This document shows positions 1 to 32,842 of a DNA stretch of 32,842 nucleotides, piece by piece. The stretch's first letter is position 1. Each line of letters begins with the position of its first letter. Made by a program: the position numbers and the translations under genes. Origin of the DNA: Bathymodiolus heckerae thiotrophic gill symbiont. Lineage in GTDB: Bacteria; Pseudomonadota; Gammaproteobacteria; PS1; Pseudothioglobaceae. Location: assembly GCF_900128515.1 (NCBI RefSeq), contig NZ_FQTP01000010.1, forward strand, positions 1 through 32,842, read 5' to 3'. Under the pieces are notes generated by a model, which was not told where the DNA came from, did not search any database, and saw nothing but the letters and a program-made list of their open reading frames with translations.

Positions 1-330
1 CAAAGGATTATCAAGGGTAAAATTAGTATTGAAAGCGTCATTCATTCTGATGGTTGGCGAGGGTATAATGGTTTAGTAGATTTTGGCTATAAGAAGCATT
101 TTAGAGTACATCATAGCAAGAATGAATTTGCTCGTGGTAATGCACATATTAACGGCATAGAATCATTTTGGGGTTATGCCAAAACAAGGCTGGTAAAATT
201 TAAAGGAATGAATAAAAATATGTTTAATTTACACTTGAAAGAATGTGAATTTAGATTCAATAATCGCAAGCAAAATCTTTATAAGATTTTGCTTGAAATG
301 TTCAGAAAAGAGTCGCTTAAGTTGTCATGA
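1..330 (+). CDS. IS1595-family transposase, C-terminal part (5' end outside window)
   Basis: Frame 1 is open from base 1 to a TGA at 328-330, giving 109 residues with no start in the window. The visible part has HSDGWRGY, which carries one catalytic Asp. About 27 residues later come ARGNAHINGIESFWGYAK and a conserved LVKFKGM stretch. These are typical of the ISXO2-like DDE transposase core that cuts and joins element ends. The C-terminus FNNRKQNLYKILLEM fits the family's usual ending. Nothing in the visible part is broken, so the gene may be intact upstream. It converges with the minus-strand operon, and its last 50 or so bases overlap, in antisense, the tail of the truncated VTT/DedA gene. 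Confidence 0.8.
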   Translation, partial: QRIIKGKISIESVIHSDGWRGYNGLVDFGYKKHFRVHHSKNEFARGNAHINGIESFWGYAKTRLVKFKGMNKNMFNLHLKECEFRFNNRKQNLYKILLEMFRKESLKLS

Positions 331-333
331 CCC
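1..333 (+). mobile_element. 3' end of an IS1595-type insertion sequence
   Basis: The window opens inside a transposase gene whose product looks like the ISXO2/IS1595 DDE family. Only the 3' part of the element is visible. Its outer end is probably just after the transposase stop, at the bases TCATGACCC around 325-333. This is a guess, because the other end and the target duplication lie outside the window. The element abuts and truncates the last gene of the minus-strand operon that starts at 4647. Confidence 0.7.
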
Positions 334-650
334 AAATTTAATTTATGTGCAAAGTTATAAATAATAAAACAATAGCCGACAATAGCAATTTGAATAGCAA
401 AAAATACTTGAGCAAAAGAAAAAATATAAATACCTGCCAGTAAAAAAGCAGTGCCCGGCAATAGCGTCAACCCTCTGAGTATTAAAATCAAAATATAAAC
501 AATGTAGGAGGTTAAAAAATATTCGGTGTTTATCAGTGTTTTAAGCATTTTTGGCTCAATTTTATAATCGCTAAAATACAAATAAAGCACGGCAATAATG
601 TTGAACGCGATAAAGCCATAAAATAAATACTTCTTGCTAATATTTTTCAT
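279..650 (-). pseudogene. Truncated VTT/DedA-like membrane protein, cut by the IS element
   Basis: The 123-residue frame starts at an ATG that overlaps the end of the upstream ATP-grasp gene by 14 bases. Two or three hydrophobic segments are visible: about residues 10-26, 48-66 and 68-98. The motif LRGLTLLPGTAFLLAG resembles the conserved start of the VTT (DedA/SNARE-associated) domain, a family of roughly 190-230 residues with flippase-like roles. After about residue 106 the frame crosses into the antisense strand of the IS1595 element (from about base 333), so the last 17 or so residues are not native. The distal half of the domain is missing. I infer an IS insertion that removed the 3' end of this gene and anything after it. 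The family call is by eye and moderate. Confidence 0.6.
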
Positions 651-1542
651 TATCAGTAATTTCTAATTGCTCTAGTTTGTTATAAAAAACGTTCAAATTT
701 TTGGGTTTTTCGCCATATCTAGGGTTGTCATGCATTTTTAAGAATGGACGCGAATTGACTTCTAAAAAAATACATTGCTGTGCATCAAAATCAACTTCAA
801 TACCTTGTTTACAAATCACATCAATACCTAAAATATTGGCATTAAAAAAATTAAGTACTTTAATTAAATCTTGCTTATTGTTATCAGTAAGTGTATCTTT
901 ATCCACTATTTCAATACTTGAGCCGAGTTTAAGGGAAATTTTATGATGTAAATAAACCCTTTGCTTGTCTGTAGGAATTGTAAAAAAATCCATGTTTTGT
1001 TGTTTTAGATGTTTTTTAATGGCTCGATTTTTGGGTATCAAATGAGTAATTGGCATAAGTTGCATTTTTTTTCTTAGGGCGTTTTCCACATTAATCAAGG
1101 TATCAATCGTTTGTACACCATCCCCTACTACAAAAGGTGGGTAACGCCTAAGTATTGACATAATGCCAAATTTTGTCATCACTACACGGTAATTTTTACC
1201 CAACAAGTATTGTTCTATAATACTTGTTGGCCACCATTTTTTAACCCCAATACCAGCTTTTAATAATTGCACTTTATTTTCAATAGGGAAATATGCACCT
1301 CGAGAAAAACCACCAACATTAGGTTTGATGACTAGTGGAAAACCATATTTATCAGAAAACTTGAATGCTGAATAGAGCCCAATAAAAGTCTTGCCTTTGG
1401 CATAAGGCAAGATATTTTTCTCAAAAGCATCTCTCGCCTGTGCTTTTGAACGACAAGCACGGCGGACTTCTAGCGGATTGTAATCACTACAACCGGATAA
1501 AAAAAAACGCGATAAAAACCAGTGGATTAATTTTGTTGCCAT
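637..1542 (-). CDS. ATP-grasp ligase, cyanophycin-synthetase-like core
   Basis: This 301-residue protein has the layout of an ATP-grasp amide ligase. VIKPNVGG at 71-78 is the nucleotide-binding Lys/Gly loop. IIEQYLLGKNYRV at 108-120 matches the 'EExIxGxdyRv' strand, and GDGVQTI at 140-146 is typical of cyanophycin synthetase and GshF-type domains. GID at 239-241 and EVNSRPFLKMH at 261-271 supply the Mg-binding Glu/Asn. Such enzymes activate a carboxylate as acyl-phosphate and join it to an amine. The protein lacks the N-terminal domain and the Mur-ligase domain of CphA. The gene overlaps the preceding ATP-grasp gene by 16 bases and the truncated VTT gene by 14, so translation is probably coupled. 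The substrate is unknown. Its position after dioxygenase and decarboxylase genes suggests a sulfur amino acid or sulfinate amine. Confidence 0.75.
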   Translation of the reverse strand: MATKLIHWFLSRFFLSGCSDYNPLEVRRACRSKAQARDAFEKNILPYAKGKTFIGLYSAFKFSDKYGFPLVIKPNVGGFSRGAYFPIENKVQLLKAGIGVKKWWPTSIIEQYLLGKNYRVVMTKFGIMSILRRYPPFVVGDGVQTIDTLINVENALRKKMQLMPITHLIPKNRAIKKHLKQQNMDFFTIPTDKQRVYLHHKISLKLGSSIEIVDKDTLTDNNKQDLIKVLNFFNANILGIDVICKQGIEVDFDAQQCIFLEVNSRPFLKMHDNPRYGEKPKNLNVFYNKLEQLEITDNEKY

Positions 1543-2348
1543 TTTGTTTGATAATGTTTAACAATTTTTTTAACAAAAACAAAGCGATTAAAAATCGATT
1601 TTGGCGTTGTGTTACTCACTCTCACCAAATGATACATATTCGTCTTGATAAATTGATGTTTTTGTTGTTTAGTTAGTCTCTTATCGAGTAAATTAATCGG
1701 AAATGGTGCAAACAAATTTACCTCGATAATGTGGAAATCACCATTCACCAAATCAGACTTAGAATTTGCATGTAAACCTACTCGTGCAATACGAAAATTG
1801 GGTAATTCTTGTAGGTGTATTCGAATTTTTTTTAACTCATCTGCAGTGAAAATTTTAGTGCAATCTTCGTATGTTACATCAGTGTTATTGATGCTATTAA
1901 TTGGGTAGCGTTCATCCGAATGGTTAATCGAGCGTGTAATGGTTAATTCAATCAAGCATTGTACATTATCAGCATCACGAATGTAGAAAATTTCATATTC
2001 TTTTAGTTCACTTGCCGCTTGTTGCACAATATAGGGCGGGTTATTTTGTCCATCATCAAATGCTAAAAATGCTTCTTTTGAATCAATTCTAATAATACCA
2101 TTTGAGTTTTGCCCCCATTCAGGTTTTAAAAAAACGGGGTATATTTTTGGTGGCTTATTTTTGTCAAAGAATGCTTGTTGTAAGCGCCACCTAGTTGGAA
2201 TGTATTTATCTATATCGATTTTTGAATAAAAGCCCTTTTCCTTGTTGTACCACTCAGCATTGATTTGGAAATAATACCAAGGGGGGATTCGAAGGCGTAT
2301 TGACCAAGCAATATAGTAAAAAATTAATTTAAAAGTCAAAAACTTCAC
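1527..2348 (-). CDS. Second, divergent ATP-grasp-like protein
   Basis: The 273-residue product has a membrane-friendly or amphipathic N-terminus (residues 4-20), then a core resembling ATP-grasp. FLKPEWGQNSNGI at 73-85 is the Lys/Gly nucleotide loop. IVQQAASELKEYEIFYI at 107-123 corresponds to the adenine-binding strand with its Glu and the following strand. ARVGLHANS at 188-196 precedes IIEVNLFAPFP at 207-217, where Glu and Asn would hold Mg. It is clearly different in sequence from the ATP-grasp gene that follows. The start shown is a GTG inside the dioxygenase gene (20-base overlap); no ATG lies near it. The function is presumably carboxylate-amine ligation, or modification of the same product. 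Confidence 0.6.
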   Translation of the reverse strand: MKFLTFKLIFYYIAWSIRLRIPPWYYFQINAEWYNKEKGFYSKIDIDKYIPTRWRLQQAFFDKNKPPKIYPVFLKPEWGQNSNGIIRIDSKEAFLAFDDGQNNPPYIVQQAASELKEYEIFYIRDADNVQCLIELTITRSINHSDERYPINSINNTDVTYEDCTKIFTADELKKIRIHLQELPNFRIARVGLHANSKSDLVNGDFHIIEVNLFAPFPINLLDKRLTKQQKHQFIKTNMYHLVRVSNTTPKSIFNRFVFVKKIVKHYQTKWQQN

Positions 2349-2814
2349 CTTTGCTTGGATTGTCTGAATAAAAGTGCAGGCTTAAACTTTTTTCTTTTGC
2401 GCTTATTTGATGAATATAGTTATCCATCTTACCTTTAATGCCTTTATTATATTGGTATTCACCCTGATTAAGTATCGTGCTTTGACGCGCAATAAGCGGA
2501 TTTTTATCAAAAATTTTACAACTCAACTGACCACTAATTAAATACACAAAAGCAAAATCTGGATGCCCATGAATACATGTTGTTGCATTTTTATCCCAAT
2601 TTAACAAACCCAACCAATATTGTTTATTATCAACAATAATACTTTTTGTATAGCTTTGCTCGGAAAATGGTAGTACTAAAGCACTCACTTCTAAAGTTTG
2701 TATCTTCTCAACAGTCAAATTGTAGTTTTCAGCGGCAAGCAATTCACACAAATTTTCAAAATCAAAATCTGTTGAATGTTTGTAATTATAATTTTGAATT
2801 TCTTTTAGTGGCAT
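2329..2814 (-). CDS. Cysteine-dioxygenase-like cupin
   Basis: The 161-residue protein fits the size and fold of type I cysteine dioxygenase-like thiol dioxygenases, which add O2 to a thiol to give a sulfinate. IHGHPDF (His82, His84) and YIHQIS (His135) are the expected three-His iron ligands. SLHFYSDNP (His147, Tyr149) matches the conserved SLHLYSPP strand. By eye, YTK at 55-57 sits where true cysteine dioxygenases have Tyr-x-Arg, the Arg that binds the substrate carboxylate, so Lys replaces Arg. Phe occupies the position of the mammalian cross-linking Cys. The substrate may therefore not be free cysteine. The start overlaps the decarboxylase stop by 10 bases. In context it would act just before or after the PLP decarboxylase. 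Confidence 0.75.
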   Translation of the reverse strand: MPLKEIQNYNYKHSTDFDFENLCELLAAENYNLTVEKIQTLEVSALVLPFSEQSYTKSIIVDNKQYWLGLLNWDKNATTCIHGHPDFAFVYLISGQLSCKIFDKNPLIARQSTILNQGEYQYNKGIKGKMDNYIHQISAKEKSLSLHFYSDNPSKGEVFDF

Positions 2815-4187
2815 TCTATTTCTCGTCCTATGGTTATTAAACGTTCAAATAGATTGCTTAGTTTCATCTTGTCTAAATTAATATTACTAATTAACAATCG
2901 AAATACCAATTTATCACCTATATAAGCAAGTGATAGTAAAGCTATTTGCTCTTGGTGTAGTTTATCACGCAAACACTGATTAAGGTTATTTTGATTATTG
3001 TGATTGCTTTTGAAACGAAAACATAGATTAAAAGAACTGCACTTCACTACCATTTCTAAATACTTAGATTGCTCAATAAAACTTTGTGCAAATTCAGCTA
3101 AGGCGTAGTAACGCTCAACCCTATCAGAAAAACCTTGTTTTGTATAAAATTTCCAATCCAAAAACCACTTTAAACTATCAACACGCCTCCCACATTGCAG
3201 AGAATTGGCGCCGAGGTCAATATCATTGTCTCTAAAAATATAACTACTATCTCCATCTGCACAAGTGCAGGATAATAAGTGCTGATAATTTAACAGTAAA
3301 AAATTACACATTAAATTACTGCCCAGCATTTTATGAAAATCCATCGTAAAAGAATCAAGCTGATTTAAACCACTCAAATACTTGTCTTTTAATTTATCAT
3401 TCATAATGACTGCCCCGCCCCAAGCACCATCACCATGTAGCCAAAAATGATATTTCTTTTTAAGTTTTAAAAGTTTTTCAATATCATCATATGCACCTCG
3501 CACTGTTGTGCCTAAAGTTGCGCAAACAAAAAAACAAAGTCCGCCATTATCCTGCACCCATTTAATTTTTTCAGCCAATATTTCTGTATCCATTTTGCCA
3601 TTGTCAAGGGTTGGAATTTTGATTAGACAATCCGTGCCAATACCTAAAATATTAGCCGCTTTATCCAGTGAATAATGTGCATCCTGACTAACAAAAGCAA
3701 ACAAACGCTTTTGATTGAACAAACCCGTTTGTTTAACTGTTGTTAATGTTTGGTTACGTGCCACCATCATCGCAATCATATTGGCATTTGATGAACCGGT
3801 AGTCATTTGCCCTTCGCCTTGTTTGAAGTCTACAATTTCAAGCATTTGCTCAATCATGTATTTTTCCATTAGTGTGGCAACTGGAGCCGATTCAAAAGTA
3901 CAACCCGAAGTGTTACTAAATGCGGTAACAATTTCACCGACGATTGAGGGTGCATTTGAACCAGACCACATGCGATTAATAAAGTTAGGATGTGCAGTAT
4001 TGGGTGAATAATCTAAATATTGCTTTACCCAAATAAATATTTCATTCCATTGCTGTGGATCAATATTTTTATCTAAATCTAATATTGCCTTTAACTCATC
4101 AGCTGATTGATAATTAACAAGCTTATTGTTTTTTTTAAGGTTTGATTCTGTTAGAATTTGTAGTGTTTCTTTTAAAACATTATGCAT
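2805..4187 (-). CDS. PLP-dependent group II decarboxylase (cysteine-sulfinate/glutamate decarboxylase-like)
   Basis: This 460-residue enzyme belongs to the fold-type I amino-acid decarboxylases. HPNFINRM (66-73) matches the HPxFxNQL segment of cysteine-sulfinate and glutamate decarboxylases. TGSSNAN (130-136) binds the PLP phosphate. HYS (His171) stacks on the cofactor, ATLGTT (223-228) follows, and HGDGAWGG (251-258) carries the pyridine-binding Asp253. FHKML holds the Schiff-base Lys286. These features favour a catalytically complete enzyme. Paired with the dioxygenase-like gene it suggests conversion of cysteine sulfinate, or a related acid, to hypotaurine or a similar amine. Aspartate or glutamate decarboxylation cannot be ruled out from sequence alone. 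The start overlaps the DoxX-like gene by 8 bases. Confidence 0.85.
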   Translation of the reverse strand: MHNVLKETLQILTESNLKKNNKLVNYQSADELKAILDLDKNIDPQQWNEIFIWVKQYLDYSPNTAHPNFINRMWSGSNAPSIVGEIVTAFSNTSGCTFESAPVATLMEKYMIEQMLEIVDFKQGEGQMTTGSSNANMIAMMVARNQTLTTVKQTGLFNQKRLFAFVSQDAHYSLDKAANILGIGTDCLIKIPTLDNGKMDTEILAEKIKWVQDNGGLCFFVCATLGTTVRGAYDDIEKLLKLKKKYHFWLHGDGAWGGAVIMNDKLKDKYLSGLNQLDSFTMDFHKMLGSNLMCNFLLLNYQHLLSCTCADGDSSYIFRDNDIDLGANSLQCGRRVDSLKWFLDWKFYTKQGFSDRVERYYALAEFAQSFIEQSKYLEMVVKCSSFNLCFRFKSNHNNQNNLNQCLRDKLHQEQIALLSLAYIGDKLVFRLLISNINLDKMKLSNLFERLITIGREIECH

Positions 4188-4647
4188 TGCGTTTTTTATT
4201 CAAAAACACCATCAATACGCCCAAAATAAGAATGGACAACGCACTATTTGCTAAACCTGAATCAGTTTGAATTTGCCCATTTTCGCTCCATTCTACCACC
4301 CAACCAAGCGGGGTAAATAAATGAAAAAATACCGCGCCACTCATTACTACAGTTGCCATAAAGCCACCAATATAATGCAATTTTTCTCTTTGTTGCCACA
4401 AAATAATAGGAAGAAGCAAAACTAGAGCAGTTAATAATTCAAAACCACCTACAACATAAGCGCCATATTGACTAAACAACCCGCCAATTGTGTCACCCAA
4501 AAAACTGCTCATCCACGTACCCAAAGTGAAAAAAATATGCAAAGGCTCTGCTGCACCATTAAATTTATAGGGCAATGAACTTAAAAAAACATAGGATATC
4601 CATACAGAAATTAACCAACTCAGTACTATTTTTATAGTTTTATTCAT
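4180..4647 (-). CDS. DoxX-like integral membrane protein
   Basis: The 155-residue protein has four hydrophobic segments, at about residues 7-25, 60-82, 92-112 and 132-150. GGFELLTALVLLLP in the second segment is the part that most resembles DoxX-type small membrane proteins, which often sit beside redox or sulfur enzymes. It starts the six-gene operon, and its stop overlaps the decarboxylase start. Only a weak ribosome-binding site precedes the ATG. Its job is unknown; a redox partner or membrane anchor for the pathway is possible. Confidence 0.5.
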   Translation of the reverse strand: MNKTIKIVLSWLISVWISYVFLSSLPYKFNGAAEPLHIFFTLGTWMSSFLGDTIGGLFSQYGAYVVGGFELLTALVLLLPIILWQQREKLHYIGGFMATVVMSGAVFFHLFTPLGWVVEWSENGQIQTDSGLANSALSILILGVLMVFLNKKRNA

Positions 4648-4713
4648 CTCATTTTCTCTTTTTATAATGCTATATTGTTTATACGTTTAAAAACAATAAA
4701 TCGTTTCATTTTT

Positions 4714-5781
4714 TCATATTCTATCTAAAACTTTACCAGAATCCAATACACTCCTTACTATCTCAGGTGCATCTGTCAAATTAGAAACTTTTTGCGTATG
4801 CCATAAAATCAAACTTGCTGCTAAAACCAAGCCATCATAAAACATGCCTTTTTCACCTGCAAGTGCCGCCTTACCTAGTGTTACTGTATGCTCTGCCAGT
4901 TTTTTAATATCACTTTCAACATTTAAGTCTTTAGGAAATGCAATCGCACGTAATTCTTGCTCAATACCAAGTGCTTTAGGGTCAATATCTACTCTACCCT
5001 GTTCTTTAATACCTTTATAAGACACCATCAGCCCTTTTTGTCGCAAAGATGGAATCACCCCTCCTTCTACGCCACGAACCAATAAAGCACTATCCATACC
5101 AGAGGCATTCACCAAGTGCGCATAAATTGGTGGGTAAGGTTTGTGTACATAGCCCAAAATAGAATGTGTAGTTTTACCACGCAATGGCCCAATTAACGTT
5201 TCTACGGTGTTAATCACTGTGCGTTTAATTAAGCGATTACGCAATGATACCAAATCGTGTAAACCAGGGCAGTAACTGGCTTGATCAATATAACTCCAGC
5301 CAATCATTGGATTTTCCAATCGATTTTTTGCCTCTGCCGTAGAATGACTTACGTTTAAACCCAATGCTTGATTAATATGCCTATGCGTAAGTCCAAATTT
5401 CGGTGACACACTATCAAGCCCGTGAATAACCGTTGGCAAACCTAATTCTGCTAATAATGGAGGTAGAAAAGAGGAAACGGGGATTGAGCGATTATAACCA
5501 CTATATGGATCACCCAAATCCACCAATTCATCCACATTCACTATTTGTTTATCACTCTGGGCAAGAATACCTGCCAAAATACCTTCATTTTCTTCCATGG
5601 TTTCGCGCTTCATGCGCAAAGCAATCAAAAAGATGGCTGACTGCACCTCATCAATTTCACCACGTAAAATTGCCTGCATACCCTCTCTGGCTTCTTCAAA
5701 GGCAATGTCTTTACTCAAATCAGGGCCTGTTGCCACACGTTGAATAATAAATTTCATTAATGCTTGAGAATCTGTACTCAT
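4714..5781 (-). CDS. TrpD-like (anthranilate phosphoribosyltransferase family) paralogue
   Basis: The 355-residue protein has the all-helical N-terminal domain of the glycosyltransferase family 3, with LRGEIDEVQSAIFLIALRMK near residues 37-56. A C-terminal alpha/beta domain follows. The glycine-rich PRPP loop of true TrpD (GTGGDG) is replaced by LGDPYSGYN near residue 88, and the 'KHGNR' motif by VIHGLDS. It is therefore more like the YbiB/TrpD2 group, whose members do not make phosphoribosyl-anthranilate and have been reported to bind nucleic acid. It begins 2 bases after the stop of a Rieske ferredoxin gene, a pairing that suggests co-expression. The function is unknown. Confidence 0.7.
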   Translation of the reverse strand: MSTDSQALMKFIIQRVATGPDLSKDIAFEEAREGMQAILRGEIDEVQSAIFLIALRMKRETMEENEGILAGILAQSDKQIVNVDELVDLGDPYSGYNRSIPVSSFLPPLLAELGLPTVIHGLDSVSPKFGLTHRHINQALGLNVSHSTAEAKNRLENPMIGWSYIDQASYCPGLHDLVSLRNRLIKRTVINTVETLIGPLRGKTTHSILGYVHKPYPPIYAHLVNASGMDSALLVRGVEGGVIPSLRQKGLMVSYKGIKEQGRVDIDPKALGIEQELRAIAFPKDLNVESDIKKLAEHTVTLGKAALAGEKGMFYDGLVLAASLILWHTQKVSNLTDAPEIVRSVLDSGKVLDRI

Positions 5782-5783
5782 GA

Positions 5784-6080
5784 TTAAACCTCTATATAAA
5801 TTTCGTTATTTTCTTGTTTAACAGGATAGGTCAACATATTATCCACATCCTCTTCTGAACTATCGCCCGTCACCAAATCAAAACTATAACCATGCAATGA
5901 GCACTTTACTCGATTGCCTTTGAGACAACCTAAAGTTAGCTCAATATCTTCATGCGGGCAACGATTTTCTGCGGCATATAGAGTGCCATTATTCATTGTC
6001 ACAAACAGATTTTTGTCGTCAGCTGTTACTTTCACCATGGTGCCTTCCTTAGGGGCAGAATCTAACACTTTTACCCACAT
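5784..6080 (-). CDS. Rieske [2Fe-2S] ferredoxin, NirD-like
   Basis: The product of about 98 residues has the two Rieske half-sites. RCPHED supplies Cys and His; about 20 residues later CSLHGYSFDL supplies the second Cys and His. It resembles small Rieske ferredoxins and the nitrite reductase small subunit NirD. I chose the ATG at 6080 because it forms a TAATG overlap with the stop of the upstream transglycosylase gene; an ATG at 6095 would add five residues. No other NirD candidate lies next to nirB, so this could serve NirB in trans. It is co-transcribed with the TrpD-like gene, so another electron-transfer role is equally possible. Confidence 0.75.
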   Translation of the reverse strand: MWVKVLDSAPKEGTMVKVTADDKNLFVTMNNGTLYAAENRCPHEDIELTLGCLKGNRVKCSLHGYSFDLVTGDSSEEDVDNMLTYPVKQENNEIYIEV

Positions 6081-6679
6081 TAGAAGAAACTCCAAATACT
6101 GTTACTATTTAGCTCTGATTCACATTGACGTAATTGACGCTTGTAACGCTGAGCATTCTCGTCTACCTTGCTAGCCACTTTTTTCAACCAAGGATTTTTG
6201 TTGTATGATTTACTCTTGAAGCCACCATGACCTTCGTGATACGCCAAATACTGATTGTAAGTATCAGATTTAGCAATGCCAAAACGTTTTGAAGATTGTA
6301 CAATGTACCAACCCACAAAATCCACCGCATCATCAAAATCATCACGATCAGCACTATAGTTACCTGTTTTCAATTGGTACCACTCCCAAGTATCATCTGT
6401 TACTTGAGCAAATCCATAAGCCGTTGTTGGCCTAAACCAAGGTACAATACCAAACAATTTTTCTCTTGGTGGCTTAGCATCAGAGGCAAAGTGTGATTCT
6501 TGATACATAATTGCTAGTGACACATGTGCCGGTGCACCATACTTTTTCTCAGCAGCTTTTACCGATCGATACCAACTCACCTCCTCATCCATCAAGGTGC
6601 AAATATTATTAACTGTAACTGCAGGCGTTGAAAAACAACTACTCAAAAAAAACGGCAATAATAGTAGGTATTTTTTCAT
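6080..6679 (-). CDS. SLT-type lytic transglycosylase lipoprotein
   Basis: The 199-residue protein begins with a short lipoprotein signal, MKKYLLLLPFFLSSC, with the lipid-carrying Cys at 15. YQESHF (Glu61) is the catalytic Glu of SLT-fold transglycosylases. AYGFAQVTDDTW (about 91-102) is the glycine-rich conserved block, and YLAYHEGHGGF near 145-155 is the final family motif. It would cleave peptidoglycan glycan strands from the periplasmic face of the outer membrane. It is a stand-alone domain with no LysM or binding module. Its stop overlaps the Rieske start (TAATG), and its ATG overlaps the stop of the cold-shock gene upstream. Confidence 0.85.
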   Translation of the reverse strand: MKKYLLLLPFFLSSCFSTPAVTVNNICTLMDEEVSWYRSVKAAEKKYGAPAHVSLAIMYQESHFASDAKPPREKLFGIVPWFRPTTAYGFAQVTDDTWEWYQLKTGNYSADRDDFDDAVDFVGWYIVQSSKRFGIAKSDTYNQYLAYHEGHGGFKSKSYNKNPWLKKVASKVDENAQRYKRQLRQCESELNSNSIWSFF

Positions 6680-7008
6680 TAGCCAGCAACAGGCATAAAG
6701 AACACTTTATAAATAACCACAGCTTGAGCAATAAATAAAATCGTGATTGCGAATTTAATCATGCCGTTAGATGAGCCATTTGATGAACTTGATGCAGTTT
6801 TCGAACCACCCTCAAGATCTACATTAGTTGCTACTAAACCTTTATCAGACTCTTCCGCATTAAAAACAACGCGTGTATTCACCTTTAAACGTGACTTATT
6901 AAAAATATTTTTCTGATGGACAAAGTACTTTTCATCGTCATCACCTGTAATAAATCCATATCCCTTTGTGCCAAATTGTGCCACAACGCCTTTAATTTTC
7001 TTAGCCAT
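6679..7008 (-). CDS. Cold-shock domain protein with C-terminal membrane segment
   Basis: Residues 4-67 form a cold-shock domain. KGYGFI and YFVHQ are the RNP-1 and RNP-2 RNA-binding motifs, with basic residues around them. A Ser/Asn/Gly-rich linker (about 68-83) leads to a single hydrophobic helix, MIKFAITILFIAQAVVIYKVFF. Free cold-shock proteins are about 65-70 residues and soluble, so this one would tether nucleic-acid binding to the inner membrane. Similar fusions to DUF1294 membrane domains exist, but here only one helix is present. It overlaps the transglycosylase start and lies 8 bases after the methyltransferase stop. Confidence 0.8.
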   Translation of the reverse strand: MAKKIKGVVAQFGTKGYGFITGDDDEKYFVHQKNIFNKSRLKVNTRVVFNAEESDKGLVATNVDLEGGSKTASSSSNGSSNGMIKFAITILFIAQAVVIYKVFFMPVAG

Positions 7009-7016
7009 TTTTTCTC

Positions 7017-7667
7017 CTACTTTTTACGCAAACAATAAGTTGCTTTTTCAATAAAATCAACGTTCGCACGTTGAAACTTGGGTTCATTTTCTATGTCATT
7101 AAAGCATTGTAATTGCTGACAGTCGAATCCCTTTTTGTACAATGACCACACTTCTTCTTGATTGACAGCAAAAGGTGGGCCACTTATTTGTGATTGTGGA
7201 TAGTTTAAAGTTAATAATAACACTCGACAACCCTTGGTTATTATAGAGTATAAATGTGACACATACTTCACCCTTAACTCTAACGGCAAAGCAATTAACG
7301 ATGCTCTATCGTAAACCGCAACCACTGATTTAAAATCTTCAAGTTTAAGCTTAAAATAATCACCACAATACATTTGAATATTGTTAGCGCTATAAACGCT
7401 AAACTCGCCTGATTGATGAATCGAATACTCAATCTTATTTTCAACAAAAAACTGCTCAGCAGCTAGTGTACTGAGCTCCACACCAAACACTCTATAACCT
7501 CGATCTAACAGATACATCATATCTATACTCTTGCCACATAAAGGCACAAAAACTTGATCGCCTTGCTTCAAATGCAGGCAATCTATAAATTCAATTAATT
7601 TTGAATTAGGCTTGTCACGATGCCAGCCAATTTTATTTTCTTTCCAGCGTTGTATCCAATCAGTCAT
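7017..7667 (-). CDS. tpm: Thiopurine S-methyltransferase family protein
   Basis: The 216-residue protein starts WIQRWKENKIGWH, typical of bacterial TPMT. It continues with VFVPLCGKSIDMMYLLDRGY (about 39-58) and VFGVELS, the SAM-binding strand-loop-helix. CGDYFKL and YDRASLIALP complete the family pattern. Bacterial members transfer methyl groups from SAM to thiols, selenium or tellurium compounds; the physiological substrate is usually unknown. It is divergent from the thioredoxin-like gene, with only 27 bases between starts, so the promoters must overlap. Confidence 0.88.
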   Translation of the reverse strand: MTDWIQRWKENKIGWHRDKPNSKLIEFIDCLHLKQGDQVFVPLCGKSIDMMYLLDRGYRVFGVELSTLAAEQFFVENKIEYSIHQSGEFSVYSANNIQMYCGDYFKLKLEDFKSVVAVYDRASLIALPLELRVKYVSHLYSIITKGCRVLLLTLNYPQSQISGPPFAVNQEEVWSLYKKGFDCQQLQCFNDIENEPKFQRANVDFIEKATYCLRKK

Positions 7668-7694
7668 GCTAATCCTTAAGCTATAATATCAAGC

Positions 7695-8195
7695 ATGAAA
7701 ATCAAACGACCAAATCGAAGAACTATCATGAAGTTTATAATGGTTATTTTAGCCATTTTTCTTATTCGTGAATACCAACAACAAGACTTAACGTCAGGTT
7801 TAGTGCCGAGCTTTAGCTCAAAAACTTTATCTGGTGAAGTGATGAATTCAAATCCATTGCCTGATCAGGCGATACTTGTACATTTTTGGGCGGTTTGGTG
7901 TCCAATATGTAATCTTGAAAATGACAATATTCAAGCGCTCTCTAAAGATTATAAAGTTTTAAATATTGCCATTCAATCAGGCACTGATCTTGAAATTGAG
8001 ACTTACGCAGAAGATAACAATATGGCGTTAGATAACCTTATTAATGATCGCTCCGGCTCTATTTCAAAATTGTTTGGCGTTAAAGGCACGCCGAGTAGTT
8101 TTATCATTAATCCAAAAGGTCGAATCCAATTTACCGAAGTGGGTTACGTTACCACGCTAGGCTACCGTCTAAGATTATGGTGGGCAGGATTATAA
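7695..8195 (+). CDS. TlpA/ScsD-like membrane-anchored thioredoxin
   Basis: The 166-residue protein has one N-terminal membrane anchor (about 12-24) and a thioredoxin fold facing the periplasm. The active site is WCPIC, Cys69 and Cys72. GVKGTPSSFIINPKGRI near 135-151 carries the cis-Pro loop. This matches TlpA/ResA or ScsD-type disulfide oxidoreductases. ATG at 7695 is used; an in-frame ATG at 7728 would still keep the anchor. The gene overlaps ung by 19 bases. Confidence 0.82.
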   Translation: MKIKRPNRRTIMKFIMVILAIFLIREYQQQDLTSGLVPSFSSKTLSGEVMNSNPLPDQAILVHFWAVWCPICNLENDNIQALSKDYKVLNIAIQSGTDLEIETYAEDNNMALDNLINDRSGSISKLFGVKGTPSSFIINPKGRIQFTEVGYVTTLGYRLRLWWAGL

Positions 8196-8845
8196 ATAAC
8201 GATTGGTCTACCTACCTAAACCCGCTATTTCAGCAGGATTCTTTTTTGCAATTGACTCAGTTTATCAACCAGCAAAGAAATAACAACACTGTCATATATC
8301 CAGCCGATCATCAAATTTTTAACGCTTTTGAGCTGAGCAGCTTCAAACAAACCAAGGTAATTATTCTAGCTCAAGACCCTTATCATCAACCAGGGCAAGC
8401 GCACGGGCTTAGTTTTTCGGTGCCTGACGGAGTTAAAACCCCGCCATCACTTAACAATATCTACAAAGAATTAGTGCATGATTTAAACATAGAATTTAAT
8501 ACCAGTGGCAACCTAGAGCGTTGGGCAAAACAAGGTGTTTTACTACTCAATAGCGCATTAACAGTTGAAAAAGGCAAGCCTAAATCGCACGCTAAAACGT
8601 CTTGGGTTAATTTTACCGAGTCAGTTATTAAGTTGTTAAGCGAGCATAAACAAAATTTGGTGTTCTTATTGTGGGGCGCAGATGCACAGCAAAAAACAAA
8701 ACTCATCGACCAAACCAAACACTTGGTACTCATCAGTTCACACCCATCACCTTTGTCTGCTTACAGAGGGTTTTCTGGCTGTAAACATTTTTCTAAAGCT
8801 AACAATTACCTTAAAATTAACCACTTGAAACAAATCAATTGGTAA
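8177..8845 (+). CDS. ung: Uracil-DNA glycosylase
   Basis: The 222-residue family 1 enzyme removes uracil from [23 protein letters not shown] carries the water-activating Asp67 (AQDPYH in place of the common GQDPYH). [13 protein letters not shown] is the uracil-recognition strand, and [11 protein letters not shown] near residues 192-202 is the minor-groove loop with the catalytic His. The length is normal. The start lies inside the end of the thioredoxin-like gene, so the two are probably co-transcribed. Confidence 0.95.
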
Positions 8846-8861
8846 TTCCAAAAAAAATACC

Positions 8862-9899
8862 ATGAAACTAATTATTGATGACGCTTGTTACGCCCACTCT
8901 GAAATATTTTCTCAATTTGGTGAGATTATCACCATGGCTGGGCGCGACATCAATGCCGACTCGGTTAGAGATGCAGACGTACTCATTGTTCGTTCACGCA
9001 CCCAAGTTAACAAGCAACTATTAAAAGACAGTTCTATTAAATTTGTCGGCTCAACCGTTGCTGGCTTGGATCACGTCGATCAGGATTATCTTAAAGCTCA
9101 TAATATTGGATTTTTCTCCGCTCAAGGTTGTAACTCAATGGCTGTAGCTGAATTTGTGATTAGCGCCATTTTAAATTTAGCTGAAAAATACAATTTTAAT
9201 TACCAAGATAAAACACTGGGAATTATTGGCGTGGGCAATGTTGGATCGCGTCTTGCGGCAAAAGCTGAGCTTTTAGGCATTAAAACTTTGTTAAACGACC
9301 CAATACGTCAAGATAATGAAAATTTGCCAAATTTTGTCGATCTAGATACCGCACTGCGTGCAGATATTGTTACTTTTCATACGCCATTAACCTTTGATGG
9401 CGACTATCCGAGCTGTAAACTACTAAATAAAGCTAATTTTCATAATATTAGTGATAAAACCATTCTTTTTAACGCCGCAAGAGGCGGTGTGATCGTTGAA
9501 GAAATTTGGGAAAAAACGAAAACGCTAGAAAATGTGATCGATTGCTGGGAAAATGAGCCAAATATTAACAAAAACTTACAAGAAACAGCCTATTTAGCCT
9601 CACCACATATCGCCGGACACTCAGTTGATGCTAAATTTATGGGAAGCTTTATGGTTTATGAAGCTTTATGTAAATTTTTAGGCGAAAAACAGCAAGAAAA
9701 CATCAAAAACCTTATAAATCCTGGCATTTTAACGCTAGAAAGCGATAATTTACTCGATTGTTTGAATGAAGTTTACGACTTTAAACAAGATACGCTGGCG
9801 ATCAAAAATATTGAAAATTTTGAGATTTACCGTAGAAACTACCCCATTCGCTACGAATGGCCTCATTTCAAATCAAAAATAACCTTGCCAATTGTTTAG
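8862..9899 (+). CDS. pdxB: Erythronate-4-phosphate dehydrogenase
   Basis: The 345-residue 2-hydroxyacid dehydrogenase acts in the DXP-dependent pyridoxal phosphate pathway. [12 protein letters not shown] near 118-129 is the NAD-binding loop. [14 protein letters not shown] and SPHIAGHS carry the catalytic Arg, Glu and His. The Leu/Asp-rich C-terminal region matches PdxB and is a little shorter than the E. coli protein. Its PLP product would also feed the decarboxylase in region 1. The stop is almost back to back with that of mlaC. Confidence 0.92.
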
Positions 9900-9900
9900 T

Positions 9901-10575
9901 TTATTTTTCGGCTAATATGGATTTTTTAAAATTCATAGCAATACATACAGGGCAACTTTCTGCACTGTGCTTTCTAAGTTTTTTGCTTGCTTTAGCTATT
10001 AAACCTTCAATGCCTTTTTGTTTAATTTGTGAGCCGAAAGAAGCCTGATAATTTTTAACCAAGCTTACCCCTGAAAACACCACATCGTAAATATACCAAT
10101 CATTACTTAGGATCATTTTAAGAGAGACTTCAACCGGTTTTGAGCTGCCATTAATATAGATATTTAACTTTACAATGGCTTTATTATCTTTGCGCTTTAC
10201 TAACGGATCAGCTGATATTTGGATACTGTCTAAATTATCATAAGATGCCAAAATAGCAGAATAATTATCAACCAAGGAAACGGCTATATAGGTTTTAAGA
10301 ATGGCCTGTTGTCTTGGCTTTAACTCGTTCCAATGCTTTTTAAGCGCTTGTTTTGTGCTTTCATTAATATCTAAATTAGGCAGCAACTCTTTAACAATTA
10401 AATCCTCAATATCTTCAATTGAATTTTTTCCTTGTGCTTTAGATTCTTTCAATGCAAGCAGTGCATCGGTCATAATGTGCACAGCTGCCACTTCTGGCGG
10501 TGGCGCTGAAAAAGTCACAGTTGAAGAAAAACTAGCTATTAAAAATATGAGTGCTGTTGCTATTCTTTTAAACAT
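9901..10575 (-). CDS. mlaC: MlaC-like phospholipid-binding periplasmic protein
   Basis: The 224-residue protein has a signal peptide ending near FSAPPPE (about residue 26) and the Ttg2D/MlaC body, including LPNLDINESTKQALKKHWNELKP. YIYDVVFSGVSLVKNYQASF near 165-185 is the signature stretch of the lipid-binding fold. The family carries phospholipids between outer- and inner-membrane Mla complexes. No mlaD, E, F or B gene is adjacent. The C-terminus is unusual, with SCPVCIAMNFKK near 207-218 adding a Cys-x-x-Cys pair. The gene follows nasA by 63 bases on the same strand. Confidence 0.85.
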   Translation of the reverse strand: MFKRIATALIFLIASFSSTVTFSAPPPEVAAVHIMTDALLALKESKAQGKNSIEDIEDLIVKELLPNLDINESTKQALKKHWNELKPRQQAILKTYIAVSLVDNYSAILASYDNLDSIQISADPLVKRKDNKAIVKLNIYINGSSKPVEVSLKMILSNDWYIYDVVFSGVSLVKNYQASFGSQIKQKGIEGLIAKASKKLRKHSAESCPVCIAMNFKKSILAEK

Positions 10576-10638
10576 AATATTAGTCGAAAATTTATAAATT
10601 ATTTTTTGATTATACTAAAATCAAAGGTGTAGTGTAAA

Positions 10639-12096
10639 TTAGCCTTTAAAACAGGGCTGTTTGGAGTATTTATCAAGCTCCACTTCTTTATCTTTGAATA
10701 ACTCAGAATTAGTAATGTGGTGAATCGAGCGCATGTGTGGATTTTTCTTGGTCATTTTATTTAAAGTCTGACTTTTTCCAGTTCTAGACATGCAGTGCCA
10801 CTGGGTTAATAAGCGCGCATTATTTTCCACATCATCTTTATAAACTCTATCTGAAGGCTCAATACCAACCAACTGCTCTCTTACTTTTATTTGAGATGAC
10901 CAACACTCATCAATATCCATTTCTCTCCAAATTTCACCCACATGCTTGAAGTTAAAACCTGTTAAGTCCAACGCCTTAGCAACAAGGCAAATAATTTGCC
11001 AATCAGGCTTTGATTTTCCTGCAGGTGGTAGAAAGGCGTTTTGCTGCAAATATCGACGTTCTGAATTTTTTATATGTCCACTTTTTTCTGACCAAGGGCA
11101 TGCTGGTAATACAATATCAGCATCTTTAGTGGTTAGCGTTTCGGTAAAGTCTGAGACAATCAACGTGTCAAATTGTCGGTAGTTGATCATACTGTGCGCA
11201 GGATTAGTTGACATTACCCACAAAGTTTTAATTTGATCTGTAGAAAAGAATTCTGTCGCTGTTAAATCTTTGGTTTTGGTGCCAATCTCGCGCCCACCCA
11301 TGGCATTACACTGGCCAGTGAGTGATAACACACCACAACCAGGTTTGTTGATATTACCCGTTAGAATGTGTGCATTGATTAGACTATTAACCTTATCAGT
11401 TGCATCTGTGGAGTGCGTTAACCCTTGTGAATAAACACTCAATACCTTCTTATTTTTAAACCACTCTTGGTTTGGTAAATCGTTAATAATATCTAGATCT
11501 TTGCCTTGTTCAACTTGAATAAACAAATCTGATCTTTTTGCAGTATTGGTTTTATAGACATCTACACAGACCACAAAGGCTTTAGATTTTTTAATATGAT
11601 TAAATACAATTGGGTGGCAATCAGCAGTATTACTCCCAATAATAAAAATTGTTTCTGCTAGGTAAATATCATCATATGAGACTGGAACGATATCAGCACC
11701 ATAAGCACGCTTATTGGCTTCAACGGTAGAATACATACATAATCTTGAATTACTTTCTAGATTTTTAATGCCGTATACATCTGCAAACTTTTTAGCAATA
11801 TATAAATCTTCCATAAGCATTTGCCCGGATACGTATAGTGCGATTTCACTTTTTTTAGTCTGTTGAAATTTGTCAGCAATGGCTTGTATAGTTTTATCCC
11901 AGCTAGCAATAGACGGTTCTAACAGTCTTTGATTATCCGTGCCAATTGTTTCCAATAGAGTTTGGCCTTTAATACACAACATGCCTTGATTAACTGGAGA
12001 TTCTTTATCGCCAGTTAGCTTAAGCGTGGACCCCGATCTACTAATTTCAATGCCGCAGCCAACACCACAATAAGGACAAGTTGTTTTATAACTCAT
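10639..12096 (-). CDS. nasA: Assimilatory nitrate reductase catalytic subunit, unusually short
   Basis: Residues 7-41 hold the [4Fe-4S] motif (Cys7, Cys10, Cys14, Cys41) with CIKG. SRLCMYST carries the presumed Mo ligand Cys120, NAMGGRE is conserved, and QWHCMSRTGKS near 432 opens the molybdopterin-dinucleotide domain. The protein has 485 residues, whereas NasA/NarB enzymes are about 700 or more. By eye, segments are missing after the second domain's middle and before NAMGG. The C-terminal domain stops about 45 residues after QWH. No frameshift is visible, so this is a compact gene rather than a broken one. It ends the operon that begins at nirB. Confidence 0.8.
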   Translation of the reverse strand: MSYKTTCPYCGVGCGIEISRSGSTLKLTGDKESPVNQGMLCIKGQTLLETIGTDNQRLLEPSIASWDKTIQAIADKFQQTKKSEIALYVSGQMLMEDLYIAKKFADVYGIKNLESNSRLCMYSTVEANKRAYGADIVPVSYDDIYLAETIFIIGSNTADCHPIVFNHIKKSKAFVVCVDVYKTNTAKRSDLFIQVEQGKDLDIINDLPNQEWFKNKKVLSVYSQGLTHSTDATDKVNSLINAHILTGNINKPGCGVLSLTGQCNAMGGREIGTKTKDLTATEFFSTDQIKTLWVMSTNPAHSMINYRQFDTLIVSDFTETLTTKDADIVLPACPWSEKSGHIKNSERRYLQQNAFLPPAGKSKPDWQIICLVAKALDLTGFNFKHVGEIWREMDIDECWSSQIKVREQLVGIEPSDRVYKDDVENNARLLTQWHCMSRTGKSQTLNKMTKKNPHMRSIHHITNSELFKDKEVELDKYSKQPCFKG

Positions 12097-12104
12097 GAAA
12101 CTCT

Positions 12105-13805
12105 CTATTTAACAATTAACAATAATAAAAACACGAAATTAGAAGTAAAAGACAAAGCCAGCCAAAATCTATAGTTACTCAATTTTGACTCAGGTTGTTT
12201 AATTTTTTGAATGCTTAAGAACTTAGGGTTTGGATGCTCTAAATCATATAAAAATTCACTCAAAACTTCGTACCGATCTGTAACATCCAAACTACAAGCT
12301 TTCCTGATAGCGCCATCAATCCAAACAGGTAAGTTTGGATTGTGCATCAGTGTTGATTCATACTTAAGTTTAGATAGTTTTTTAACGCTTAAATCTTTAT
12401 CTAACTTATCTTGATATACCAAGGTTGAGGCAAATATTTCATAGACAATTGCGCCCAAACTAAACTGATCTGAAGCTTGAGAAACATGCTCATCTAAAAT
12501 TACTTCAGGGGCAGTATATCCTTGTGTACCTTGATTACCCACGGAATTAATAGGGCTAACCAACTCCGAAACACCGGCAATTCTAGCTGAGCCGAAATCA
12601 ATAATTTTAATTTGGCCCAGTTCATCAATCATGATATTTTCAGGCTTAAGATCACAATGGAGCATTTCTTGACGATGAAATGCTCGAACACCTTGAATGA
12701 TTTGCTTGACATAGCTAACCACAATCTCAACGTCTGGATTAGGGTTGTTATCTATCCATTGCCTTAATGTTTGACCCTTAATATATTCCATGGCATATGC
12801 CAGAAATGTTGACTGCTCATCACTATTATGTATTTTTACGACATGTGGGCTTTGTACACGTTGTCCAACCCATTTTTCATACATAAAATGTTTTAAGTAT
12901 TGTGCATCGTCCTCAAAATTAATCGAGGGCGTTTTAAGTGCAACTATCTGACCAGTTGCAATATCTTTGGCTTTATACAATTGCATTTTTGCACTAGAAA
13001 TCAGCATAGACTGCACTTCAAAACCATTGATTTTCATACCTTTGTTAAGGTCAGGTGGTACAGGTCTTTGGGTTAGCTCATCAAATGCTTCATCAAGATT
13101 TTTCTCGGGCAATTGTTGAATGGTTGCAATCACAGCAGTGATATTGTCAATACTGCCGGAATCTAGCGCACGACTGACAATATCATCAGCCTTTACACTT
13201 CGGCTCATGAGTATTTCTAATAACGCATCATCTAAATAATCATGCACACCGTCCGTGGTCATTAAAAATTGATCGCCCTGTTCTAAATCAAAAGTTTGAT
13301 AATCAACATTAATTCTAAGATCAAACCCCATCGCTCTAGAAAGATAAGTTTTTTCTTTATTGAGACTTAGAATATGATCATTAGTTAATTGTGTCAAAAC
13401 TCCAGACCTAAATCTATAAATACGAGAATCGCCAACATGGAATACATGTGCGATATTTGATTTAACAATGATAACACTTAAGGTTGACAACATTGACGAG
13501 ACTTCATCAGATCGGATCGACTGAGAATAAAGCCAATTATTAAGTGCTGAGATAACCTTGGTGGCTGAATGCTCAACGCTCCAAGAATCAGGCGTTGAGT
13601 AATAATCACTTAAGAACCCACTAACACAACAAGAGCTTGCCTCACGGGCTCGCGTACACGCACTGACACCATCAGCAATAACTACCGCTACGCCTTTATA
13701 TTCTAAAGATTTTGTATCTGGCAGATGATAAGCACAAGCGTCTTGATTTTCAGGCTTTGTGCCGGCAATCGTGTGCGAATCAATCGTAACTTTTAATTTC
13801 TTCAT
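12105..13805 (-). CDS. PP2C phosphatase fused to Ser/Thr protein kinase
   Basis: The first 230 or so residues form a PP2C phosphatase with all metal-binding acids in view: IADGVS near 43-48, HVGDSRIYR, MTTDGVHDYL and GSIDNITAV. A Ser/Thr kinase of about 260 residues follows. HCDLKPEN near 382 is the catalytic loop, with Cys in place of Arg in HRD. IDFGSARIAG is the metal loop and YTAPEVILDEH the activation segment. A membrane helix closes the protein at about 545-565. The gene sits between the nitrate transporter and nasA. Fusions of this type are known near nitrate assimilation genes, which suggests phospho-control of uptake or reduction. The target is unknown. Confidence 0.88.
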   Translation of the reverse strand: MKKLKVTIDSHTIAGTKPENQDACAYHLPDTKSLEYKGVAVVIADGVSACTRAREASSCCVSGFLSDYYSTPDSWSVEHSATKVISALNNWLYSQSIRSDEVSSMLSTLSVIIVKSNIAHVFHVGDSRIYRFRSGVLTQLTNDHILSLNKEKTYLSRAMGFDLRINVDYQTFDLEQGDQFLMTTDGVHDYLDDALLEILMSRSVKADDIVSRALDSGSIDNITAVIATIQQLPEKNLDEAFDELTQRPVPPDLNKGMKINGFEVQSMLISSAKMQLYKAKDIATGQIVALKTPSINFEDDAQYLKHFMYEKWVGQRVQSPHVVKIHNSDEQSTFLAYAMEYIKGQTLRQWIDNNPNPDVEIVVSYVKQIIQGVRAFHRQEMLHCDLKPENIMIDELGQIKIIDFGSARIAGVSELVSPINSVGNQGTQGYTAPEVILDEHVSQASDQFSLGAIVYEIFASTLVYQDKLDKDLSVKKLSKLKYESTLMHNPNLPVWIDGAIRKACSLDVTDRYEVLSEFLYDLEHPNPKFLSIQKIKQPESKLSNYRFWLALSFTSNFVFLLLLIVK

Positions 13806-13809
13806 AATG

Positions 13810-15276
13810 CTAATTTAATTTAATAACCTCAACCGTTCCATCATCCAACACTTCCACCATATGCCCTTTAGGCTCTTCTAGGAAGAGTATAATCAGCATT
13901 AATACAATAACACTAACAACACCAATAAGCATAAAGAACTGATCATAATCAACTAGGGTATTAACCGTTAAAAATAATACTGCACCAACATTACCATAAG
14001 CACCAACCATACCCGCAATTTGACCTGTTAAACGTCTTTGAATTAATGGCACCATAGCAAATATTGCACCTGAGCCAGCCTTCGAAAAAATACCGCCAGC
14101 AATGGTTAAAGCCACTACCGTATAAATAGACCAGCTTTTATCAACACTGCCTAAAGCTAAAAAACTTAAAGCAACACCTGAAAAAACCACAATCAATGTT
14201 AATTTACGTCCGAACTTGTCACTCAAGTATCCACCACCCGGTCTTGCAAAAAGATTAATAAATGGATAAACACCCGCTAATAACGCAGCCGTAATTTTAG
14301 GAAGTTCAAACCAATCAACATAAAACATAGCTAGCATCGAAACCACAGCTAACTCTGTACCAAAGGTAACAAAATATGCCCAATCTAAAATAGCCACTTG
14401 TTTGAATTTATATTGATGCTGCTTAGGTACAGGGTTTTTCAAAATGTTCGCGTTTACTTGCCAAGTTTTATATACTTGTAAGATAAAAATTAACACTAAT
14501 GCTGCATACACACTGAGTTCAACAACTGATGAAATCATATTCATATTTTCAGGAGATAGCTTCCAGGTCAATAATAACAACGCCAAATACAAAGGAATGT
14601 TCATCAAAATGTATAAAATTAAATCTTTGAAGTTACTCACCTCTATTGCGCCTATTTTTTTAGGTTTAAAATAAGTAGATCCTTTAGGTGTATTGGTGAC
14701 ATTAAAATAATAAAAAACACCATAAGCAATTGCCAGAACGCTAGCCATACTAATAGCATAACGCCAACCATCATCGCCACCAAAGTTGGCCGCAATAAAT
14801 GGCAAAGTAACTGCTGCACCAGCCGAACCAAAATTACCCCAACCACCATAAATACCTTGAGCGACACCTGTTTGTTTTGCTGGAAACCATTCAGAAATCA
14901 TACGAATACCAACCACAAAGCCTGCGCCAATAAAGCCTGATAAAAATCGCATTAATGCTAATTGCTCATAAGTTTGCATCCAGCTAAATGCAATAGAAAT
15001 AAGACCGCCCAAGATAAGAATGCTTGAAAATAGTATCTTTGGACCAAACTTATCAACCAACATACCAACAATAATTCTTGATGGAATAGTCATAGCAACA
15101 TTTAGAATTAACAATACTTTTGCTTGTTGATCAGTCAATGACAACGCCTCTTGAATAAACGGCATCATTGGGCCAAGGCTCAACCAGACCACAAAGGTCA
15201 TAAAAAAGGCAAACCAAGTTAGATGTAAAATCCGATATTTACCCTTGAATGAAAATATGTTTAATCTATCTTCCAT
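13810..15276 (-). CDS. Nitrate/nitrite transporter, MFS NarK/NasA type
   Basis: The 488-residue protein has about 12 membrane segments. GFIGAGFVVGIRMISEWFP and QGIYGGWGNFGSAGAAV near 110-155 are the nitrate-signature regions of NarK-type transporters. A later GMVGAYGNVGAV gives the second signature. A long insertion around residues 210-290 contains extra helices and a charged loop. It is 5 bases from the phosphatase-kinase gene downstream and 14 from nirB upstream, so it belongs to the nitrate assimilation operon. Confidence 0.9.
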   Translation of the reverse strand: MEDRLNIFSFKGKYRILHLTWFAFFMTFVVWLSLGPMMPFIQEALSLTDQQAKVLLILNVAMTIPSRIIVGMLVDKFGPKILFSSILILGGLISIAFSWMQTYEQLALMRFLSGFIGAGFVVGIRMISEWFPAKQTGVAQGIYGGWGNFGSAGAAVTLPFIAANFGGDDGWRYAISMASVLAIAYGVFYYFNVTNTPKGSTYFKPKKIGAIEVSNFKDLILYILMNIPLYLALLLLTWKLSPENMNMISSVVELSVYAALVLIFILQVYKTWQVNANILKNPVPKQHQYKFKQVAILDWAYFVTFGTELAVVSMLAMFYVDWFELPKITAALLAGVYPFINLFARPGGGYLSDKFGRKLTLIVVFSGVALSFLALGSVDKSWSIYTVVALTIAGGIFSKAGSGAIFAMVPLIQRRLTGQIAGMVGAYGNVGAVLFLTVNTLVDYDQFFMLIGVVSVIVLMLIILFLEEPKGHMVEVLDDGTVEVIKLN

Positions 15277-15290
15277 TGTTATTCCTTAAA

Positions 15291-17672
15291 TTAAGCTGAT
15301 TGTCTGTGATTGGTTGTTACCCACGGATTTTTAACTGTGCTTGGTAATTGATCAGCCCATTTTTTGATTTTTTCTGGTGTGTCTAGTTTTGAGCGAATAT
15401 AATCCAGGCCGACACGTTCCTCAAAATGCATAACACGTTCAAGATAGTTGGCCTCTACTCGGTAAAGCTGCACAAATGCTTTCAAGTATTTCACCACATC
15501 TTCTTCTTTTTTAAAGAATCGATCTTTTAAACATGCTTTTGTTCTAATACCACAAGCGCCTGCCACATGAATCTCATAACCTTTTTCAGTACAAATAACA
15601 CCAAAATCTTTAATAGTTGATTCTGCGCAATTACGCGGACAACCACTGACACCCATTTTGAATTTATGCGGCATAAAGTGTGACCAAACTGCATCTTCCA
15701 TTTTTACTGATAAGCCCATTGAGTCCTGTGTACCCATTAAACAGTGATCTCGACCCACACAAGATTTACAAGTTCTAGTCGCCTTAGCATAAGCATAGCC
15801 AGCCTCCATTCCTGCATCAGACAATTCGTCCCACATGTCATTTAAGTTTTCTTTAGGAATTCCCAAAAGATCAATACGCTGACCGCCAGTTACCTTAACG
15901 GTTGGAACTTTAAATTTAATAGCAATATCTGCCAAAGCCTTAAGCTCATCTGGCGTGGTTAAGCCACCTTGCATTTGCGGCACGATCGAATAAGTACCAT
16001 CGTTTTGTAAGTTTGCATGCATTTTTTCATTATGAGGGCGTTCATTATCGTTGTGCTTATACTGCGCATTAAACTGAGATGACAAATAATAGTTAATGGC
16101 TGCACCACATTTTTCACATGAATCACTAAAATCTAGTGCCGATCTAACTTCATCAATGGTTGCTACAACCTCTAATGATCTAACGTGCTCACGAACCTCT
16201 TGCGTTGAATGCGACGTACAATCACACAAAGTATCTTTTGCCACGGACTCAATGTCAGAAACAAAGCTAAAAATTTGCTTAGCCACTGAAGAACAACCAC
16301 CACAACCCGTACCACAGTCTGTTTCTTCTTGCATTAATTCAAAGGTATCGCAACCGCCAGCAACAGCGGTAACGATATCACCCTTCGTAACACCTAGACA
16401 ACCACACACCTGCTCATCATCAGCCATTCTTTCAACACCAACAGAACCTGCAGAAGCAGTATCAATGCTAATATCACCAAACAATAAGGTTTTACGCATA
16501 TCGGTAATATCAGTTTCTTTTTTAATCAGATCAAAATAGAACAATCCATCTGTTGAGTCACCAAATAAAACAGCACCCACTAATTTGTTATCTCTGATTG
16601 ATAGTCTTTTACGTGTATTTAATGCATGATCTTTTGAACACATAACTTCATCATCAGCATTGTCAAACTCACCTGCTGAAAACACATCAACACCGGAAAC
16701 TTTAAGTTTTGTAGAAATATCAGAACCGGTATACATATGGTGATTAACTTCACACACTTGCTCAGCACAAACGCGCGCCTGTTCAAACAATGGTGCAACC
16801 AAACCGTAAGTAGTACCTCTATGCTTAATACACTCACCCACAGAATAAATAACAGGGTCAGAAGTCATCATTGTATCGCCAACCATAATACCGCGATCAG
16901 TATGCAGACCAATACGCTTAGCTAAATCATCATTTGGCACAATACCGACAGACATAACTACCATATCTGTTTGCATGGTTGAACCATCTTCAAATTCAAG
17001 TGATTCAACTTTAGTTTCGCCAACAATCTTTGTGGTCATTGCATCCATCTTAAAGTTAATATTTTTTTGCTCTAATACTTTTTGCAATAAGCCACCCGAT
17101 GACGGATCCAATTGCATATTCATAATCGAACTAGAATTTCCGATAACAGTGACATCAAAGCCAAGCTCATTTAGACCATTCGCCGCCTCAAGCCCCAATA
17201 ACCCCGTGCCAATTACCGCTACTTTTTTATCCTTGCCTGCTTCGGATTTCATGTATTCAACATCGTAAATATCTCTAAATGAAACAACACCCTCTAACTC
17301 TTTTCCAGGCAATGGCAAAATAAATGGCGTAGATCCTGTACAAATAACCAATCGGTCATAATTAATTCTTTCGAGTGATTGATCCTCAAGATTAACAACT
17401 TCAACATTCTTAGCTTTTCTGCCTACTGTGGTCACTTCAAAACCAGGTTTAAAGGTGATATTATTTTGTGAAAAATAATTCTCATCATGAGTTTTAATAT
17501 CATCAAACTCTTTTTCACCTGCCAAAACTGGAGACAGCATAATTCTGTTGTAAGGCAGCACGGTCTCTGCACCAATAATAGTAATTTGATACATCAATGG
17601 ATCAATTTTCAATACTTCATCCACCACTTTCATTGCACTCATTCCTGAGCCGACAATCACTAATTTTTTCAT
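15291..17672 (-). CDS. nirB: NAD(P)H-dependent assimilatory nitrite reductase, large subunit
   Basis: The 793-residue flavoprotein reduces nitrite to ammonium. The FAD/NAD(P)H oxidoreductase part (1-400) begins VIVGSGMSAMKVVDE and has AVIGTGLLGLEAANGL. A bacterioferredoxin-like [2Fe-2S] domain follows near 415-465, with CGCLGVTKGDI and CGTGCGGC. The siroheme half carries CVGRDHC near 635 and GCPRNC near 677, the ligands for the [4Fe-4S]-siroheme. The NirD subunit is not adjacent; the Rieske protein at 5784-6080 is a candidate. The gene opens the operon nirB - transporter - phosphatase/kinase - nasA. A 367-base leader holds two hairpins that look like attenuators. Confidence 0.93.
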   Translation of the reverse strand: MKKLVIVGSGMSAMKVVDEVLKIDPLMYQITIIGAETVLPYNRIMLSPVLAGEKEFDDIKTHDENYFSQNNITFKPGFEVTTVGRKAKNVEVVNLEDQSLERINYDRLVICTGSTPFILPLPGKELEGVVSFRDIYDVEYMKSEAGKDKKVAVIGTGLLGLEAANGLNELGFDVTVIGNSSSIMNMQLDPSSGGLLQKVLEQKNINFKMDAMTTKIVGETKVESLEFEDGSTMQTDMVVMSVGIVPNDDLAKRIGLHTDRGIMVGDTMMTSDPVIYSVGECIKHRGTTYGLVAPLFEQARVCAEQVCEVNHHMYTGSDISTKLKVSGVDVFSAGEFDNADDEVMCSKDHALNTRKRLSIRDNKLVGAVLFGDSTDGLFYFDLIKKETDITDMRKTLLFGDISIDTASAGSVGVERMADDEQVCGCLGVTKGDIVTAVAGGCDTFELMQEETDCGTGCGGCSSVAKQIFSFVSDIESVAKDTLCDCTSHSTQEVREHVRSLEVVATIDEVRSALDFSDSCEKCGAAINYYLSSQFNAQYKHNDNERPHNEKMHANLQNDGTYSIVPQMQGGLTTPDELKALADIAIKFKVPTVKVTGGQRIDLLGIPKENLNDMWDELSDAGMEAGYAYAKATRTCKSCVGRDHCLMGTQDSMGLSVKMEDAVWSHFMPHKFKMGVSGCPRNCAESTIKDFGVICTEKGYEIHVAGACGIRTKACLKDRFFKKEEDVVKYLKAFVQLYRVEANYLERVMHFEERVGLDYIRSKLDTPEKIKKWADQLPSTVKNPWVTTNHRQSA

Positions 17673-17713
17673 TATTACTTCACCTTGTGTTTAATATGGG
17701 CTTTCTTTAAGCC

Positions 17714-17765
17714 AAAAAAAAAGTCAGGCAGAGTAGCTGTATTAAATACAAGTACTGTGTCTGAC
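17714..17765 (-). terminator. Leader hairpin A with T9 tract, upstream of nirB
   Basis: On the minus strand, arms GTCAGACACAG and CTCTGCCTGAC are extended inward by TACTTGTATT and AATACAGCTA. Together 17 of 21 positions pair, with a loop of 1-3 bases. Nine T residues follow at once (17722-17714). It looks like an intrinsic terminator 42 bases before the nirB start. It could work as a leader attenuator, because no minus-strand gene lies upstream. Confidence 0.7.
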
Positions 17766-17803
17766 TTCAATGCCACTCTTGCCAAATCATCTTTGAATTG
17801 AGC

Positions 17804-17852
17804 AAAAAAAAAACGTCTACCTAGAATACTTTTTTAAAATATCTGGGTAGAC
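17804..17852 (-). terminator. Leader hairpin B with T10 tract, upstream of nirB
   Basis: On the minus strand, GTCTACCCAGATA pairs with TATTCTAGGTAGAC; the outer 7-8 bases pair perfectly, with an AT-rich inner part. It is followed by a G and ten T residues (17813-17804). It would act before hairpin A in the nirB leader. The two hairpins in series suggest conditional read-through. Confidence 0.65.
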
Positions 17853-17917
17853 ATCACTGTCTGTTGTTTAATTTCCATCTTTAGAAATCAACTGATTGAT
17901 ATTATACATCACAATGT

Positions 17918-17934
17918 TTTTCATATTATGAAAA
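17918..17934. promoter_or_regulatory. 17-bp palindrome between nirB and moaE
   Basis: TTTTCATA and TATGAAAA form perfect 8-base arms around a single T. It is a plausible site for a dimeric regulator near the divergent promoters. The regulator is unknown, and AT-rich sequence raises the chance of coincidence. Confidence 0.35.
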
Positions 17935-17965
17935 TCTAATAAAAATACAACTTCATTAAGATAAT

Positions 17966-18009
17966 ATCTTTGCATAAATAGGGATGATTATTCATATTTA
18001 TGCAAAGAT
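17966..18009. repeat. Perfect 15-bp inverted repeat near the moaE start
   Basis: The arms ATCTTTGCATAAATA (17966-17980) and TATTTATGCAAAGAT (17995-18009) are perfect reverse complements with a 14-base loop. The right arm ends 30 bases before the moaE ATG. No T run follows on either strand, so a terminator is unlikely. A regulator binding site or a 5'-UTR structure of moaE is more likely. Confidence 0.6.
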
Positions 18010-18039
18010 CTAAAAATATAAGTCTTATAATATTTCATC

Positions 18040-18489
18040 ATGAATAGAATAATCATTCAAGAACAGGACTTTGACTTGTCGACTGAAGTGACACTAGCAA
18101 GGGGTGCTGATAGCAATATTGGTGCTATTGTTTCTTTTGTGGGTACAGTGCGCGATTTAGAAAATGAATCGATCAAAAAAATGACACTCGAGCATTATCT
18201 CAGTATGACCGAAAAAGCACTTGAGTCTATTGTAGAAAAAGCCAAAAATCGCTGGCCAATTGGCAATACTACAGTGATTCATCGTGTTGGCGATTTGTCC
18301 ATTAATGATCAAATTGTGCTGGTTATTACCACTAGCAAGCATCGCAAGGCTGCATTTGAATCTTGTGAATTTATTATGGATTATTTAAAAACCCAGGCAC
18401 CTTTTTGGAAAAAAGAACACACAGCCACTGAAAGTAAATGGGTAGAAGCTAAAGATAATGACGCCAACCAAATAGATAAGTGGCGCTAA
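18040..18489 (+). CDS. moaE: Molybdopterin synthase catalytic subunit
   Basis: The 149-residue protein matches MoaE. GAIVSFVGTVRD near 30-41, LEHYLSMTEKAL and HRVGDLSINDQIVLV are conserved. The active-site Lys lies in FWKKEHT near 126-132. It works with MoaD to put two sulfurs into cPMP, making molybdopterin. It is divergent from nirB and convergent with mobA, and so separated from moaA, C and D by mobA and moeA. Confidence 0.93.
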   Translation: MNRIIIQEQDFDLSTEVTLARGADSNIGAIVSFVGTVRDLENESIKKMTLEHYLSMTEKALESIVEKAKNRWPIGNTTVIHRVGDLSINDQIVLVITTSKHRKAAFESCEFIMDYLKTQAPFWKKEHTATESKWVEAKDNDANQIDKWR

Positions 18490-18495
18490 ACCAAT

Positions 18496-19074
18496 TTATC
18501 CAACCAAATCTTGAGGCGTATTAAAGTTAACAAACATTTTTTCATAATCTGAAAAATCCACTTCAATGGCGTGATTATCTCTAAAAAACTGCCCAAGCCT
18601 TCTTTTACCACTTGCTAGATATTGATCTAACACTGGCTTAATAGATACATTGATCAAAGAAAAAGTAGGATGCAGATGGTTATGTTCACTTGCCACACAG
18701 AGTTTTGCATCGCTCCTCTCTATCTCATTAGCCAGTCTTTTAATTAACACCTTGTCAATGTAAGGCCCGTCACACGGAACTACCAATAAATACTGTGTAC
18801 TTATACAGCCCAAAGCTGCCGATATACCTGCCAATGGCCCTTGAAAATCAGCCAGATTGTCAGTAACCACTTCACCAAACTCTTGATATAGGTCAAGGTT
18901 TTTATTAGCACTCACCCATATACTATCTACATTAGCGCGAATGGCTTTAGCAACATAAGAGATTAACGGCTTACCTTTATAAAGGATTAATCCTTTATCT
19001 TCGCCATTCATGCGCCTAGCTTGCCCACCAGCAAGAATAACAGCGGTAATATTACTTTTGCCAATATTTTCCAT
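18496..19074 (-). CDS. mobA: Molybdenum cofactor guanylyltransferase
   Basis: The 192-residue nucleotidyltransferase adds GMP to Mo-molybdopterin to give the bis-MGD form used by nitrate reductases such as NasA. AVILAGGQARRMNGEDKG near 11-28 is the GTP-binding loop. VVPCDGPY carries the metal-binding Asp. GPLAGISAAL and HPTFSLI are also typical. It is divergent from moeA and convergent with moaE. Confidence 0.92.
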   Translation of the reverse strand: MENIGKSNITAVILAGGQARRMNGEDKGLILYKGKPLISYVAKAIRANVDSIWVSANKNLDLYQEFGEVVTDNLADFQGPLAGISAALGCISTQYLLVVPCDGPYIDKVLIKRLANEIERSDAKLCVASEHNHLHPTFSLINVSIKPVLDQYLASGKRRLGQFFRDNHAIEVDFSDYEKMFVNFNTPQDLVG

Positions 19075-19155
19075 GTGGGTATGTTATCGATAATTTGATA
19101 GGCGTATGATACAATCAAACGCGTTTTTTTAATTTAAAAAGGAATTTAGCTATAA

Positions 19156-20421
19156 ATGGATAATCAGAGTGTTGATTGTGGTTGTGAAGAAAATTCACAA
19201 CCTTTACTATCTACCAGTGAAGCACTAAGGTTTTTAACCAATGCAGCTAACTGCACAAGCAACACCAACATGGTGAAGCTTGATGATGCTTTGAGTCAAG
19301 TTTTAGCTCAAGACATCCAATCTAAAATCAACATTCCTGGATTTGACAACTCTGCCATGGATGGCTACGCCATTAATTTAAAAGACAATCAAGTTAACAC
19401 GCCTGGTGGATTTTTCTTTGACATTGTAGATCGAATCCCTGCAGGCAGTACCGGCAATGAACTAGCGCCTGGTTGTGCTGCGCGTATTTTTACTGGAGCA
19501 CCTATACCAAAAGGTGCTAACACTGTCATCATGCAAGAAGAGTGTGAGCTGATTGAAAATGAGTCAAAAATTGAAATCTATCGACCAATCAGCTTAAATG
19601 AGAATATTCGCCCATTAGGTAATGATATTAAAACTGGCGTGGTTATTTTGGAAAAAGGCATTAAGCTAAAACCGCAAGATATTGCATTAGCCGCCTCTGT
19701 TGGTGTTAATGCTTTATCTGTCTTTCATCAAATTAAAGTCGGTGTATTTTTTACCGGTGACGAGCTAGTCAAACCTGGTGATGAACTAAAACCAGGGCAA
19801 ATTTACAATTCAAATCAATATGCGTTAATCGCCCTATTAAAAAACTTAAATTGCAAAATTATTAATCTCAACACTATTAAAGATACCTTTAAAGCTACAG
19901 TTGAAGCGCTGAAATCACTTAAAGATCAGTGTGACCTTATTATGACGACAGGTGGTGTATCTGTTGGTGAAGAGGATCATGTCAAACCTGCTGTACAAAG
20001 CTTAGGAGAGCTAAATCTATGGCGCATTAAAATGAAGCCTGGCAAGCCTTTGGCGTTTGGAAAAATTGGTAACAGTGCCTTTATTGGCTTACCTGGAAAC
20101 CCAGTTTCCGCTATGGTGACATTCTTATTATTTGCCCGACCGTTTATCAAAAAATTACAAGGTTGTCGTGATTATCATAATACCACCTACCAAGTGGCCG
20201 CCAATTTTGACTGGCATCGCTCTAAGCCTAGACGTGAATTTGTTAGAGTTAGATTAGATCAAACACAAATTCCAATACAAGTTAACCAATATCCAAAACA
20301 AGGTTCTGATGTTTTATCGTCCATGGTTTGGGCGGATGGCTTTGCAGAAATACCTGAAAAAACTACCTTTAAAAAAGGTCAGTTAATTAATTTTTATCCT
20401 TTAAACGAGATGATGTTATGA
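19156..20421 (+). CDS. moeA: Molybdopterin molybdenumtransferase
   Basis: The 421-residue protein inserts molybdate into adenylated molybdopterin. FDNSAMDGYAIN near 73-84, TGAPIPKGANTVIMQEE, FTGDELVKPG and TTGGVSVGEEDHV are MoeA signatures. LPGNPVSAMVTF near 313-324 closes the active site. A short Cys-containing N-terminal extension (VDCGCEEN) precedes the usual start region. It heads the moeA-moaC-moaA-moaD operon with overlapping genes; its stop overlaps the moaC ATG (ATGA). Confidence 0.94.
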   Translation: MDNQSVDCGCEENSQPLLSTSEALRFLTNAANCTSNTNMVKLDDALSQVLAQDIQSKINIPGFDNSAMDGYAINLKDNQVNTPGGFFFDIVDRIPAGSTGNELAPGCAARIFTGAPIPKGANTVIMQEECELIENESKIEIYRPISLNENIRPLGNDIKTGVVILEKGIKLKPQDIALAASVGVNALSVFHQIKVGVFFTGDELVKPGDELKPGQIYNSNQYALIALLKNLNCKIINLNTIKDTFKATVEALKSLKDQCDLIMTTGGVSVGEEDHVKPAVQSLGELNLWRIKMKPGKPLAFGKIGNSAFIGLPGNPVSAMVTFLLFARPFIKKLQGCRDYHNTTYQVAANFDWHRSKPRREFVRVRLDQTQIPIQVNQYPKQGSDVLSSMVWADGFAEIPEKTTFKKGQLINFYPLNEMML

Positions 20422-20939
20422 GTGGATTAACCCATGTAAACAAAAATGGTGAAGCCAATATGGTGGATGTTTCTAACAAAGACAGTACCACGCGTATTGC
20501 CAAAGCTCGAGCGCAGATTTCCATGAAAGCCAGCACCTTGCAAAAAATCAAAGATAACGATTTTAAAAAAGGTGACGTATTGGCCGTTGCACGTATTGCT
20601 GGCATTATGGCGGCCAAACAAACACATCATCTTATCCCTATGTGTCACAGCCTTAATTTATCAAAAGTGAGTGTTGATTTTGAATTTATTAAAGACGGCA
20701 TAATAATCAACACCTTAACAAAGCTCAATGCCCAGACTGGGGTTGAAATGGAAGCGCTAACAGCCGCTAGTATTGCCGCACTAACTATTTATGACATGTG
20801 TAAAGCTGTTGATCGTTTTATGAAAATTGGTGAAATCCAACTCATAGAAAAACAGGGTGGAAAATCTGGCCACTGGATCAGAGATACATACCCCGTAGGA
20901 AAACAGCAATCCTCTGGGATGGTACTTGAAGATGTCTAA
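20418..20939 (+). CDS. moaC: Cyclic pyranopterin monophosphate synthase
   Basis: The 173-residue protein turns 3',8-cyclo-GTP, the MoaA product, into cPMP. LTHVNKNGEANMVDVSNK opens the family pattern. HLIPMCHSLNLSKV near 72-85 and GVEMEALTAASIAALTIYDM near 108-127 are its active-site blocks, and the Lys in DMCKAVD is conserved. It overlaps moeA and moaA. Confidence 0.95.
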   Translation: MSGLTHVNKNGEANMVDVSNKDSTTRIAKARAQISMKASTLQKIKDNDFKKGDVLAVARIAGIMAAKQTHHLIPMCHSLNLSKVSVDFEFIKDGIIINTLTKLNAQTGVEMEALTAASIAALTIYDMCKAVDRFMKIGEIQLIEKQGGKSGHWIRDTYPVGKQQSSGMVLEDV

Positions 20940-21927
20940 ATTAATTGATAAATTTGGTCGGGAGATTAACTATCTTAGACTCTCTATTACTGAACACTGT
21001 AACTATCGCTGTTTTTATTGTCGTGATGACAAACACACGCCAAATTGCAAACGTGAAGACATTCTTAGCTATGAAAATATTCAAAGAATTGTACGACTGT
21101 TTGCAGAACTAGGCATTACCAAGGTAAGGCTCACAGGCGGAGAGCCACTTATTCGCCGAGGTATTGTTAAAATTGCCCGCTTAATCAGCTCAGTCCCAGG
21201 GATTACTGATGTACCTTTATCTACCAATGCACAGCTATTGGGGAAATTTGCACAAAAATTAAAAGAGAATGGTGTTAATCGAGTCAATATATCTATGGAT
21301 TCTATCAACGTGGAAAAGTTCAAAGAGATTACTCGTGGCGGAAATATTGCGGAAGTTATTGAAGGAATTGACGCTGCAATCGCTGCTGGAATGTACCCAA
21401 TTAAAATAAATGCTGTCGCCATGCGTGGCATTAATGATGATGAAATTGGAGATTTAATCGACTTTGCCATTGAAAAAAACATTGATATCCGCTTTATTGA
21501 AACCATGCCAATTGGATCAGCTGGCATTGAAGCGGCCAGTCAATATATGAGTGAGCAAGATATTCTAGCCAAAATCAACCAACATTTAAAAAATCGTTTA
21601 ACACCATTAATTTCAAGCAAAACAGATGGGCCTGCCAGTAATTTTAAAATTGATGGCACCAAATCAACGGTTGGCATTATTAGTGCCGTGTCTAATCATT
21701 TCTGTGATGCTTGTAATCGCGTCAGATTGACCGCCAAGGGTGATCTTATCCTTTGTCTAGGACAAGAGGACTCTATCTCTCTAAAAGATGCTGTACGCTC
21801 AGATTTAAGCGATAATAAAATTAAACAAATGATTGTTGATGCGATCAACAAAAAACCTGAAAAACACGAATTCAATAGCGCTATTGATAACATCAGCAAT
21901 AGACAAATGGCAGAGACTGGCGGATGA
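20932..21927 (+). CDS. moaA: GTP 3',8-cyclase (radical SAM)
   Basis: Starting at the ATG at 20932 gives 331 residues; a TTG 6 bases earlier is unlikely. CNYRCFYC (Cys23, 27, 30) binds the radical-SAM [4Fe-4S] cluster, followed by RLTGGEPLIRRG. FCDACNRVRLTAKGDLILC near 256-274 holds the C-terminal cluster. The protein ends ETGG, the Gly-Gly tail needed for activity in this family. The moaA start lies inside the end of moaC and its stop overlaps the moaD ATG. Confidence 0.95.
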   Translation: MSKLIDKFGREINYLRLSITEHCNYRCFYCRDDKHTPNCKREDILSYENIQRIVRLFAELGITKVRLTGGEPLIRRGIVKIARLISSVPGITDVPLSTNAQLLGKFAQKLKENGVNRVNISMDSINVEKFKEITRGGNIAEVIEGIDAAIAAGMYPIKINAVAMRGINDDEIGDLIDFAIEKNIDIRFIETMPIGSAGIEAASQYMSEQDILAKINQHLKNRLTPLISSKTDGPASNFKIDGTKSTVGIISAVSNHFCDACNRVRLTAKGDLILCLGQEDSISLKDAVRSDLSDNKIKQMIVDAINKKPEKHEFNSAIDNISNRQMAETGG

Positions 21928-22160
21928 AGATCATATACTTCGCCTCTTTAAAAGAAAACCTGAAAACTTCTAGTGAGGATATCGAACTAACAGATGGATC
22001 AACGGTCAAACAACTTCGAGAAGCGCTTTCCAACAAACATGGATCGCAGCACTTTCCGGACAACATCCTTTGTGCAGTCAATCAAGAAATTGCCAATGAT
22101 TCTGTTATTATTTTTAAATCAGATGAAATTGCATTTTATCCACCTGTAACTGGTGGGTAA
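21924..22160 (+). CDS. moaD: Molybdopterin synthase sulfur carrier subunit
   Basis: The 78-residue beta-grasp protein ends YPPVTGG. That Gly-Gly C-terminus is adenylated and thiocarboxylated, then donates sulfur through MoaE. Its length and KIIYFASLKE start are typical. It is the last gene of the moeA operon and converges on mreB, with only 37 bases between. Confidence 0.92.
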   Translation: MKIIYFASLKENLKTSSEDIELTDGSTVKQLREALSNKHGSQHFPDNILCAVNQEIANDSVIIFKSDEIAFYPPVTGG

Positions 22161-22197
22161 AAAAATCATTCACAACTAGCGAGCGCTAAAAAAACAA

Positions 22198-23229
22198 CTA
22201 TTCAGACGATAAGAAAGTCATGTTGTGTTTATCGATTAAATCAAGTGCAATAGATCCACCTCTAGCAACACAGGTTAATGGATCTTCAGCAATATGTACA
22301 TCAAGGTTGGTCCTACTCTTGATTAACTGATCTAGCCCTTCAAGCAAAGCACCACCACCCATTAGCATCACGCCATTTTCAGCAATATCAGAAGATAGCT
22401 CTGGTAGTGTTTTCTCTAATGCAACTCGTATAGCACTAACAATAGCATTTAAAGATACTTGCATTGCTTTTAGAGCTTGAGTATTAGTCATGATGAATTT
22501 CTCTGGCAAGCCACTTGCAATGCCACGACCAATATAAGTTTTCTTTTTAACAGCGCTGGTCTTAAATGCACAGCCAACCTCTTCTTTAATTTTTTCTGCA
22601 GTATTATCACCAATGATAATTTTATGCTGGGCACGAACAAACTTAACAATCTCTTCGTTAAATGCATCACCTGCAACGCGCAAAGAGTCAGCATAAACAA
22701 CACCGTTTAAAGACAGAATAGCGATCTCTGAGGTGCCACCGCCGATATCAATTACCATGTATCCTGCTGATTCACCAATATCTAATCCAGCGCCTAATGC
22801 AGCGGCAATAGGCTCATCAATTAAGAACACTTCTTTAGCACCTGCTTCAACCGCACTTTCTTTAATAGCTCGACGCTCAACTTGAGTTGCACCTACAGGT
22901 GTACAGATTAGTACACAGGGTGAAGGTGAGAAAAAACCACTGTGCATTACCTGCTTAATAAAATGTTGTAACATTTTCTTGGTAATGGTGAAGTCAGCAA
23001 TAATTCCATCTTGCATTGGGCGAATTGCCTCAATGGAGCCGGGTGTTCGTCCAAGCATATTCTTAACTTCTTTGCCAACCGCAATAACGGTTTTCTCTCT
23101 ACTACGACCATCATCATGAACCGCAACAACAGAAGGCTCGTCTAGGACGAGCTCATTGTTAAGATAGATTAATGTATTAACAGTGCTGAGATCAATGGCA
23201 AGATGTGGAGATTTAAATAACCCAAACAT
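22198..23229 (-). CDS. mreB: Rod-shape-determining actin homologue MreB
   Basis: The 343-residue protein has AIDLSTVNTLIYL near 11-23 (phosphate 1 loop) and MVIDIGGGTSEIAILS near 155-170 (phosphate 2). MLMGGGALLEGLDQLI near 290-305 is the adenosine motif. These identify an MreB-type actin that positions cell-wall synthesis. mreC and mreD do not follow; the next gene is convergent moaD. HU lies 54 bases upstream on the same strand. Confidence 0.94.
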   Translation of the reverse strand: MFGLFKSPHLAIDLSTVNTLIYLNNELVLDEPSVVAVHDDGRSREKTVIAVGKEVKNMLGRTPGSIEAIRPMQDGIIADFTITKKMLQHFIKQVMHSGFFSPSPCVLICTPVGATQVERRAIKESAVEAGAKEVFLIDEPIAAALGAGLDIGESAGYMVIDIGGGTSEIAILSLNGVVYADSLRVAGDAFNEEIVKFVRAQHKIIIGDNTAEKIKEEVGCAFKTSAVKKKTYIGRGIASGLPEKFIMTNTQALKAMQVSLNAIVSAIRVALEKTLPELSSDIAENGVMLMGGGALLEGLDQLIKSRTNLDVHIAEDPLTCVARGGSIALDLIDKHNMTFLSSE

Positions 23230-23283
23230 AACTTCCTCAAGTTTTTTTAACAGGCGCGCCTATTCAGAAATAGACTGGCACGA

Positions 23284-23559
23284 CTATTTGTTTACTGCTT
23301 CTTTTAACGCTTTACCGGCTTTAAATGCTGCAATAGTTGATGCTTTGATTTGAATCGCTGCGCCAGTTTGTGGATTACGGCCTACACGTGCTGCACGAGC
23401 TCTTGTTAAGAAGCTACCAAAACCAGTTAACTGAACACCATCACCACTTATCATAGCTTTAGTAATTGCATCTGTAGTTGCGTTAAGAGCTTTACCTGCA
23501 TCTACTTTAGACAAACCTGTTTCAGTTGCAATTGCGTCGATTAGTTCTGATTTGTTCAT
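23284..23559 (-). CDS. HU-type histone-like DNA-binding protein
   Basis: The 91-residue protein is HU: MNKSELIDAIATETGLSK, then GFGSFLTRARAARVGRNPQTG, which includes the DNA-intercalating beta-arm with RNPQTG. FKAGKALKEAVNK ends it. It bends and compacts DNA. It could be HupA- or HupB-like; the single copy seen here does not decide. A good ribosome-binding site, AAAAGGAAT, precedes the ATG. Confidence 0.93.
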   Translation of the reverse strand: MNKSELIDAIATETGLSKVDAGKALNATTDAITKAMISGDGVQLTGFGSFLTRARAARVGRNPQTGAAIQIKASTIAAFKAGKALKEAVNK

Positions 23560-23685
23560 TGTGTATTCCTTTTGTTTAATAATTTAATTAGTGTTAATAT
23601 TGAAATAAGTCAATAATAACCATAACCTTTTTAACACATCCTTTATAAGATGTCTAGTTAATCCTGTAAAAATAACACTCTCAAG

Positions 23686-24020
23686 TTATCCTGTACTCCA
23701 GCCTCTTGGCCTTTTCATGCCGGAAACTTTACAAGCTTGCTTGACATAACCATATGGAAACATCTTAAATAGCTTAGATTTTGCTGCTTTTTTATCCACC
23801 CCAAAATCCTCTACCATTTGCTTAGTGGTATGACGTACATCGGGTGCTACGCCTTTTTCATCATAGAACTTACGCATAAAATCAAATACCGACCAATATT
23901 CATCATTTAATTCGATATTTTCCGAACCAGCCAACTCGAGAGCAACATCATGATCCCATCCTCAGGATGAATCAAATAACCCTCAGGATCTAGTTCAGCA
24001 GTTTTATTATTTACCTTCAT
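23686..24020 (-). pseudogene. DsrC/TusE-like sulfur relay protein, with a frameshift
   Basis: Read from the ATG at 24020, preceded by GGAG ten bases upstream, the first 21 residues (MKVNNKTAELDPEGYLIHPED) match the start of DsrC/TusE proteins. At about 23958-23959 the frame must shift by one base (GAGGATGG where GAGGATTGG is expected). It then continues WDHDVALELAGSENIEL to a normal C-terminus. With the missing base it would be a 111-residue protein, the usual length. The C-terminal arm keeps a Cys in KQACKVSGMKRPRGW at the CysB position. Trp stands where the terminal CysA would be, so it is not a canonical DsrC. A sequencing error is possible. Confidence 0.75.
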
Positions 24021-24076
24021 ATTGAAATAACTCCATTAATTTATACAACCCAAATAAGATTAATTGGGTCGATCAT

Positions 24077-24331
24077 TTAGCAAAAATCCTTGAAATTGAC
24101 GCTGGTTTTATCCATACCATCTTCATAACCTGATTCATATTCAGGCGTTTTTCTTTGCTCTTCAATTTTATGATTTTACAAATAATCTGCCACCCAACCT
24201 TGAATATCGTTATCGTTAACAAGCATTTTTTCCATTTTTTTTATAAAATTATGACGATTTTGCGCTTTACTGATTTTCAAGCCTTGATTTAGATCAATTA
24301 ATGAAGCTATATTTGGTTTTCTTGATTCAGG
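24077..24331 (-). pseudogene. Small ORF remnant interrupted by a stop codon, upstream of the dsrC-like gene
   Basis: A minus-strand frame from about 24331 to a TAA at 24077-24079 looks coding but has an in-frame TAA at 24176-24178. Before it is IASLIDLNQGLKISKAQ and later LVNDNDIQGWVADYL. After it is KIEEQRKTPEYESGYEDG followed by MDKTSVNFKDFC. No start codon is obvious except ATG before EKML. About 84 codons would be restored if the stop were sense. I do not recognise the protein. Lying just before a frameshifted dsrC-like gene on the same strand, it may be part of the same decaying unit. Confidence 0.45.
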
Positions 24332-24341
24332 TCAAGAAAAC
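24316..24341. promoter_or_regulatory. 26-bp palindrome containing an FNR-type box, upstream of mogA
   Basis: Arms GTTTTCTTGA (24316-24325) and TCAAGAAAAC (24332-24341) are perfect reverse complements around TTCAGG. The centre, TTGAT-TCAG-GTCAA at 24322-24335, fits the FNR/ANR consensus TTGAT-N4-ATCAA at 9 of 10 positions. The mogA start is 70 bases downstream on the plus strand. A redox or anaerobic regulator of mogA, or of the leftward unit, would make sense, but this is inferred. Confidence 0.5.
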
Positions 24342-24410
24342 AGCAGTTTTACAAATCTGTCAATTGATAGCTAGGTAAAATTAACGAAAATTAATCATCA
24401 ATTTAGGTAA

Positions 24411-24941
24411 ATGGATAATACAAAAATTAAAATAGGCTTTGTTACAATTTCTGATCGTGCAGTGCGTGGAGAATACGAAGATATTGGCGGTCCTGCTATG
24501 CAAGATTGGATTAAGAGTGCAGTGTTATCACCTTATGAAATTGACAGCACTATCATTGAGGATGAGCAAGTTTTAATCGAAAAAACCCTAATTGATTTTG
24601 CCGACAATAGAAATTGTAATTTGATTTTAACAACAGGTGGCACAGGCCCAACTACGCGTGATGTTACTCCTGAGGCAACACATGGCGTGTGTGAGCGTAT
24701 TTTTGATGGCTTTGCTGAACAGATGCGCAATGTTAGCTTACGTACTGTACCTACGGCAATTCTGTCGCGTCAAACAGCTGGCACACGTGGCAATAGTTTG
24801 ATTATTAATCTACCAGGAAAACCTGCAGCTATTGCTGTGTGTTTGGGTGCGGTATTTTTGGCGGTGCCAAAATGCTTGGAGTTATTAGATAAATCCAATA
24901 TTCAGATTGATTTAGACTTTGTTGAACAGGAGTTTGAATAA
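24411..24941 (+). CDS. mogA: Molybdopterin adenylyltransferase (MogA/MoaB family)
   Basis: The 176-residue protein activates molybdopterin with AMP before MoeA inserts molybdenum. GFVTISDRAVRGEYED near 9-24, LTTGGTGPTTRDVTPEAT near 74-91 and SRQTAGTRGNSLIINLPGKP near 119-138 are the family's nucleotide and MPT loops. It looks closer to MogA than to short MoaB proteins. It stands apart from the other moa and moe genes, behind a palindrome with an FNR-type box, and converges with the thioredoxin-TPR gene. Confidence 0.9.
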   Translation: MDNTKIKIGFVTISDRAVRGEYEDIGGPAMQDWIKSAVLSPYEIDSTIIEDEQVLIEKTLIDFADNRNCNLILTTGGTGPTTRDVTPEATHGVCERIFDGFAEQMRNVSLRTVPTAILSRQTAGTRGNSLIINLPGKPAAIAVCLGAVFLAVPKCLELLDKSNIQIDLDFVEQEFE

Positions 24942-24987
24942 AAACTGTCAGGATTTTATTCAAAGGAAATTCAAGTCATAAAAAAAT

Positions 24988-25863
24988 TTAACTTAGAAGA
25001 TTTGACAATTTCTGACGATAAGCAGCACTTGCTTCTGGATTGGTTTTTTCAAGCATGTTGCAAATCATGCCAATCATCTCTCTAGCCGCACCTTCTTTAT
25101 AATTTGAGTCATTTTGTTGAATTTTAAACAGTAAATCGACACCTTGATCAATATCATGTTGAGCAATAAAACAAATGGCTAGATCAAATTTCACCTGATT
25201 GTTATCTGCGTCTTCCACCAATAGCGCTTGTAATACCTCAACACCTTGTGTACTCCGTGCTAATTTTTTAAAATTTAACTGGCTAGAAATAGCCAAGCCA
25301 ATTTCACTTTTTTGAGCCTCGTCACCGACTTTATTAAATAATCCTTCAGCTTGCTCAAGCTCGTTAATATCTAAAAAAATTTGCACCATATCAAGTGCCA
25401 CTCTAACATTAGCAGGATCAGAGTTAATTGCTTGAGTAAGCAGCATAATTGCCTCAGAGGTTTCGCCAGCTAAATGCTTTTCACGTGCTCGCTCTCGCAT
25501 TTCATCAGACTCTCTAAATACGCCATAATGCTTTAACAACAGTCTCAGCTCATCAGTACGATACTGTCCCTCTTCTCGCTGAACCTCTACACCATCTTTA
25601 AAAACAATAATAGTAGGCACATTGGTAACAGAAAATTGAGTTTTTAACTCTTCCTGTTCATCAATATCAATTTTTGCAAAAATAAAATCACCAGGAAATT
25701 CAGTTGCCAATTGCGAAAGCTCGTCAGCCATTTGAATACAAGGTCCAGCCCAAACAGCCATAAATTCAACAATAACAGGAATATGATTTGAATTATGAAT
25801 CACTAATTCTTTAAAATTATTTTGACTGACTTCAAAAATTAGAGGTTTATTTTCAGTGCTCAC
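24988..25863 (-). CDS. CnoX/YbbN-like thioredoxin-TPR protein
   Basis: Residues 8-108 form a thioredoxin fold with FMAVWAGPCIQMADEL near 34-49. The first active-site Cys of the usual CGPC is Ala, so only one redox Cys remains. This recalls CnoX, a holdase chaperone with a similar single-Cys site. The C-terminal 170 residues are helical TPR-like repeats. It is the last gene of the cbb operon, 18 bases after an 84-residue unknown gene. I infer a role in protecting or folding RuBisCO or its activase; the link is by position only. Confidence 0.82.
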   Translation of the reverse strand: MSTENKPLIFEVSQNNFKELVIHNSNHIPVIVEFMAVWAGPCIQMADELSQLATEFPGDFIFAKIDIDEQEELKTQFSVTNVPTIIVFKDGVEVQREEGQYRTDELRLLLKHYGVFRESDEMRERAREKHLAGETSEAIMLLTQAINSDPANVRVALDMVQIFLDINELEQAEGLFNKVGDEAQKSEIGLAISSQLNFKKLARSTQGVEVLQALLVEDADNNQVKFDLAICFIAQHDIDQGVDLLFKIQQNDSNYKEGAAREMIGMICNMLEKTNPEASAAYRQKLSNLLS

Positions 25864-25881
25864 AAGAACTTCCTTTTATAT

Positions 25882-26136
25882 TTAACGGGGTTGAAATAAA
25901 ATTGCTTTAATAGATTGATAATTAGTGGCTATATTGCGAAGATTTTCTTCACCTAGTTCAGTGTCAATTCTACCTTGATTAAGATCTTTAACTTGATCTA
26001 CATACATTTTTTTAAGCGTATCTAGTGTTGCAGTTATTTCATAAACAGTTGGATTGCCAAAGTCTTTCCAATCTTGAGGTAATATATAAGGATATGCAGG
26101 AACAAACTCTATGAGTTTTTCATCATCCTCAAACAT
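25882..26136 (-). CDS. Unknown 84-residue protein in the cbb operon
   Basis: I do not recognise this family. The protein is acidic, begins MFEDDEKLIEFVPAYPYILP and is mostly helical in appearance. ITATLDTLKKMYVDQVKDL near 34-52 is an amphipathic helix. There is no signal or membrane segment. It is 6 bases after cbbO and 18 before the CnoX-like gene, so it is almost certainly translated from the RuBisCO activase transcript. A small accessory or adaptor role in the CbbQ/CbbO complex is a guess. Confidence 0.65.
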   Translation of the reverse strand: MFEDDEKLIEFVPAYPYILPQDWKDFGNPTVYEITATLDTLKKMYVDQVKDLNQGRIDTELGEENLRNIATNYQSIKAILFQPR

Positions 26137-26142
26137 TGAAAA

Positions 26143-28488
26143 TTAAGCGGTAAGACTCGCGAATAACAATGGAAGCTGTTCTGGCAACTTTTCAACATTT
26201 TCAATAACGGTATAGTTATTTTCACCAAAAATGCGTTTCACATAGGCATCAGCATGAGGGTCAAGCGTTAAACAATAAGTTAATACGCCTGTTGAATACA
26301 ATTCTTCCACGGCTTTTTTAGTGTCAAAGCGCAAGTGTTGCGGATCTGTTTCATCGATATCTGCTGGTTCTCCATCTGTCACCAATAGAATTAACTTTCG
26401 TTTTTCTTGCTGTTTGTGTAAGTGTGTGCCAGCATGTCTAAGAGCTGCACCCATACGTGTAGATAAGCCACCCTTCATACCTGCAAGACGTGCTTTAGCT
26501 TCATCATCAAAATGTTGATTAAAGTCTTTTAAACGAAAATATTGAACGTCATGACGACCATCAGAAGCAAAACCGTGTAATGCAAATGGATCACCAATAC
26601 CTTCCATAGCAACTGATACTAGTGTGGCGGCTTCACGCGTTAACTGCAAAATAGTTTTATCAGAATCGCCCACCATCTCGTTAGTAGATTCGGACAAGTC
26701 TAATAATACCACAATAGACAAATCTCTAGTATTGAGCACGTTACGCATAGTGATACGTGGATTTGGCTGATCACCCATACGAATTGAAATCATAGCATCA
26801 ATGGCAGCGTTAATATCAACTTCGTCGCCATCCTCCATGCCACGTTTGCGTTGAACGCCTGCTGGAGCCAATAAATCAATAATTTGACGAATTCTATGAG
26901 CGATGGGCTTATGCTCTAATAAGATATTTTCAATATCTTCTGGATCGCCTTTGGTTGGGCGACGTTCATAAATAGTCGCCCAATCTGGACGATGTAATTG
27001 AATTTGATAATCCCACTCATGATAATGAAACGGATCAGAAATAGGCTCTGTACCCATAGTTTCATTAAATGATCTGGCGTTATCAGTTAAGTCATCCTCA
27101 TACACACGCATTAAGTCTTTACAGGTCCAAATTACTTGAGCATCATCACCAGCTAATTCACAATCAACCTCATGCGCCATCATTAATGGACTTACTTCAA
27201 AACGCTGTTGAGATTGACTGGCAGCAATGTATTCATCGCCCAAGTCCCAGTTAACATCTTCATAATGCCAAATAACACGATTATCATCACGGTAATCAAC
27301 ACGGTAACGCTCAAGAATTCTTAAACTTGGTACGGCCTTTCGACCTGAAAATAAGTTATAAAGCTCAATACCCATTCGCCAAGCAAACTGATTGTTATCT
27401 TTATTTTCTTCAATATTAGCATGGAATTTAGCAGCAAGATCATTTAACTGATCATCATCGCCTTTAGTATCCATATCAAGCAACTGCAAAGCAAAACCTT
27501 CTAAAATTTCCATGGTTTTGTGCTCTGCAGGTTCTTCGTGCTCAAGTAACATTAAAGAACGCCATAATTTCTTTAAGCCCGGAAATTCTTGCACGGCTTT
27601 ATACTCAACGCGTGCATCTTCTAACAAGCCAATAAAAAACATTTGTGCTGGACTGAGTTGTTCAGCAGACATAGACTTTGTCGCGTACATCATATGCGCA
27701 GCCATATGAGCAACAGTGGCACGATAAATCTCTAAACCTTCAACGCCTTCAATATCGTCTAATGCATCTGGAACATACAAAATACGCGTATCAACATACG
27801 GTCGAAAATCTGTATATTCAGCACCTGTTGGACGAATAAAGAAATCACGACCCCATAAAGCACGAAGGTAGAAGTTAAGCTTTCTTTGCACTCTTACAAA
27901 TAACACTCCACGCCTTTCACGCTCTAACATAGCACGTGAATCTTGTGATTCTAATGAAAAATATGAAGTGAGATTTTTAAAATCACGACGGTATGCTTTA
28001 GCACCAAACTGTGACCAACGGCGTAAACCACTCAAGGTGAGTTTAGATAACAATTGATCGATATTGTTCAGCATTGGGCGTAAACCTCGTGCAGCCGTTG
28101 AGGATAGCTGATGTATCATTGTTAAATAGCCGCGTACTAATTGAGCATCGCCCAAATGACGTGCAACCAATGGTAGCGTAGATAACAACAAAGAAACCAC
28201 TTCACCGGAGGTAAGTGACGAAAGTTTCATGGAAGCTGTTACACAATCAGGAATAATATCTTCGCCACATTCTTTTGCAATTTGCGGCATTACCTCTAAA
28301 TAAGTAATTACTAGATCATTACCCCTACCTAAGTTACATAATGATTTAGCACCATCCAAGTAATCTTTTAAACCTGCAGGTGAAATGACACGTGCAGCGT
28401 CAGCAAACGTATGATCGAGTACATTCTTGACCTCTGGTGCGATTTTTTCAAGAAATTCAGAATAATCTTCAAGTAGAATCTTTGACAT
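26143..28488 (-). CDS. cbbO: RuBisCO activase component CbbO (VWA domain)
   Basis: The 781-residue protein has a long helical N-terminal region, then a C-terminal von Willebrand A domain. VLLDLSESTN near 593-602 is its metal-dependent adhesion (MIDAS) site, and LVTDGEPADIDETD near 703-716 is also typical. CbbO acts with the AAA+ CbbQ hexamer to remove inhibitory sugar phosphates from RuBisCO, the VWA domain touching the large subunit. It is 88 bases after cbbQ, with a hairpin between them. Confidence 0.92.
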   Translation of the reverse strand: MSKILLEDYSEFLEKIAPEVKNVLDHTFADAARVISPAGLKDYLDGAKSLCNLGRGNDLVITYLEVMPQIAKECGEDIIPDCVTASMKLSSLTSGEVVSLLLSTLPLVARHLGDAQLVRGYLTMIHQLSSTAARGLRPMLNNIDQLLSKLTLSGLRRWSQFGAKAYRRDFKNLTSYFSLESQDSRAMLERERRGVLFVRVQRKLNFYLRALWGRDFFIRPTGAEYTDFRPYVDTRILYVPDALDDIEGVEGLEIYRATVAHMAAHMMYATKSMSAEQLSPAQMFFIGLLEDARVEYKAVQEFPGLKKLWRSLMLLEHEEPAEHKTMEILEGFALQLLDMDTKGDDDQLNDLAAKFHANIEENKDNNQFAWRMGIELYNLFSGRKAVPSLRILERYRVDYRDDNRVIWHYEDVNWDLGDEYIAASQSQQRFEVSPLMMAHEVDCELAGDDAQVIWTCKDLMRVYEDDLTDNARSFNETMGTEPISDPFHYHEWDYQIQLHRPDWATIYERRPTKGDPEDIENILLEHKPIAHRIRQIIDLLAPAGVQRKRGMEDGDEVDINAAIDAMISIRMGDQPNPRITMRNVLNTRDLSIVVLLDLSESTNEMVGDSDKTILQLTREAATLVSVAMEGIGDPFALHGFASDGRHDVQYFRLKDFNQHFDDEAKARLAGMKGGLSTRMGAALRHAGTHLHKQQEKRKLILLVTDGEPADIDETDPQHLRFDTKKAVEELYSTGVLTYCLTLDPHADAYVKRIFGENNYTVIENVEKLPEQLPLLFASLTA

Positions 28489-28537
28489 AATGACAAATAC
28501 CTTAAATTAACAAAATGTTAAATAATTTAAAAGCTTA

Positions 28538-28564
28538 CATCTTGAAACAACAAGCCTCAAGATG
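28538..28564 (-). other. Intercistronic stem-loop between cbbQ and cbbO
   Basis: CATCTTGA and TCAAGATG form perfect 8-base arms around an 11-base loop in the 88-base cbbQ-cbbO gap. On the minus strand no proper T run follows, so it may stabilise or process the message rather than end it. On the plus strand six T residues follow after a C, so antisense termination is also possible. Confidence 0.45.
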
Positions 28565-28576
28565 CTTTTTTAGGAG

Positions 28577-29392
28577 TTAGCCTAGAAAAGTTTGTACTGC
28601 AGCTTTCAATGTATCGCGCATATCAGGATCATCGGTTAATGGCGTAATCATTGTCATGCTACACGCGGCTTCAGGATCAACACCTTTAGCAATCAACTGA
28701 CCTGCGTATACCAACAAACGAGTAGAGATACCTTCATCAAGACCATGACCTTTAAGATTACGTGCACGATGTGCAATTTGCACTAATTTTTCAGCCATTG
28801 TTACATCTACGCCAGATTCTTTAGTTACAATCGCTACTTCTAAATCAGTTTCAGGGTAATCAAAATCCAAGCCGCCAAAGCGCTGCTTGGTTGATTGCTT
28901 AAGATCTTTCATTAAACTTTGGTAACCAGGGTTGTATGAAATGACTAATTGGAAATCTGGGTGCGCTTTAACTAACTCACCTTTTTTATCCAATGGTAAT
29001 TCGCGACGGTGATCTGTTAATGGGTGAATTACAACCGTTGTATCTTGACGCGCTTCAACAATTTCATCTAAGTAACAAATTGCGCCAATACGAGCTGCTG
29101 TTGTTAATGGGCCATCTTGCCATTTTGTACCGTCTTTGTCTAGTAGAAAACGACCTACTAGATCAGAGGCTGTCATATCTTCATTACAAGCAACACTAAT
29201 CAAAGGTCTGCCTAATTTCCAAGCCATGTATTCAACAAAACGTGATTTACCGCAACCTGTTGGTCCTTTAATCATCATTGGCATACGAACGTCGTATGCA
29301 GATTCATAAAGCTCTACTTCATTATTTACTGATTCATAATACGGCTCATCTTTGATGATGTATTGATTTGGATCTACTTTTATTTCAGACAT
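28577..29392 (-). CDS. cbbQ: RuBisCO activase AAA+ ATPase CbbQ
   Basis: The 271-residue MoxR-type AAA+ protein has GPTGCGKS at 43-50 (Walker A) and GAICYLDE at 103-110 (Walker B). [21 protein letters not shown] near 152-172 contains sensor and Arg-finger elements. CbbQ hexamers use ATP to remodel inhibited RuBisCO together with CbbO. It is 16 bases downstream of a 104-residue unknown gene. Confidence 0.93.
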
Positions 29393-29408
29393 AACTCTCC
29401 TTTCTTAT

Positions 29409-29723
29409 TTATTCATCTTCATCATCGGTTTCAATCTCACCTGACCAGCCCGATGATTTAGCCTTTTCCAGAGCAGCACCGTGTATTCTTGAGTGTCGCT
29501 GCGCTAACTCCGGCGGTAAAAAACTTACTAAACAACCATACTTATCCCACTCATCATTGACCTTTTGCAAAAGAGCATCAATTCCAGTAAGATTCCAACC
29601 TTCACAGGTCTCAGTTTCTTCAATTAATTCAAAGACCCAGGCGTCTCTAATAAGCTTACCAATCGTAGTCATACCACCATTGATTTCATTGTTAATTCCA
29701 ACATATACTTTAGGTTTATTCAT
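29409..29723 (-). CDS. Unknown 104-residue protein between cbbS and cbbQ
   Basis: I do not recognise the family. The protein has KPKVYVGINNEINGG at the start, WVFELIEETETCEGWNLTGI near 29-48 and an acidic tail ending ETDDEDE. It is soluble, with no signal or membrane segment. It begins just beyond the terminator that follows cbbS and ends 16 bases before cbbQ, so it heads the cbbQ-cbbO part of the unit. A link to RuBisCO assembly or activation is suggested only by position. Confidence 0.7.
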   Translation of the reverse strand: MNKPKVYVGINNEINGGMTTIGKLIRDAWVFELIEETETCEGWNLTGIDALLQKVNDEWDKYGCLVSFLPPELAQRHSRIHGAALEKAKSSGWSGEIETDDEDE

Positions 29724-29741
29724 AGTGCATTATTTTATAGC

Positions 29742-29776
29742 AAAAAAAACCCCAACTACAAGAGTTGGGGTTTTTT
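29742..29776. terminator. Bidirectional rho-independent terminator after cbbS
   Basis: CCCCAACT (29750-29757) and AGTTGGGG (29763-29770) form a perfect 8-base stem with a 5-base loop. It is flanked by eight A residues on one side and six T residues on the other. For leftward transcription it ends cbbLS messages before the 104-residue gene and cbbQO. Partial read-through would give less activase than RuBisCO. Confidence 0.9.
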
Positions 29777-29796
29777 GTGTCGAACTTAATTAACTA

Positions 29797-30144
29797 TTAA
29801 ACCGTTTGACCACGGTAAATAACCATTGAAGTACCTGCACATTGTGCGAAGTTGTCTAGACCTAACAAACGAACATGATTGTCCGGATGTGCAGCATGAC
29901 AATTTTCAATTTCTTGAAGAATCGCGTCAACATCTGTTTCACCAAACATTGGAAGTTTCCACATGTACCAGTATGAACCAGCAGCATGCTGAGGCTCAGT
30001 GTGCTCTACACTTGGGTTCCAACCCTTGTCAACAATATATTGAATCTGCACACGCATTTGCTCAGCAGTTAATGTTGGTAAGTATGAGAAAGTCTCAAAT
30101 TTACGACTTTCAGTGTTACCTAAACTTGATTGATAATCTTGCAT
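29797..30144 (-). CDS. cbbS: RuBisCO small subunit, form I
   Basis: The 115-residue protein is a bacterial form I small subunit. [20 protein letters not shown] near 15-34, [27 protein letters not shown] near 57-72 and [14 protein letters not shown] at the end are the family pattern. It caps the L8 core to form L8S8. It follows cbbL by 69 bases, with a strong hairpin between, and has an AAGGAG ribosome-binding site. Confidence 0.96.
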
Positions 30145-30171
30145 ATTAATGCTCCTTATTTTTTAGTTAAT

Positions 30172-30201
30172 TAACAAAGTGTTTTCTCAAACACTTTGTT
30201 A
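30172..30201 (-). other. Stem-loop with GAGA (GNRA) tetraloop between cbbL and cbbS
   Basis: In the minus-strand RNA, TAACAAAGTGTTT pairs perfectly with AAACACTTTGTTA (13 base pairs) around the loop GAGA. That loop fits the GNRA class. No T run follows, so a terminator is unlikely. It probably guards the cbbL 3' end or sets the cbbL to cbbS ratio. Confidence 0.7.
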
Positions 30202-30213
30202 GTGATACTTTAC

Positions 30214-31632
30214 TTATTTATGTGCTGCGTCAATCTTGTCAACAGTATCGAATTCAAACTTGATTTCTTTCCAAGTTTCCATTGCGATTGCCAATTCAGG
30301 ACTGTGCTTAGCTGCAGAAGTAAGAATATCTTTACCTTCTTTCTCAAGCTCACGACCAGAGTTACGAGCTTCAACACAAGCTTCAACCGCTACACGGTTT
30401 GCTGCTGCGCCTGCTGCGTTACCCCACGGGTGACCCAGTGTACCACCACCAAACTGTAGACAAGAGTCGTCACCGAAAATGTTTACTAGTGCTGGCATGT
30501 GCCATACGTGAATACCGCCAGAAGCTACAGGGATTACACCTGGCATAGAGCCCCAGTCTTGATCAAAGAAGATACCGCGTGAACGATCTTCTTTAATAAA
30601 TGAATCACGCATAATGTCGATCCAACCCAATGTTGCTTCACGGTCGCCTTCAAGCTTACCAACAACAGTACCTGAGTGTAAATGATCACCACCAGACAAA
30701 CGCAAGATTTTAGCCAAAACGCGGAAATGAATACCATGGTGCGGGTTACGATCTAATACTGCGTGCATTGCACGGTGAATGTGTAACAACATACCGTTAT
30801 CTTGACACCATTGTGCTAGACCAGTATTAGCAGTCCAACCACCAGTAATGTAGTCATGCATAATAATTGGCGAACCAATTTCTTTAGCATATTCAGCACG
30901 CTTCATCATCTCATCAGCAGTAGGTGCTGTTACATTTAAGTAATGACCTTTACGCTCACCAGTTTCAGCTTCAGCTTTCTCGATAGCTTCTTGCACGAAG
31001 TCAAAACGAGCTCTCCAACGCATGAATGGCTGAGAGTTAATATTCTCATCATCTTTCGTGAAGTCTAAACCACCACGAAGACCTTCATAACATGCACGGC
31101 CATAGTTCTTAGCAGATAAACCTAACTTAGGTTTAATTGTACAACCCAAGAAAGGACGACCGTATTTATTAAGAATATCACGCTCCATACTAATACCTTG
31201 TGGCGGACCATTACAAGTCATTACGTATGCAATTGGGAATCTAATATCTTCAAGTCTTAATGCACGTAAAGCTTTAAAGCCGAATACGTTACCAACTAGA
31301 GAAGTCATTACGTTCACTACTGAACCTTCTTCAAATAAGTCAATTGGGTATGCAACAAATCCGTAAAAACATGTATCGTCACCTGGTACATCTTCAATCG
31401 CATATGCGCGACCTTTGTAGTGGTCAAGATCAGTTAATAGATCCGTCCATACAGTTGTCCAAGTACCCGTTGAAGACTCAGCTGCTACTGCTGCTGCAAT
31501 TTCTTCACGAGGTACACCCTCTTGTGGTGTAATTTTAAAACACGCCAGGATATCCGTATCTAACGGTGTGTAATCCGGCATCCAATAAGTATCGCGGTAA
31601 TCTTTTACACCCGCATCATAAACCTTTGCCAT
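30214..31632 (-). CDS. cbbL: RuBisCO large subunit, form I (IA-like)
   Basis: The 472-residue protein is complete. [19 protein letters not shown] near 168-186 has the first catalytic Lys. [20 protein letters not shown] near 192-211 has the carbamylated Lys and its metal-binding Asp/Glu. [31 protein letters not shown] and [15 protein letters not shown] complete the active site. It fixes CO2 on ribulose-1,5-bisphosphate. The N-terminus and the cbbLS-cbbQO layout fit form IA of the non-carboxysomal (IAq) kind. AAAGGAG precedes the ATG. Divergent cbbR is presumably its activator. Confidence 0.96.
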
Positions 31633-31727
31633 TTTTTATAGCTCCTTTCATTAAAAGAACCGCAATCATACAATATATTTTATATAATGTAGAATAATAT
31701 TTATTTAAATAATAATAAGATTTACTT
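31633..31727. promoter_or_regulatory. Divergent cbbL/cbbR promoter region
   Basis: The 95-base gap is very AT-rich. It has a strong cbbL ribosome-binding site (AAAGGAG) and a TATGAT-like -10 near 31655-31660 on the minus strand. A perfect 12-base palindrome, TTATTTAAATAA, lies at 31701-31712. LysR-type CbbR should bind here, but I cannot fix its site. Confidence 0.5.
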
Positions 31728-32609
31728 ATGATTAACTATACATTAAAACAACTCTATAGTTTCGAGGCTGTCGTACGTACCAAAAGCTTTACCAAGGCCA
31801 GTAAAGAACTATTTGTAACTCAGCCAGCAGTTTATATGCAAGTACAACAACTCACCAAAAATATTGGCTCAGACCTTATTAGCACTAGGGGGAAAATTGT
31901 TACACCTACCCACATTGGTAAAATGTTTTATCAAACCTGTCTTGATATTATTGATACACTTGAAAATAGCAAACTAGCTATTGAGCAAACATTAGATCCT
32001 GAAGCGGGCCATCTGCAAATCGCTGTTGCCACCACGACTAACTCCTTTGTTAGTCGAATTTTAGCCAAATTTAAAGCGGAATTTCCAAGAATGACATTCC
32101 ACCTAGAAGTGACCAATCGAAAAATGTTATTGGAAAAACTTATAGATAATTCTGCTGACTTAATCATTATGGGAGAGCCTCCACTAGAAATGGATTTAGA
32201 AACTCTACCATTCATGGAAAACCCACTGATCGCTATTGCTCATCCTGATCATCCCCTGCTAGGCAAAAATAACAGCATTAAAGATCTTAACAAAGAAACT
32301 CTTATTACTCGTGAAGAAGGCTCAGGTACGCGTATTACCATTGAGCGTATTACCGGTATGAAGTTTAATTCAGATATTCAAATTAACTCCAATGAAGCAA
32401 TTATTGAAGCGGTTCAAGCAGGACTAGGCATTGGCTTTGTATCCAAACATACGGTAAATCTCGAGCTTGATAATGGCATCATTAAGCAACTTACTGCTCA
32501 AAAATTCCCTATTACACGTCACTGGTACATCGTACATAACAAGAAGAGTCGACTATCCCCTATTGCCAAAAAGTTTAAAACTTTTATTATTGATAATGGC
32601 GATTTATAA
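31728..32609 (+). CDS. cbbR: LysR-family regulator of CO2 fixation
   Basis: The 293-residue protein has an N-terminal winged HTH (FTKASKELFVTQPAVYMQVQ near 20-39) and a LysR effector domain from about 90. That position next to cbbL and the length match CbbR, which activates the cbb operon in response to metabolites of the Calvin cycle. It is divergent from cbbL with a 95-base gap. Confidence 0.9.
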   Translation: MINYTLKQLYSFEAVVRTKSFTKASKELFVTQPAVYMQVQQLTKNIGSDLISTRGKIVTPTHIGKMFYQTCLDIIDTLENSKLAIEQTLDPEAGHLQIAVATTTNSFVSRILAKFKAEFPRMTFHLEVTNRKMLLEKLIDNSADLIIMGEPPLEMDLETLPFMENPLIAIAHPDHPLLGKNNSIKDLNKETLITREEGSGTRITIERITGMKFNSDIQINSNEAIIEAVQAGLGIGFVSKHTVNLELDNGIIKQLTAQKFPITRHWYIVHNKKSRLSPIAKKFKTFIIDNGDL

Positions 32610-32622
32610 CATTCTGCTTACC

Positions 32623-32654
32623 AAAAAAATCCCCATTTAATGGGGATTTTTTTT
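32623..32654. terminator. Bidirectional terminator between cbbR and groEL
   Basis: ATCCCCAT and ATGGGGAT form a perfect stem around TTA, with seven A residues before and eight T residues after. It serves converging cbbR and groEL messages. Confidence 0.9.
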
Positions 32655-32676
32655 ACTTAATATATAGCCTTAATGA

Positions 32677-32842
32677 CTAGCCATATTGATTCATAGGATC
32701 GCCACCAACGCCACCTGCAGCTGCACCAGCTTCTTGCGGGATGTCAGTAATCATTGCCTCAGTAGTAATCATCAATCCGGAGATACTCGCCGCATGTTGT
32801 AAGGCTGCACGAGTTACTTTAGTTGGATCAAGGATGCCCATT
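32677..32842 (-). CDS. groL: GroEL chaperonin, C-terminal part (5' end outside window)
   Basis: The last 54 residues, on the minus strand, read [20 protein letters not shown], then [17 protein letters not shown], as in GroEL. The end, [12 protein letters not shown], lacks the Gly-Gly-Met repeats usual in the flexible tail. The stop is TAG at 32677-32679, and a terminator follows. Confidence 0.93.

Follow-up and report, generated by a model that had tools for sequence, protein, structure and literature searches.

A conserved pair of ATP-grasp proteins with an accessory dioxygenase and decarboxylase in a Bathymodiolus symbiont: a candidate operon for a small amide metabolite

The window, i.e. 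the whole stretch of 32,842 nucleotides analysed here from the Bathymodiolus heckerae thiotrophic gill symbiont, begins at base 1 of its contig (C10), and the locus lies at this end. Its features, listed in the order of the minus-strand genes, are as follows.

4180..4647, minus strand: DoxX-like membrane protein, 155 aa, gene 1 of the operon (open reading frame; PF13564 DoxX_2, 2.6e-5)
2805..4187, minus strand: PLP-dependent group II decarboxylase, 460 aa, accessory pair (PF00282, 5.5e-69)
2329..2814, minus strand: member of the Arg-type cysteine dioxygenase (CDO) family, 161 aa, accessory pair (PF05995, 2.7e-4)
1527..2348, minus strand: AG1, minimal ATP-grasp protein, 273 aa, core (AlphaFold, Foldseek, VIA)
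637..1542, minus strand: AG2, ATP-grasp ligase of the CphA/GshF type, 301 aa, core (NCBIfam cyanophycin synthetase, 1e-36)
279..650, minus strand: VTT-domain membrane protein, 123 aa instead of ~186 aa, its C-terminus lost to an insertion sequence (intact relatives, e.g., at locus L025)
1..330, plus strand: 3' end of an IS1595-family transposase gene at the contig end, interrupting the VTT gene (PF12762, 2.1e-12)

Consecutive reading frames from DoxX to VTT overlap by 8, 10, 20, 16 and 14 bases, so that the earlier note, which had described five intact genes and a truncated sixth overlapping by 8-20 bases, was correct in its layout, all six frames lying on the minus strand; the gene types it had predicted (DoxX-like, PLP decarboxylase, CDO-like cupin, two ATP-grasp proteins, VTT) were upheld by Pfam, NCBIfam and AlphaFold. 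The matches of the DoxX-like protein and of the cupin both fall just under the curated Pfam cut-off; PF09335 on the intact VTT protein of L025 (7e-7) is below its cut-off. The VTT gene, intact in relatives, is broken in the window beside the transposase end. With regard to a possible role in defence, PADLOC returned no match for the locus.

A search for this neighbourhood in other genomes, which the earlier note had proposed, found the gene order again in related symbionts, Desulfobacterota, SAR324 and others; the arrangement is therefore not a matter of chance. Searched from the ATP-grasp side, the constant part consists of AG1, AG2 and a transporter gene, the latter encoding an MFS protein in loci outside the window's family and VTT, in the same place, within it, and this core is often accompanied by DoxX and a secreted YHS protein. 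The succession AG1-AG2-transporter without adjoining PLP or CDO gene was read in 26 gammaproteobacterial loci, found by AG1 alone, and DoxX precedes AG1 in 21 of them. Of the 19 family genomes whose CDO is near-complete, 16 have the PLP, CDO, AG1 and AG2 genes together on a single fragment, and so do L039, L052, L071, L078 and L079. In the loci read, CDO beside the ligases always comes with the PLP decarboxylase, with one exception at a contig end, as expected if one enzyme feeds the other. The PLP gene adjoins the ligases without CDO at L033, L036, L076 and L163, the PLP-CDO pair occurs without ligases at L048, in a Desulfobulbaceae genome, and within the window's own family L161, L162 and L104 have kept DoxX-AG1-AG2-VTT, with PLP and CDO absent or reduced to remnants. 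The order of PLP just before CDO or AG1, followed by AG1-AG2, is repeated in distant lineages of the AG1/AG2 tree. PLP and CDO thus form an accessory pair, and AG1-AG2 with the transporter the conserved core. AG1 had no match on plasmids in PLSDB, and no relative of the PLP enzyme was found in viral contigs. A profile search for canonical CDO_I in the 26 genomes whose ligase operon lacks PLP gave a match in G1014 only, with a model that covers canonical CDOs and misses both the divergent CDO of the window and the operon CDOs of G000, G096, G120 and G126.

Both ATP-grasp assignments held up. AG2 resembles cyanophycin synthetase as well as GshF (5.6e-21 against the latter model), with CphA2 as its match in the PDB (7ta5, 6.3e-15) and in Foldseek (4.1e-19), and its fold is similar to those of CphA and GshF. 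The catalytic residues are complete in 50 of 50 sequences, with the ATP-binding Lys (K73) and the Mg-binding Asp, Glu and Asn (D241, E261, N263). Identity with cyanophycin synthetase itself was ruled out, as AG2 has a single domain and scores 126 bits against a cut-off of 850. AG1, weakly recognised by sequence, is assigned by its predicted structure: the AlphaFold model (pLDDT 89.2) has an ATP-grasp fold, Foldseek relates it to DDL and synapsin, and VIA gives Z scores of 13.9 for ArgX and 13.3 for LysX and RimK. Profile comparison of AG1 with AG2 yielded a weak match confined to the ATP-binding segment. K75, E117, E209 and N211 of AG1 are invariant in 50 sequences, the Glu and Asn being kept, and position 191, the site of the first Mg-binding Asp as placed by matching the strands of the two models rather than by residue-level superposition, is Gly, Cys, Ser or Ala in all 50. 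AG1 thus appears, as modelled, to be devoid of this Asp.

Profile and active site both identify the CDO family as true cysteine dioxygenases of the Arg type. Its profile matches cysteine dioxygenase type 1 in the PDB at 6.8e-13, and 3-mercaptopropionate dioxygenase at only 0.09. Equivalents of the Fe-binding His86, His88 and His140, and of His155 and Tyr157, are present in the window and conserved in 17-20 of the 20 members aligned; shortened copies are among the exceptions. The equivalent of Arg60, which binds the substrate carboxylate, is Arg in 19 of the 20 and Lys57 in the copy of the window. Since this Lys replaces the carboxylate-binding Arg, the VTT gene is broken, and the genome of the window gave no match for the YHS protein, the window's own copy of the operon may be decaying. 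The occurrence of an O2-dependent dioxygenase in genomes of the sulfate-reducer type is hard to explain.

The closest relatives of the decarboxylase in the PDB are cysteine sulfinate decarboxylase (CSAD, 3.1e-69), then GADL1 and GAD. Cysteine sulfinate decarboxylase reportedly recognizes its substrate by an F/S/Y motif, as described by Agnello et al.; at the positions which we take to be those of this motif, placed on alignments of the PLP enzyme with hCSAD and hGAD, the window and nearly all aligned members carry W/S/C, identical in operon and stand-alone copies and of neither the CSAD nor the GAD type. A proof of CSAD identity by the active-site motif is ruled out, W/S/C not being F/S/Y and being common to the stand-alone copies. 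In the tree, the PLP enzymes of operons do not group apart but interleave with the stand-alone copies. PanD is present in 2 of 30 Desulfobacterota carriers of the PLP family, versus 79 of 118 genomes in the sample of the phylum (p 1.6e-9), PanC is present in 44 of 48 carriers of the family, and the PLP family looks like a replacement of PanD in Desulfobacterota. Given this pattern, and a motif that is W/S/C and not F/S/Y, the inherited activity is probably the decarboxylation of aspartate, yielding beta-alanine; cysteine sulfinate is plausible as an additional substrate. For the same reasons, the missing CSAD motif and the behaviour of the family as a PanD replacement, beta-alanine would be an equally serious candidate for the product. 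PanD and the PLP gene coexist in 10 of 19 genomes where CDO adjoins PLP, versus 1 of 29 where none adjoins, a contrast that stems largely from one clade and is what a different function of the CDO-linked copy would predict. In the window's family PanD accompanies the PLP gene in 8 of 11 genomes (one of the eight matches is a fragment), and the genome of the window has PanD. The aspartate decarboxylase of D. vulgaris is a PF00282 enzyme (PMC10102598), and GADL1 is known for its dual Asp/CSA range (PMC7367687).

In our main reading, taken at a probability of about 40%, the operon consists of two modules and makes a small metabolite, an amide or a peptide-like compound: an amine supply feeds the ATP-grasp pair, and what the pair makes is transported across the membrane. 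The dioxygenase, to judge by profile and active site, would convert cysteine and O2 to cysteine sulfinate, which the PLP enzyme would decarboxylate to hypotaurine; it might also turn aspartate into beta-alanine, as the family seems to do in Desulfobacterota. The amine would thus be H2N-CH2-CH2-SO2- or its isostere H2N-CH2-CH2-COO-. AG2, by its homology to CphA and GshF, would acylate this amine via an acyl-phosphate, with AG1 as its non-canonical partner or as another ligase, and the product would cross the membrane through the MFS or VTT protein. Since activation as an acyl-phosphate is not open to a sulfinate, hypotaurine would have to enter as the amine acceptor and not as the carboxyl donor. 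The coupling of the amine to the ATP-grasp pair is inferred from the adjacency of the genes; genomes devoid of the supply module might, speculatively, obtain the amine from elsewhere, e.g., from housekeeping PanD or by uptake.

It can also be argued that the PLP enzyme is a plain aspartate 1-decarboxylase, the ligases making a beta-alanine dipeptide or related amide in analogy to GADL1 and carnosine synthase, with the CDO serving some secondary purpose, e.g., the disposal of cysteine or a response to O2. The PanD-replacement pattern, the interleaved tree, the four operons with PLP and no CDO, and the CDO_I match in just one of the 26 PLP-free-ligase genomes (G1014), obtained with a model blind to divergent CDOs, are consistent with such an arrangement; we nevertheless consider it less likely than the main reading. 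Against it, a second source of beta-alanine would be redundant in those eight family genomes that already have PanD (one as a fragment), and a dioxygenase making the sulfinate isostere of aspartate adjoins the decarboxylase. Less likely again are two independent pathways sharing one operon, with CDO and PLP leading to hypotaurine or taurine as end product (osmolyte or antioxidant) and AG1-AG2-transporter to an unrelated compound, as the pair without ligases at L048, the 26 ligase modules without PLP or CDO, and G1014, where a decarboxylase with the F/S/Y motif adjoins CDO away from the AG1 operon, would suggest, together with the taurine synthesis by CDO and CSAD reportedly described for bacteria by Agnello et al. 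in 2013. The overlapping frames of the window speak against such a separation, and the recurrence of PLP before CDO or AG1 and then AG1-AG2 in distant lineages favours functional coupling.

In its strong form, the proposal of the earlier note would make a hypotaurine-amino-acid conjugate the defining product, with a role as osmolyte, protectant or store of sulfur. The combination of a CDO family member, a CSAD/GADL1/GAD superfamily decarboxylase and ligases in a single operon with overlapping frames fits this picture, and CDO, a PLP-type acidic amino acid decarboxylase and two ATP-grasp proteins did prove to be conserved neighbours. The conjugate as the purpose of the operon fared badly, as the ligase core mostly occurs without adjoining PLP and CDO, these two were lost in relatives that kept the ligases, the pair at L048 stands on its own, and the PLP motif differs from that of CSAD; in this strong form the proposal is highly improbable. 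Of its pairing of a cysteine dioxygenase with a cysteine-sulfinate decarboxylase, the dioxygenase family is a real one of the Arg type, and the decarboxylase has W/S/C and resembles a PanD replacement.

Returning to the two-module reading, an extension of it, doubtful at present, would have AG1-AG2 build an undescribed family of small amides moved by MFS or VTT proteins, with symbionts of the SUP05 type and some anaerobes using hypotaurine made on site for novel sulfinate-bearing peptides. As far as found, the AG1-AG2 pair is conserved in several bacterial groups and lacks a joint description in the literature searched. No publication was found that joins ATP-grasp, DoxX and the YHS domain, or the YHS domain and DoxX, and, judged by titles and abstracts, none of the papers retrieved on ATP-grasp and hypotaurine deals with an operon of this kind; the impression that this gene set is not a named pathway agrees with our finding no published description. 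Knowing what the ligase core makes would put a name to a metabolite of chemosynthetic symbioses, for which the animal host's taurine-related sulfur chemistry is already under discussion, and would show whether a PanD-replacing decarboxylase was recruited into sulfinate metabolism.

Among known systems, the bacterial CDO-CSAD pathway to taurine and hypotaurine, reportedly described by Agnello et al. in 2013, shares with the present locus an Arg-type CDO adjoining a PLP group II decarboxylase; here, in contrast, the motif is W/S/C instead of F/S/Y, the family appears to replace PanD, and the operon also includes membrane proteins and two ATP-grasp proteins. PanP of Vibrio fischeri and DVU0867 of Desulfovibrio vulgaris are likewise PF00282 enzymes of genomes that lack PanD and have PanC, and the NCBIfam PanP model matches at 4.2e-36, although with 124 bits against a cut-off of 606; moreover, the window's family mostly has PanD too, and its gene sits with a dioxygenase. 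AG2 is homologous to cyanophycin synthetase and GshF over the ATP-grasp domain, with the full set of catalytic residues, but these enzymes are much longer and multi-domain, whereas AG2 is a stand-alone protein of ~300 aa paired with a second ATP-grasp protein. Finally, in the animal system of GADL1 and carnosine synthase an ATP-grasp ligase receives a small amino compound from an acidic amino acid decarboxylase, a resemblance in pathway layout; the present operon adds a dioxygenase and transporters, and in carnosine it is beta-alanine that donates the carboxyl group.

The assembly that holds the window as contig C10 comprises 1.92 Mb in 258 contigs, and the window's family, which we take to be Thioglobaceae, is represented in the compared collections by loci with titles of the SUP05 clade, such as Candidatus Thioglobus, Ruthia, Vesicomyosocius and Bathymodiolus symbionts. 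On the minus strand (279-4647), six open reading frames follow in the order DoxX-like protein, PLP-dependent decarboxylase (PLP), cysteine-dioxygenase-like cupin (CDO), two ATP-grasp proteins (AG1, AG2) and VTT protein, with successive overlaps of 8, 10, 20, 16 and 14 bases, which bears out the compact six-gene operon observed in the earlier note. The proposal made there, that the operon makes a hypotaurine-like sulfinate amine and ligates it to an amino acid or peptide, was right about the supply enzymes in broad terms but placed this accessory pair at the centre of the operon, a place that belongs to the ATP-grasp pair with its transporter. Literature searches found no published description of the latter combination. 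Upstream of DoxX lies a TrpD-like glycosyltransferase-family-3 protein (4714-5781), as it does in those Thioglobaceae loci that extend far enough. Farther away, translation alone assigns 12105-13805 to a protein joining a PP2C-like phosphatase and a protein kinase; on one side of it lies an MFS gene, judged by eye to be of nitrate/nitrite type, and on the other a gene for a molybdopterin oxidoreductase.

Strong matches to the AG1 profile were obtained in 26 of 198 genomes from the order of genome G585 and in 8 of 321 from the class (window included), compared with just 1/297 Desulfobacterota and 2/398 Pseudomonadota. Among 28 loci whose neighbourhoods were read, 26 carry AG1-AG2-MFS without adjoining PLP or CDO, 21 of them with DoxX before AG1 and 23 with a secreted YHS protein nearby; of the other two, L152 (same sequence as L076) has PLP without CDO, and no readable AG2 is present in L159. 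Of the 26 genomes concerned, only G1014 gave a canonical CDO_I match, in a search that also misses the window's own CDO, so that a divergent CDO may lie elsewhere in the others. In G1014, the CDO adjoins a decarboxylase with the F/S/Y motif of the published cysteine-sulfinate type (L168 2707-4553), on a separate contig from the DoxX-AG1-AG2-MFS operon, and the two are likely a canonical taurine-type pair. Within Thioglobaceae, DoxX, AG1, AG2 and VTT are retained where PLP and CDO are absent (L161) or remnants (L162, L104), or where only PLP persists (L163). DinB-family and TANGO2-type proteins adjoin AG1-AG2-MFS in several gammaproteobacterial genomes (L145 4374-5770, L137 10563-11888).

The YHS protein (L142 6613-7077 and relatives) matches NCBIfam YHS_seleno_dom (NF041384, 2.4e-46) and follows AG1 in occurrence: among the Thioglobaceae genomes tested, an intact match is found in 9 of 16 with AG1 (a tenth, in G060, is degraded) vs 0 of 11 without (p 0.003). 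Selenocysteine-containing members gave this family its name; in the copies read here, the GGYCA segment contains Cys.

Seen from the supply pair, 20 of the 83 family genomes have a CDO match, which in G060 is a 26-residue remnant. In the other 19, AG1 shares the fragment except in G054, and PLP except in G051, where the contig ends; all four genes stand together in 16, the third exception being G039, with no AG2 found beside AG1 and with PLP and DoxX in broken pieces. Outside the family, the full set occurs in L039, L071 and L079 (Desulfobacterota or Deltaproteobacteria by title), L052 (SAR324) and L078 (Thiolapillus), with an MFS transporter after AG2 in the place held by VTT in Thioglobaceae. 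PLP stands alone in many Desulfobulbaceae, and L048 has PLP-CDO without ligases. In the AG1+AG2 tree, PLP-bearing lineages lie on both sides of the midpoint root, and 25 PLP-free gammaproteobacterial loci form a single clade (support 0.97), so that, with the root uncertain, repeated gain is no more likely than loss of an older PLP pair in this clade.

Against solved structures, the CDO family profile reaches 6.8e-13 with cysteine dioxygenases and no better than 0.09 with 3-mercaptopropionate dioxygenase; family members retain the Fe-binding histidines, the SLHxYS segment and Arg60. In the window copy alone (2814-2329), this carboxylate-binding arginine is replaced by lysine (YTK vs YTR/YSR or similar in 19 relatives). 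The VTT protein, ≈ 186 residues in relatives, is broken here, adjoining the terminal part of an IS1595-type transposase gene that lies at the contig edge, and the genome yields no YHS match; because of these three features, the window operon may be partly decayed. Damage extends to other family copies, AG1 of G050 carrying seven in-frame stops. Decay is repeated in the window's relatives L104, L162, L165 and L167, as PLP/CDO remnants, frameshifted ligases and one copy without AG2.

AG2 is a stand-alone ATP-grasp enzyme of the CphA/GshF kind, with catalytic residues present in 50/50 sequences. AG1 is hardly recognizable from sequence, and its predicted model is a confident ATP-grasp fold; Lys, Glu and Asn are kept in 50/50 sequences, with G/C/S/A at the expected first Mg-binding Asp position. 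With module composition, conserved residues, folds and co-occurrence established, a route can be proposed in which hypotaurine would arise from cysteine via cysteine sulfinate, or beta-alanine from aspartate, or both; the amine product would be acylated by AG2, with AG1 as a second ligase or partner, and MFS or VTT would carry out transport. Hypotaurine could act only as amine acceptor, because a sulfinate is not convertible to an acyl-phosphate.

PLP belongs to the group II decarboxylases, and among solved structures it is closest to CSAD, GADL1 and GAD. The aspartate decarboxylase PanD is found in 3 of 37 PLP carriers outside Thioglobaceae, and within Desulfobacterota in 2/30 carriers vs 79/118 of the phylum sample (p 1.6e-9); PanC is present in 44 of 48 carriers. 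Scarce PanD with PanC present is the pattern expected of a PanD replacement, and in Desulfovibrio vulgaris a PF00282 enzyme serves as aspartate decarboxylase in place of PanD (PMC10102598). The W/S/C motif is common to operon and stand-alone PLP copies, which interleave in the tree. In Thioglobaceae, however, PanD coexists with PLP in 8 of 11 carriers (one match being a fragment). Counted over carriers inside and outside the family, both occur together in 10 of 19 genomes with CDO adjoining PLP vs 1 of 29 without (p 1e-4, one clade weighing heavily and the samples not being independent). Taking these counts together with the acceptance of both aspartate and cysteine sulfinate by GADL1 (PMC7367687), we infer that PLP is likewise a dual-capacity enzyme, which can be steered to hypotaurine production by an adjacent dioxygenase.
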